Below, piece by piece: positions 1 to 49,679 of a DNA stretch of 49,679 nucleotides. How positions within the stretch are numbered: the first letter of the stretch is position 1; each line of letters starts with the position of its first letter. Made by a program: the position numbers and the translations under genes. The stretch comes from Bacteroidota bacterium (GTDB lineage Bacteria; Bacteroidota; Bacteroidia; NS11-12g; UBA955), in the NCBI GenBank assembly GCA_030834125.1, contig JAURFW010000015.1, positions 1 to 49,679 of the forward strand, given 5' to 3'. The notes beneath the pieces are model-generated. The model worked only from the letters and a program-made list of their open reading frames with translations. It was not told where the DNA came from and searched no databases.

Positions 1-914
1 CGACGCAGTTGAACGCGCATTGGACGCTCTTTTGAACTTAAGTATTTAATGCCTTCGCTATATGTATTACGAGTAGTTCTACCTGGGTAACCCATGGTCA
101 TTGCAAAATCTCCTTCTTTTACACCTTTGATGCTAACAGGTAGGAAATGCTTTGGGTTATAAGGTTTATTGTCTTTATTGAAGTCTGCAGGCTTATTGTC
201 AGAATTAGAATATATTCTGAACATTGAAAAGTCGCAAGTGTGACGAGGCCAACGCCAGTTATCCGTTTCACCACCAAATTTACCAATGTTTTCAGGAGGA
301 GTACCTACCAAACGAATATCACGATACACTTCGTAATACATTGCTAGAAATTGGTTTCCATTAGAAAACTCGGCAATATCTATTTGGTAATTGCTTTTTT
401 CATCGCCAAGAGCTTCATAAAGAGCATTTTGAAGTGCTTTTAAGTTTTCAGCAACTGCTTTACTTCTTTCTGTTTCATCTCCGTTGATTGTTGTTCCTTC
501 TAAAACCTTAGAGGTAACATCATCAATTTTTCTAAGTAGGCCAATTTGAAATTGTGCAGGTCTTTCCTCTTCCATTGAAGACGCCCAAAATCCATTTGAT
601 AAGATATTATCTTGTGGAGTTGATAAACTTTGGATGGCATCATAACCACAGTGGTGGTTGGTTAAAAACATTCCTTTATCGGAGATTATTTCACCTGAAC
701 AAAACATTCTTCCGTTAGACATCAAACGTACAATTGCATCCTTTACAGATGCATTATTGATAGAGTAAATGTCTTCAGCCGAAAGGGTTAATCCACGAGC
801 TTGCATCTTGTCTTGCATTTTGCTCAACAAGGTAAGTGGCCACATTCCTTCGTCGGCCTTTAGCGAGAAAACACTGCTAATCGCTACAAGTAATGAAAGT
901 AAACGAATTTTCAT
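1..914 (-). CDS. S46 family dipeptidyl peptidase (DPP7/DPP11-like), 3' end outside the window
   Basis: This is an open frame on the minus strand from ATG at 914 to the window edge with no stop, so about 304 N-terminal residues are present. Residues 1-20 look like a signal peptide ending near LKADEG. The motif TNHHCGY (about 85-91) supplies the catalytic His of the chymotrypsin-fold S46 family. GGETDNWRWPRHTCDF, further on, is the block that carries the catalytic Asp. The catalytic Ser lies beyond the edge. S46 enzymes are periplasmic or outer-membrane-associated dipeptidyl peptidases that feed dipeptides to asaccharolytic or proteolytic Bacteroidota. Whether it is DPP7 or DPP11 type cannot be settled, because the S1-pocket residue is not in the window. 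A near-match promoter box (TATCTTCG) lies 5 nt before the ATG. Family certain, specificity unknown. Confidence 0.93.
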   Translation of the reverse strand, partial: MKIRLLSLLVAISSVFSLKADEGMWPLTLLSKMQDKMQARGLTLSAEDIYSINNASVKDAIVRLMSNGRMFCSGEIISDKGMFLTNHHCGYDAIQSLSTPQDNILSNGFWASSMEEERPAQFQIGLLRKIDDVTSKVLEGTTINGDETERSKAVAENLKALQNALYEALGDEKSNYQIDIAEFSNGNQFLAMYYEVYRDIRLVGTPPENIGKFGGETDNWRWPRHTCDFSMFRIYSNSDNKPADFNKDNKPYNPKHFLPVSIKGVKEGDFAMTMGYPGRTTRNTYSEGIKYLSSKERPMRVQLR

Positions 915-919
915 GCTTG

Positions 920-927
920 CGAAGATA
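920..927 (-). promoter_or_regulatory. Possible -7 box (7/8 match to TAnnTTTG) for the S46 peptidase
   Basis: On the minus strand this reads TATCTTCG, one mismatch from the Bacteroidota -7 consensus TAnnTTTG. It ends 5 nt before the ATG at 914, the same spacing as the perfect boxes elsewhere in the window. Confidence 0.4.
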
Positions 928-975
928 ATCAATTCACAACTAAACCTTAAGGATCAAATTTCAAAAACCGTTTGA

Positions 976-1677
976 CTATTCCTCTTCATCATTTTCCTCT
1001 TCAGAATTCTTTGGTTCTTCCACAAACCAGGAGGCCACATAACCTGTAAACACACCAAATAATCCTACCCCTCCGGTCATTAAAACCAAAGCAATTAGTC
1101 TACCTTTTGTAGTAACAGGATATAAATCTCCATATCCAACGGTAGTTATTGTAACATAGGCCCACCATAGGGCGTCTTCAGCAGTTTTGATGTTTGATTT
1201 TGGAGAAGTTTCGACTTCTAAAATTGCAATTGATGAAAAAAGAACCAGCATAATTGCTAATATTAAGGCAAAGGTTATGGTGCCTTTCATGTGGTTCCGG
1301 AAAATACTTTTTACTATATGTGAAACGGATTTGTAGGCTTTTATAACTCTAATTATTTGAATCACACGAGCAATTCTACCCAATCTAAAAACACCGTTAA
1401 CAGGGACACTTGCGAGCAAGTCGATCCATCCCCATCTCATATATTTTAATTTGCTTTCAGCTTTAAAAAATCGAACTAAAAAGTCAATAAAAAACACAAC
1501 GCATGCTATGTAATCGGTAAAAATTATCAATCTATGAACTTGTGGAGGTAATTTAATTAAGGCATCGATAATTAGTACTCCAAGAACATAAAAGGAAAGA
1601 ACCAATACTAATAGATTTAAAAACCCTAAACTTTCGTTAATATTAGGTACTACTTTTTTTGCCCTCTTCCACTTCAT
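976..1677 (-). CDS. Voltage-gated potassium channel, six-transmembrane type
   Basis: The protein of 233 residues carries the K+ selectivity filter TVGYGD near its C-terminus, preceded by a pore helix (ALWWAYVTI) and followed by a last membrane helix. Upstream hydrophobic segments fit S1-S3. An S4-like helix, RLGRIARVIQIIRVIK, has positive residues at every third position (R, R, R, Q, R, K), which is the voltage-sensor pattern. The C-terminus is strongly acidic (EEENDEEE) and no RCK/TrkA domain follows. I start at ATG 1677 (MKWKRAKK) rather than a longer TTG frame. A perfect TATTTTTG box ends 5 nt upstream of this ATG, and a terminator lies just before it. It acts in the inner membrane as a K+ conductance. 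Family call firm; voltage gating inferred from S4. Confidence 0.9.
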   Translation of the reverse strand: MKWKRAKKVVPNINESLGFLNLLVLVLSFYVLGVLIIDALIKLPPQVHRLIIFTDYIACVVFFIDFLVRFFKAESKLKYMRWGWIDLLASVPVNGVFRLGRIARVIQIIRVIKAYKSVSHIVKSIFRNHMKGTITFALILAIMLVLFSSIAILEVETSPKSNIKTAEDALWWAYVTITTVGYGDLYPVTTKGRLIALVLMTGGVGLFGVFTGYVASWFVEEPKNSEEENDEEE

Positions 1678-1682
1678 AATTC

Positions 1683-1690
1683 CAAAAATA
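1683..1690 (-). promoter_or_regulatory. -7 promoter box TATTTTTG for the K+ channel gene
   Basis: Perfect match to TAnnTTTG on the minus strand, ending 5 nt before ATG 1677. It lies downstream of the terminator at 1698-1729, so the channel gene probably has its own transcript that is nearly leaderless. Confidence 0.6.
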
Positions 1691-1697
1691 CGGAACA

Positions 1698-1729
1698 TAA
1701 AACAAAAAGTCCCGAGATTATTCGAGACT
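1698..1729 (-). terminator. Rho-independent terminator after the HTH regulator gene
   Basis: On the minus strand an eight-base-pair stem (AGTCTCGA with TCGGGACT, one G-T pair) closes a six-base loop and is followed directly by the T-rich run TTTTTGTTTT. It sits about 33 bases past the stop of the regulator gene and before the channel start, separating the two transcripts. Confidence 0.6.
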
Positions 1730-1762
1730 ATATAATAACTGATAATTATAAAGTTTTTAAAA

Positions 1763-2728
1763 CTACATTCCAAGCATCTGTTTTTTTAATTGGTATTCTT
1801 GTTGAAGCTTGATTCTAATATGATTTCCTGTTTTACTTAATAATGTGCCATTTTCTTTACAGGTATTTAACCAATTTTCTGTTGATAATACCCAATGTGG
1901 TGTATCACTAATAACTACTCCGCTCATCTGTGAGCATATTACTGCATTTTTATCCTTAATAGTGTGAAAAATCATGCTGTTATCGGCAGTAATCATCGGT
2001 GTGAAATACATTTTAATACGCGATCCTTTGTAATTAGGGATGTATGGATTCAGTTTTCTACCTTCTTCTGCTTGCTTGAAAATTAGGTCAATCAGTTGAT
2101 CATATTCTCCTAATACCTTTCTGTAAGAATTATCAGAGTCAAACATACCACATTCTTTATAGTGCTTTATTTGATATAATGTAGAATATATAGTTTCATA
2201 ACCCCAAATTTCATGTGAAACTACTTGTGTATACTTTTCTGCTAGCCTAATAAAAGGACTCTCCAATGAGGTAGGTTTTTCAAATGGCTTATTGGATAGA
2301 GAAGGGTCTTTTAGGAATTCCCTATTCCAAATGAAGTTCTTAAACGAGGATAATGCCGGGAACCATTGATAATAGAAAAAGGGTATTTCTTTTGCACCAT
2401 AAGAAATCTGAGAATGAGGTAAAAATTTGCATCGTTCAACTAGCGATTCTAATTCTTTATAAAAATGATTATAGGTGTAATTTTCAAAATTTAATTCTTT
2501 CAATTTGACACGTGAATAGGTCTCGTTAATATCAGAAAATTGATTGAGATCTATATCTAACTCACGTGCGAGTTTAATCATTTCATCAGCTCGGAATGCT
2601 TGTGGATTTCGAATCCTACGATAAGCTGCATCCTCTGATATATTTAAAAGATCAGACATCATTGCTGCTGTACGAATTCCCATCTTCTTGGTTTTTTCGT
2701 TTAAAATTTGAGTAAATGTTTCAATCAT
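1763..2728 (-). CDS. Helix-turn-helix (XRE/BetR-like) transcriptional regulator with unknown C-terminal domain
   Basis: A 321-residue cytoplasmic protein without signal peptide or membrane segments. Residues about 15-65 look like an XRE-type helix-turn-helix: a helix AAMMSDLLNI, the turn SEDAAYRRIRN and a closing helix ADEMIKLARELDIDLNQF. The remaining 250 residues, rich in aromatic and charged residues, match no domain I can name and may bind a signal or make a dimer. Proteins of this shape are common in Bacteroidota, and their targets are unknown. The gene is transcribed away from the giant secreted hydrolase at 2900 across a 171-bp gap, so that gene is a candidate target by position only. 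I saw no perfect promoter box upstream of its ATG at 2728. Confidence 0.75.
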   Translation of the reverse strand: MIETFTQILNEKTKKMGIRTAAMMSDLLNISEDAAYRRIRNPQAFRADEMIKLARELDIDLNQFSDINETYSRVKLKELNFENYTYNHFYKELESLVERCKFLPHSQISYGAKEIPFFYYQWFPALSSFKNFIWNREFLKDPSLSNKPFEKPTSLESPFIRLAEKYTQVVSHEIWGYETIYSTLYQIKHYKECGMFDSDNSYRKVLGEYDQLIDLIFKQAEEGRKLNPYIPNYKGSRIKMYFTPMITADNSMIFHTIKDKNAVICSQMSGVVISDTPHWVLSTENWLNTCKENGTLLSKTGNHIRIKLQQEYQLKKQMLGM

Positions 2729-2899
2729 ATGTTTTTTCCTTTCGCTTTATGTTAGAAACACATAAATGACGAATATCACCCAAGGCATTTGTGAAAATTG
2801 CAAAAAGTTTTTTCTGGGGATTTTAAATTTAGCATTAATCACCAAGGCTTCTCAGTAGTCCATATTGAACTTTGTAACAACATAAAATAACAAACGTGT

Positions 2900-5800
2900 A
2901 TGAATAAAATATACAAGAAAAACAGAATTGAAAAAATCGATGTTCGTAAATATAACGAGTTGTATTTGCGCATGCGTGGAAAGAGGTGTGTTGTGTTTTA
3001 TAGTTTCAAAGTGATTGTTTGCTTTGCTGCTTTGTGGCTAGGAATTCAATCAACTCTTTTATCACAGGGTTTGGAATTACAAATGCTTAATAAGTTTAAG
3101 AAAATTCAACCCAACAATGGCACTTTGATGAACACTTGGATACCAACAATAGAGACCGAACACATTAATGGTACAAATGAAGATTGGACATCAACATTTA
3201 CTGATGGCGAGGAAATTGAAAGATTAGGTTTGCTTTTGAAATATGGTACAGAAAACTTGAATATTATTGACAGTGTAAGAAGAAATATCAAAGGTCAACA
3301 CATATTAGAAAATACAATTCCGTTGAGTTTGGTGGATGTTTATTACCAGAAACTTAATCCAATTTTGGAACAATCAAATAGGATAATTTATTTAGAGGAC
3401 TCTACTTTAGATTTGAATTTGGAGGGTTTCACCGAGGATATTTATGTTGATCATTTGCTTTTTGGTGTGAACATACCTGTTCAATGGCTAAGATCGGATT
3501 TTACTCATTTAGTTATAGACTCTAATTTATATGTTGGTAATATTGGTTTTGCCTCAGATTTAACGGAGATTTATCTTATTTGTGACGGGAAATCAATTCC
3601 AATTAATTGGAATACTCCAATATTAATTACACCTGAGGTAAGGAGTGGTGCTCCAGTTGAGTTGAAAGTGGTTTTTCCTGAGTTGGATATAAGGTCAGGG
3701 TTTGTTGAAGCCACATTGCCAGAGAGGAAGGATTTTATACGTTTTAGTTCCAAATTTCAATTAGGTGATTGGATTTCTATGCTAAAACCGCCCAGCCTAT
3801 CGGATCCGAATTTAGAGATTCACCATTTTATTGATCCACAATTAGGACTTCCTTATGCCGGTTTATATACAATTCATTACGGTATTGGAGATTTAGGCAA
3901 GACTCGAACATGTTTAGAAAAGCCAATAATTTTAGTTGAGGGTATAGACTTTGGCTATAAAGGTTATCCTTTAGGTAAGTTCGATAACAAATATGGGGAA
4001 AATGGATATATAGATTTGCTGGAGGGGAAGAGTTGGCATGTTCCATCACAAAATTGGAAAAAATGGGAATCTATTGAAGACGCTCCTGCCGTAGTTCAGA
4101 GGTTAAGAGATGAAGGATTTGATATTGTTTATGTAGATTTTTACGATGGCGCTGAAGATATGTCAGTTAATGCAGAGGTTTTAATTCAGATATTTAAAAG
4201 CCTTCAAGATCAGCTTTGTGGAAGAGAAATGCACGTGGTAGGTGTGAGCATGGGCGGTGTAATTGCCCAAAGGTCTATTAAACTTATGGAAAATAGGAAA
4301 ATTCCTCATTGCATCACATCATTAACTGGATTTGATGCACCGTTTCAAGGAGCAAATATTGCCATGGGTTTACAACATTTAGTGAAATATTTAGAAAATT
4401 ATTCTTCCGAAGCAAAAGACCTTTTTCATCGTGTATTAAGGAGGCCTGCAACTCGTCAGTTGTTAGTAAACCATGAATCTTCAAATTATAGACATAATAA
4501 TGCACGACAGAAATGGCTTAGAGAGGACTCTCTTTTTGGCAAATATCCTACCAAACCTTGGTTATTTTCAATTTCAAATGGAAGTTCAAATGGTAAAAAT
4601 TCTAGAATGAAAATGGATGGAAAGGTTGATGTCCAGCCCGGTGGATTCTTGGCTAGATTGCAATTGAGTTTTCCTTTATTTTTTGGTCTAACCAACAATT
4701 ACCTGATAGATATATACGCTGAAAACTTCCATAATAAAACTAAGGATGAGTTCTATTCTGGGCGAGTACATTTTTTAAAGAAATTTTATTCTCACAAGGA
4801 TAACTTGTTGTGGGACCACGTGGCTGGTTCATATGTGAAAAAGTTTGGTTTTTTTGAGGAGTTAGGTAAGTGCAAACTACTGAATAACAGCATATTATCA
4901 AATCAAGATTGCTTTATACCAACAGTAAGTTCTCTAGATTTAACACACGCCGATTACGATAAAAATCATATATCGGATGTAGCATTCAAGGTTAACTCAA
5001 CTGGGATTTCAGATCAATTAACTGGTGAGATGATAAGTCCTTTTAATAGGATCTATACTCCAGAGTCAAATCAACCTCATGTTAAATTAGATAGTAGTAA
5101 AGGCGGAAATATTGATTGGTTAATAAAACAAATAAAATCGGTCTCGCATCATGAATACTCAATGAAACGAGATAGAGACTATAATTTCAAAGCACCAAAT
5201 ATTCGCGTGATTCCCTCGGTTGAAATGAGTGGGACAGGTACTTTAGAAATTAATGGGGTAGGTAACTTCCCGAAGTTAACAGCTGATGATTTTAAAAAAT
5301 TGAAATCTGTACCAGAGCGCAAATTTTTCATAGGTGCGTGCACTTCTAGTGATATTATTATTGATGATTCTGCTAGTTTTTACGTCGGACAACATCAACA
5401 GAGAACAACGGTTTTTATTAACTCATTTTCGAATGTAAAAATCAAAAAAAATGGAAACTTCAATATTGTTAAGGGAGGTAATAAGGTAATTGTTCAAGCA
5501 GGATCGGTATTTGAGTTATCAGATAATTCTGAGTTATATATAGGAAACGGTTCTCAATTAATTATTGAATCTGGGGCAACAATAAAATTCGGTGGAAAAA
5601 GTAAAATTTATCTTGACGGAGATGGTTCATTACTTCATATTAAAGGTCATTTAGAACTTGATTCTGGTTATATATTCAAACCAATTAAAAAATATTTAAA
5701 CCAAGTTGGCTTGGTGAAATTCACAAATGTGGGTTACGGTTATGGAAGTGCTGAAATTAGTGTTCAAAAACACTTTGCTAGTATGCATTTTGAGGGTAAT

Positions 5801-7099
5801 GGACGAAATGGGCATCGAAATCTTCAAATAGAGGGAAATATTGTATTAGATACTAATATTAAAAGTATTGAGCTTCGCAGAAGTTCTTTAATATTTGCCC
5901 CTTCATCATGGTTGAAGGTATCCAAAAAACTTATAATGGATGAAGTACTTTGTACATCTGTAGAGTGGGCAAATGGACCAGCAGGTTCTTTGCAATTTTT
6001 TGGAAATGAACTGTTTCTTACAGATGTAGAATTCTTTTACATGGACACAGCTTGTTTTTTGAATCCTGTTGATGGTTCAAAATCCATAGTTTCTAAACGT
6101 TTAAATTTCTATAATAACAATGTTGGATTGCTTGCAAATAATTCCCGTATTAAGATAGAAAAAAGTGATTTTGCCAATAATTTAGTGGGAGTTTGGTTGT
6201 CCAATATATGGAAGGAAACCATGATTCAGGGGTGTACTTTTACAAGTAATTCTGCAGGGGTAAGAGCAAAAAATGCTACCGAGCAACTGGGTCAATTAAT
6301 GTTAAATGATAATTTATTTGAAGAAAATAATGTTGGACTTCATGTTGTAAAAGTTTTAACTGGCGTTAAATGTAATGAGTTTAAAACGAATAATATTGGG
6401 GTATATAGCAAGGAGTCAATCTTACATCTTGACAAAAAATATCAATACCAGAGTACTGAATTTGAAAGTGATTTTAATTGTGGTTATAATGCCTTCGTAA
6501 ATAATCGAATTAATGCAATGAAGCTTAACAAGTCAGAAATATATTTAAATGGAGATAATGCATTTTTTATAAACCGTAAGTTATACAATAATCAAAAGTA
6601 TATTGTAGGTAGTATTAGAGTAATTGAAACTAAAGAGTATTATTCAAATCAAACTAAGAAGATTAAGTTAGGAGAAAACCTTTGGAGTCCAATTTCAAGC
6701 TCATTCACCACTGATTCAATAGGTTTGAAGTTTGTAAATCTTACAAATGCTTATAAAATTAACACCAGTTTGAATTATTCAACAGATTTAATAAGTGAAT
6801 TTCCATTTGAAGCTTGTTATAAAGCGGATGAATACAGAAATTGGGATCGTTTTAAATGGGCGTCAGATGCAATTGATCAACCAGAAATGGATTCCGATTT
6901 AGGGCCAATTGTTCAGGGGAATAATATTGGTATTAATGATAAAATTAACAGAATTGAAGTTTATGATTTAAAAGGTTCATTATTACATACATTGAGTAAA
7001 AGCTTAATAACACATGTTGAATTAAGTGAAGGAGTGTACATCTTAGTAATAGAGGAAGGCAGTGAATGTCGTTCTATGAAGTTGGGTATTAGAAAATAA
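2900..7099 (+). CDS. Giant secreted GxSxG hydrolase with beta-helix region and T9SS type A sorting domain
   Basis: The protein is 1399 residues long. A hydrophobic stretch at about 31-50 is the export signal. The n-region is long, so ATG codon 24 (MRGKRC) is a plausible alternative start. An alpha/beta-hydrolase domain covers roughly 335-650. It has a strand PIILVEGIDF, a nucleophile elbow GVSMGG (Ser450) and FDAPFQGAN (Asp479) after it, lipase/esterase-like. Residues about 790-1200 contain short Asn/Gly-rich rungs (NNVGLLANN, NLVGVWLSN, NSAGVRAKN, NNVGLHVVK, NNIGVYSKE) typical of a right-handed parallel beta-helix. The last 60 residues (RIEVYDLKG, ELSEGVYILVI) form a type A C-terminal domain for type IX secretion and surface attachment. 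Substrate unknown. The gene is monocistronic, with a strong terminator after it. Domains are seen; enzymatic activity is inferred. Confidence 0.85.
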   Translation: MNKIYKKNRIEKIDVRKYNELYLRMRGKRCVVFYSFKVIVCFAALWLGIQSTLLSQGLELQMLNKFKKIQPNNGTLMNTWIPTIETEHINGTNEDWTSTFTDGEEIERLGLLLKYGTENLNIIDSVRRNIKGQHILENTIPLSLVDVYYQKLNPILEQSNRIIYLEDSTLDLNLEGFTEDIYVDHLLFGVNIPVQWLRSDFTHLVIDSNLYVGNIGFASDLTEIYLICDGKSIPINWNTPILITPEVRSGAPVELKVVFPELDIRSGFVEATLPERKDFIRFSSKFQLGDWISMLKPPSLSDPNLEIHHFIDPQLGLPYAGLYTIHYGIGDLGKTRTCLEKPIILVEGIDFGYKGYPLGKFDNKYGENGYIDLLEGKSWHVPSQNWKKWESIEDAPAVVQRLRDEGFDIVYVDFYDGAEDMSVNAEVLIQIFKSLQDQLCGREMHVVGVSMGGVIAQRSIKLMENRKIPHCITSLTGFDAPFQGANIAMGLQHLVKYLENYSSEAKDLFHRVLRRPATRQLLVNHESSNYRHNNARQKWLREDSLFGKYPTKPWLFSISNGSSNGKNSRMKMDGKVDVQPGGFLARLQLSFPLFFGLTNNYLIDIYAENFHNKTKDEFYSGRVHFLKKFYSHKDNLLWDHVAGSYVKKFGFFEELGKCKLLNNSILSNQDCFIPTVSSLDLTHADYDKNHISDVAFKVNSTGISDQLTGEMISPFNRIYTPESNQPHVKLDSSKGGNIDWLIKQIKSVSHHEYSMKRDRDYNFKAPNIRVIPSVEMSGTGTLEINGVGNFPKLTADDFKKLKSVPERKFFIGACTSSDIIIDDSASFYVGQHQQRTTVFINSFSNVKIKKNGNFNIVKGGNKVIVQAGSVFELSDNSELYIGNGSQLIIESGATIKFGGKSKIYLDGDGSLLHIKGHLELDSGYIFKPIKKYLNQVGLVKFTNVGYGYGSAEISVQKHFASMHFEGNGRNGHRNLQIEGNIVLDTNIKSIELRRSSLIFAPSSWLKVSKKLIMDEVLCTSVEWANGPAGSLQFFGNELFLTDVEFFYMDTACFLNPVDGSKSIVSKRLNFYNNNVGLLANNSRIKIEKSDFANNLVGVWLSNIWKETMIQGCTFTSNSAGVRAKNATEQLGQLMLNDNLFEENNVGLHVVKVLTGVKCNEFKTNNIGVYSKESILHLDKKYQYQSTEFESDFNCGYNAFVNNRINAMKLNKSEIYLNGDNAFFINRKLYNNQKYIVGSIRVIETKEYYSNQTKKIKLGENLWSPISSSFTTDSIGLKFVNLTNAYKINTSLNYSTDLISEFPFEACYKADEYRNWDRFKWASDAIDQPEMDSDLGPIVQGNNIGINDKINRIEVYDLKGSLLHTLSKSLITHVELSEGVYILVIEEGSECRSMKLGIRK

Positions 7100-7121
7100 T
7101 TTAAAAAGTAAAATTCGAACT

Positions 7122-7148
7122 AAAGAGGGGGGAATCTCCCTCTTTTTT
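7122..7148 (+). terminator. Rho-independent terminator after the giant T9SS hydrolase
   Basis: An eight-base-pair perfect stem (AAAGAGGG with CCCTCTTT, extendable by a G-T pair) with an eight-base loop is followed by T residues. It lies 22 bases after the hydrolase stop and before the nuclease operon. Confidence 0.85.
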
Positions 7149-7211
7149 CATTTAAGTGGTTAATATAAACGACAGTCGGAAAGGTGATTTAGGGAAATCT
7201 ATTATTGAGTG

Positions 7212-7219
7212 TAATTTTG
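7212..7219 (+). promoter_or_regulatory. -7 promoter box TAATTTTG for the beta-CASP nuclease operon
   Basis: Perfect TAnnTTTG match ending 4 nt before ATG 7224. With a start point a few bases downstream of the box, the transcript would begin at or next to the start codon. Confidence 0.6.
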
Positions 7220-7223
7220 AAGA

Positions 7224-8639
7224 ATGAAGTTAACCTTTTGGGGTGCAGCACAACAAGTAACTGGTAGTATGCATTTACTGCAACTAGAGAGCGGACTTAA
7301 TGTGCTGGTTGATTGTGGTCTCGATTATGAAAATCGAAAAGAATTTGAAGCAAATAATGCAAAATTTCCTTTTGATCCAGCAAGTATAGATTTATTGATA
7401 TTAACTCATGCACATATAGATCACTCTGGTAACATTCCGAATCTAATCAAACAGGGTTTTTCTGGTAATGTAATATGCTCAGAGCCAACGCTTGAATTAA
7501 GCGATTATCTACTTCAAGATAGTTTGAACATTCAAATGATGGAGGTTAGAAAGAAGCGTAAAAATTATTTTAAAAAGAAGAAATCAAAAAAGGTGTCAGC
7601 ATCTGTTCCTCAGGCCTTGTATTCAAAAAAGCATATCATCGATTTTATTGATATGACAATAGCTTTAAAAGATGGAGAAGTTTTTGAAAGTGAAAATGGT
7701 GAAATTCAGATAGAATTGGTTCCGGCTGGACACATCTTAGGTGCAATGAGCGCTCGATTAACCATTAATGAAAATGGTGAAACAAAGGTTATAGGCTTCA
7801 CAGGAGATTTGGGTAATCGAAATTCAAAATTAGTTCCTGATCCTATTCCCATGGATGGTTTGAACTATTTAGTTTCTGAGAGTACTTACGGCGGCAGAAA
7901 ACATATGAATGACAGCAGAAATGCCGAAGAAATTCTACTTGAAGAGGTTGTAGATACTTGTGTTAATAGAGGTGGAAAGTTAGTCATTCCGGCATTTAGT
8001 GTGGGTAGAACGCAGGCAATACTTTTTACTTTAAATCAGTTATTTGCAAGTAAGAAATTGCCAGAAATAAAAGTATTTACTGATAGTCCTTTGGCAATTA
8101 AGTCTACGCGTGTATATCAGCAGAATTTAGAATATCTCAACAAGGAAGCACACGAATTTCAACGCAAATATGGATCGCTTTTTGACTTTCCATTACTGCA
8201 AGTTGTTGAAGATGAAAGAGAAAGTGAGTATTTGAGTGTATTGCCAGAGCCATGTATTGTTGTGTCGGCTGCTGGTATGGTTGAAGGTGGAAGGATTCAA
8301 ATGCATGTAAGAAATAATATTGGACACGCAGAGAATACTATATTAATTGCTGGTTTTTGCGCTGAAGGAACTTTAGGCGATAGACTTTTAAGAGGTCAGG
8401 ATTTTGTAGAAATTAATAGAAAGGAGAGACCAGTTAAAGCAAAGGTTAGTAGGATTGATGTATTTAGCGCTCACCCTGATCACGAGCAATTGTTAGATTA
8501 CTTTAGAGAATCAAATGCCGGATTTTTGGATTCGTTATTTTTAGTGCATGGAGAAGCTGAACAAATGAAAATACTTGCTGATGACGTTAAAGATTTAAAA
8601 GTTATTATGCCCCAAAAAGGGGAATCATTTGAATTATAA
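7224..8639 (+). CDS. Metallo-beta-lactamase/beta-CASP family RNA-processing nuclease
   Basis: The 471-residue protein begins directly with the metallo-beta-lactamase fold (MKLTFWGAAQQVTGS). The zinc-binding signature THAHIDHSGN places H62, H64, D66 and H67 as metal ligands. Further ligands are in PAGHILG and TGDLG. A beta-CASP insertion follows, with ESTYGGRKH, IPAFSVGRTQA, the VVSAAGMVEGGR block and a final SAHPDH. This architecture is shared with the YSH1/CPSF73-like bacterial exonucleases, which act on RNA in the cytoplasm. A lysine-rich stretch at about 110-125 (RKKRKNYFKKKKSKK) could contact nucleic acid. It is the first gene of an apparent operon with lpxK (2-nt gap), gldH and comM. RNA rather than DNA as substrate is inferred from the family. 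Confidence 0.9.
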   Translation: MKLTFWGAAQQVTGSMHLLQLESGLNVLVDCGLDYENRKEFEANNAKFPFDPASIDLLILTHAHIDHSGNIPNLIKQGFSGNVICSEPTLELSDYLLQDSLNIQMMEVRKKRKNYFKKKKSKKVSASVPQALYSKKHIIDFIDMTIALKDGEVFESENGEIQIELVPAGHILGAMSARLTINENGETKVIGFTGDLGNRNSKLVPDPIPMDGLNYLVSESTYGGRKHMNDSRNAEEILLEEVVDTCVNRGGKLVIPAFSVGRTQAILFTLNQLFASKKLPEIKVFTDSPLAIKSTRVYQQNLEYLNKEAHEFQRKYGSLFDFPLLQVVEDERESEYLSVLPEPCIVVSAAGMVEGGRIQMHVRNNIGHAENTILIAGFCAEGTLGDRLLRGQDFVEINRKERPVKAKVSRIDVFSAHPDHEQLLDYFRESNAGFLDSLFLVHGEAEQMKILADDVKDLKVIMPQKGESFEL

Positions 8640-8641
8640 AT

Positions 8642-9652
8642 ATGTGGTTTTTCATTGCTTTCACCTTTGCCGCAATTTTGGTTAGAGGGTATGTTCTCGT
8701 AGCATATTTAAGAAGGTGGCAGTTCGAAAAATTTAAACTAAGAAAAACGCCAGGAAACATAAAAACCTTGGTTGTTGGTAACCTACAAGTGGGAGGAACG
8801 GGTAAAACACCGTTTGTGATCTTTTTATTAAATAACCTTCAATTAAACATCGCGGTTTTATCGAGAGGGTATGGTAGAAAATCCAAAGGTTTTTATAAGG
8901 TTTCCGATGATTCAAATGCCACAGATGTTGGCGATGAACCACTTGAAATTTTTAACAGCCACAATAAACAGTCCGTGTATGTTTGTGAAAACAGACTAGA
9001 AGGAATTAGTAATATTGAAAAGCTCGGGAATTACGACTTAGTTCTTTTAGATGATGGATATCAGCATCTACCGCTAAAGGCTCAAAAGAATATTATACTT
9101 ACACCATTTAGTAGGTTATTTACCGATGAGTCATTTTCGTTACCAGTTGGCAGACTTAGAGAGTTGCCAGAGCTTGCTGGAAAGTCTGATATTATAGTTG
9201 TTACCAAATGTCCTATAGGATTAAATCAATCTGATGCTCAAAAATTGGAATACAAATTATTGAAGTACACAAATTCCGTGTTTTTTGCACATTATTCAGT
9301 AGTTGGTCCAATTATTGGTCATAATGGTGAAAAATTTAATTCAAAAAAAGCAATTCTTGTCACAGGAATTGCTCCCACTTCCCTTGAAATTAAAGGGGTA
9401 GACGTAGTAAAGCATTTCAAATACTCCGATCATTTTCAATTTTCACAAAAACAGGTTAATAAATGGTTGGATTTTTGTGAAAAGCACAAAATTCAGGGGA
9501 TAATATTTACTAGGAAAGATAGGGTACGCATGTTGGCTGATGTAAATTTGTATGAACGATTAAATAATAATTTAGAGGTCGGAGAAATATTTACGGAAGT
9601 AGAAATTTTATTCAACCAAGCAAATCAATTGTTGTCGTTAATTAAAGAATAA
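8642..9652 (+). CDS. lpxK: Tetraacyldisaccharide 4'-kinase LpxK
   Basis: LpxK phosphorylates the 4' position of the lipid A disaccharide precursor at the cytoplasmic face of the inner membrane (Raetz pathway). The 336-residue protein has a short hydrophobic N-terminal anchor (residues 1-22) and then a P-loop, VGNLQVGGTGKTP, with the Walker A Gly51-Thr56. The block LSRGYGRKSKGF, the motif GDEP, and LLDDGYQH (the Walker B-like DDG-YQH of the family) follow in order. Length and order match the family. It starts 2 nt after the nuclease gene and ends 5 nt before gldH, so it is probably co-transcribed. The start ATG is the only sensible one for keeping the anchor. Confidence 0.96.
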   Translation: MWFFIAFTFAAILVRGYVLVAYLRRWQFEKFKLRKTPGNIKTLVVGNLQVGGTGKTPFVIFLLNNLQLNIAVLSRGYGRKSKGFYKVSDDSNATDVGDEPLEIFNSHNKQSVYVCENRLEGISNIEKLGNYDLVLLDDGYQHLPLKAQKNIILTPFSRLFTDESFSLPVGRLRELPELAGKSDIIVVTKCPIGLNQSDAQKLEYKLLKYTNSVFFAHYSVVGPIIGHNGEKFNSKKAILVTGIAPTSLEIKGVDVVKHFKYSDHFQFSQKQVNKWLDFCEKHKIQGIIFTRKDRVRMLADVNLYERLNNNLEVGEIFTEVEILFNQANQLLSLIKE

Positions 9653-9657
9653 TAATT

Positions 9658-10140
9658 ATGAAGCATTTTTTGTATTCAATTGTCATGATTAGTTTGTTCT
9701 CTGGGTGTACAGTCTCCGAAAATATATATTACGAACAGTTTGAAGCTGTAAATCCTGAATCATGGGAATGGGAAGATGTAAAGAAATTTGAATTCGAGGT
9801 AACGGACAGTTCACATTTGTATAATTTGTTTTGCGGCCTTCGCATTGATTCAGATTACTATTACAGTAATATATGGTTGATCTATGTATTGCGCGGTCCA
9901 AACGGATATATGCGTAAAGATCAATTTCAGGTAGTGTTATCGGATAATTTTGGAAAGTGGAAGGGAGAAGGAGTCTCGAATTTAATATCTTATAGAACTC
10001 CATTTATCAAAAATCAGCAATTGAAAAAGGGGAAATATACCTTAGAGGTTTTCCAAAATATGCGTGATGAAAGTCTTGAGCACGTAAATAATGTAGGCCT
10101 TCAAATTTTAAAAGGCCAACTTGTCTTGGCAAGTAATTAA
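9658..10140 (+). CDS. gldH: Gliding motility lipoprotein GldH
   Basis: A 160-residue lipoprotein with a lipobox ending in Cys17 (SLFSGC) after a short hydrophobic signal. The mature part resembles GldH: an early NIYYEQF segment, W-rich WEWEDVKKFEF, LYNLFCGLRID, IWLIYVLRGPNG and a terminal NVGLQILKG strand. GldH is required for gliding in Flavobacterium and is widespread in gliding and type IX-secreting Bacteroidota; its molecular role is not well defined. It acts at the periplasmic face of a membrane. It lies in the nuclease-lpxK-gldH-comM string (5 nt after lpxK). Together with the T9SS sorting domains in this window it suggests a working T9SS and possibly gliding, although the gld core genes are not here. 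Confidence 0.88.
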   Translation: MKHFLYSIVMISLFSGCTVSENIYYEQFEAVNPESWEWEDVKKFEFEVTDSSHLYNLFCGLRIDSDYYYSNIWLIYVLRGPNGYMRKDQFQVVLSDNFGKWKGEGVSNLISYRTPFIKNQQLKKGKYTLEVFQNMRDESLEHVNNVGLQILKGQLVLASN

Positions 10141-10159
10141 AAAATAATTCATAGAGGGG

Positions 10160-11707
10160 ATGGTAGTGAAAGGATATGCATCGGCATTGCATGGAGTAAA
10201 TGCAATTACGATAACTGTAGAAGCGAATGCAACCAATAGTGCGGAATTAGGGACATTTATTATTGGTTTACCTGATGTTTCAGTAAAGGAGAGTTTATTT
10301 AGATGTGATGCGGCAATTAGAAATTGTGGGTACGAACCCTTAAGACAAAAGGCAGTAATAAATCTAGCTCCGGCAGACATTAGAAAAGAGGGAAGCGCAT
10401 ATGACTTACCCATTGCACTTTGCATGCTAGCAAGTGGTTTCCAAATTGCTCAGGACCATTTATCGGAATACATTATTATGGGTGAGTTGGGTTTGGATGG
10501 ATCTGTTCTGCCAATCAAAGGGGCATTGCCAATTGCTATTCAAGCAATGAAAGATAAATTCAAAGGTATTATACTGCCTATGAGCAATGCAAAAGAGGCA
10601 GCAATTGTTAAAGATTTAGAAGTTTTTGGAGTAAATAATCTTCGCGAGGCTGCGGAATTTATTCACGGTAAACGGAAACTTGAAAGAGTAGTATCAGATG
10701 CTCGTGGAGATTTTCAATTGGCTTTAAACGATTATGAAGTTGACTTTGCAGATGTTCAAGGACAAGACAATGTAAAAAGAGCGATGGAGATTGCCGCTGC
10801 AGGTGGACATAATATTTTGCTTTTTGGTCCGCCAGGATCTGGAAAAACAATGCTGGCAAAGCGTTTGCCTACAATTATGCCAGCGATGAACCTGTATGAA
10901 GCCCTAGAGACAACAAAGATTCATTCTGTTGCGGGTCGATTAGGATCACATGCTAGTTTGATGGCTGTTAGGCCATTTCGTGCACCGCACCACACAGTTT
11001 CAGATGTTGCATTAGTTGGAGGAGGAACAAATCCTCAACCGGGTGAAATTTCATTAGCTCATAATGGGGTGTTATTTCTCGATGAAATGCCTGAATTTAA
11101 ACGGTCAGTATTGGAAGTATTAAGACAGCCACTTGAAGAACGAAAAATAACCATATCACGTTCAAGATGGTCGGTTGATTATCCTTCTAATTTTATGTTA
11201 GTAGCCAGTATGAACCCTTGTCCTTGCGGTTATCATAATCATCCTACAAAAGATTGCAAATGCCCTCCAGGCTCGATAAGTAGATACATGAGTAAAATTT
11301 CTGGCCCACTTTTGGATAGAATGGATATTCATTTAGAAGTTATGCCAGTTTCACATGATGACCTAACAAATAGAAACAAAACGGGTAAAGAAACAAGCGA
11401 AGAAATACGAAGTAGAGTTATTAAAGCAAGGGAAATTCAACTAAAAAGATATGAGGAATTAAAGGGTGTTCATTGTAACGCAATGGTTGCTCCTAATAAA
11501 TATAACCATTGGTTTGATCTACCAGCTGCGGGTCAACTTTTGTTAAAATCTGCAATGCAGAAATTAAATTTAAGTGCGCGTGCTTATGATAAAATTGTAA
11601 AACTTAGCCGAACCATTGCTGATCTTGCGCAATCTGAAGATATAAAAATTGAGCATGTAGCGGAAGCTATACACTTTCGTAGTTTAGATAGAGAAGAAAG
11701 AATTTAG
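10160..11707 (+). CDS. comM: YifB/ComM family Mg-chelatase-like AAA+ ATPase
   Basis: A 515-residue protein with the ComM layout. The N-terminal fold includes GVNAITITVE, GLPDVSVKES and the INLAPADIRKEG block. The AAA+ core has Walker A GPPGSGKT at 223-230, the FRAPHHTVSD segment and Walker B GVLFLDEMPEF. A Cys-rich NPCPCGYHNHPTKDCKCPPG segment and the C-terminal helical part (LNLSARAYDKIVKLSRTIADL) follow. ComM is a hexameric helicase that promotes branch migration during natural transformation; related YifB proteins are near universal and may act more generally in recombination. It is the last gene of the forward string, 19 nt after gldH. The downstream gene on the opposite strand ends only 2 nt away. 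Confidence 0.94.
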   Translation: MVVKGYASALHGVNAITITVEANATNSAELGTFIIGLPDVSVKESLFRCDAAIRNCGYEPLRQKAVINLAPADIRKEGSAYDLPIALCMLASGFQIAQDHLSEYIIMGELGLDGSVLPIKGALPIAIQAMKDKFKGIILPMSNAKEAAIVKDLEVFGVNNLREAAEFIHGKRKLERVVSDARGDFQLALNDYEVDFADVQGQDNVKRAMEIAAAGGHNILLFGPPGSGKTMLAKRLPTIMPAMNLYEALETTKIHSVAGRLGSHASLMAVRPFRAPHHTVSDVALVGGGTNPQPGEISLAHNGVLFLDEMPEFKRSVLEVLRQPLEERKITISRSRWSVDYPSNFMLVASMNPCPCGYHNHPTKDCKCPPGSISRYMSKISGPLLDRMDIHLEVMPVSHDDLTNRNKTGKETSEEIRSRVIKAREIQLKRYEELKGVHCNAMVAPNKYNHWFDLPAAGQLLLKSAMQKLNLSARAYDKIVKLSRTIADLAQSEDIKIEHVAEAIHFRSLDREERI

Positions 11708-11709
11708 AA

Positions 11710-12042
11710 CTAAAAAAGTAGGTGCATTTTGGATTTTTCTCTCCATTTGGCGTCATATTTATTTTTAGCGAAATAAATGATTAAGTCAGCGTCGTATTTG
11801 TTCTCCACAAAGTAAATTGACTTTTTTGCGTCGTATTTACTATCTGTAAAAAACCAAACACCGTTATTGTCCCCACAATCGTATTTGTTTTTAGCTTTGA
11901 AAACCACAAGATCTGAGTCGTATTTGTTTTTTGCCACAAACACTTTAATATCCGCATCGTACTTATTGGATACAGAGAAAACAGTTTGTGCGTTGGTTTC
12001 TTGAAGAAAAAACAACAATAAAAATATTGCGAAATATTTCAT
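11710..12042 (-). CDS. Small secreted KYD-repeat protein (DUF6150-like)
   Basis: With the start at ATG 12042 the product is 110 residues: a clear signal peptide (MKYFAIFLLLFFLQETNAQ) followed by almost nothing but repeats. Six KYD triads begin at residues 27, 40, 53, 69, 82 and 95, i.e. spacings of 13, 13, 16, 13 and 13, in units of the form KYDaDlxvYfaKN. The tail KWREKSKMHLLF is basic. The alternating hydrophobic pattern suggests one short beta-strand per unit. I recall DUF6150 proteins with comparable units and a similar basic tail, but I cannot confirm membership. A longer frame upstream would start inside the enoyl-CoA hydratase gene and lose the signal peptide. It is probably co-transcribed with that gene (10-nt gap). 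Function unknown. Confidence 0.75.
   Translation of the reverse strand: MKYFAIFLLLFFLQETNAQTVFSVSNKYDADIKVFVAKNKYDSDLVVFKAKNKYDCGDNNGVWFFTDSKYDAKKSIYFVENKYDADLIIYFAKNKYDAKWREKSKMHLLF
11752..11967 (-). repeat. Six imperfect coding repeats (about 39 bp) of the KYD protein
   Basis: The units are in-frame and mostly 39 bp apart, with one of 48 bp. On the plus strand they show as recurring TCGTATTT (antisense of AAATACGA, coding KYD). Third-position differences between copies show that they are old rather than a recent slippage expansion. Confidence 0.8.
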
Positions 12043-12052
12043 AAGCTTGAAT

Positions 12053-12835
12053 TTAATTTCCAGTAAAATTAGGTTTTCTTTTTTCATTAAATGAAGAAAC
12101 ACCTTCTTTATAGTCTTTTGAACGACCGGCTATTTCTTGACAATAGGCCTCATATTGAAGCATAGTATCCAAATCAGAGTGTGCCGCTTTGTTTAACATA
12201 CCCTTAATCATTCCTATTGATTTAGTTGGAGCAGATGCGTAATATTCGGTAATCTGATTTATGGTTTCATCAAAGTTATCATCTGAACAAACTCTGTTGA
12301 TTAAACCCCAATCAAGTGCTTGCTGTGCTGAAACTTTTGGTGCCATCGTTGCCATTTCAAAAGCTCTTGCGGGACTGATTGCTTTTGGTAAGAAATAACT
12401 GCTTCCACTATCTGGCACTAATCCCACATTTACAAAAACTTCAATTAATGAAGATTTTTCATGTGCAACGATAAAGTCACAAGCTAAAGCTAAGCTTGCT
12501 CCGGCACCAGCAGCTACACCGTTCAACCTACAAATGATTGGCTTTGGTAATTCTCGCATTGCCTTAATTATGGGATTATACCGCTTGTACAGACTATCCG
12601 AAAGTGAGCGGTTTTTTGAATTTGCAATTGCCTTTAAATCTTGGCCACTGCAAAAAGCTTTACCGGCTCCAGTAAGAACGACAACGCGGACCTCGGCATC
12701 TTTTTTTATCGCTTTCAATACTGATTGCAATTCATAGCTTTGCTCATCATTGAAGGCATTAAATACATCAGGTCTATTCAGTGTAACGTGAGCTACAGCG
12801 CCATTTTTCTCATAATTTACGCAAGTCAATTCCAT
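12053..12835 (-). CDS. Enoyl-CoA hydratase/isomerase family protein (PaaG-like)
   Basis: The 260-residue crotonase-fold protein has the usual N-terminal LNRPDVFNAF, the CoA/oxyanion-hole segments GKAFCSGQDLKAI and NGVAAGAGASLALACDF, and the region VNVGLVPDSGSSYFLPK. In the PaaG subgroup (oxepin-CoA forming isomerase) an Asp in GLVPDxG replaces the second catalytic Glu of classical hydratases, and that Asp is present here. The substrate could be a ring-epoxide CoA or another acyl-CoA. No other paa genes are in view, so a phenylacetate role is only possible. A perfect TACCTTTG box ends 5 nt before the ATG, directly after the stop of the PAP2-like gene, so the gene likely heads its own short transcript with the KYD protein. 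Confidence 0.88.
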   Translation of the reverse strand: MELTCVNYEKNGAVAHVTLNRPDVFNAFNDEQSYELQSVLKAIKKDAEVRVVVLTGAGKAFCSGQDLKAIANSKNRSLSDSLYKRYNPIIKAMRELPKPIICRLNGVAAGAGASLALACDFIVAHEKSSLIEVFVNVGLVPDSGSSYFLPKAISPARAFEMATMAPKVSAQQALDWGLINRVCSDDNFDETINQITEYYASAPTKSIGMIKGMLNKAAHSDLDTMLQYEAYCQEIAGRSKDYKEGVSSFNEKRKPNFTGN

Positions 12836-12840
12836 AAACC

Positions 12841-12848
12841 CAAAGGTA
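12841..12848 (-). promoter_or_regulatory. -7 promoter box TACCTTTG for the enoyl-CoA hydratase gene
   Basis: Perfect TAnnTTTG match on the minus strand within the 17-bp gap between the PAP2-like gene and the hydratase gene, 5 nt before ATG 12835. Confidence 0.6.
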
Positions 12849-12852
12849 CTAT

Positions 12853-13545
12853 CTAAAAGTAAAAGATAGAACCCAATTTCTCGTATACATAGAAATTGAT
12901 GAATACAATTGAAACACCAATTGCGGCTCCAACAATTAACTCATCAGTTTTATGAGCCTTTAGTTGTTTCCTAGAAATGGCTATTAAAAGTGAAATAATA
13001 ATTCCTAGATAAATTGCATATTCTTGATTCCAAAATCCATGTTGCTCCCAAAATTTATCCCAAGTAATGATCTTTCCCATCGAAAAGAAAAAGGTAAAAA
13101 ACCCAACTACGGAAAGTACATGAATACTAATTTTAAATGAAAACCTATTAAATAACCATTGTATAATCAAGGATAATAAAATAAGTTGATTCCATATTAT
13201 AAGGAATTCAAATTGTAGGCTGCTTAATGCTGCGGATTCAAGTGTTTCTGTGGTTATTCCAATGACATTTTCTTGCAGTGTAATAGTGAAAAAAACTAGA
13301 GCGCAAACCAATGAAAAAATTACCACCCAACTTCGATGTTTGGTTTGAGGAATTTCTATGGAATCAAATTTTCCGCGTTTCACCATAACCCAAACAAAAA
13401 CTAGTGGAATAAACGAATGCAATAAAAACGAAAGCACAATATTTTGCCATAGAAAACCACTATTTACGCTTAAATAGGTTACTCCAATAGTTGCCCATAA
13501 TGCTGGATAGCTAGCAAAGGATATAACTTTGAAAATGGATTTCAT
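12853..13545 (-). CDS. Polytopic membrane protein, diverged PAP2-like phosphatase
   Basis: The 230-residue protein has about six to seven hydrophobic helices and no cleavable signal. Two local motifs recall the PAP2 (type 2 phosphatidic acid phosphatase) active site: KISIHV (His142) in the place of PSGH, and SRKQLKAHKTDE (Ser191, Arg192, His198, Asp201), which resembles SRx5Hx3D but has one residue fewer between His and Asp. The first PAP2 motif (KX6RP) is not evident. A remote PAP2 relative acting on membrane lipid phosphates is my best reading, but loss of activity is possible. The ATG follows immediately after the stop of the M1 peptidase-barrel gene, so the two are almost certainly translated from one mRNA. 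Confidence 0.55.
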   Translation of the reverse strand: MKSIFKVISFASYPALWATIGVTYLSVNSGFLWQNIVLSFLLHSFIPLVFVWVMVKRGKFDSIEIPQTKHRSWVVIFSLVCALVFFTITLQENVIGITTETLESAALSSLQFEFLIIWNQLILLSLIIQWLFNRFSFKISIHVLSVVGFFTFFFSMGKIITWDKFWEQHGFWNQEYAIYLGIIISLLIAISRKQLKAHKTDELIVGAAIGVSIVFINFYVYEKLGSIFYF

Positions 13546-16500
13546 TTAGAATGATTTTTCGATACCAAAAATAAAGCGGAATTGTAAATTATCTGTATCA
13601 GAGGTATTGGTAACATTCAAGAAAAGCGGGAAGTCAATCCTGAATACTATTGGCTTAGTATCATTTAATATTTTGCTACTTATGAAGCGGTTGAGGTTGC
13701 TAAAGTGTAGTGTTGTTCCTATTCCTGCATCCATAAGTATACCACTATTTATAAATGTCTTTTCTTGCTCCCAACCTATTACACCTACATCATAAAACGC
13801 ATACGGTGAAAGTTTAATGTATTTGTTTCTAAATAGGCCTTGGAATAGCTTTGAAAACTGCCATTCCAGATTAACTGATGCTCCTGAGGTTCCTCTAAAA
13901 AAGGCATATACACTGTCATTTGAACTTCTTCCAATAATTCTGTTTTGATAACCTCTTAAATTTAAACCACCACCATAATGAATAGTGTTAGGGAATCCGT
14001 TTCGAATAGCGGGTAGTGATTCTTGATATTTAAAGGGTAAAATTGGCACATTGCCCCAATTCCGCATGATTGAATTATCAAACTGTGTTTCTGGGTTTGC
14101 AGAAGCTGCATATAAAGCAGATTCGGGTGAGGGATTAATTCCACCTCCATATTGAGCAAAAGAACGAATCAGTAAATTCGTATTTGAAATTGGCTGATTA
14201 TGCTTCAATTCAAAGTTAACAAACCCAAATTGAGTGTTACTCCACGGAGAAGGAAGCCTTGTTTCTATTAAAATAGAACCAGATTTACCCCATGAAATAT
14301 AATTCAATTGCCAGAATAAATTAAAGGAAATATTTGATTGATTTCGCCATAGGGATTGAACTGGAATTAATCCTGAAAAGGATTTTTCATGGAAAGCAGA
14401 ATTTTGTATTACTACGTTGTTATCAAAAGGCATTATAACTTCACTTGCAGTACCACCTAATATGCGACTATACAAACCAAATGTGTGTTGGTCTACTTTG
14501 AAATCCCATCCAATGTCATTTTTGAAATGCTGGTTCATGTAAATTAAATCAGCAAAGTATCTCCCTCCTTTTTTCACTTCATGTGACCAAGAAGCGTCGA
14601 CACCAATTTTTTGTGCTGGCATGTGTAATCCTAGGGCGTCAATATTTGAATTATTCCAGTAGTAATATGTCCTGACATCAAAAACATGTTTCCGGGCTGC
14701 GTATTGTCCGCTCAATTTTAATCCGGTCCCTAACCCTGAATATTGGTTAAAATCCAATGTGGGTCGATATAATAATTGGTAAGGCCCTAAGAAGGAATAA
14801 TTGGCTCCATTGCCCCAATCCAGACTCCAATGTCTTCTTCCTCGCCATACATTATCAGGCCTATAAACATCTGCAAGTTGTCCGCTAGCATCTATCCAAA
14901 CCTGATCTAACTTACTATTTGGCTCAAGTTGAATTTCAAACGAAAAGTTCCTTCTCAAATTATTCCAACCATTCCAAATTTCTGTGTGTGATCGATTTGG
15001 AACTTTGAATTGTGTAACAGGAACGCGAACCTGGGTTACGGCAATTCGTTTTTTGTCATTTTTTAATACAGTAGCCAATAAATCAACGTCCAGAGGCATA
15101 ATCATTTCTCCCTTTCGTTGAAGGTATATTTTATATTTTGAATCGCCTAAATCTTCAACTTTTTTCACCGCGTAATCTATGCTTTTGTTTGATTCAAACC
15201 ATTGATCAAAAAACTTTGTAAGATCGGTTTGTGCACTTGACGTGATTGAGTTTCTAAAATCTTCAATATATGGATGGCAGAATTTCCATCTTTCAACATA
15301 GTCTTGCATAGCCCTGTAAAAGATAGAATCGCCGAGATAATATTTTAAATTATACAACATGGTTGCAGTTTTGTAATAAACATGGCCGTAGCCGCCTCCA
15401 TGCCTTACTCCGTCTCCAAATTCGTTGCTATGAGTATTCAATAATGCGTCCTCACCATCAATAGCGTCATTGAGATAACCGGCAAAAACTCTGTTATATT
15501 CAGGGTATGACTCAACTCTTAGATTTCTCAAAGCGAAAGCAGTTAAAAATTGAGTAAAACCCTCGTCTAATGCGGCTCTGTATGTTTCATTGCTACCTAA
15601 CATTCCCATAAACCAATTGTGGCCTACCTCATGAGCAATTAAACTTTTATGACTTGGATAATATCCACCACACAGGGTAAGCATTGGATATTCCATTCCG
15701 TCCGCAGCATCTGCGACAACTATTTTAGGATACTCGTAAAGTCCAAATGCACTGCTGTAAAGAGATATTACTTCTTTTAGGTAATTAGCAGTTTCTTGCC
15801 ATTTACCAGCATTATTTTCCTGGGCAAGAGCCACACATTTTACACCATTCCAAATTACTTCTTCCTTTCGGTAGGTTGGATCTGCTGTCCAAGCAAAATC
15901 ATGAACATTGTAGGCATAATATTTCCAGGTTTTTGATTGGTTTGATGGAGGTATAAGCTCAGAAGGACTTTCACCAATTGCTTTATCTTTAAAATTTTGT
16001 ATTTCAATTTTCTTTTTTAATGATTCTGGAAGTACTTCTTCTTCATTAATAAGGGTTCCTGTTGCCTCTAAAATATATTGTTCAGGCAACTCTAACTCAA
16101 CTAAGAACTCCCCAAAATCACCATAAAACTCTTTTTCGAGATGTTCATCTGTTTCCCAGCTAAACTTTTGATTATAAACACAAATTCTAGGATACCAATG
16201 AACGCCGTTAAAGTGTTTGACTCCATGGTGATCAAACACTTTCATCCTACGTCGGATGCTTCCTCTATCGAAGTATGTTTTGAAGTTAATATTGAATTTA
16301 CAACTGTCTCCAGGTAGTAAGTGGTATGGAAGATCTACTTGCATGATTGTGCCATTAACACGATATCCTAAATATGGGTCGTTATTGCTATTTTTATGGT
16401 CTAGACTTTCCCCATTTACCTTAACTGTTGTAATTACAGTACCCAACTTTTGACTTTCATATGGACCATAATTTACGTTTAACTTATTCAATTTATATAG

Positions 16501-16806
16501 GTCATCTGTAAGGGATTCGGGTTGAAAAGAGTTTTGGTAAAGATGGAAGAAGGCTTCTGTTTGAGTGTGCGGGGAATTATTAAAATAGGTTAATTCTAGA
16601 GTGCCGTAAATGATTTCCTTTTCATCATCGAGTTTTGCTTTGATATGGTAAGATACATCTTGTTGCCAATAAGATCTATTTGGAGCCTTCTTCTTCCAAT
16701 AACGCAAATTTTCGTTACTTCGGTAATAACCAAGCGTAGTTTGAGAAATAAGAGAAGTGTTAATTAAAACTGTAATAACGGCAATTAAAAATTTAATATT
16801 TTGCAT
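13546..16806 (-). CDS. M1 family metallopeptidase fused to a C-terminal outer-membrane beta-barrel
   Basis: The 1086-residue protein starts with a signal peptide (cleavage near residue 22). The M1 domain runs to about 600. It has a GAMEN-like DGMEYPM block and the gluzincin zinc site HEVGH (His392, Glu393, His396) with the third ligand Glu415 exactly 18 residues on (ALDEGF). From about 640 to the end the sequence changes to alternating aromatic/polar strands (RRHWSLDWGNG, KHVFDVRTYYYWNN and so on) and ends FIFGIEKSF with a terminal Phe, as expected for a BAM-inserted barrel. So the peptidase is probably displayed at the outer membrane. It is followed directly by the PAP2-like gene. The start overlaps that of the divergent DUF3822 gene by 6 bp. 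Confidence 0.88.
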   Translation of the reverse strand: MQNIKFLIAVITVLINTSLISQTTLGYYRSNENLRYWKKKAPNRSYWQQDVSYHIKAKLDDEKEIIYGTLELTYFNNSPHTQTEAFFHLYQNSFQPESLTDDLYKLNKLNVNYGPYESQKLGTVITTVKVNGESLDHKNSNNDPYLGYRVNGTIMQVDLPYHLLPGDSCKFNINFKTYFDRGSIRRRMKVFDHHGVKHFNGVHWYPRICVYNQKFSWETDEHLEKEFYGDFGEFLVELELPEQYILEATGTLINEEEVLPESLKKKIEIQNFKDKAIGESPSELIPPSNQSKTWKYYAYNVHDFAWTADPTYRKEEVIWNGVKCVALAQENNAGKWQETANYLKEVISLYSSAFGLYEYPKIVVADAADGMEYPMLTLCGGYYPSHKSLIAHEVGHNWFMGMLGSNETYRAALDEGFTQFLTAFALRNLRVESYPEYNRVFAGYLNDAIDGEDALLNTHSNEFGDGVRHGGGYGHVYYKTATMLYNLKYYLGDSIFYRAMQDYVERWKFCHPYIEDFRNSITSSAQTDLTKFFDQWFESNKSIDYAVKKVEDLGDSKYKIYLQRKGEMIMPLDVDLLATVLKNDKKRIAVTQVRVPVTQFKVPNRSHTEIWNGWNNLRRNFSFEIQLEPNSKLDQVWIDASGQLADVYRPDNVWRGRRHWSLDWGNGANYSFLGPYQLLYRPTLDFNQYSGLGTGLKLSGQYAARKHVFDVRTYYYWNNSNIDALGLHMPAQKIGVDASWSHEVKKGGRYFADLIYMNQHFKNDIGWDFKVDQHTFGLYSRILGGTASEVIMPFDNNVVIQNSAFHEKSFSGLIPVQSLWRNQSNISFNLFWQLNYISWGKSGSILIETRLPSPWSNTQFGFVNFELKHNQPISNTNLLIRSFAQYGGGINPSPESALYAASANPETQFDNSIMRNWGNVPILPFKYQESLPAIRNGFPNTIHYGGGLNLRGYQNRIIGRSSNDSVYAFFRGTSGASVNLEWQFSKLFQGLFRNKYIKLSPYAFYDVGVIGWEQEKTFINSGILMDAGIGTTLHFSNLNRFISSKILNDTKPIVFRIDFPLFLNVTNTSDTDNLQFRFIFGIEKSF

Positions 16807-17586
16807 AAAATCGCAATTTACAAAAACCTCACAACTCCTAATTATGCAATTGGTTTGAAAGAGCGAATAAGTTTATGCAACTTTGTAGAGTTGAAAAACT
16901 GGGAGTATCATACCGACAATAATAACGATGACCTAAAACTTATCGCTCTTAAAAGATCTGCGAGAGTTAATCAAATAGGGGTTAATTCTTTAGGTAAGGT
17001 TGAATATCATGTGGTTGATGATAAAAGCAAGATTGTTAAAGGCGGCCAATTTGCGGTATTAGATAATCCAATTCACATAGTTCCCGAGCCATTTTTAGGC
17101 GCTCAACCTCAAGGAATAAAATTAAATGTAAAAACTGAATTAATACCAGGTGTTTTTCTATGTTACGAGGGGAAGAATCGACAACATTTGTTTCAAGGAG
17201 TATTTCAGAAAGCAATTGAAATTTCACAACAAAATGCAAGTTTTACATTTGTTTGGCATCATGAGGGTGTGATGTATGTTATTTGCTTTAAAGAGAAGGA
17301 ATTTGTTTTTGGAAATATTTTCAATGTTGAAGATATGGCTGAATGTATTTACTTTTCATTAACAGCAATACAAGAAAGTACTATTTCCAATCTGGATTTT
17401 GAATTTTTAATTGATGGTGATTCCAATTGGATTCATGGTTATTCTGAACAATTATTACCAATGGGCTTAAAACCTTCACCTGTGCAGCATATGGAACTTT
17501 ACAATGGGTATTATAATTCTCCACAAAATCATATTGATTCTTATTTGTTTCAGTTGGTATCATGCGAGTTACCGGAGGAATATTAA
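16801..17586 (+). CDS. DUF3822-like protein (ASKHA-fold type), TTG start uncertain
   Basis: The 261-codon frame begins at TTG 16801; no in-frame ATG occurs in the first part, and the next in-frame alternative is TTG at 16855. The sequence has the general layout of DUF3822 proteins, which often precede rsmD in Bacteroidota: a strand region HIVPEPFL, a central LPGVFLCYE-like segment, a swapped second half (FTFVWHHEGVMYVICFKEKEFVFGN), then DMAECIYFSLTAIQE and a LIDGD strand. The family has no established function. It overlaps rsmD by 25 bp and the divergent M1 peptidase start by 6 bp. Assignment rests on layout and synteny more than on a motif. Confidence 0.65.
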   Translation: MHKIAIYKNLTTPNYAIGLKERISLCNFVELKNWEYHTDNNNDDLKLIALKRSARVNQIGVNSLGKVEYHVVDDKSKIVKGGQFAVLDNPIHIVPEPFLGAQPQGIKLNVKTELIPGVFLCYEGKNRQHLFQGVFQKAIEISQQNASFTFVWHHEGVMYVICFKEKEFVFGNIFNVEDMAECIYFSLTAIQESTISNLDFEFLIDGDSNWIHGYSEQLLPMGLKPSPVQHMELYNGYYNSPQNHIDSYLFQLVSCELPEEY

Positions 17587-18107
17587 AAGGAATGCAGTTT
17601 CCCCCCGGTTTTGCATCACATGTAAGACCTTCTACCGATAGAGTTAGGGAGAGTTTGTTTAATCAACTCATGCATCGGTATGATTTGGTTGGTATGGAAG
17701 TTTTAGACCTTTTTAGTGGCTCAGGAATAATTGCAGCTGAATTTTTCAGTAGAGGCGTAAATCAGGTGAATTCAATTGATTTAGACTTCAAGAATATTTC
17801 CTATCAAAAAGCCAGGAAAAAAGAAAGAGAGTTATTGGATAATTGGCATATTAATAAGGCCGATGTTTTTAAGTGGTTGAAGAATGATGACAGAAAATAC
17901 GATATCATTTTTGCTGATCCACCTTATGAAATGCCCGATTTAAATCTATTTCCTTTGAAGGTCGCTCATCGACTAAAAGAAGAAGGAATATTGATTTTTG
18001 AGCATCAACCCAACCTATCGTTTTCCTTACCTTTCGATCATCAAAAGGATTACGGTAGCACAACAATTAGTATATTCGTTGTTAGTCAATTAAAAAATGC
18101 AAAATAG
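17562..18107 (+). CDS. rsmD: 16S rRNA (guanine(966)-N(2))-methyltransferase RsmD
   Basis: RsmD methylates N2 of G966 in 16S rRNA on the assembled 30S subunit using SAM. The 181-residue protein has MRVTGGILKGMQF, RPSTDRVRESLFN, the SAM-binding VLDLFSGSGIIAAEFFSRG, an acidic IDLD strand end and the catalytic DPPY at 119-122, all in family order. It overlaps the upstream DUF3822 gene by 25 bp and the downstream coaD by 11 bp, so the three are translationally linked. Confidence 0.95.
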   Translation: MRVTGGILKGMQFPPGFASHVRPSTDRVRESLFNQLMHRYDLVGMEVLDLFSGSGIIAAEFFSRGVNQVNSIDLDFKNISYQKARKKERELLDNWHINKADVFKWLKNDDRKYDIIFADPPYEMPDLNLFPLKVAHRLKEEGILIFEHQPNLSFSLPFDHQKDYGSTTISIFVVSQLKNAK

Positions 18108-18561
18108 AATCGCGGTTTTTCCAGGATCATTTGACCCTGTAACAATTGGTCATGCAGACATAGTGAATAGAACTGCAGGATTATTTGATAAGATAATTAT
18201 TGCAGTTGGAGTAAATACACAAAAAAAGACTTTATTTAGCCTAGATCAGAGAATAGCTTGGTTAGAGAAAACTTTTGAGCATTTAACTCATGTTGAAGTT
18301 GCTAGTTATCAGGGTTTGACAGTTGATTTTTGTAAATCAAAAAATGCAAACTATATACTAAGGGGATTACGAAATTCGTCTGACTTTAACTACGAGACTC
18401 ACATTGCTCAATTAAACACGAATTTAGATTCAGAAATTGAGACAGTATTTGTACTCACCTCTCCAGAGTTGAGTTATATTTCGAGCACTTTGATAAGGGA
18501 CCTAATCATCCATAAGGGTGAGTACAAGAAATACTTGCCGGAAGGTATACAGATTAATTAG
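18097..18561 (+). CDS. coaD: Phosphopantetheine adenylyltransferase CoaD
   Basis: CoaD makes dephospho-CoA from ATP and 4'-phosphopantetheine, the penultimate step of CoA synthesis. The 154-residue protein carries the nucleotidyltransferase motif GSFDPVTIGHADI (the HxGH-type site around residues 16-19), LRGLRNSSDFNYE and the SYISSTLIRDL block that closes the active site. Length is normal for the family. It ends 5 nt before the end of the convergent NUDIX gene, leaving no room for a conventional terminator. Confidence 0.97.
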   Translation: MQNRIAVFPGSFDPVTIGHADIVNRTAGLFDKIIIAVGVNTQKKTLFSLDQRIAWLEKTFEHLTHVEVASYQGLTVDFCKSKNANYILRGLRNSSDFNYETHIAQLNTNLDSEIETVFVLTSPELSYISSTLIRDLIIHKGEYKKYLPEGIQIN

Positions 18562-18566
18562 ATACT

Positions 18567-19208
18567 TTACTCTACTTTTTTAGAAGTATTTAAGGCTTTA
18601 TCAATAATGTCTCTTACGCTTTTGTAGGTTTCAAATTCGGACGTTTCAAACCAATTTAATGATTCAAATTTTACTTCACTGATACCTTCTTCCGTCTGTG
18701 GTTTAAGGTTTGAATAGTTACTGCTATTCATCTTATACCAGTGCGTTTCCTTTAGAAAAATACTTTCTTCCTCTTGATACGCGTGATGTGTTTCTCCAAT
18801 TTTATCGGAGATATTAATCATATTAATACCAGTTTCTTCCATTACCTCACGCAGTGCCGCCGCTCTTTGGTCTTCGTGTTTTTCAATCTTACCCTTTGGC
18901 AAATCCCACAAGCCATTGCGTTTAATTACGAGCAGTTGATTGTCTTTATCAAAAACTAATCCTCCCGCTGCCTGTATTAGCGTATAGTCTGACGCAAACT
19001 CTTTAAATGTTTCAGCGGGATCTGGACTCATTAACCCGAAAGTCATTGGCTTTCCCCAGTTTTCACTATTTGCTAGGATGTTGAAACTTTTATGAATTTC
19101 ATCATCACCTATATAATACAGATTTGGTATTCCTCTCAGTGCTTCTTGAGAATCTGTTATAATGAGTGCACCCTCATTAAAGTAGATTTTGTAAGTTTGC
19201 GGCTCCAT
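18567..19208 (-). CDS. NUDIX hydrolase with an N-terminal extension
   Basis: The 213-residue protein has a complete Nudix box, GKIEKHEDQRAAALREVMEE followed by TGI, fitting Gx5Ex7REUxEExGU, and an upstream VIKRNGLWDLPKG strand. About 85 residues precede the Nudix fold (TYKIYFNEGALIITDS, LSPDPAETFKEFAS). This region recurs in Bacteroidota NUDIX proteins beside pyrE as I recall them, but it has no known function. Substrate unknown; a nucleotide or dinucleoside polyphosphate is typical. Its ATG shares two bases with the divergent pyrE ATG, and its TAATTTTG box lies inside pyrE. Confidence 0.9.
   Translation of the reverse strand: MEPQTYKIYFNEGALIITDSQEALRGIPNLYYIGDDEIHKSFNILANSENWGKPMTFGLMSPDPAETFKEFASDYTLIQAAGGLVFDKDNQLLVIKRNGLWDLPKGKIEKHEDQRAAALREVMEETGINMINISDKIGETHHAYQEEESIFLKETHWYKMNSSNYSNLKPQTEEGISEVKFESLNWFETSEFETYKSVRDIIDKALNTSKKVE
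19192..19199 (+). promoter_or_regulatory. -7 promoter box TAAGTTTG for pyrE, inside the NUDIX coding region
   Basis: Perfect TAnnTTTG match ending 7 nt before the pyrE ATG at 19207. It lies within the first codons of the divergent NUDIX gene. Confidence 0.55.
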
Positions 19209-19842
19209 GTCACATCAAAGTGCAAAATTAGCAAAATTTCTATTGGAAATAAAGGCCGTTAAACTATCTCCGTCGAATCCTTTCATATGGACCTCGGGAA
19301 TACAGTCTCCAATTTATTGTGATAACCGTATGGTTTTATCATATCCCAATGTTCGTGAATTTGTTGCCGAAGAGCTAGCAAATTTGGTCAAAGAACATTT
19401 TTCAGATTCAAACAAAATTGCAGGAATTGCAACTGCGGGAATTGCACACGGGATGCTTTGTGCTGATCGATTAGGAATGTCCTATTGTTATGTTCGCCCT
19501 GAACCCAAAAAACATGGTTTAAAAAATCAAGTAGAGGGTCAATTACAGGAAGGTGATAGAGTAGTGCTTATAGAGGATTTGATTTCTACAGGAAAAAGTT
19601 CATTTCAAGCCGTAGAGGGAGTAAGAAATGCAGGTGGGATCGTTGTTGGAGTTATTGCTTTATTTACATATGGATTTGATGAGGCAAAAAAACGTTTTGA
19701 AGATGAGGGAATTTCGGTGTATACAATATCAGATTTTTCTACATTAGCAGAAGTAGCTGCTAAGGAAGGATATATCAACGATGAAGATATTGAGAAGGTA
19801 AAAAACTTTGCGAAGAACCCAAAAAGTTGGGGTTCTAATTAA
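19207..19842 (+). CDS. pyrE: Orotate phosphoribosyltransferase PyrE
   Basis: PyrE transfers phosphoribose from PRPP to orotate, giving OMP in de novo pyrimidine synthesis. The 211-residue protein has the N-terminal FIWTSGIQSPIYCDNR, the substrate loop region YVRPEPKKHG, and the PRPP-binding motif VVLIEDLISTGKS at 119-131. It is intact and of usual length. Its start codon overlaps the divergent NUDIX start by two bases, and its stop overlaps the convergent AlkD-like stop by four. It is therefore packed on both sides with no intergenic DNA, and its promoter box must sit in its neighbour's coding sequence. Confidence 0.97.
   Translation: MSHQSAKLAKFLLEIKAVKLSPSNPFIWTSGIQSPIYCDNRMVLSYPNVREFVAEELANLVKEHFSDSNKIAGIATAGIAHGMLCADRLGMSYCYVRPEPKKHGLKNQVEGQLQEGDRVVLIEDLISTGKSSFQAVEGVRNAGGIVVGVIALFTYGFDEAKKRFEDEGISVYTISDFSTLAEVAAKEGYINDEDIEKVKNFAKNPKSWGSN
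19223..19230 (-). promoter_or_regulatory. -7 promoter box TAATTTTG for the NUDIX gene, inside pyrE
   Basis: Perfect TAnnTTTG match on the minus strand, 14 nt before the NUDIX ATG at 19208 and within pyrE codons 6-8. Confidence 0.5.
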
Positions 19843-20513
19843 TTAAAGTGTTTCAAGGCCTCTCTTTTGGATAGGGGTTTTAGGGGATATTTTTCAACAA
19901 AATCTAATACCCAATTCGGATTCGTTTTGGCATATTGTCGTAATGCCCAACCAATGGATTTTTGAATAAAAAACTCTTTTGATTCGGTGTGTGGAAGGAT
20001 TGAAAATTCTAACAATTCAACATTTGTATCAGATTTAAAACCCAACTGTGAAATAATAGCACTTCGATTGATCCACATGTTTTCATGGGCCGTATATTCA
20101 TGTATTTTCTGTTCCATGATCTGTGGATTATTATGTATAATTTCTCCTAGATTTTTCCCAGCTAACATATCTACAGTATCCCACCAACTTTTGGTGATAA
20201 TTAGTTCTTCAATAAATGGAAGATCCTCAACTAATAACCATTTTTTGCGTTTTCCAAGTATTTCAAGAGCAACATATTGAAATTCTCTCTGTTCTTGATT
20301 CCACAATTGCTTAACCCAGTTTTTCAATTCTATTCTATCCATGGGTTTCCATTTTGAGTATAATTCAGCTTCTGCTAGTTTTCTGGATGGGGAACTTACT
20401 CCAAAATACACGAAATGATTTTTCATGTATTTTTCCATATTTGGTTTCTTTTCTGTGTTGGCGCGTTTTTTTAGGCTAACTTTTAATATGTTTAATTGAT
20501 CTGTAAATTCCAT
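19839..20513 (-). CDS. AlkD-like DNA alkylation repair protein (HEAT-repeat DNA glycosylase)
   Basis: The 224-residue, mostly helical protein fits the AlkD/AlkC HEAT-repeat glycosylases that remove bulky or cationic N-alkyl purines. The segment KSWWDTVDMLAGKNLG carries the Trp-Trp-Asp pattern whose Asp is catalytic in AlkD. NMWINRSAIISQLGF carries the DNA-contacting Arg, and the last repeat IQKSIGWALRQYAKTNPNWV is typical. No membrane segments. It converges with pyrE with a four-base overlap of the ends. A one-mismatch promoter box (TACTTTCG) lies 12 nt upstream of the start. Confidence 0.9.
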   Translation of the reverse strand: MEFTDQLNILKVSLKKRANTEKKPNMEKYMKNHFVYFGVSSPSRKLAEAELYSKWKPMDRIELKNWVKQLWNQEQREFQYVALEILGKRKKWLLVEDLPFIEELIITKSWWDTVDMLAGKNLGEIIHNNPQIMEQKIHEYTAHENMWINRSAIISQLGFKSDTNVELLEFSILPHTESKEFFIQKSIGWALRQYAKTNPNWVLDFVEKYPLKPLSKREALKHFN

Positions 20514-20525
20514 AATTTCCTTCTA

Positions 20526-20533
20526 CGAAAGTA
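20526..20533 (-). promoter_or_regulatory. Possible -7 box (7/8) for the AlkD-like gene
   Basis: TACTTTCG on the minus strand, one mismatch from TAnnTTTG, 12 nt before ATG 20513. Confidence 0.35.
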
Positions 20534-20579
20534 ATGGAATTAACCACCAATTTTATACCTATTTGTCAAGTGCAAAATG

Positions 20580-20587
20580 TATATTTG
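20580..20587 (+). promoter_or_regulatory. -7 promoter box TATATTTG for the DUF4197 lipoprotein gene
   Basis: Perfect TAnnTTTG match ending 6 nt before ATG 20594. It lies inside the longer possible frame that begins at 20534, so it argues against that longer start. Confidence 0.6.
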
Positions 20588-20593
20588 AATGCT

Positions 20594-21370
20594 ATGAAAT
20601 GGAAATTATTTTATCTTATATTGGTAGGATTAGCAGTAGGGTCTTGCGATGTATTAAATCAAACTGCTGGTGATATTGCCAATGAAGCTATAACGCAAAT
20701 TCCAACCGGTGTACAAACCAAACCTCAGTTGACTTCAGGTGAGGCAGCAGGAGGTCTTAAAGAAGCACTAATAAAGGGTGTTGTTAATGGTACCGATAGA
20801 CTTGGGCAGGTTGGAGCATTTGCAAATAATCCAAGTTTGAAGATTTTATTACCCCCAGAAGTTCAAAAAATTGAATCTAAAATAAGAGATAATGTAATTT
20901 TAAATAGAGTAGTTGGGCCTGAGTTAGATAAAGCTGTGGAAGCTATGAATAAAGGAGCTGAAAATTCTATGAAATTGGCAACTCCGGTGTTCAAAAAAGC
21001 GATTACAAACATGACTTTTTCTGATGCAATGAATATTTTAACCGGAGGAGACGGAGCGGCAACTCAATATTTGAAATCTTCTACAGAAACTGAATTACAG
21101 GGATTATTCAAGCCCGAGGTTAAGAAAGCCTTGGATGAGGTTAAGTTGAATGATATTTGGAATCCAGTAGTTACAAAGATTAACAAGAATAAAGCAATTT
21201 TGGGGTTGGATACTGATATTCAAACTGACTTAAATCAATACGTAACTGAGAAAGCAACATCAGCTCTATTTACTGAAATTGAGCAAGAGGAAAATCAGAT
21301 TAGAAAAGACCCAATTCAGAGATCATCTGAATTATTAAAAAAAGTATTTGATTACGCCGACAAACATTAA
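20594..21370 (+). CDS. DUF4197 family lipoprotein
   Basis: Starting at ATG 20594, the 258-residue product has a signal and a lipobox ending at Cys18 (GLAVGSC). The rest matches the DUF4197 layout: EAAGGLKEALIKGVVNGTDRLG near the start, NPSLKILLPPE, VVGPELDKAVEAMNKGAE, and the region FSDAMNILTGGDGAATQYL followed by LF-P-KALDEV. These helical proteins are found in the periplasm or outer membrane of many Gram-negative bacteria, with no known function. The ATG at 20534 would add 20 residues before the signal and would put the promoter box inside the gene. It is the first gene before the TonB receptor (21-nt gap), so co-transcription is possible. Confidence 0.85.
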   Translation: MKWKLFYLILVGLAVGSCDVLNQTAGDIANEAITQIPTGVQTKPQLTSGEAAGGLKEALIKGVVNGTDRLGQVGAFANNPSLKILLPPEVQKIESKIRDNVILNRVVGPELDKAVEAMNKGAENSMKLATPVFKKAITNMTFSDAMNILTGGDGAATQYLKSSTETELQGLFKPEVKKALDEVKLNDIWNPVVTKINKNKAILGLDTDIQTDLNQYVTEKATSALFTEIEQEENQIRKDPIQRSSELLKKVFDYADKH

Positions 21371-21391
21371 TCCGTAGAGTGGATACTTCGA

Positions 21392-24028
21392 TTGAAATTT
21401 TCTCATGTCATACTGATTTTATTTGCGTTTATTGCAACTCTTAACGGTTGGGCACAAAGCATAGAATCCCTTGAGGAGAAAATCGACTTTGAGTATACTG
21501 GAAGAGATTTTCGAGAAATTCTGAGTCAATTTGAAGAAAAAACGGGATATTATTTTCAATTTGAGTCGGAATTGTTACCTAAAAAGAAGAATTTTAGATT
21601 TTCATATAGAAACAGAAAAGCGAGTATTATTCTGCAAGATATTCTTCAACAATCTGGTCTTAATTATAAAAAAGTAGTAGGTAAATCTTTAATTCTAACA
21701 AGGTGGAATCCAAAGGCTGAGGTATTGCAAATAAGTGGTAGGGTTAGCAATATAAACAATAGAGAAAGGATTGTGAATGCGAGTATTATTATTGAAGGAA
21801 GTGATGTAGTTGTCTATACTAATTCTCAGGGAATTTTTCAATTTAGTTCTCAAAAAAGTCCTGTGATTATTACCGCATATTCACCGGGTTTTTACCCTTT
21901 TCAAGATACAATATCGGGTATAGGTAAAAGTTATTACCTAGATGTAACTCTTCGCCCTGAAATTGATAGGATGCAAGTTGCGGAAGTTGTTGCAGAAAGT
22001 TCTAAAAAACTACCGTCTATAGAGAATGGTGAATTAGGGGTCTTAAATGTATCAGGTAAGCAATTGAAAAACATGAGTCATTTACTGGGTGAGCCAGATA
22101 TTTTAAGGATGTTGAGTTTAAATCCTGGAGTTGTGGGTGGAAGTGAGGGTGTATTTGGAATGTATGTTAGAGGAGGAGCTGCTGATCAGAATCTTATTTT
22201 ATTAGATGGGGTTCCGATTTATAATCCATATCATTTATTCGGTGTATTCGGTGTTTTTAATGGAGATATAGTAAAAAATACAACCTTTCATCGTGGATCA
22301 TTTCCCGCAAAAAATGGTGGAAGAATGAGCTCAATAATAGATATAACCTCCAGAGAAGGGAGTCCTGAAAAATGGGAAACGGAAGCTTCTGTAGGTATTT
22401 TATCAAGCAGAATATACACAGGGGGACCTTTGTTAAGTGATAAAACTACATTGTTTCTATCTGCTCGCAGAAGTTTTTTTGATTTTCTTGTAAAGCCGGC
22501 AATTTCGTTATTCCCAGCCTTGAGTAATCAAATAGTAAATCGATATAATTTCTGGGATATTAATGCCAAATTAACCCATAGGTTTACCAATAAAAGTCGA
22601 ATGAGCTTATCTTATTATTCGGGACAAGACTTTTCAGGGTTGGTAGATAGAGTAAGCTCAGGTGATGATAAGAATTTTTTGAGGGAAAATATAGAAGATG
22701 TTTCTTATTGGGGAAATGAACTATTAAGTCTTAATTGGGATGTAATGACTTCTCCTAGTAGTAATTTAATAGTAAAGGCTTACTACACTAACTATGATTT
22801 TAGTCATCAACATTTATATTCAAGAGTAATTGGGGAGGGTTTTAGTTCATTAGTTGAGCGATCAGATTTTATTGTTTCAAATGGTATTTACGATTACGAG
22901 GCGTCAATTCATTTTGCAAAAAACTGGAAGGACCGTATTAAATCTGAAACTGGAATGGGCTATATATATCATAGTTTTTTACCCAATCAAAGAAGTATTG
23001 TTACTGAAATTGATGGTGTAAGAATAACTAATAATGTAAATGACAACCCTGTAAACACACCAGAGTATTATGCATATTCTGAATTACAGATGCAGCTTGG
23101 TTATTTTGGGAATTATAATCTTGGAATTAGGGCAAGTTATTATGATTTAGGGTTGAATCAATTCTATCTGTTACCAGAACCTAGATTAAAGGCCAAATGG
23201 GACATAGGTAGAAGTTCTTGGATTAATTTTAGTCTTTCACAGAATAGACAATTTTTTCACCAGTTAAACAACCTTACCATGGGGCTTCCTTCGGACTTAT
23301 GGGTCCCATCTACTGCAAATTATCGCCCAGCAAAAGCTACTCAACGAACATTAGGAATTGCCCATCAAATAAATAAGGAATACCAGTTTAGTGTAGAGGT
23401 CTTCGAAAAGACATTCCAGGATATTCTAGAATATAACGAGGACGCTATATACATAACATCAAATTTAGATTGGGAAAATTCAGTAACTTCTGGAGCAGGT
23501 AATGTTAGAGGATTTGAATTTTTATTTGAAAAAACAACTGGAAGATTAACAGGGTATTTGACATATACTTGGATGAAAAATCTACGCAGTTTTATTGAAA
23601 TCAATAATGGTAAGGAATTTCCAGCCCGTTATGATAGGCGTCACAGTATTTATGCTATGCTTAATTATAGAGTCAATTCAGATTGGGCATTCTCTGCTAA
23701 CTTTATTTTTAATACTGGTTTTGCTTACACTCTGCCTATCGGTGTTTACTCTTCAACAACAAGCAGTGATCCTGCTCAAGAAGTATTTATTTATGGTGAA
23801 AGGAATAATTCTCGTACTATCTCAAATCATAGAGTAGATTTTTCGTTTACTAAAAAAGCCAGTTTTTTTGGATATGATTCTAAATGGATTTTTGGTGTGT
23901 ACAATGCCTACAATAGAAAAAATCCGTTTTATATAAACCTTGGATTAGGACAACAAGGAAATAGAACATTATATCAAGTGAGTCTGCTGCCTTTAATGCC
24001 TTTTATTAATTATCAATTGAAATTCTAA
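21392..24028 (+). CDS. TonB-dependent receptor with N-terminal STN and carboxypeptidase-regulatory domains
   Basis: The 878-residue receptor starts at TTG 21392 (MKFSHVILILFAF), giving a proper signal peptide. Residues about 25-105 form an STN (secretin/TonB N-terminal) domain. A carboxypeptidase regulatory-like domain follows (about 110-195, ISGRVSNINNRERIVNASIIIEG). The plug contains MYVRGGAADQNLILLDGVPIYNPYHLFG, and a 22-strand barrel runs to INYQLKF with a terminal Phe. It imports an unknown substrate across the outer membrane with TonB-ExbBD energy. An STN domain usually signals to a FecR/anti-sigma partner, but none is encoded nearby. Its stop overlaps the start of the DUF4249 lipoprotein gene (TAATG), the standard partner in Bacteroidota. 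Confidence 0.93.
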   Translation: MKFSHVILILFAFIATLNGWAQSIESLEEKIDFEYTGRDFREILSQFEEKTGYYFQFESELLPKKKNFRFSYRNRKASIILQDILQQSGLNYKKVVGKSLILTRWNPKAEVLQISGRVSNINNRERIVNASIIIEGSDVVVYTNSQGIFQFSSQKSPVIITAYSPGFYPFQDTISGIGKSYYLDVTLRPEIDRMQVAEVVAESSKKLPSIENGELGVLNVSGKQLKNMSHLLGEPDILRMLSLNPGVVGGSEGVFGMYVRGGAADQNLILLDGVPIYNPYHLFGVFGVFNGDIVKNTTFHRGSFPAKNGGRMSSIIDITSREGSPEKWETEASVGILSSRIYTGGPLLSDKTTLFLSARRSFFDFLVKPAISLFPALSNQIVNRYNFWDINAKLTHRFTNKSRMSLSYYSGQDFSGLVDRVSSGDDKNFLRENIEDVSYWGNELLSLNWDVMTSPSSNLIVKAYYTNYDFSHQHLYSRVIGEGFSSLVERSDFIVSNGIYDYEASIHFAKNWKDRIKSETGMGYIYHSFLPNQRSIVTEIDGVRITNNVNDNPVNTPEYYAYSELQMQLGYFGNYNLGIRASYYDLGLNQFYLLPEPRLKAKWDIGRSSWINFSLSQNRQFFHQLNNLTMGLPSDLWVPSTANYRPAKATQRTLGIAHQINKEYQFSVEVFEKTFQDILEYNEDAIYITSNLDWENSVTSGAGNVRGFEFLFEKTTGRLTGYLTYTWMKNLRSFIEINNGKEFPARYDRRHSIYAMLNYRVNSDWAFSANFIFNTGFAYTLPIGVYSSTTSSDPAQEVFIYGERNNSRTISNHRVDFSFTKKASFFGYDSKWIFGVYNAYNRKNPFYINLGLGQQGNRTLYQVSLLPLMPFINYQLKF

Positions 24029-24924
24029 TGAAGTTATTTGGATTAATAGGAGTTTCAATTTTGTTGACATTTACATCATGTGTGAAAGAATTGGATTATT
24101 ACAATAATCAAAAATTAGATGTAAAAGCGTCCTTACATACCTTTCTTAATCCAGATAGTACATCTTCAATAGAATTGAATAGAGTTGTAAATATAACTGA
24201 GAACATTACAGGTATTGATGATGCTGTAATTGAAATTACTAATGTTACAAATAGCGTTAAGTCTAACTTTCTTCATTCAAAGGATGGCACCTACTCTGGA
24301 GTTATTAAAATTGCCTCAAATGACATCCTTACCCTTAATGTTCAATGGAATGACCAACAATATTTTGCACAAACTATTGTCCCAAATAAGCCTTTGATAG
24401 ATACTGCATTTTCTGAATTAAATTTTGTGGGTAGTGTAGGATATACTCGTCTCTTTAATTTTACGCTTAAGGACTTAGCAGCGAGTAATGACTTTTATCG
24501 TTTGTATTTAATGACAAAGAAAATGGTTTACACATTAAATACAAATAATGCAATAATTGACAGCAATATTATTTGGGAAAAGTCCAGTATTTCGGGAGAG
24601 GAAATAGGATTTATTAGAAATTCATATAATACATACTCAACCAAAGAACTTTTGTTTTCCGATGAGAGTTTCAATGGACTAACATCATCTTTTGTATTCT
24701 ACTTAACAAAGCCCGATAATGAGTCTAATTCAAAGGTAATTCAGCATAGAATTGTATTAGAAAACTTACCTGTAGAGTTATTTGATTATTATAATTCTAG
24801 AAATGCGCATTTGTGGCAACAAAGTTCAATTACTCAAAACCCAACGCCATTAAGTGGAAATATTCCCAAAATGTATGGTGTTTTTTCAGCATATAACCTA
24901 ACTGAATACTTATTGAATTATTGA
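24028..24924 (+). CDS. DUF4249 family lipoprotein, partner of the TonB receptor
   Basis: A 298-residue lipoprotein with lipobox Cys18 (LLTFTSCVKEL). The body is beta-rich, with the family's opening LDVKASLHTFLNPDSTSSIELNR, an ISDAVIEI-like strand (GIDDAVIEITNVTNS) and a Y-rich ending MYGVFSAYNLTEYLL. DUF4249 proteins sit next to TonB-dependent receptors in many Bacteroidota and are thought to be surface or periplasmic accessory proteins; ligand unknown. The start codon shares its A with the receptor stop codon, so translation is coupled. The convergent CNNM transporter gene overlaps its last 7 bp. Confidence 0.85.
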   Translation: MKLFGLIGVSILLTFTSCVKELDYYNNQKLDVKASLHTFLNPDSTSSIELNRVVNITENITGIDDAVIEITNVTNSVKSNFLHSKDGTYSGVIKIASNDILTLNVQWNDQQYFAQTIVPNKPLIDTAFSELNFVGSVGYTRLFNFTLKDLAASNDFYRLYLMTKKMVYTLNTNNAIIDSNIIWEKSSISGEEIGFIRNSYNTYSTKELLFSDESFNGLTSSFVFYLTKPDNESNSKVIQHRIVLENLPVELFDYYNSRNAHLWQQSSITQNPTPLSGNIPKMYGVFSAYNLTEYLLNY

Positions 24925-26210
24925 TATATCTTTAATTCAACTTCTAGAATGCGGGCTCCTTCCATAGCTTTAATAGTGAATTCGATGTTTTCGTGTCTTA
25001 TGACTTCGTCAACTTGAGGAATTCTCTCAGCAAAATATATAATAAAACCTCCCAGAGTATTGTAATCACCTTCAACTAAATTGAAGCTGTATTTTTCGTT
25101 TAAGTAACCAATTTCGAGTCTTGCAGAGAAGCGATAATGATTTGGGCTAAATTCAATTTCTTTGCCGTCTTCGTTATCAAATTCATCTTTTATTTCTCCA
25201 AAAATCTCTTCAACGATATCTTCTAATGTAGCAATACCTGCTATCCCACCAAATTCATCTACTACCACCGCCATACTTTTACGTTCATGAATGAACTTTT
25301 TTAATAACTCGTGTGCTTCTAAAGTTTCGCTTACAATTATTACTGGATGCAGTAATTCATGTATTTTATCTGGACGATCAAATAGGTCACTGTGATGCAC
25401 AAACCCAATAATGTTTTCTACATTATCTTTAAAAATTAATATTCGAGATAATGAGGTTTCAATAAATGTATTTTTAAGTTCATCAATTGACGAATCCATA
25501 TTCAATGCGACAATTTCAGTACGCGGAATCATAAAATCTCGAACAATAATTTCAGAAAAATCTAAAGCATTACGGAATGCTTCTGTGTCTATTTCTTGGT
25601 TTTCTGAATCTCCAGTAGATTCGATTGTTGCAATAAAATTATCGAGATCTACTCGTGAAAAAACTTTATTTCCTTCTTCTAATTTATTACCTCTTAGGAA
25701 TGCCGTGGACAGACTTCTTGTAAAGGAGATAAAGGGCCATAGAATAATATTGGACAACTTAAAGGGTATAGCGAAGAGAAATAGAAATTTATCGGCTTGA
25801 GCTTTGAAAATAGTTTTAGGAATAAATTCAGCAGTTACTAAAACAATGAGAGTACTGAGTATAGTAGTAATAATAAAATTTATCAGCTCATTATCGAAGA
25901 TTAATGACAAGTAATAGTGAAGAATATCACCCATTGCGATACCGTAAACAACAAGTGCGAGATTAGTGGCAACTAAAACAGTAGTAATAAACTCATCGGG
26001 TTTTTTTAAGTACTTCCCAATCCATTTTCCACCTATTACACCTTTTTTACTTTTTAACTCAATTCTTAATTTATTGGCAGATATAAAGGCAATTTCCATA
26101 CCGGAAAAGAAACCAATTGTACTTAAGCAAAGCACAACTATAAACCAACTAAAAGTTGATATTTGAGCAATATAAATTGCTAAAAATGAATAAGGGAGAG
26201 GGTCATCCAT
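24918..26210 (-). CDS. CNNM/CorC (hemolysin family) membrane transporter with CBS domains
   Basis: The 430-residue protein has the CNNM (DUF21) membrane domain with about four hydrophobic segments (STIGFFSGMEIAFISANKL, VLVATNLALVVYGIAMG, STLIVLVTAEFIPKTIF, FKLSNIILWPFISF). A CBS pair (VRDFMIPRTEIVALN ... MAVVVDEFGGIAGIATLEDIVEEIFGEI) and a C-terminal CorC/HlyC domain (YNTLGGFIIYFAERIPQVDEVI) follow. These proteins are linked to Mg2+ or Co2+ efflux. The N-terminal SGMEIAFISANKL block is that of the general CNNM paralog, not of the gliding protein GldE as I recall it. A perfect TATCTTTG box ends 5 nt before the start. Divergent from purK. Confidence 0.93.
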   Translation of the reverse strand: MDDPLPYSFLAIYIAQISTFSWFIVVLCLSTIGFFSGMEIAFISANKLRIELKSKKGVIGGKWIGKYLKKPDEFITTVLVATNLALVVYGIAMGDILHYYLSLIFDNELINFIITTILSTLIVLVTAEFIPKTIFKAQADKFLFLFAIPFKLSNIILWPFISFTRSLSTAFLRGNKLEEGNKVFSRVDLDNFIATIESTGDSENQEIDTEAFRNALDFSEIIVRDFMIPRTEIVALNMDSSIDELKNTFIETSLSRILIFKDNVENIIGFVHHSDLFDRPDKIHELLHPVIIVSETLEAHELLKKFIHERKSMAVVVDEFGGIAGIATLEDIVEEIFGEIKDEFDNEDGKEIEFSPNHYRFSARLEIGYLNEKYSFNLVEGDYNTLGGFIIYFAERIPQVDEVIRHENIEFTIKAMEGARILEVELKIYQ

Positions 26211-26215
26211 TAAAT

Positions 26216-26223
26216 CAAAGATA
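26216..26223 (-). promoter_or_regulatory. -7 promoter box TATCTTTG for the CNNM transporter gene
   Basis: Perfect TAnnTTTG match on the minus strand, 5 nt before ATG 26210, in the 63-bp region shared with purK. Confidence 0.6.
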
Positions 26224-26261
26224 CAAATTTTTCAAAATGCTATTCAATTCTTTTTGGGAAG

Positions 26262-26269
26262 TACCTTTG
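26262..26269 (+). promoter_or_regulatory. -7 promoter box TACCTTTG for purK
   Basis: Perfect TAnnTTTG match ending 4 nt before the purK ATG at 26274. The two boxes in this divergent region are 38 bp apart, so upstream promoter elements must overlap. Confidence 0.6.
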
Positions 26270-26273
26270 TGGT

Positions 26274-27431
26274 ATGATACAGAAAAAAGTAGGAATTATT
26301 GGTGGTGGTCAATTGGGAATGATGTTGTTAGAGTCTGCTCAAGAAAATAAAAGGGCGCAGTATACAATTCTCGAGACATCAAAAGATTGTCCTGCCTTTG
26401 ATTTGTGCGATCATTTTATTGAAGGAAAGTTAACAGATGCCGAAGCAATTAAGGAACTTTCCAAAAATTGTGATGTAATAACTTGGGAAATTGAACACAT
26501 TAATGTAGATGCTTTAATTGAATTAGAAAATTCTGGAAAACAGATAATACCAAGCCCTAAAGTTTTAGAAATAATACACGATAAAGGAATACAAAAGGAG
26601 TTTTATATCTCCCACAAAGTACCAACATCTCCCTTCGTACTTTTACAGGATAATGAATTGTTAGCCTATTTAGAAAATCATCCTGAATTTATTGTTGCTG
26701 GGAAAGTAGTTGTTAAGTCTAGGACCGGAGGATATGATGGAAAGGGTGTTCAGATATTAGATATAGATCAAATCAGGGCGGGACAGTTAGCTTTTGATGG
26801 GGATATTTTACTTGAGCAATTTGTACCTGATGTACTTGAATTATCTGTAATTGTTGCGGTTGGACAAGACCTGGAAGTTGAAGTCTTCCCTTCAATTGAA
26901 ATGTATTTTAACCCTGAAAGTAATCTTGTTGAGTTTTTATTTTCTCCTGCACAGGTAAGCCAAGAAATTGAAGATAATGCTAGAAAAACAGCCTTCAAAG
27001 CTGTTGAGTCACTAAACTCTCCAGGATTATTTGCAGTTGAGATGTTTGTAATAGGTACGGGAGAGATCTGGATTAATGAAATTGCACCAAGACCCCATAA
27101 TAGTGGGCATCATACTATTGAGGGTTGCGAGTCTAGTCAATTTGAACAATTGAATAAAATACTTCTTGGTGAGGCATTAGGAGAACCGAACTTAATTCAA
27201 CCTGCGGCTATGATTAATATTGTTGGTCCTAAAGATTTTTCAGGTCCTTATGCATTAAAAGATGAATTATATTGGCTAGAACAAACAGATGTCTTTGTTC
27301 ATATGTATAGAAAAACTGAGTCACGCCCGAATAGGAAGTTAGGACATGTAACTGTGACCGCTCCTACTTTTAAAGACTTAATGAAACGTGCAAAGGAAGT
27401 AAAAGAAATGATACAAATTATACAGTCATAA
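26274..27431 (+). CDS. purK: 5-(carboxyamino)imidazole ribonucleotide synthase PurK
   Basis: PurK is the ATP-dependent enzyme converting AIR and bicarbonate to N5-CAIR in purine synthesis. The 385-residue ATP-grasp protein has the opening VGIIGGGQLGMMLLESA, TWEIEHINVDAL, the ATP-grasp lysine region VVVKSRTGGYDGKGVQ, LLEQFVPDVLELSVIV and the metal-binding end WINEIAPRPHNSGHHTIEGC. Complete and of normal length. Single gene divergent from the CNNM transporter. Its 3' end overlaps frr by 14 bp in a convergent arrangement. Confidence 0.96.
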   Translation: MIQKKVGIIGGGQLGMMLLESAQENKRAQYTILETSKDCPAFDLCDHFIEGKLTDAEAIKELSKNCDVITWEIEHINVDALIELENSGKQIIPSPKVLEIIHDKGIQKEFYISHKVPTSPFVLLQDNELLAYLENHPEFIVAGKVVVKSRTGGYDGKGVQILDIDQIRAGQLAFDGDILLEQFVPDVLELSVIVAVGQDLEVEVFPSIEMYFNPESNLVEFLFSPAQVSQEIEDNARKTAFKAVESLNSPGLFAVEMFVIGTGEIWINEIAPRPHNSGHHTIEGCESSQFEQLNKILLGEALGEPNLIQPAAMINIVGPKDFSGPYALKDELYWLEQTDVFVHMYRKTESRPNRKLGHVTVTAPTFKDLMKRAKEVKEMIQIIQS

Positions 27432-27978
27432 TTTCTTTTTCTTTTGAAGAAAGAACTTCTTCAGTTTTAGAAATGTACGAATCAATCATTTTCTGAACTC
27501 TTTCTTCACCACCGGCAATTTCGTCTTCGCTTACACCATCCCCTTTTAGCTTTTTCAATTTTTCATTGGCCTCCTTACGAAGGTTTCGGATACCAATTTT
27601 TGAATGTTCAGATTCGTTTTTTGCTCTTTTTACAAGTTCTTTACGTCTTTCTTCTGTCACCGGTGGAATATTAATTCTAATAGTTTCACCGTCGTTCTGA
27701 GGAGCAAAGCCTAAGTTAGCATTTATGATTGCGGTTTCAATATCTCTTAAAATGCTTTTATCCCAAGGCTGAATCATAATTGTTCGAGCATCAGGTGTGT
27801 TAATGTTTGCCGCTTGATTTAATGGAGTCATGGCACCATAAAATTCTAAGGAAACACCTTCTAACATATCAGGGGTCGCTTTACCAGCGCGAATTCTATG
27901 AAATTCCGACTTTGTATGCTCGATATTTTTTTCTAGTTGATTCTTCAGTTGATCCAATATTTCGTTAACACTGCTCAT
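27418..27978 (-). CDS. frr: Ribosome recycling factor Frr
   Basis: Frr splits post-termination ribosomes together with EF-G. The 186-residue protein has the family opening of a long helix with FHRIRAGKATPDMLEGVSLEFYG, the beta domain with ARTIMIQPWDKSIL, NDGETIRINIPPVTEERRKELVKRAK and a final coiled helix VQKMIDSYISKTEEVLSSKEKEI. Essential and intact. A TAAATTTG box ends 5 nt before its ATG. In many bacteria frr follows pyrH (uridylate kinase); here the upstream neighbour is the purF-like gene, so that link is broken. Its end overlaps purK. Confidence 0.97.
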   Translation of the reverse strand: MSSVNEILDQLKNQLEKNIEHTKSEFHRIRAGKATPDMLEGVSLEFYGAMTPLNQAANINTPDARTIMIQPWDKSILRDIETAIINANLGFAPQNDGETIRINIPPVTEERRKELVKRAKNESEHSKIGIRNLRKEANEKLKKLKGDGVSEDEIAGGEERVQKMIDSYISKTEEVLSSKEKEIMTV

Positions 27979-27983
27979 GGTCG

Positions 27984-27991
27984 CAAATTTA
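27984..27991 (-). promoter_or_regulatory. -7 promoter box TAAATTTG for frr
   Basis: Perfect TAnnTTTG match on the minus strand, 5 nt before ATG 27978, in the 39-bp gap between the purF-like gene and frr. Confidence 0.6.
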
Positions 27992-28017
27992 GATGATTTA
28001 TATAATTGTAAAAATGG

Positions 28018-29910
28018 TTAATATGCTCTTTCTTTTTTACCTTCAAAATAATAAACAAAACTGCGGTTGGCAACTGCAGTTCCGCCTGGAGTTGGGAAGT
28101 TTCCTGTGAAATACCAATCACCTAAGTCATTTGGGCATGCCTCGTGAAGGTTTTCAATAGATTGAAATAAAATATCAAATTCTGATCTCAAATTTTTAGG
28201 TTTTACCATTTTTGAAATCTTCTTAGATATATCAGTAACTGATAATTCTTCATACAGATCTTTTACCACATTTCTCTGTTCATGATTGGGTTTCAGTAAC
28301 TCAGATTTGGCATCTTCATATATGCGTTTTAAGATATCTATATTACCTCGTTCATTGTGCAGTTCAACAGCGGCCTTGAACGCTGCAAAATCTCCAAGTT
28401 TACTCATGTCAATACCATAACAATCCGGGTATCTGATTTGAGGGGCTGAGCTTACCAGGATTATACGTTTGGGTTCCAAACGATCAAGTAATCGAAGAAT
28501 ACTTGTACGCAACGTAGTACCACGAACAATTGAGTCATCCATGATAACTAAAGTGTCTTGCCAAGATTTGATTACACCGAAAGTAATATCATAAACATGG
28601 GTAACTAAATCTTCACGATCTGTATCATTGGTGATGAAGGTTCTCATTTTTACATCTTTCACCAATATTTTCTCTCTTCTTGGACGCCAACTAAGAATTT
28701 CCTCAGCCTTTTCTGGCTCCTTTTCAATATCAATTTTTTTAAGTGCTTCTATTTGAAGCTCTTTACGGATTTCATGTATGCCGTCGACTAAGCCATAAAA
28801 GCTAGTAGAAGCCGTATTAGGAACATAGCTAAAAACAGTATTGAGTAATTCGTTATCAAGCATGTCCATTACCGGACGTGCGAGTAATCTTCCTAATTCT
28901 TTTCTTTCCGAATAAATATATTGATCGTTACCACGAGAAAAATAAATACGCTCGAAACTACAGCTCTTTCTTCCTAGTGGTTCCATTATCTCTTCTATGG
29001 AATAGGAGCCATCTTTTTTTACAATTAGTGCATTTCCTGGATCAAGCTCATTTACATCCTCCGGGTATACATTAAAAGCCATTTGAATAGGCGCTCTTTC
29101 CGATGCAACTACAATTACTTCATCGTCAGCATACCAGTGTGAAGGCCTTATCCCGGAAGGGTCACGAATAATAAAGGCATCACCATGCCCCAACAGACCA
29201 ATCATATTAAATCCACCATCAATATTCTTGAAGCTTCGTTTTAATATTCTCGGAAGTGAAAGTTCAGATTTTATCTTTTTTGAGATTTGAAGGTTATCAA
29301 AACCTTGAGACTTGAAAATACCAAATAACCTCTGATTTTCCTCATCGATGAAATGCCCAATTTTCTCAAGCATTAATACGTTATCGCTTTTTTCTTTTGG
29401 TTGCTGGCCCAGTCCAATAAGAGCTTGAAAGAGTTCTTCGGTATTAGTGATGTTATAATTTCCAGCAAGCATTAGGTTTCTTGCCATCCAGTTGTTCTGG
29501 CGCAAGAAAGGGTGAATATTTTCAAGAGAATTGCCTCCATAGGTTCCATATCTTAGATGTCCTAAAAGTAATTCTCCTGCATACGGATAATACTTTTTCA
29601 GATATTCAACATCGTCAATTTTGTTCTCAGGAATTGAATCTAAGTCTTTAAAAACGGATTCAAAAATATCTGAAAGAGCTGTTTTACTCGCACTTCTTTG
29701 TCTTGCTAAATAACGGTCTCCAAATTCAGGGTCAAGTTTAACCACACCAATACCCGCTCCATCTTGTCCTCTGTTTAATTGTTTTGTCATTAAGAACTGC
29801 AACTTGTGCAGCCCATACCAATAAGAACCATATTTTTCTTTGTAGTATTGAAGTGGTTTTCTAAGTCGAATAAAAGCCACTCCACATTCGTGCTGAATCG
29901 CGTCGCTCAT
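28018..29910 (-). CDS. Amidophosphoribosyltransferase-like protein (long PurF paralog)
   Basis: Starting at ATG 29910 the protein has 630 residues, about 120 more than the E. coli enzyme. A short leader MSDAIQHE precedes Cys9 (CGVAFIRL), the nucleophile of an Ntn glutamine amidotransferase, which would be exposed by removal of the leader. NRGQDGAGI, LLGHLRYGTYG, RDPSGIRP and the PRPP motif VIMDDSIVRGTTLRTS (about 450-465) follow. The C-terminal tail (about 560-630, DLGDWYFTGNFPTPGGTA) is an extension. Bacteroidota often carry such a long homolog in addition to standard PurF; whether it makes phosphoribosylamine or has another role is open. A longer frame from TTG 29925 would start inside the TAATTTTG promoter box and is rejected. 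Confidence 0.87.
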   Translation of the reverse strand: MSDAIQHECGVAFIRLRKPLQYYKEKYGSYWYGLHKLQFLMTKQLNRGQDGAGIGVVKLDPEFGDRYLARQRSASKTALSDIFESVFKDLDSIPENKIDDVEYLKKYYPYAGELLLGHLRYGTYGGNSLENIHPFLRQNNWMARNLMLAGNYNITNTEELFQALIGLGQQPKEKSDNVLMLEKIGHFIDEENQRLFGIFKSQGFDNLQISKKIKSELSLPRILKRSFKNIDGGFNMIGLLGHGDAFIIRDPSGIRPSHWYADDEVIVVASERAPIQMAFNVYPEDVNELDPGNALIVKKDGSYSIEEIMEPLGRKSCSFERIYFSRGNDQYIYSERKELGRLLARPVMDMLDNELLNTVFSYVPNTASTSFYGLVDGIHEIRKELQIEALKKIDIEKEPEKAEEILSWRPRREKILVKDVKMRTFITNDTDREDLVTHVYDITFGVIKSWQDTLVIMDDSIVRGTTLRTSILRLLDRLEPKRIILVSSAPQIRYPDCYGIDMSKLGDFAAFKAAVELHNERGNIDILKRIYEDAKSELLKPNHEQRNVVKDLYEELSVTDISKKISKMVKPKNLRSEFDILFQSIENLHEACPNDLGDWYFTGNFPTPGGTAVANRSFVYYFEGKKERAY

Positions 29911-29922
29911 GGATTTGAAAAA

Positions 29923-29930
29923 CAAAATTA
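29923..29930 (-). promoter_or_regulatory. -7 promoter box TAATTTTG for the purF-like gene
   Basis: Perfect TAnnTTTG match on the minus strand, 12 nt before ATG 29910, with a TTG 21 nt upstream that could serve as the -33 element. Its last bases (TTG) form the alternative start of a longer frame, which supports ATG 29910 as the true start. Confidence 0.6.
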
Positions 29931-29981
29931 TGCATTCATGAGTAAAATGCTCAATAGAAATTCAATTTTGGTGAAAATATG

Positions 29982-29989
29982 TACTTTTG
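29982..29989 (+). promoter_or_regulatory. -7 promoter box TACTTTTG for the 3-hydroxyanthranilate dioxygenase gene
   Basis: Perfect TAnnTTTG match, 25 nt before ATG 30015. The leader would be longer than for the other boxes. Confidence 0.5.
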
Positions 29990-30014
29990 TGAGTATCACC
30001 AAAGAACAAAAAAT

Positions 30015-30533
30015 ATGGCAATTCAAGCACCATTCAACCTTCAAAAATGGATAGAAGACAATAAACATTTACTAAAACCACCGGTGGCAAATAAAAATTT
30101 ATATCCACTTGGGGAGGACTATATTGTAATGATTGTTGGGGGACCAAATTCAAGAAAGGACTATCATTACAATGAGACCGAGGAACTGTTTTATCAACTT
30201 GAAGGAAATATTAACGTAAAGATCCAAGAAGACGGGAAACAAAGGGATGTTAATTTGGGTCCTGGTGATATGTTTTTATTACCCCCAAAAGTGCCGCACT
30301 CTCCTGGAAGAACCGAAGGAAGTATCGGTTTAGTAATTGAAAGAGTTAGAGAGGGAAAAGGATTTACAGATGGTCTTCAATGGTATTGTGATAAATGTAA
30401 CAATAAATTACATGAAGTATATTTCGAGTTGAAGAATATTGAAACAGATTTTATCGTACATTTTAATCATTATTACAACTCTGAAGAATTAAGAACTTGC
30501 AGTAGTTGTGGTCATACAATGGAAAAACCCTAA
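30015..30533 (+). CDS. nbaC: 3-hydroxyanthranilate 3,4-dioxygenase
   Basis: This cupin enzyme opens the ring of 3-hydroxyanthranilate with O2 and Fe(II), a step of tryptophan/kynurenine breakdown that can also feed quinolinate and NAD synthesis. With the start at ATG 30015 the product is 172 residues and key positions fall where expected from characterised bacterial enzymes as I recall them: Fe ligands His51, Glu57 and His95, substrate-binding Arg47 and Arg99, and a rubredoxin-like iron site Cys125/Cys128 and Cys162/Cys165. This agreement fixes the start; an upstream alternative at 29979 would add 12 residues. It is probably co-transcribed with the methyltransferase 6 nt downstream. No other kynurenine genes are in the window. 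Confidence 0.96.
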   Translation: MAIQAPFNLQKWIEDNKHLLKPPVANKNLYPLGEDYIVMIVGGPNSRKDYHYNETEELFYQLEGNINVKIQEDGKQRDVNLGPGDMFLLPPKVPHSPGRTEGSIGLVIERVREGKGFTDGLQWYCDKCNNKLHEVYFELKNIETDFIVHFNHYYNSEELRTCSSCGHTMEKP

Positions 30534-30539
30534 CGTTTT

Positions 30540-31334
30540 ATGTACGAATTTCACGGCGATAAACGTCGATATTTCGATATGACCTATGAGGTAACAAAAA
30601 ACCATATTGTTCCCTACATTGATGGATATTTTCCAATTAAACAAGACATGAATGTTTTGGAAATTGGATGTGGTGAGGCAGGAGTTTTAAAAGCTTTTCT
30701 TGAGAAAGGTTGTAGATGCACAGGTATTGAGCTAGATCCATCGAGAATTGAATATGCAAAAGAATTTTTAAAGGATAACGTTGAAGAAGGTTCTATAGAT
30801 TTTCTTAGCAAAGACATTTACCTAGTTGACCCGGTTAAAGAATTAGGTCGTACCTATGACATAATTATTCTTAAGGATGTAATTGAGCATATACACGAAC
30901 AGGAGAAATTTGTTCCTCAACTTCATAAATTTTTAAAGGAGGGTGGAATAATATTTTTTGCATTTCCACCTTGGATGATGCCATACGGTGGTCATCAACA
31001 AATTCTGTCTTCAAAAATTGCTAGTATATTGCCTTATTATCACCTTTTGCCAGGTCCATTATATCCGATGCTAATGAAGTTATTTGGAGTAAATAAGCCA
31101 GGAATAGACTTTATGTTAGAAACAAAATCAACGGGTATAAGTATAGAGCGTTTCAATCGGATAATTAAAAAGTCAAAGTTTGAACTATTAGATGAGAAAT
31201 TCTACTTATTTAACCCAATTTATGAGCATAAATTTGGTATAAAGCCAAGAAAACAAATTAGTTTAATTAGCAAAATACCATGGGTTAGAAATTTCTTAAC
31301 TATGGGTGTTTATGCAGTGGTGAGAGCAGTCTAA
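30540..31334 (+). CDS. Class I SAM-dependent methyltransferase, substrate unknown
   Basis: The 264-residue protein has motif I VLEIGCGEAGVLKAF (about 38-52), an acidic strand end GIELDP (motif II), KDIYLVDP, and the motif IV/post-motif region IIILKDVIEHIHEQEKFV. A proline- and aromatic-rich segment (FAFPPWMMPYGGHQQI) follows, typical of UbiE/Coq3-type small-molecule methyltransferases with extra helices. The last third is hydrophobic and basic and may touch a membrane or a lipid substrate. It starts 6 nt after the dioxygenase gene, but nothing in the sequence ties it to kynurenine chemistry. Confidence 0.88.
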   Translation: MYEFHGDKRRYFDMTYEVTKNHIVPYIDGYFPIKQDMNVLEIGCGEAGVLKAFLEKGCRCTGIELDPSRIEYAKEFLKDNVEEGSIDFLSKDIYLVDPVKELGRTYDIIILKDVIEHIHEQEKFVPQLHKFLKEGGIIFFAFPPWMMPYGGHQQILSSKIASILPYYHLLPGPLYPMLMKLFGVNKPGIDFMLETKSTGISIERFNRIIKKSKFELLDEKFYLFNPIYEHKFGIKPRKQISLISKIPWVRNFLTMGVYAVVRAV

Positions 31335-31403
31335 TTTTCTATTAAATACAACATTTAAGTACTGATAGTCGTTTCATAATTATGAAAAAACCCGTCAAAA
31401 GGG

Positions 31404-31411
31404 TAAATTTG
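31404..31411 (+). promoter_or_regulatory. -7 promoter box TAAATTTG for the DUF6089-uppS-bamA operon
   Basis: Perfect TAnnTTTG match, 9 nt before ATG 31421. It falls inside a longer possible frame beginning at 31382 and argues against that start. Confidence 0.55.
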
Positions 31412-31420
31412 TGTTTTATC

Positions 31421-32359
31421 ATGTCACGCAATATATTACGTATACTATATTTATGTGCGATTGGGTTGCTTTTTGTAAACGAAACGGAAGCTCAGTTTAA
31501 TCGTAAAAAAGGTCGTCCGATCGAGGTTGGTATTACCGTTGGTGCCTCAAACTATATGGGTGATTTAACCCCTGCAATTGCTTTTAATGAAACTCATCCC
31601 ATGGGGGGAATCATATGTAGATTCAATTATTCGGATTTTTTAACCCTTCGTGGAAATGCACTTTTCGGACAAATTAGCGGTAGTGATAAGAACTATGCAG
31701 ATATTGCCGATCGTTATAAAAGGAATTTAAGTTTTAAAAGTAATATTCTTGAATTTAGTGGAACAGTAGAGTATAATTTGTCTGGTTTCACTGAAACGCA
31801 ACGATTCAATCCTGCCTCTCCTTATTTGTTTGCTGGAGTTGGTGTCTATAAATTCAACCCAATGGCATATTTTGAATATATGCCAGATGTGCATACGGTT
31901 TCTGAATATGGAGATTTATCGCAATTTGATGGTCAGTGGATAGAATTGCAGAGATTGAGTACAGAAGGACAAGAAACTACGAAGTACAACGAAAGAAGAA
32001 GATATTCTTTAACTCAGATTTCGATACCACTTGGAATTGGTTATAAAAAACAATTTTACGATGTTTGGGCTTGGGGAATTGAATTGGGTGCTAGAAAAAC
32101 ATTCACCGATTATTTGGATGATGTAAGTATGACTTATGTAGATCCTCAAATAACAGGTGGTAGTAATACAGGTTTATCAGCGGCGTTGGCAGATAGAACT
32201 CCCGAGTTGAGAGATCCAAGCCTTTATAATGATTATGGTAATGAAGAGCGTTTGGGCGCTGCTAGGGGTAATCAAACAACGAGCGATTGGTACTTATTTT
32301 TGAATTTTACATTTACCAGAAAAATTACGGGTGGAAAGGCAGCCTGTCCTCAATTCTAA
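31421..32359 (+). CDS. DUF6089-type outer-membrane beta-barrel protein, copy 1
   Basis: Starting at ATG 31421 (MSRNILRILYLCAIG) the 312-residue protein has a signal peptide ending near TEAQ. An eight-stranded-barrel-like sequence follows: EVGITVGASNYMGDLTP, FLTLRGNALFGQISG, PYLFAGVGVYKFNP, ISIPLGIGYKKQF, WGIELGARKTFTDYLDDVSMTYVD and DWYLFLNFTFTRKI. GxxNYxGDL near the start and the RKTFTDYLDDVS block are the family hallmarks. DUF6089 proteins commonly stand upstream of uppS-bamA in Bacteroidota; function unknown. The C-terminus (GGKAACPQF) carries a Cys. The next gene begins 29 bp before its stop. Confidence 0.85.
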   Translation: MSRNILRILYLCAIGLLFVNETEAQFNRKKGRPIEVGITVGASNYMGDLTPAIAFNETHPMGGIICRFNYSDFLTLRGNALFGQISGSDKNYADIADRYKRNLSFKSNILEFSGTVEYNLSGFTETQRFNPASPYLFAGVGVYKFNPMAYFEYMPDVHTVSEYGDLSQFDGQWIELQRLSTEGQETTKYNERRRYSLTQISIPLGIGYKKQFYDVWAWGIELGARKTFTDYLDDVSMTYVDPQITGGSNTGLSAALADRTPELRDPSLYNDYGNEERLGAARGNQTTSDWYLFLNFTFTRKITGGKAACPQF

Positions 32360-33185
32360 GGCTAATAGAAGAAAACGTATTTACGCAATAGTGCTTAGTC
32401 TAACAATGACTCTGCACCTTTCTGTGTTGGCTCAAGGTTATTTTTCTGGGAGAAGAGAGTACGGTGTAGTTTTAGGAGTGAGTAATTACTATGGAGATTT
32501 ATCTCAAGGCCAAAATACTCAGTATATCAGACCCTCATTTGGTGTGTACCAACGATACAATATCAGCGATTACTTTGCTTGGAGGAATCAGTTATCTTAT
32601 TTGTCTATTGCAGGAACAACTGATGGAAATTCAAATTATCAAATTCAGAATCTAAATTTTCAAACAGATATTTACGAAATATCGAGTCTTATAACATTTG
32701 ATTTTCATTCATTTGGAACAAATATTAAAAGTGGTTTACAAACGCCGTATGCAATGCTAGGTTTGGCCGGTTATCAGTTTAATCCCTACAGGTTGGATGC
32801 TTCAGAAATTGGCTTAAGAGCTGCAAATACAGAATATCGAAAGAAGGCATATAGTAGAGTTCGAATTGGAGTGCCTTTTGGTTTAGGTTATAAGTTTAGA
32901 AGTTCCCATAGAAAATATAAGGGTGCATGGATTTTTGGAGTAGAAGCTATGTGGCGCAAGACTTTTATGGATCACCTAGATGATGTAGAAGGAGTTTATC
33001 CTAGTTATAAAGAGTTAAGTGAGAATATTTCGGAATCTGTCGCACAATACAGTCAGGCACAAACCATGAACGGGAATGATCCTTTTCCAAAAGGAACCTT
33101 CAGAGGAGATGCGTCTCTCGATGATTGGTATTATTTCTACGGATTTAATTTGTCGTATCGTTTTACACCTTTAACTTGCAGGTAA
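32331..33185 (+). CDS. DUF6089-type outer-membrane beta-barrel protein, copy 2 (GTG start)
   Basis: The 284-residue protein is a diverged tandem copy of the preceding gene: EYGVVLGVSNYYGDLSQ, FGVYQRYNISDYFAWRNQLSYLSI, PYAMLGLAGYQFNP, RVRIGVPFGLGYKFR, WIFGVEAMWRKTFMDHLDDVEGVYPSY and a terminal FNLSYRFTPLTCR align with it strand by strand. The frame starts at GTG 32331, which gives RRKRIYAIVLSLTMTLHLSVLAQ as export signal and overlaps copy 1 by 29 bp; GTG 32391 or ATG 32406 would truncate the basic n-region. It is 4 nt upstream of uppS and translationally coupled. Both copies end in a Cys-containing tail. Confidence 0.83.
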   Translation: MERQPVLNSKANRRKRIYAIVLSLTMTLHLSVLAQGYFSGRREYGVVLGVSNYYGDLSQGQNTQYIRPSFGVYQRYNISDYFAWRNQLSYLSIAGTTDGNSNYQIQNLNFQTDIYEISSLITFDFHSFGTNIKSGLQTPYAMLGLAGYQFNPYRLDASEIGLRAANTEYRKKAYSRVRIGVPFGLGYKFRSSHRKYKGAWIFGVEAMWRKTFMDHLDDVEGVYPSYKELSENISESVAQYSQAQTMNGNDPFPKGTFRGDASLDDWYYFYGFNLSYRFTPLTCR

Positions 33186-33189
33186 TTTC

Positions 33190-33948
33190 ATGTCAGCAGA
33201 AGCACAGCTCAAATATCCTGAGATAATTTCAGATCGAATTCCAGAACATGTGGCAATTATTATGGACGGAAATGGACGATGGGCCAGGCAACAAGGTCAC
33301 ATGAGAATTTTCGGACACAAGCACGGGGTTAATGCTGTCAGAAATTCGCTAGAATTTGCTGCTGAGGTTGGTATTAAGTATTTAACATTATACGCGTTTT
33401 CAACTGAAAATTGGAATCGTCCTCAAAGAGAAATAAATGCATTAATGGAGCTTTTAGTGGATACAATTCAAAAAGAGCTTCCGGCATTAATGAAGAATAA
33501 CATCCGGCTAAAGACCATTGGTAATATTCAGATGCTTCCAAAAAAATGTCAAAACCAATTAAAGGAAACCGAGAAAGCAACAGCAGGAAATGATAGAACA
33601 ACATTGATTTTGGCATTAAGTTATAGTGGAAGATGGGATATTATTGAAGCGGTAAAGAAAATTGCCGAACAGGCGAAAAGTGGAGAAATCAACCCTTTAG
33701 AGATCAATGAAAACACATTAAATAATGCTTTGAATACTGCCCAGTACCCTAACCCAGATCTTCTTATAAGAACAAGCGGTGAAATGAGAATTTCTAATTT
33801 CTTACTGTGGGAAATTGCATATTCAGAAATACACTTTACCAAAGTACTTTGGCCTGATTTCAGGAAAGAGCACTTTCTAGAGGCATTAATTGACTACCAA
33901 AGTAGAGAAAGACGCTTTGGTAAAACTTCCGAACAATTAGCAAACTAG
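33190..33948 (+). CDS. uppS: Isoprenyl (undecaprenyl diphosphate) synthase UppS
   Basis: UppS builds the C55 lipid carrier for cell-wall and O-antigen synthesis from FPP and IPP in the cytosol. The 252-residue cis-prenyltransferase has HVAIIMDGNGRWA with the catalytic Asp26, the FGHKHGVNAVR helix, YAFSTENWNRP, and the IPP-binding RTSGEMRISNFLLWEIAYSE near the end. Only 4 nt separate it from the barrel gene upstream, and its stop overlaps the GTG of bamA by one base. This coupling of carrier synthesis with outer-membrane assembly is typical of the phylum. Confidence 0.97.
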   Translation: MSAEAQLKYPEIISDRIPEHVAIIMDGNGRWARQQGHMRIFGHKHGVNAVRNSLEFAAEVGIKYLTLYAFSTENWNRPQREINALMELLVDTIQKELPALMKNNIRLKTIGNIQMLPKKCQNQLKETEKATAGNDRTTLILALSYSGRWDIIEAVKKIAEQAKSGEINPLEINENTLNNALNTAQYPNPDLLIRTSGEMRISNFLLWEIAYSEIHFTKVLWPDFRKEHFLEALIDYQSRERRFGKTSEQLAN

Positions 33949-36578
33949 TGAAAAGAATGAGATATTGGTTCATATTGATCCTTTTCTGTATTGGAGCACC
34001 ATTAACAGCACAAGATACTAATGAAACAGAAAAGGATAGGGAAATTCAAGTGAACCCTAGAATCAGTGATGTTTCCTCAGAAGATAGTATATATGTTAAG
34101 GCCCCACTTGTAGATTACAACTTTGTAGAGCCTCGTGAATATATTATAAAAAATATTGATGTTAAGGAGATAAATGGAAAGGCGGTTCAAAAATCATTAG
34201 TGATATTATATTCTGGTTTATCCATAGGACAAACAATTAAACTTCCTGGTCAAGAAATACCAAAAGCCATAGAAAATATTTGGAAAAGGAATTACTTTTC
34301 GGATATTCAAGTATATTTTTTACCAACAAGTAATGAGGGAGAAATTGTAGTTCAATTCCTCGTTACGGAGCAACCTAAATTAAATGGATATAGATTTCTT
34401 AATATTTCAAACTCTCAGGCAAAATCGCTGAAAGAAGAGTGTGATTTAAGACGAGGAATGTATATCACTCCCAATTTGATTAATAGAACCATCCAGAAAA
34501 TTGAAGCATTTTATTTAGACAAAGGTCATTTTAATGTTAAGGTTATTGTAAAAAGACCAATTGCCAAGAATAAAGATGGCTCTTTAATGGTTGGTTTCGA
34601 AAATTTTGATTTTATAATAGAAAAAGGTCCAAAAGTTAGGGTTTATGATTTTGTATTTAATGGAAATAAAGATGTTCCAGATAAGGACCTTCGAAAAGCA
34701 ATTTCAACCATTAAGAGGCGCAAGTTAAAGTGGAATATTTTTGCAAGTTCTAAATATACTGAGGATAAATTTAAAGAAGGTAAAGCGGAATTAATTACAT
34801 TTTATCAGAAATTAGGTTATCGAGATGCTAGAGTAGTTTCGGATAGCATAACAATGTTTAATGATAAAAGAATATTGGTGCATTTAAACCTTGTAGAAGG
34901 TAATCAATATCGTTTCAGGTCTATCAAGTGGAAGGGTAATGAAAAATATAGAACTTCATTTCTTGATACACTTTTGGGTATTAGAAAGGGCGATGTGTTT
35001 AATCAGTCATTATTGGATGAAAGATTGTTTTCTAATCCTGGCGGTTTCGATATTCAAACCTTGTATATGGATGCTGGATATCTATTTTTTAACATGATGC
35101 CTGTTGAGGTTGGAGTGTTTAATGATAGTATTGATCTTGAGATTAGGATAAATGAAGGACCTCAAGCAGTGATTGGACGTGTTTCATGGTCAGGAAATAC
35201 TAAAACCTCCGATCGTGTGATTTTGAGAGAGGTAAGAACAAAACCGGGAAATAAATTTTCGAGATCAGACATTCAACGTACTATGCGAGATTTAGCCGCT
35301 ATAGGTCTGTTTGATCCAGAACAATTAAACGTTAACCCTAAGCCTAATCCGGCAGATGGTACGGTTGATATAGAATATAAATTAGTTGAAAAGCCTTCAG
35401 ACCAAATTGAATTATCTGGTGGTTGGGGTGGAAATGGATTTAGTACCACACCAACATTAATAGGTACAGCGGGTATTGTATTAAATAATTTCAGTTCACG
35501 TAAATTATTCAATACAAGTTTATGGAACCCGATACCCGCAGGTGATGGTCAAAAATTATCCTTAAGGGCACAGAGTAATGGCACAAACTACCAGGGTTAT
35601 ACATTTTCTTTTACCGAGCCTTGGTTAGGTGGTTATAAACCTACTTCTTTCTCCGTTAGTATTTTCCATACAGTCAATAGTTTTGACTTTAGGCAAAAAG
35701 ACGATCCATTGCGTCAAGTATTTTACAATACTGGTATTAATTTGAGTATTGGAAAGAGATTGAAATGGCCAGATGATTTCTTCAGCATTCAATATTCATT
35801 GAGCTTTCAACAATATAGAATGCAAAATATGGATGGTGGATTTTATGGTTTTCCAACAGGTTTCCAAGGTATATCCTATAATCCGTCTGCTCAAATTGTA
35901 CTTACGAGAACATCTATTAGTGATCCAATCTATCCTACCTCTGGAAGTAAGTTCACTACATCTTTTCAAGCAACACCTCCATTAAGTTTAATGAGTAATA
36001 AAGATTACACTTCAATGGAATTAACTGAAAAATACAAGTGGGCCGAGTTTTACAAGTTCAAATTTGATGCCGAATGGTACACTCCAATTTATAAGAAATT
36101 GGTATTAACTGCTAAAACGCGATTTGGATTTCTTGGATATTACAACAAAGATATTGGTCCAACTTTCTTCGAAAGATTTCAAGTCGGTGGTGCAGGTATT
36201 TTTGGATTTAACATTGCGGCTACTGAGATTATCTCACAACGTGGTTATGATAATTATACCATTTCACAAACGGCAATGGGTAGTTCTGCTGGTGCACCGA
36301 TATTCAATAAATTTACTGTAGAGTTAAGGCAAGCAATTACCACTGGCCAAACCGCTACAGTATATGGATTAGCATTCCTAGAGGCAGGAGATGCTTGGTC
36401 AGATATATCAAAATACAACCCTTTCCAACTAAAGCGTGCTGCCGGTGTTGGAGTAAGGTTGTTTATGCCAATGTTTGGACTTATTGGTCTGGATTATGCT
36501 TGGGGATTTGATTACCGTGATGTTCCTAGAAGCGGAGATATGGGTCAAGTACACTTCTTTATTGGACAGCAATTCTAG
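33948..36578 (+). CDS. bamA: Outer membrane assembly factor BamA
   Basis: BamA is the Omp85 protein that folds and inserts barrels into the outer membrane. The 876-residue protein starts at GTG 33948 (or ATG 33957) with a signal peptide ending near LTAQ. Several POTRA domains follow (about 60-480), with the typical strands VYDFVFNGNKDVPDKDLRKAIS, YRFRSIKWKGNEKY and AVIGRVSWSGNTKTSDRVILREVRT. The barrel contains the VRGF/Y-like loop replaced here by QVGGAGIFGFN and ends HFFIGQQF with terminal Phe. Last gene of the DUF6089-uppS-bamA string. No skp/ompH gene follows, unlike many Bacteroidota, because the convergent EamA gene overlaps its end by 4 bp. Confidence 0.95.
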   Translation: MKRMRYWFILILFCIGAPLTAQDTNETEKDREIQVNPRISDVSSEDSIYVKAPLVDYNFVEPREYIIKNIDVKEINGKAVQKSLVILYSGLSIGQTIKLPGQEIPKAIENIWKRNYFSDIQVYFLPTSNEGEIVVQFLVTEQPKLNGYRFLNISNSQAKSLKEECDLRRGMYITPNLINRTIQKIEAFYLDKGHFNVKVIVKRPIAKNKDGSLMVGFENFDFIIEKGPKVRVYDFVFNGNKDVPDKDLRKAISTIKRRKLKWNIFASSKYTEDKFKEGKAELITFYQKLGYRDARVVSDSITMFNDKRILVHLNLVEGNQYRFRSIKWKGNEKYRTSFLDTLLGIRKGDVFNQSLLDERLFSNPGGFDIQTLYMDAGYLFFNMMPVEVGVFNDSIDLEIRINEGPQAVIGRVSWSGNTKTSDRVILREVRTKPGNKFSRSDIQRTMRDLAAIGLFDPEQLNVNPKPNPADGTVDIEYKLVEKPSDQIELSGGWGGNGFSTTPTLIGTAGIVLNNFSSRKLFNTSLWNPIPAGDGQKLSLRAQSNGTNYQGYTFSFTEPWLGGYKPTSFSVSIFHTVNSFDFRQKDDPLRQVFYNTGINLSIGKRLKWPDDFFSIQYSLSFQQYRMQNMDGGFYGFPTGFQGISYNPSAQIVLTRTSISDPIYPTSGSKFTTSFQATPPLSLMSNKDYTSMELTEKYKWAEFYKFKFDAEWYTPIYKKLVLTAKTRFGFLGYYNKDIGPTFFERFQVGGAGIFGFNIAATEIISQRGYDNYTISQTAMGSSAGAPIFNKFTVELRQAITTGQTATVYGLAFLEAGDAWSDISKYNPFQLKRAAGVGVRLFMPMFGLIGLDYAWGFDYRDVPRSGDMGQVHFFIGQQF

Positions 36579-37528
36579 GTTTTTCTTCCGATAATTAGAT
36601 ATACGGCAAACAGCAAAAAGGATAATCCTACGAATACATTCCAAGTTACCGTTTCATGGTCAAAAATTCCTAATATTACGGCTGTAATTGGAATTATAAA
36701 AGTTGTCGTTGACGCAGTAAGTGGAGGAACAAATTTGATTATCCAATTGAATAAAATCATGCTAACGGCGCTCCCTAGAATTCCTAATACCACAATATAA
36801 AGCAGTGCGTGATTCGCGGATTGAACTAGCTCTCTATTTTCATTGTATTCCCAAAATCCGCCTGGGTAGGAATCCCAAAGGTTACTAATATCGCTGAAGG
36901 ATAGGATAACTCCATAAATGATACCAATGGTAACAAATGGATATGCAGTTTTTACCATATTGGGTAGATGAGATAATTTATTTTTAATGATATTTATATT
37001 CAAGCCATAAAGTGCCGCTGCCAAAAGCGGAAATAGCGCACCTAAACCATCAATAGGCTGGGTGTATGCTAGTAGCGATGGACCAAAGAGAAACACAGCG
37101 CCAATTAATCCCAAAACGACTCCAATAATTCCATTTTTATTCCATTTTTCTCCGTATAGATAAATAGCAAAAAATAAAGTAAACATTGGGGTAAAAGCGT
37201 TTAGAATACCTGAAAGCCCGGATGGAATTCGAGAACCGGCAAATGCAAATAAGAAAGCCGGTATTGCACTACCTAATATTCCTGACGCAGCCAGCCACAA
37301 ATAGTCGCTTTTTTTAATGTATAATTTTCCTGTTAAAGGATTTAACTTCTGAATGAAACTATATTTGATCACCCACGGAAGCAATATAATACCGGCTAAT
37401 ATTAACCTTATTCCAGCAACCTGAGTTGGGTTAAACACTATTAGACCTCTTTTCATTAATAGGAAAGAGCTACCCCAGATAATTCCTAAAACAAGAATTA
37501 TGAGGGTTGAAAGGCCTTTGTATTTCAC
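36575..37528 (-). CDS. EamA/DMT family membrane transporter
   Basis: The 317-residue inner-membrane protein has ten predicted hydrophobic helices in two EamA repeats: GIIWGSSFLLMKRGL and PTQVAGIRLILAGIILLPW in the first, and LLAAALYGLNINIIK and GILGSAVSMILFNWIIKFVPPLTASTTTFIIPITAVILGIFDHE in the second. Such proteins export amino acids, nucleosides or other metabolites; the substrate cannot be told. It begins at GTG 37528. A near-match box (GACTTTTG) ends 4 nt before it. The C-terminus overlaps bamA convergently by 4 bp. Confidence 0.92.
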   Translation of the reverse strand: MKYKGLSTLIILVLGIIWGSSFLLMKRGLIVFNPTQVAGIRLILAGIILLPWVIKYSFIQKLNPLTGKLYIKKSDYLWLAASGILGSAIPAFLFAFAGSRIPSGLSGILNAFTPMFTLFFAIYLYGEKWNKNGIIGVVLGLIGAVFLFGPSLLAYTQPIDGLGALFPLLAAALYGLNINIIKNKLSHLPNMVKTAYPFVTIGIIYGVILSFSDISNLWDSYPGGFWEYNENRELVQSANHALLYIVVLGILGSAVSMILFNWIIKFVPPLTASTTTFIIPITAVILGIFDHETVTWNVFVGLSFLLFAVYLIIGRKT

Positions 37529-37593
37529 TTGGCAAAAGTCGTTTAAATCTTTGAAAATAAATTTATGTCTAAGAAAATCCCGAAATTTGTTTT

Positions 37594-39522
37594 ATGCGTG
37601 TTATTGCGTTTTTGTTCTTTGCCAGTATTTCAATTCTCCAAGCTCAAATTGAAGATGCTTTTTCTTGTGCTTACAAAGCTCAATTTGAAAGAAGACTAAA
37701 CATTGGTAAAAGAGCAAACAACATTGAGTTTTATGGATATGACATTCGTTATCATAGGTGTTTTTGGGAATTAAATCCAAATCAAGGGTCAAACATAAAG
37801 GGAAAGGTACTTTTTCAGTTTAAAATAGAACAGGACTGTGATTCTATCATTTTTGATTTAAATAATGAACTTAGAATTGATTCGATCATTCACTTTGGAA
37901 TAAAAACAAGATTTGATCGCGATGGAGATAAGGTTAAAGTTTTTAGAAGTAATGGTGAGATTTGGAAAAAGGATTTAATCGATAGCTTTCAAGTCTATTA
38001 CGGTGGAAACCCGGCATCTATTTCAGGTGGGTTTGGTGCATATGTTTATGACAATCATGCCACAGGCCCCGTAATTCATACACTTTCCGAACCTTATGGT
38101 GCCCCGTTTTGGTGGCCATGTAAACAGACTCTAAACGACAAAATTGACTCAATAGATATCTATGTATACACAGATAGCAGTTTTAAAGCTGGGTCAAATG
38201 GGGTTTTGGTAGATAGTAAATACACGGATACAGGTTATCATCTTATTCATTGGAAGCACAGATATCCAATTACAACCTATTTGGTGGCCATAGCGGTTAC
38301 TAATTATTCTGAATTTACGGATTACGTTCATTTTCATAATAGGTTAGATTCATTACCAATTGTTAATTATGTGTTTCCACAGTTTTTAGAATCTTCTAAA
38401 ACTCAGGCTAAAGTTACGGTGCCAATGCTTAGGCTATTCGATAGTTTATTCGTCGAATATCCATTTACCAAAGAAAAATACGGACATTCTCAATTTACAT
38501 GGGGAGGTGGTATGGAACATCAGACAATGAGTTTTATGGTGAACTTCTCTTTTGATTTGATAGCGCATGAGTTGGCTCATCAATGGTTTGGGAATTTAAT
38601 TACGTGTGCTTCATGGAATGACCTTTGGTTGAATGAGGGGTTTGCAACTTATCTAACTGCACTTACTCATGAATATTTAATATCTGATGAAGACTTTAAA
38701 AACCAAATGAGAGGTATGCGTGGATCAATAACGGCTGATCCTAATGGAGCTGTATTTCCATCTGATACTTCTATTGTGAACGTTTTATTCAATGGCAGAT
38801 TGAGATATCAAAAAGGGGCATGGTTATTACACATGTTAAGACATAAAATTGGTGATTCCCTTTTTTATGAGGGAAATAGACAATATATAAATGCATTGAA
38901 AGAAAAAGGCTTTGGAACAACTGATGAATATAAAAACATAATGCAGCAGGTTTCGGGAGTTGACTTGGACTTGTTTTTTAATCAATGGTTTTTTGGGGAA
39001 GGACACCCAAATTTAAAAATAAATTGGCGTCAAAGGGCTAATGATGTAAAGGTTGAAATAACACAATCGCCGTCGAACAATAGTGTACCTTTTTGGAAGA
39101 TCCCTGTTCCCTTATTGTTTTCAAATAAAACTCAAACCAAGCTCATCACTTTCTACCCTGATTCGCTTCAACAGTCCTTTGAGATCAAGCTGCCTTTTTC
39201 TGCTGATACAGCTATTTGGGATCCTGAGGTTTCGGTTTTAGCGAAAACATCTTTAGGTGGGGTTAATTTAGATAAGATTCAAGAGGATGAAATTGTAGTA
39301 TTTCCTAATCCGGGTCAAGGAAAATTTAAACTAGTGTCGCGAAATCCAAATATTAATCAAGTAGAAGTGTACAACTCACTTGGACAATTAGTCCTAAAGG
39401 ATGAATTTTATGGAGTACAGAACTGTGACATAAGTTCCAAAAGCCTTAGTGATGGGGTGTTCTACATTCGAATATATACTGACAATTTCGTATATTTGAA
39501 GATATGGTCGTGCGTAAAATAG
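37594..39522 (+). CDS. M1 family aminopeptidase with T9SS type A sorting domain
   Basis: The 642-residue secreted peptidase has a signal peptide (MRVIAFLFFASISILQAQ), an N-terminal M1 saddle domain and the substrate motif WGGGMEHQTMS in place of GAMEN. The zinc site is HELAH (His325, Glu326, His329), with Glu348 18 residues on (LWLNEGF). After about residue 555 comes a short linker and a type A C-terminal sorting domain: VVFPNPGQGKFKLVS, VEVYNSLGQLVL and LSDGVFYIRIYTDN. It is therefore exported by type IX secretion to the cell surface. It heads a three-gene string: the MbnP-like gene begins 19 bp before its stop. A near-match box (GAAATTTG) ends 4 nt before the ATG. Linked function with the copper genes is unknown. 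Confidence 0.93.
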   Translation: MRVIAFLFFASISILQAQIEDAFSCAYKAQFERRLNIGKRANNIEFYGYDIRYHRCFWELNPNQGSNIKGKVLFQFKIEQDCDSIIFDLNNELRIDSIIHFGIKTRFDRDGDKVKVFRSNGEIWKKDLIDSFQVYYGGNPASISGGFGAYVYDNHATGPVIHTLSEPYGAPFWWPCKQTLNDKIDSIDIYVYTDSSFKAGSNGVLVDSKYTDTGYHLIHWKHRYPITTYLVAIAVTNYSEFTDYVHFHNRLDSLPIVNYVFPQFLESSKTQAKVTVPMLRLFDSLFVEYPFTKEKYGHSQFTWGGGMEHQTMSFMVNFSFDLIAHELAHQWFGNLITCASWNDLWLNEGFATYLTALTHEYLISDEDFKNQMRGMRGSITADPNGAVFPSDTSIVNVLFNGRLRYQKGAWLLHMLRHKIGDSLFYEGNRQYINALKEKGFGTTDEYKNIMQQVSGVDLDLFFNQWFFGEGHPNLKINWRQRANDVKVEITQSPSNNSVPFWKIPVPLLFSNKTQTKLITFYPDSLQQSFEIKLPFSADTAIWDPEVSVLAKTSLGGVNLDKIQEDEIVVFPNPGQGKFKLVSRNPNINQVEVYNSLGQLVLKDEFYGVQNCDISSKSLSDGVFYIRIYTDNFVYLKIWSCVK

Positions 39523-40283
39523 TACCCTTTGCAATTGCGTTTTTTGCTTTAATCTTTCAATCATGCGATAAAGAACCCACCAAAAAACCGTTGGATAATT
39601 CTGAAAAATTATTTTCAGTTGAATTTATACCACATGTAGGTGAAAATGATTTACCCCCTTTGGGTGTAAATGATTTTGTGTCAAAGTTTGGTGGTGAATC
39701 TTTCACAGTTAATAATTGGGCAATGTTAATGTCAGATTTTTCTTTAATTACTGAATCAAACGACACAGTGATTTTGGGAGATGGTTACCAATGGGTGAAT
39801 TTTAGAGCAAACAGAACATCCTTTGATTACAAGAATATTCCAACTGGGAATTATAAAGGTATTTATTTTAAACTAGGACTTGACTCCAACATTAACCATG
39901 GTGATCCTACGGTTTGGCCTTCAGATCACCCTTTAAATCCAAATTTGACTGGTCTTCATTGGGGATGGTCTGGTGGTTATATATTCCATGCATTTGAGGG
40001 AATGTTTAAAGCAAATGATACTGCATCATCTTCAGGATTTAGCTTCCATACTGCTACTATGGAGTTTGTTTCAGAATACTTCTTGCCTTTAAACTTTGAA
40101 GTTGGCTCAAATTCGCGGAAAGCTGTCGTTACAGCCGATGCACAACAATATTTTGAGAATCCAAATGGGATACTTTTAATAGAAAAAGCAGTAAGTCATT
40201 CCGCTGGAGAAAGTGAAAAAATATTAATGAATGGGTTGTTAAGTAATGCACAATCTGTTTTTGTTTTAAAAAGTGTTGAATAA
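39504..40283 (+). CDS. MbnP-like copper-binding lipoprotein
   Basis: The 259-residue protein has a lipoprotein signal with Cys21 (LIFQSCDKEP). Its mature region follows the MbnP layout: opening FSVEFIPHVG, an YQWVNFRAN strand, IPTGNYKGIYFKLGLDSNINHG, HPLNPNLTGLHWGWSGGYIFHAFEG (HWGW at 152-155) and a late VTADAQQYFENPNGILL. In MbnP/CorA/MopE proteins a Trp converted to kynurenine plus His residues bind Cu(I), and the conversion is done by the adjacent di-heme enzyme. Both features are available here (Trp153 and Trp155 next to several His). The start may be ATG 39504 or GTG 39510. It overlaps the M1 peptidase gene by 19 bp. Copper binding and modification are inferred from family and neighbour. 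Confidence 0.8.
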   Translation: MVVRKIVPFAIAFFALIFQSCDKEPTKKPLDNSEKLFSVEFIPHVGENDLPPLGVNDFVSKFGGESFTVNNWAMLMSDFSLITESNDTVILGDGYQWVNFRANRTSFDYKNIPTGNYKGIYFKLGLDSNINHGDPTVWPSDHPLNPNLTGLHWGWSGGYIFHAFEGMFKANDTASSSGFSFHTATMEFVSEYFLPLNFEVGSNSRKAVVTADAQQYFENPNGILLIEKAVSHSAGESEKILMNGLLSNAQSVFVLKSVE

Positions 40284-40292
40284 TAGAACCCT

Positions 40293-41414
40293 ATGAAAAA
40301 GTTTAGTTCTATTTTTTTTATACTTGTTGTAATCGTTGCATTTATCGGTTGCGGTAAAGAAGAAAATGCAGAATTAAGCGACTCAAACTTTTCTCCCACC
40401 TTAATTGAGCCTTCAGAAATTTTCCCTGCTGAGTTTGGTATGCCAATTTTACCAGCGGATAACCCATTCACAGAGGAAGGGGTTTACCTTGGTCGAATGT
40501 TGTTTTATGATCCTGTATTGTCAATTGATAGTTCAGTAAGTTGTGCTTCTTGCCATAAGCAAGAATTTGCTTTTGGAGATCCTTTACCTTTGAGCGTTGG
40601 TGTATTTGGTCTGAAAACAGTTAGAAACGCTCCAGCATTATTTAATATGGCGTATTCTCAAAAGTATTTTTGGGATGCAAGGGTGAATCGTTTGCGTGAC
40701 TTGGTTTTCGAACCTATTCAAGCACACAACGAGATGGCAATGACGCTCTCATTATTAGAAGCTAGGTTAGAGGATATACCACGATATAAGGAGTATTTTA
40801 AAAAAGCGTTTAACCACCAGCCCAATGTGATAGATATGTCCCTTGCATTGGAGCAGTTTTTACTATCTATTATAAGTAAGGAATCAAAATTCAATCGATT
40901 TTTCCCAGGAAATAATCCATCGTTATTGACTGCTTCGGAACTAAGAGGTGCTTTTATTTTTAATGGATTGGTTGATTTTGACGAAAATAATATGACCAAG
41001 GGAGCAGACTGTTTTCACTGTCACGGGGGTGAACTTGCTCAACAGAATAACCCATTAATGGGTGGTATTGCAAATAATGGTCTTGATCCTTATCCTACCG
41101 ACTTGGGATATGGAAAAATTACAAATAAGGAACAGGATATGGGAACTTTTAAAGCTCCTTCTCTTTTAAATATTGCCGTCACCGGGCCATATATGCATGA
41201 TGGTCGCTTTACGACGCTAGAACAAGTTATTAACCATTATTCGGACGAGGTTCATTATGAGAACCCGAATATTCATCCGCAGATGAGTGCACATGGTGGC
41301 ATACAATTAAATTTATCTCAACAACAGAAGGATGATCTTCTTGCTTACCTGTTGACTATGACGGATACGGCTTTTCTAAATAACCCAGAATATTCAAATC
41401 CTTTCAAACCGTAA
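40293..41414 (+). CDS. Di-heme cytochrome c peroxidase/MauG family lipoprotein (MbnH-like)
   Basis: The 373-residue protein is a lipoprotein (Cys20, AFIGCGKEE) with two c-type heme sites, CASCH (84-88) and CFHCH (240-244). It also has the family segments LGRMLFYDPVLS, RNAPALFNMAYSQKYFWDARV, FEPIQAHNEM, TFKAPSLLNIAVTGPYMHDGRFTTLEQVINHY and DLLAYLLTMTD. That layout is shared by bacterial cytochrome c peroxidases, MauG and MbnH. Because the gene is 9 nt downstream of an MbnP-like gene, I favour a role oxidising a Trp in that partner rather than peroxide detoxification. It acts in the periplasm, membrane-anchored. Plain CcpA function remains possible. The convergent metH gene ends 23 nt away. Confidence 0.87.
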   Translation: MKKFSSIFFILVVIVAFIGCGKEENAELSDSNFSPTLIEPSEIFPAEFGMPILPADNPFTEEGVYLGRMLFYDPVLSIDSSVSCASCHKQEFAFGDPLPLSVGVFGLKTVRNAPALFNMAYSQKYFWDARVNRLRDLVFEPIQAHNEMAMTLSLLEARLEDIPRYKEYFKKAFNHQPNVIDMSLALEQFLLSIISKESKFNRFFPGNNPSLLTASELRGAFIFNGLVDFDENNMTKGADCFHCHGGELAQQNNPLMGGIANNGLDPYPTDLGYGKITNKEQDMGTFKAPSLLNIAVTGPYMHDGRFTTLEQVINHYSDEVHYENPNIHPQMSAHGGIQLNLSQQQKDDLLAYLLTMTDTAFLNNPEYSNPFKP

Positions 41415-41437
41415 AATATAATTGAGTACGGTTAATC

Positions 41438-44107
41438 CTAATCTAAAACTGGGGACAACCACTTTTTCATAGAATCAAAATTTTCATTTTTACGATTTGA
41501 ATAATCTTCTACTTGGTCATTTTGGATTTTTCCAAGCCCAAAATATTTTGCATTTGGGTGTGCGAAATACCAACCCGATACACTAGATGCTGGAAGCATT
41601 GCCATACTTTCGGTAAGAGATACATTTAAAGTGCCTGATCCATTTTCCATTAGATCAAATAGAATAGATTTTTCCGTATGATCGGGACAAGCGGGATATC
41701 CAGGTGCAGGTCTTATTCCTTGATATTTTTCTCTAATAAGTTCTTCGTTTGTTAAACTTTCGTTTTGAGAATATCCCCAATAATCTGTTCTAACAATTTT
41801 ATGCAGATATTCTGCATATGCTTCAGCCAGTCTATCTGCAAGTGCTTTTGCAAGTATACTGTTGTAATCATCGTGATTGGCTTCAAACTCAGTTACAATT
41901 CTCTCTAAACCTATTCCTGCGGTGACTATAAATCCACCTAAATAATCTAATTCTTTTGGATGTAAAAAGTCTGCCAAACTTAGGTTAGGAATTCCGCTAG
42001 CCATTTTACGTTGTTGACGTAAAAAGTGAAAAATAGCTAGAGACTTATGGTCATTTTCATTGCGGTAAACTGCAGCATCGTCAATGCAACGGCGTGCTGG
42101 TAAGATGAAGAAATCCGCTTTTAATTTTATTGGAGGGTTCTTTTCCCAATTATCAAGCATTGATAGTGCATCTTCAAATAATTTTTTAGCTTCAGTACCA
42201 ACAATATTATCTGATAAGATATCCGGATATTTTCCTGCAAGCTCCCAAGTTTGAAAAAAGGGAGTCCAATCGATATAATCTTTTAATTTATCTATCCCAA
42301 TATTATCAAGGTGGAAAAATCCAGTTTTATTCGGCTTAATTATATTTCCATCATGCTGAAGTTTATTGGATAATGCCTCTTGATAGGTTATTAGATTTTT
42401 CTGGCTTTGTCTATTCTTATGGTTTTCCGCTAATGTAGCATATTCATCTCTCATCTCCTTTGAGAAGATGTTAATTGTATTTTCATTTAAGAGTTTCCCA
42501 GCCACAGGAACAGATCTACTCGCGTCAGTCACATGGATGACGGGGTAAGAATAGTTTGGCGCAATTTTCACTGCTGTGTGAACCCTTGAAGTTGTTGCAC
42601 CTCCAATTAATAAAGGTTGTTTCATTCCCAATCTTTCCATTTCAGAAGCAACATGAACCATTTCATCTAATGAAGGAGTAATTAAACCGCTCAAACCGAT
42701 AATATCTGCTCCCCATTCTTTAGCTCTTTGAAGAATCTTATCTGCCGGAACCATTACTCCCATGTCTTCAATTTCGTAATTATTGCATGCTAAAACTACT
42801 CCAACAATATTCTTTCCAATGTCATGCACATCGCCCTTTACAGTGGCAAGTAAGATTTTACCTTGTGGTCTTGTATTGGTGTTTTCTAGTTTTTGAGCTT
42901 CAAGGAATGGTTGCAGGTAGGCAACCGATTTTTTCATTACTCTTGCGCTTTTTACAACTTGAGGAAGGAACATTTTTCCGGCACCAAATAGGTCTCCTAC
43001 ATGGTTCATCCCTGCCATTAATGGGCCTTCAATAACTTTTAGCGGTTCTTTTAATAACTCTAAGGCTTCTTTGGTATCGTTATCGATGAATTCCGTTATT
43101 CCTTTTACCAGACTATATTTTAATCTCTCTTCGACAGACTCTTTACGCCATTCTTGAATATCGGCTTTTTGAACTTTTTTACCTTTTACAGACTCCGAGA
43201 AAGTTATCAGTCTTTCAGTTGCATCATTCCTTCTATTAAGCAGAACGTCTTCTACGTGCTCAAGTAAATCATTGGGGATATCTTCATAAACTTCTATCAT
43301 CCCAGCGTTCACAATACCCATATCTAAACCTGCTTGAATAGCATGGTATAAAAATGCGCTATGCATTGCTTCTCTTACAGGGTTATTTCCACGAAAAGAA
43401 AAGGAGATATTAGAAACACCACCAGAAACTTTAGCACCGGGTAAGTTGTTTTTTATCCAACGAGTAGCTTCAATAAAGTCGACAGCATAATTATTATGCT
43501 CATCCATTCCGGTAGCTACAGTAAGTATATTCGGGTCAAAAATTATATCGTGTGGGTTGAATTTTAACTTTTGTGTTAGGATATTAAAACTCCTTTTACA
43601 CACCTCAATTTTTCTTTCAAATGAATCTGCTTGTCCAGTTTCATCAAACGCCATTACAACTACTGCGGCACCATATAGCTTAACTTTCTTTGCGCGAGTT
43701 ATAAATTCTTCTTCGCCATCTTTTAAGGAAATTGAATTTACAATTCCCTTGCCCTGTAGACATTTAAGACCGGCTTCAATAACTTCCCATTTACTGCTAT
43801 CAATCATAACAGGAACCTTTGAAATATCGGGTTCAGAAGCAATAAGGTTTAGGAATGTGGTCATTGCATTTGCACCATCCAACATACCCTCATCCATATT
43901 TATATCTATGATTTGAGCGCCATTTTCTACTTGTTGTCTGGCGACTTCTAACGCTGAAACATAATCATCATTAAGAATTAATTTAGCGAAAGCCTTACTA
44001 CCCGTAACATTGGTTCTCTCACCAATATTTACAAAATTGACCTCTTCTGTCAAGGTAAAAGGTTCAAGGCCGCTAAGTCTTAGATAATTTGGAATTCGTT
44101 TACTCAT
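41438..44107 (-). CDS. metH: Cobalamin-dependent methionine synthase, lacking the homocysteine domain (split MetH)
   Basis: The 889-residue protein starts directly at the pterin-binding domain ([39 protein letters not shown]). It continues with the cobalamin cap ([30 protein letters not shown]) and the B12-binding motif [10 protein letters not shown] (about 425, lower-axial His) with [12 protein letters not shown], and ends with the SAM-dependent activation domain ([32 protein letters not shown]). The N-terminal homocysteine S-methyltransferase domain of E. coli MetH (about 330 residues) is absent. In Bacteroidota it is often a separate gene next door, but the upstream neighbour here is a fused E1 dehydrogenase, 6 nt away. 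It needs the missing part in trans to make methionine. Confidence 0.95.
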
Positions 44108-44113
44108 TTTCTA

Positions 44114-46522
44114 CTAATACAAAGAGGGCCATTTTGTTGGATTAGTCTCGTGCATTAATTGATATATCTTCATATAAATATCATCTATTGATGGTTTAGA
44201 GAAGTAGTCACCATCGCTAGAATAAGCAGGTCTATGATTTTTGGAAGTAATGGTGAGTGGCTTGCTATCTAAATAACGATATCCATCTTGCACTTCTAAA
44301 ATTTGTTGTAAAATATATGCAGATGCACCGCCTTCAACATCTTCATCTAAAACTGCTAGTCTATTGGTATTTTTTAAAGATTCAACAATGCTACGATTTA
44401 TATCAAATGGGAGTAGAGTTTGAATATCGATTAATTCTACACGAATATCTACATTAGCTAACATTTCAACGGCTTGCATAGCAATTCTGCAGTTAGAGCC
44501 ATATGTAACTAATGTAACATCTTCTCCAAATCGTAAAGTTTCTGGTTTTCCTAAGGCAACAGTGAACTCGCCAATATTTTTTGGCATTTTTTCTTTATTT
44601 CTGTAGCCGTTCAAACACTCAACTACTAATGCAGGTTCATCACTCTTAAGTAGGGTATTATACATCCCCGCTGCTTGTGTCATGTTTCTGGGTACACAAA
44701 CATGCATTCCCCTTACGGCATGAATAATCATACCCATTGGCGATCCAGAATGCCAAATTCCTTCTAATCGATGACCTCTTGTTCTTACAATTAATGGAGA
44801 TTTTTGACCGCCTTTAGTTCTGTATTGAAGAGTAGCAAGATCGTCACTCATTGGTTCTAGGCCATATAATAGGTAATCGAGATATTGGATTTCTGCAATG
44901 GGTCTTAAGCCTCGCATTGCGGCACCAATACCTTCACCAATAATACTCCATTCTCGAATCCCCTTATCGGTAACTCTATATTCACCAAATTTTTCTTGAA
45001 GCCCGGAAAACCCTTGATTTACATCACCAATTTTTCCAACATCTTCACCGAAGGCAAAAATGCGAAAATCTCTTTGCATGTTTGCTTCAAAACAAGCACG
45101 TACTATTTGGTATCCATCAACTTCTTCATCGGTAAATTCAGCCTGAATTTCATTAACATTATTAACTGATTCTTTACTTTCGCTGTGTAGGTGTGAACTA
45201 TATCTATTGTTGTTTGTTTCTAGGAAATCAGAATAGAATTGTAATAATTCTTCCTTTTGCTCTTTAGTATAGTTTACAGTTGCTCTCAAGGAGTTATGAA
45301 CTGCATTTCCAAGATCTCTTCTGATTGGGTCAATAAGATTTTCAATATCTGATTTAATCTTCAATAATTCCTCAGTTGCAATTTGACGGGTTAATAACTT
45401 TTGTAATACTGCTGTAAATGATTTTAATTCGGTTTTTATTTCAGAGGTAAAGTCTTTCCAAGCTTCTTTTTGTTGTGCTTTAACTTCAGAAACCCACTCA
45501 GATTCATTAGCTTTTAATTCATCTTCATTGGTTACTTTATTGTCTAACAACCAGGTTCTCATTTGAGAAACACAATCATATTCAATTTCCCAGTTTAGAC
45601 GTTGTTTAGATTTGTATCTTTCATGAGATCCGCTTGTAGAATGACCTTGAGGTTGGGTAACTTCGGTAATGTGAACTAAAATCGGGGTGTGTTTTTCGCG
45701 GCAGATATCTGCCGCTTTTTTATAAGCGTTACATAGTTCGACATAATTCCATCCTCGTGCTTTAATGATTTCTAAGCCGATTCCATTTTCATCGGTTTGG
45801 AATCCGCTAATAATAGCGGAGATATTTTCTTTTGCTGTTTGATATTTTGCAGGAACAGAAATACCATATCCGTCATCCCAAACACTCATCAACAAAGGTA
45901 CTTGCATAACACAGGCCGCGTTCATTACTTCCCAGAATATACCTTCAGAAGTTGAAGCATTTCCTATAGTTCCAAAGGCAACTTCATTTCCCTTATTTGA
46001 AAAGGATTGTAGATTGTGTAATTCTTTATTATCTCTGTAAAGTTTTGAGGCAACCGCAAGACCAAGAAGTCTTGGCATTTGGCCGGCTGTTGGGCTTATG
46101 TCTGCTGAAACATTATATCGATCCGACTGGGAAAGCCAATCGCCATTTTCATCGAGTAATCTAGTAGCAAAATGGCCATTCATGCTTCTTCCTCCTGAGG
46201 CCGGTTCTCTCTCTACAGAAGGATCTGCATACAATTGAGCAAAGAACTTTTGGACATCCGATAAGCCCAATGCAAACATGAAGGTTTGATCACGATAATA
46301 CCCACTGCGCCAATCTCCTTTTTGAAATACTTTGGCCATTGCCACTTGGGCTAATTCTTTACCGTCTCCGAATATTCCAAACTTTGCCTTTCCGGTTAAT
46401 ACCTCTTTTCTGCCAATCAAAGAAGCTTGACGACTTTGAAACGCAATTTTATAATCATTGAGAACTTCTGCTATAAATTCATCTTTGGTGATGTTCTCTT
46501 TCGAAAGAGCCACTTCTTGCAT
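44114..46522 (-). CDS. Fused alpha/beta E1 subunit of a 2-oxoacid (branched-chain-type) dehydrogenase
   Basis: From ATG 46522 (MQEVALSKEN) the protein has 802 residues. The alpha half (about 1-400) has YYRDQTFMFALGLS, ASGGRSMNGHF and the thiamine-diphosphate site region TIGNASTSEGIFWEVMNAA ending WDDGYGISVP. A linker of about 90 charged residues leads to the beta half (FAFGEDVGKIGDVNQGFSGLQEKFG, IREWSIIGEGIGAAMRGLRP, EIQYLDYL, RTRGHRLEGIWHSGSP). It decarboxylates a 2-oxoacid and passes the acyl group to an E2 encoded elsewhere. Oddly, the canonical GDG...NN metal site reads GNA...DD at identical spacing. A longer frame from a GTG at 46546 would run through the TATCTTTG promoter box and is rejected. 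metH follows 6 nt later. Confidence 0.92.
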   Translation of the reverse strand: MQEVALSKENITKDEFIAEVLNDYKIAFQSRQASLIGRKEVLTGKAKFGIFGDGKELAQVAMAKVFQKGDWRSGYYRDQTFMFALGLSDVQKFFAQLYADPSVEREPASGGRSMNGHFATRLLDENGDWLSQSDRYNVSADISPTAGQMPRLLGLAVASKLYRDNKELHNLQSFSNKGNEVAFGTIGNASTSEGIFWEVMNAACVMQVPLLMSVWDDGYGISVPAKYQTAKENISAIISGFQTDENGIGLEIIKARGWNYVELCNAYKKAADICREKHTPILVHITEVTQPQGHSTSGSHERYKSKQRLNWEIEYDCVSQMRTWLLDNKVTNEDELKANESEWVSEVKAQQKEAWKDFTSEIKTELKSFTAVLQKLLTRQIATEELLKIKSDIENLIDPIRRDLGNAVHNSLRATVNYTKEQKEELLQFYSDFLETNNNRYSSHLHSESKESVNNVNEIQAEFTDEEVDGYQIVRACFEANMQRDFRIFAFGEDVGKIGDVNQGFSGLQEKFGEYRVTDKGIREWSIIGEGIGAAMRGLRPIAEIQYLDYLLYGLEPMSDDLATLQYRTKGGQKSPLIVRTRGHRLEGIWHSGSPMGMIIHAVRGMHVCVPRNMTQAAGMYNTLLKSDEPALVVECLNGYRNKEKMPKNIGEFTVALGKPETLRFGEDVTLVTYGSNCRIAMQAVEMLANVDIRVELIDIQTLLPFDINRSIVESLKNTNRLAVLDEDVEGGASAYILQQILEVQDGYRYLDSKPLTITSKNHRPAYSSDGDYFSKPSIDDIYMKIYQLMHETNPTKWPSLY

Positions 46523-46527
46523 TACTG

Positions 46528-46535
46528 CAAAGATA
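46528..46535 (-). promoter_or_regulatory. -7 promoter box TATCTTTG for the E1-metH transcript
   Basis: Perfect TAnnTTTG match on the minus strand, 5 nt before ATG 46522. It decides between this ATG and the upstream GTG. Confidence 0.6.
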
Positions 46536-46653
46536 GGTAAATTCACTCTTAGAGTCGAGTTTTATGGCATGGTCTAATTATTTGAATTGAGAAGCGTAAT
46601 TTCGTGTTTTCAATTTATTGAGTTTGAGTTTTTGCGTTTGATAAAAGTGTTTT

Positions 46654-48678
46654 ATGCCAGAGTTAAAGTTAGAATCGAGTTTTAAACCTACTGGAGATCA
46701 GCCTGAGGCAATAAAACAATTGGTTGAAGGTATTAATGATGGCCAAAAGGCACAGACATTGCTAGGGGTAACGGGTTCAGGTAAAACATTCACCGTTGCT
46801 AATGTTATCCAACAAGTGCAAAAGCCCACATTGGTGTTAAGTCATAATAAGACACTTGTAGCCCAATTATATGGTGAATTTAAGCAGTTTTTCCCTAACA
46901 ATGCAGTTGAGTATTTTGTGAGTTATTATGATTATTACCAGCCCGAAGCATTTATTCCAACAACGAATACTTACATAGAAAAGGATTTAGGAATCAATGA
47001 TGAAATTGAGAAACTAAGATTGAAAACTGTTTCAACTTTGCTATCAGGACGGCGAGATGTAATAGTAGTTGCTAGCGTTAGTTGTATTTACGGTGCTGGT
47101 AATCCTTCTGATTATGAGAATACTATAATAAGGCTGAATGAAGGAATGCGTATTTCTAGACAACAACTCATGTATCGCTTAGTCGAGAGTTTATATTCTA
47201 GAACCGTAGTTGATTTTAAGCGCGGTACATTTAGAGTTAAAGGTGATACAGTGGATGTTTATTTGGCCTATAACGATTATGCATATCGCATTTCATTTTT
47301 TGGAGATGAGATAGAAGAAATTTACAGTTTTGAACCTGAAACAGGCAGAAAGATTGACGATTTATTAGATTGTGCTATATATCCTGCACAGATATATGTA
47401 TCTCCGAGAGATCGCTTGGAGAAGGTTATTCATGAAATTCAAGATGATCTTATTCTTCAAATGGAATTTTTCCAACAACAACAAAGATTTCTAGAAAGTA
47501 AGCGTCTTGAGGAGAGAGTAAATTTTGATTTAGAAATGATTCGAGAGCTGGGCTATTGCAACGGCATTGAGAATTATTCTCGATACTTCGATGGCCGAAA
47601 TCCAGGTGATAGGCCATTTTGTTTATTAGATTATTTTCCAAAGGATTTTCTATTAGTAGTTGATGAGAGTCATGTTACTATGCCGCAGATTAGGGCAATG
47701 TATGGCGGTGACCGGTCTAGAAAAATTAATCTTGTTGAATATGGTTTCAGATTGCCTGCAGCAATGGATAATCGGCCGTTGCAATTTGACGAATTTCAGG
47801 GGATAATTAATCAATCTATTTATGTAAGTGCAACACCTAGTGAATTTGAGATTAGCGAATCCGAAGGAGTTGTTGTTGAGCAATTAATACGTCCAACAGG
47901 ATTATTGGATCCAGAGATAGAGGTAAGACCATTGGAAGATCAAGTGGATAATTTGATTGAGGAAATTGACGAGCGGATAAAGATGGGTGATAGGGTTTTA
48001 GTCACAACTTTAACAAAACGCATGGCGGAAGAATTATCAAAATATCTGGCCAAACTCGGAATAAAAGTTGGGTATATTCATTCAGAGGTAAAAACTTTAG
48101 AACGGGTAGAGATTCTTAGAAATCTGAGATTAGGGGGAATTGATGTATTAGTGGGAGTGAACTTGTTAAGAGAGGGTTTAGATTTACCAGAAGTGAGTTT
48201 AGTTGCAATAATGGACGCCGACAAAGAAGGTTTTTTAAGAAGTGAAACAAGTTTAGTCCAAACTATAGGTAGAGCAGCGCGAAATGACCGCGGTAAGGTA
48301 ATTATGTACGCTGATAGGATTACTAAGAGCATGGCAAAAACTATAGAGGAAACACAACGAAGACGCGAAAGGCAAATTGCACATAATGAGGACAATGGAA
48401 TTATACCTCAAACGGTTAGGAAGAGTAAAGCAGAAATTTTTAAACAAACATCTGTAATTGACACTTTGGGAAAAAGCGATGAGAATGCGTATCAATTCCA
48501 TGATTCACCATCAATAGCTGCTGATCCAATAATCCATACAATGGATAAAGAGTCTTTGAAAAAACTGATCCATAAAACAGAGAAGGAAATGCACAAAGCT
48601 GCAAAGCAACTCGAGTTTATGGAGGCTGCGCGACTAAGAGATGAATTAGAAGAGCTTAAATTAAAGCTTACTGACTAG
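46654..48678 (+). CDS. uvrB: Excinuclease ABC subunit B (UvrB)
   Basis: UvrB verifies damage and loads UvrC in nucleotide excision repair. The 674-residue protein has Walker A GVTGSGKT (38-45), the beta-hairpin region FVSYYDYYQPEAFIP that inserts between DNA strands, SVSCIYGAG, the DESHVTMPQIRAMYGGD block, helicase motifs V/VI (VGVNLLREGLDLPEVSLVAI, QTIGRAARN) and a C-terminal UVR motif (LEFMEAARLRDELEEL) for UvrC contact. Intact and of normal length. Single gene. No perfect promoter box lies before its ATG; TAAAAGTG 4 nt upstream is a weak candidate. The convergent DUF4249 gene ends 3 nt away. Confidence 0.98.
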   Translation: MPELKLESSFKPTGDQPEAIKQLVEGINDGQKAQTLLGVTGSGKTFTVANVIQQVQKPTLVLSHNKTLVAQLYGEFKQFFPNNAVEYFVSYYDYYQPEAFIPTTNTYIEKDLGINDEIEKLRLKTVSTLLSGRRDVIVVASVSCIYGAGNPSDYENTIIRLNEGMRISRQQLMYRLVESLYSRTVVDFKRGTFRVKGDTVDVYLAYNDYAYRISFFGDEIEEIYSFEPETGRKIDDLLDCAIYPAQIYVSPRDRLEKVIHEIQDDLILQMEFFQQQQRFLESKRLEERVNFDLEMIRELGYCNGIENYSRYFDGRNPGDRPFCLLDYFPKDFLLVVDESHVTMPQIRAMYGGDRSRKINLVEYGFRLPAAMDNRPLQFDEFQGIINQSIYVSATPSEFEISESEGVVVEQLIRPTGLLDPEIEVRPLEDQVDNLIEEIDERIKMGDRVLVTTLTKRMAEELSKYLAKLGIKVGYIHSEVKTLERVEILRNLRLGGIDVLVGVNLLREGLDLPEVSLVAIMDADKEGFLRSETSLVQTIGRAARNDRGKVIMYADRITKSMAKTIEETQRRRERQIAHNEDNGIIPQTVRKSKAEIFKQTSVIDTLGKSDENAYQFHDSPSIAADPIIHTMDKESLKKLIHKTEKEMHKAAKQLEFMEAARLRDELEELKLKLTD

Positions 48679-48681
48679 AAA

Positions 48682-49578
48682 TTATTCTTGAATAATTATT
48701 TCATCACCAATTACTGCTCCAATATTATAAAATCCCGCCACACCTCTGCCAGAATGCGACCCTAGCATGAACATATTGGATTGTATATTAACGGGTGGGG
48801 TTGCAAATAATCCACCATTATTGGCTTGATTCTGAATAATCTGAAACCAATAGAATGTTTCGCGATTGATAGAATATACTTCAATTCTTACTTTTTCATT
48901 TTGGCGATATGGTCTTCTAAACTGATTATTTCGATTAAAACGAACTGGATAAATAAAATAATCTCCATCCTGGCCGTTTGAATTGTTACCCATATCCTGT
49001 GATAGATTTAGATTATTAAACCTACTGTTTTGGGTATCGTTTCGGTAAAGTTTGATCCAATAGAAGTCCCCTAATCCAGGTCTATCTTTTGCAAAAAACT
49101 CAATGTATTTACCTGAGTCGATAAATGGAGGTCCATTACCCTCAACTGGTAGAGTTCGGATACTATCAATTTTATCAACTGTGGGATTTAATCTCGAAAT
49201 GCCTATTACTGTATCACCGCCTTGAATTATAAGTAAAGCGTAATTTTTTCCAACCTGAAGTGTATCACCTGTGGAAGGGTTAGGATCCCACTCGTAGTAT
49301 CCATCTTCTTTGTAAATAAAATTGAATAACTTAAAGCTACCAGTATCTGCTAAAACTACCTGAGCATCCGATATAGGGGGTTCTGTTTTGGATGAATCGA
49401 AATACGGAATACTTTCTGTTAAACGAACTCGTTGAGTTCTGATGGCATTATCAATAAATGCATCTACGACAATTTTCTTCTGTTTTTGTTCAATTTGAAC
49501 ATCAATAATGTCCTCGCATGAAGCAAAGAAAATCCATCCGAAAATTAACGATATACCTAATATTGAGTTTCTTTTCAT
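48682..49578 (-). CDS. DUF4249 family lipoprotein, second copy
   Basis: The 298-residue lipoprotein is read from ATG 49578 (MKRNSILGISLIFG), giving lipobox Cys21 (IFFASCEDIIDVQIEQ). The next ATG upstream (49590) lies within the end of the upstream gene and would add MELI before the signal. The body has the family pattern KIVVDAFIDNAIRTQRVRLTESIPYFDSS, ISDAQVVLADTGSFKLF, YALLIIQGGDTVIGISR and ends GVAGFYNIGAVIGDEIII. It is only distantly similar to the DUF4249 at 24028. It follows the tail of a TonB-dependent receptor by 2 nt, repeating the receptor-DUF4249 arrangement. Ligand unknown. Confidence 0.85.
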   Translation of the reverse strand: MKRNSILGISLIFGWIFFASCEDIIDVQIEQKQKKIVVDAFIDNAIRTQRVRLTESIPYFDSSKTEPPISDAQVVLADTGSFKLFNFIYKEDGYYEWDPNPSTGDTLQVGKNYALLIIQGGDTVIGISRLNPTVDKIDSIRTLPVEGNGPPFIDSGKYIEFFAKDRPGLGDFYWIKLYRNDTQNSRFNNLNLSQDMGNNSNGQDGDYFIYPVRFNRNNQFRRPYRQNEKVRIEVYSINRETFYWFQIIQNQANNGGLFATPPVNIQSNMFMLGSHSGRGVAGFYNIGAVIGDEIIIQE

Positions 49579-49580
49579 GA

Positions 49581-49679
49581 TTAATTCCATTTAAAATTAT
49601 AAGAAATAGCAGGAACGATGCTTCCAATTACACTAAACTGAATTGCCTTATTTTGACCCGTGTTTTCATAATCGGTATC
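49581..49679 (-). CDS. TonB-dependent receptor, last 32 residues (5' part outside the window)
   Basis: An open minus-strand frame enters from the window edge and stops at 49581-49583. Its 32 residues end SIVPAISYNFKWN, alternating polar and hydrophobic residues like a final outer-membrane strand. Directly downstream (2 nt) is a DUF4249 lipoprotein, whose usual upstream partner is a TonB-dependent receptor. The family call therefore rests mostly on context and the strand-like end. Confidence 0.65.
   Translation of the reverse strand, partial: DTDYENTGQNKAIQFSVIGSIVPAISYNFKWN

What the first reader, a model, noticed from the sequence alone, without database searches (positions are those of the whole stretch)
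2900..7099. 1399-residue surface hydrolase: lipase-type fold, beta-helix and T9SS domain in one chain
The chain combines a GVSMGG nucleophile elbow, a FDAPFQGAN motif, at least five Asn/Gly rungs of a parallel beta-helix and a type A sorting domain. Beta-helices usually bind or cut polysaccharides, so pairing with an esterase-like domain suggests deacylation of a surface-bound glycan or lipid. I know of no characterised enzyme of this layout.
Basis: partly seen in the sequence, partly recalled or inferred. Interest (0 to 1): 0.5.

Follow-up and report, generated by a model that had tools for sequence, protein, structure and literature searches.

The report
Probable stalked T9SS surface lipase
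This gene of an uncultured Bacteroidota bacterium encodes a probable lipase-type enzyme carried on a long beta-helix and exported to the cell surface; it belongs to a widespread, apparently unstudied family whose enzyme half, in some relatives, has been exchanged together with a small neighbouring lipoprotein gene.

Summary
ORF 2900-7099 (+) encodes one 1399-residue chain with a lipase-type alpha/beta-hydrolase domain (about aa 318-755; Z 18.1 to lipase BlEst2), a parallel beta-helix (about aa 806-1283; Z 20.8 to NosD) and a C-terminal domain matching T9SS sorting domains. Its own sorting-domain score (21.0) is just under the curated cut-off (23).

The triad is best read as Ser450-Asp479-His727: invariant in 97 of 97 aligned rows, 19 of them found without the search pattern. 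Asp639 is a weaker rival; His640 is not conserved. Distances were not measurable.

The glycan reading is not supported: one charged helix position is conserved, and no CAZyme turned up among 14 scanned neighbours.

The family is apparently uncharacterised. Outside the window's clade, 27 of 91 loci have a small lipoprotein gene beside the hydrolase gene. In two locus pairs the enzyme half differs sharply while the helix is well conserved, and lipoprotein type tracks the hydrolase half. This resembles effector-immunity modules. The window's own clade lacks the lipoprotein (0 of 10).

The parts
2900..7099 (+). ORF of 1399 aa: signal-peptide-like N-terminus, N-terminal region, lipase-type hydrolase, beta-helix, T9SS-type C-terminal domain
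2972..3067 (+). aa 25-56, signal-peptide-like stretch ending SQ; the true start may be Met25 rather than Met1
   Evidence: read by eye; most relatives start near here; no signal-peptide program was run
3068..3799 (+). aa 57-300, N-terminal helix-plus-strand region, fast-evolving (13-30% identity for aa 46-330)
   Evidence: fold not identified
3851..5164 (+). aa 318-755, lipase-type alpha/beta-hydrolase domain, slowest-evolving part (59% identity to L042)
4247..4249 (+). Ser450, nucleophile, between strand (model 405-410) and helix (model 412-426)
   Evidence: 97 of 97 rows; DSSP
4331..4357 (+). FDAPFQGAN (aa 478-486); Asp479 (4334-4336), first residue after the strand at model 433-439 (read as beta6), is the favoured catalytic acid
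   Evidence: 97 of 97 rows, 19 of 19 pattern-free; DSSP
4577..4579 (+). Asn560, two residues after the strand at model 515-519 (read as beta7), where most alpha/beta hydrolases carry the acid
   Evidence: Asn in 91 of 97 rows; DSSP
4646..4789 (+). aa 583-630, strand-rich insertion after beta7 (possible lid)
   Evidence: model strands 544-591; lid role inferred
4814..4816 (+). Asp639, rival catalytic acid
   Evidence: Asp in 89 of 97 rows, 13 of 19 pattern-free
5078..5080 (+). His727, catalytic histidine, in the loop before the last helix (model 698-713)
   Evidence: 97 of 97 rows
5315..6748 (+). aa 806-1283, parallel beta-helix, read as a stalk or scaffold
6908..7096 (+). aa 1337-1399, T9SS-type C-terminal sorting domain
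1763..2728 (-). Divergent 321-aa gene, HTH-like N-terminus by eye; next to the target in the clade
7224..10140 (+). Syntenic downstream genes: MBL/beta-CASP protein, LpxK, GldH

Best explanation
A Sec- and T9SS-exported serine hydrolase of lipase type, shown on the cell surface at the end of a beta-helix stalk. Ser450 attacks an acyl ester, most likely of a lipid; His727 acts as general base, held by an acid that is probably Asp479, placed after strand beta6 instead of beta7. The beta-helix is a scaffold, not a second enzyme, and the C-terminal domain is the T9SS sorting signal. Shown here: sequence conservation, predicted folds, single copy, synteny, T9SS genes in the genome. Inferred: activity, the acid's identity, substrate, surface display.
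For: Lipase fold, Z 18.1 to BlEst2, with lysosomal, gastric and CalB lipases close behind. Ser450, Asp479 and His727 are invariant in 97 of 97 rows and sit at catalytic topological positions. The hydrolase is the slowest-evolving part: 59% identity against 37% for the helix and 27% for the N-terminal region to L042. The helix has no conserved charged cluster. C-terminal fold matches T9SS CTDs. PorU and SprA are present and 61 TIGR04183 matches occur in the genome, 59 of them over the cut-off. The gene is found in 10 of 13 other genomes of the genus; the three without a match are 74-82% complete. An acid after beta6 is known elsewhere, for example in ZenA lactonase, with Pro two residues on (PMC10913051, passages).
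Against: No coordinates, so triad distances are unmeasured. Window Pfam scores are under the cut-offs, and the window's CTD scores 21.0 against 23. Asp479 invariance in 77 of 97 rows follows from the search pattern. Asp639 is also well conserved. Foldseek E-values for the CTD match are weak. No substrate evidence at all.
Confidence: 0.62

Rival explanations
1. The family is a conflict module: the hydrolase half is a membrane-damaging payload on a T9SS stalk, and the adjacent lipoprotein is its immunity protein or inhibitor. The window's member has lost or never had its partner.
For: Lipoprotein of two kinds within 500 bp, same strand, in 15 of 27 other helix forms and 12 of 64 forms without helix. 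Carboxypeptidase-regulatory or DUF6252 domains (E up to 0.01) in 9 and 7 of 56 adjacent small ORFs, neither among the 25 listed families of 84 controls. Enzyme-half difference on a shared helix in L035/L067 and L059/L063. Partner type fits the hydrolase tree better than the helix tree. Tandem lipoproteins in L067, L083 and L058 and gene relics in L086.
Against: 0 of 10 in the window's clade; own genome gives no DUF6252-type match, and for the other type three domain-level matches in large frames plus two marginal ones. 52 of 64 forms without helix lack the partner within 500 bp. A periplasmic chaperone would leave similar traces. The control contrast weakens when tandem copies are put back.
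Confidence: 0.4
2. The adjacent lipoprotein in relatives is a lipase-specific foldase or anchor rather than an immunity protein; the enzyme is a nutrient or envelope lipase.
For: Same pairing and co-exchange. Lipase foldases encoded beside lipases are known (recalled, no call).
Against: Up to four tandem lipoproteins and relic arrays fit protection better than folding; the window's clade manages without.
Confidence: 0.3
3. Deacylase of a surface-bound polysaccharide, with the helix binding the glycan.
For: Helix resembles alginate epimerases, tailspikes and lyases in fold.
Against: No conserved charged cluster on the helix; no CAZyme match among 14 scanned neighbours; NosD is the best match.
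Confidence: 0.12
4. Triad acid is Asp639 instead of Asp479.
For: Asp in 89 and Glu in 4 of 97 rows.
Against: 13 of 19 pattern-free rows only, although misalignment explains part; lies outside the usual acid loops as I read the topology.
Confidence: 0.25

Closest known systems
Bacillus licheniformis lipase BlEst2 and CalB-type lipases (6wpy, 1tca)
   Same: Catalytic fold, Z 18.1 and 16.1; nucleophile elbow; His before the last helix (the last two recalled for these lipases)
   Different: 12-16% identity; here Asn at the beta7 acid site, a strand insertion, and a helix and sorting domain in the same chain
Pfam PGAP1 (PF07819) and DUF676 (PF05057)
   Same: Of 8 relatives scanned, L098, L104, L100 and L107 pass the DUF676 cut-off, L069 and L062 the PGAP1 cut-off
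   Different: The window chain scores 13.2 for PGAP1 against 24.3
ZenA zearalenone lactonases
   Same: Acid after beta6 (Asp137) with Pro139 two residues on, antiparallel insertion after beta7 (PMC10913051, passages only)
   Different: Helix and sorting domain not mentioned in the passages seen; sequence relation not tested
TANFOR polymorphic toxins of Bacteroidetes
   Same: Bacteroidota, proposed T9SS link, toxin plus adjacent immunity gene (PMC7073777, passages)
   Different: No TANFOR match; catalytic part N-terminal of the helix; own CTD; partner lipoprotein only in relatives
NosD and alginate epimerase beta-helices
   Same: Helix fold, Z 20.8 and 19.6
   Different: No conserved charged cluster on the helix

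Membership tests
Alpha/beta-hydrolase serine lipases/esterases | Fold with nucleophile elbow GxSxG between strand and helix | tested here: met
Alpha/beta-hydrolase serine lipases/esterases | Invariant His in the loop before the last helix | tested here: met
   His727 in 97 of 97 rows; model 688 before helix 698-713
Alpha/beta-hydrolase serine lipases/esterases | Acid after beta7, or alternatively after beta6 | tested here: inconclusive
   Asn560 after beta7; Asp479 after beta6 invariant; Asp639 rival; strand names are my reading of the DSSP order
Alpha/beta-hydrolase serine lipases/esterases | Triad within hydrogen-bond distance | not testable with these tools
   no coordinates returned
Alpha/beta-hydrolase serine lipases/esterases | Ester hydrolysis | not testable with these tools
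   bench assay needed
Pfam PGAP1 / DUF676 | Score over the gathering cut-off | tested here: not met
   window 13.2 against 24.3 for PGAP1, no DUF676 match listed; some relatives pass
T9SS type A cargo | TIGR04183 over cut-off | tested here: not met
   21.0 against 23; relative L043 27.6 passes, L045 22.0 does not
T9SS type A cargo | CTD fold | tested here: met
   7pq4 and 8gl8_D at probability 1.00, E 0.013 and 0.13
T9SS type A cargo | T9SS machinery in the genome | tested here: met
   PorU 867 bits, SprA 2255 bits; other components not searched
Beta-helix polysaccharide enzymes (PL, GH28, CE8) | Conserved catalytic acids/bases on the helix | tested here: not met
   one charged position of 41 conserved at 75% or more
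Polymorphic toxin / effector-immunity module | Adjacent cognate partner gene | tested here: not met
   0 of 10 in the window's clade; 27 of 91 other loci
Polymorphic toxin / effector-immunity module | Exchange of payload on a constant delivery part | tested here: inconclusive
   two locus pairs in relatives, none seen in the window's clade
TANFOR toxins | TANFOR domain | tested here: not met
   no such match at E up to 1 in NCBIfam; that the library holds TIGR02542 is assumed

The most novel reading that the evidence does not exclude
The family is a T9SS-borne polymorphic system: a lipase payload at the N-terminal side of a surface-anchored beta-helix, exchanged as one cassette with its lipoprotein gene (immunity or inhibitor, of two different kinds), leaving relic and orphan arrays. 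The window's clade would be a partner-less branch that fixed one payload.
Probability: 0.4. Interest if true: 0.68.

Novelty: new variant of a known kind. Interest (0 to 1): 0.45.

Why it matters
Bacteroidota export many proteins by T9SS whose roles are unknown. This family gives a testable enzyme: a defined triad, probably with its acid at the less usual beta6 site. It also gives, in relatives, a genetic pairing with lipoproteins that travels with the enzyme half. If the pairing is effector and immunity, it could supply the kind of experimental system for T9SS in bacterial competition that PMC7073777 (passages) calls for.

Tried and rejected
Direct naming by Pfam, NCBIfam and PDB sequence search gave only weak or chance-level hits for the window chain and the profiles. 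Viral contigs gave no relative. His640 as catalytic His: rejected, His in 17 of 77 pattern-found rows. Helix as glycan enzyme: rejected on conservation. Neighbourhoods: the short Flavobacteriaceae forms sit in a conserved neighbourhood of genes that I read by eye as housekeeping, the window's clade beside MBL/beta-CASP, LpxK, GldH and mostly YifB; neither suggests glycan use. A relocated partner in the own genome: DUF6252-type none (both without a positive control); the other type gave three domain-level matches in frames of 624-936 aa and two marginal ones in frames of 165 and 349 aa, not followed. The VIA-align lists cover mainly model residues 261-713 and 244-681, so the N-terminal region has no tested fold. 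Paper searches on DUF676 with T9SS and on DUF6252 returned none.

Limits of counts. A2 used 64 of the 80 loci, A3 27 of the 31 with long tails; A4 used 77 of the 80 (L044, L075 and L089 are cut at the 5' end) and 19 pattern-free rows, cut out around SMG; A2, not cut that way, has Ser450 in 64 of 65 rows and a gap in truncated L075. Of the pattern-free hits, the pseudogene-like L144, contig-end L141, the six short matches and loci already in A1 were left out of A4, 26 of 26 rows have Asp479. Lipoprotein models A7 and A8 were built from 10 and 12 adjacent genes, so 22 of the 27 loci are seeds; independent finds are L041, L075, L080, L110 and L152, plus tandem copies. 30 of the 101 loci have under 600 bases on one side, and loci are not independent of each other. 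The lipobox test was a hand-made rule: 26 of 56 adjacent against 19 of 84 control ORFs, Fisher p 0.005; an earlier, stricter rule gave 79 of 671 and 54 of 322 in non-adjacent ORFs. A5: L054 dropped as a near copy of L052, L067 entered as the same gene from L037, L130 added although 471 bp away. A6: of 140 randomly drawn same-strand ORFs, 56 were left out by hand: mostly near copies between related loci, five tandem lipoproteins, three L086 relics and some without a fixed rule. The domain contrast (16 of 56, taking the two kinds as not overlapping, against an assumed bound of 2 of 84 because only 25 of 107 control families are shown) gives p 7e-6; with the five tandem copies counted as controls it is 0.002, and the lipobox contrast 0.02. 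The partner labels of the trees were set by hand; 10 of 35 rows had none.
Full report
What is there. The ORF at 2900-7099 (+) is 1399 aa, as stated. Pfam and NCBIfam give only sub-threshold alpha/beta-hydrolase hits for it, and a PDB sequence search gives one chance-level hit. It is single copy in its 2.3-Mb genome; a profile of the family adds only two weak matches in one giant frame.

Relatives. Among 57 genomes of the genus, family and order, own included, 22 have a match; 10 of the 13 other genomes of the genus do, and the three without are 74-82% complete. In 395 genomes across the phylum, own included, 26 match at E up to 1e-6, six of them only over about 80 residues. In genome contigs 443 of 457 pattern matches encode a relative; 80 loci were kept. 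That pattern fixes F, D, P, G, A, N of FD[SAG]P[HF]xGAN, so invariance of these residues in those loci is by construction.

Structure. The model of aa 40-790 (65-row alignment of window and the search for related loci rows) has pLDDT 84.6 and pTM 0.84. VIA-align gives Z 18.1 to BlEst2 (224 aligned, rmsd 3.4), 17.6 to lysosomal acid lipase and 16.1 to CalB. The model of aa 620-1399 has pLDDT 79.0 and pTM 0.69, Z 20.8 to NosD (301 aligned, rmsd 3.6) and 19.9 and 19.6 to a tailspike and an alginate epimerase. Its C-terminus matches the RgpB CTD and a chain of the SprA-PorV-RemZ T9SS complex at probability 1.00, with E-values of 0.013 and 0.13. Residue numbers here are window numbers, that is model plus 39 or plus 619.

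Catalytic residues. In A4 (97 rows) Ser450, Asp479, Ser677 and His727 are invariant; Asp639 is Asp in 89 and Glu in 4; Asn560 is Asn in 91. In the 19 rows found without the pattern, Ser450, Asp479 and His727 are 19 of 19, and Asp639 is 13 of 19; raw sequences show that part of the Asp639 loss is misalignment. By DSSP, Ser450 follows a strand and precedes a helix, Asp479 is the first residue after the next strand, Asn560 is two residues after the following one, and His727 is in the loop before the last helix. I read these strands as beta5, beta6 and beta7. The usual acid site is after beta7; an acid after beta6 is a known alternative, called functionally equivalent, and ZenA has it (Asp137, with Pro139) together with an antiparallel insertion after beta7 (PMC10913051, passages). 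I therefore favour Ser450-Asp479-His727. Distances could not be measured.

The helix. To L042 the hydrolase is the most conserved part (59%) against 37% for the helix, 27% for the N-terminal region and 15% for the CTD. Of 41 helix positions conserved in at least 75% of 28 rows only Glu890 is charged. That speaks for a scaffold and against a second, polysaccharide-cutting site.

Secretion. PorU and SprA are in the genome with 61 TIGR04183 matches, 59 over the cut-off; the target's own scores 21.0 against a cut-off of 23. Relative L043 gives 27.6 and L045 22.0. I call it a probable T9SS cargo on fold and kinship, not on its own score.

Neighbourhood. The order HTH-like gene, target, MBL/beta-CASP, LpxK, GldH and, in most loci, YifB is kept in the genus; L034 (same contig as L051) and L055 keep it without YifB. 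These five flanking genes are 38-83% identical where the target is 25-42%. None of the 14 window neighbours scanned matches a CAZyme family; one TonB-receptor-plug protein lies 14 kb away.

A pairing outside the window's clade. Many other members have a small lipoprotein gene directly beside the hydrolase gene, same strand. Two kinds occur: one with a carboxypeptidase-regulatory domain, one DUF6252-like. At E up to 0.01 Pfam finds the first in 9 and the second in 7 of 56 adjacent small ORFs; neither is among the 25 listed families of 84 control ORFs. The contrast is p 7e-6 as sampled and 0.002 when five tandem copies taken out of the controls are put back. With models of both kinds, a partner lies within 500 bp in 0 of 10 loci of the window's clade, 15 of 27 other helix forms and 12 of 64 forms without helix; 22 of these 27 loci gave the models, five did not. 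Many are tandem: four copies in L067, four in L083, three in L058. L086 holds two hydrolase genes, an apparently 5'-truncated one and three C-terminal relics, interleaved with four lipoprotein genes.

Exchange of the enzyme half. Of 595 pairs among 35 members with both halves, three have a helix more than 15 points more identical than the hydrolase; the median difference is -5. They are L035/L067 (N-terminal 32%, hydrolase 29%, helix 88%, last 80 residues 94%), L059/L063 (32, 38, 77, 38%) and L035/L038 (29, 33, 54, 39%), the last being kin of the first. In L035/L067, same genus, the DNA is 85% identical from the helix start through the downstream genes, while the preceding lipoproteins are of different kinds. 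On careful trees the partner label (C, D or none) needs 2 changes on the hydrolase tree, the minimum, and 5 on the helix tree; kind D alone needs 1 against 4. The D group on the hydrolase tree has support 89/93, not starred, and long branches meet in the helix tree, so the contrast is indicative. The partner thus seems to travel with the enzyme half. That is what effector-immunity cassettes do; a dedicated foldase would also fit, but tandem copies and relics fit protection better.

What this means for the window's gene. Its clade has no partner gene and no sign of exchange, and is one group in both trees. So for this gene the supported statement is a conserved, probably stalked surface lipase; the conflict reading is a property of relatives and only a possibility here.

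Helix acquisition. On a quick tree of 97 hydrolase rows the helix label needs 3 changes, with 27 helix forms, the window among them, in one supported group. The fusion looks old and kept.

Literature. Listings of searches showed no paper on this layout in the held library; most subscription papers are not in it. PMC7073777 (passages) describes TANFOR polymorphic toxins proposed to use T9SS, with C-terminal toxins and other immunity families. PMC11878206 was seen in passages only.

Noticed in passing
L035:4675-10390 and L067:449-7175: Same-genus loci with near-identical helix and downstream genes but a different hydrolase half and a different kind of upstream lipoprotein: probably a cassette exchange.
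   Followed up: yes
L086:37-11326: Array of two hydrolase genes, an apparently truncated one and three C-terminal relics, interleaved with four lipoprotein genes.
   Followed up: partly
L070:831-11167: Two full-length helix-form hydrolase genes in tandem, each preceded by DUF6252-like lipoprotein genes.
   Followed up: partly
L041:887-5819: Upstream of the hydrolase gene, two DUF6252-like lipoproteins, a short hydrolase relic (5034-5273) and three copies of a further lipoprotein-like gene.
   Followed up: partly
window 1763-2728 (-): 321-aa protein with HTH-like N-terminus and no Pfam match; a relative also lies 1.0-1.5 kb from distant members L062, L063 and L075.
   Followed up: partly
window 37594-39522 (+): Another protein of the window carries a T9SS sorting domain over the cut-off (39298-39495).
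   Followed up: no
G000:C28, near 60148-66522: A single open frame of 8579 aa in the same genome with weak matches to the N-terminal part of the A2 model.
   Followed up: no
L068, L069, L073, L074, L076, L078, L081: Hydrolase relatives in MAGs named Krumholzibacteriota/-ia, Eisenbacteria and Latescibacterota, without helix match; L069 ends in a FlgD-type Ig domain.
   Followed up: no
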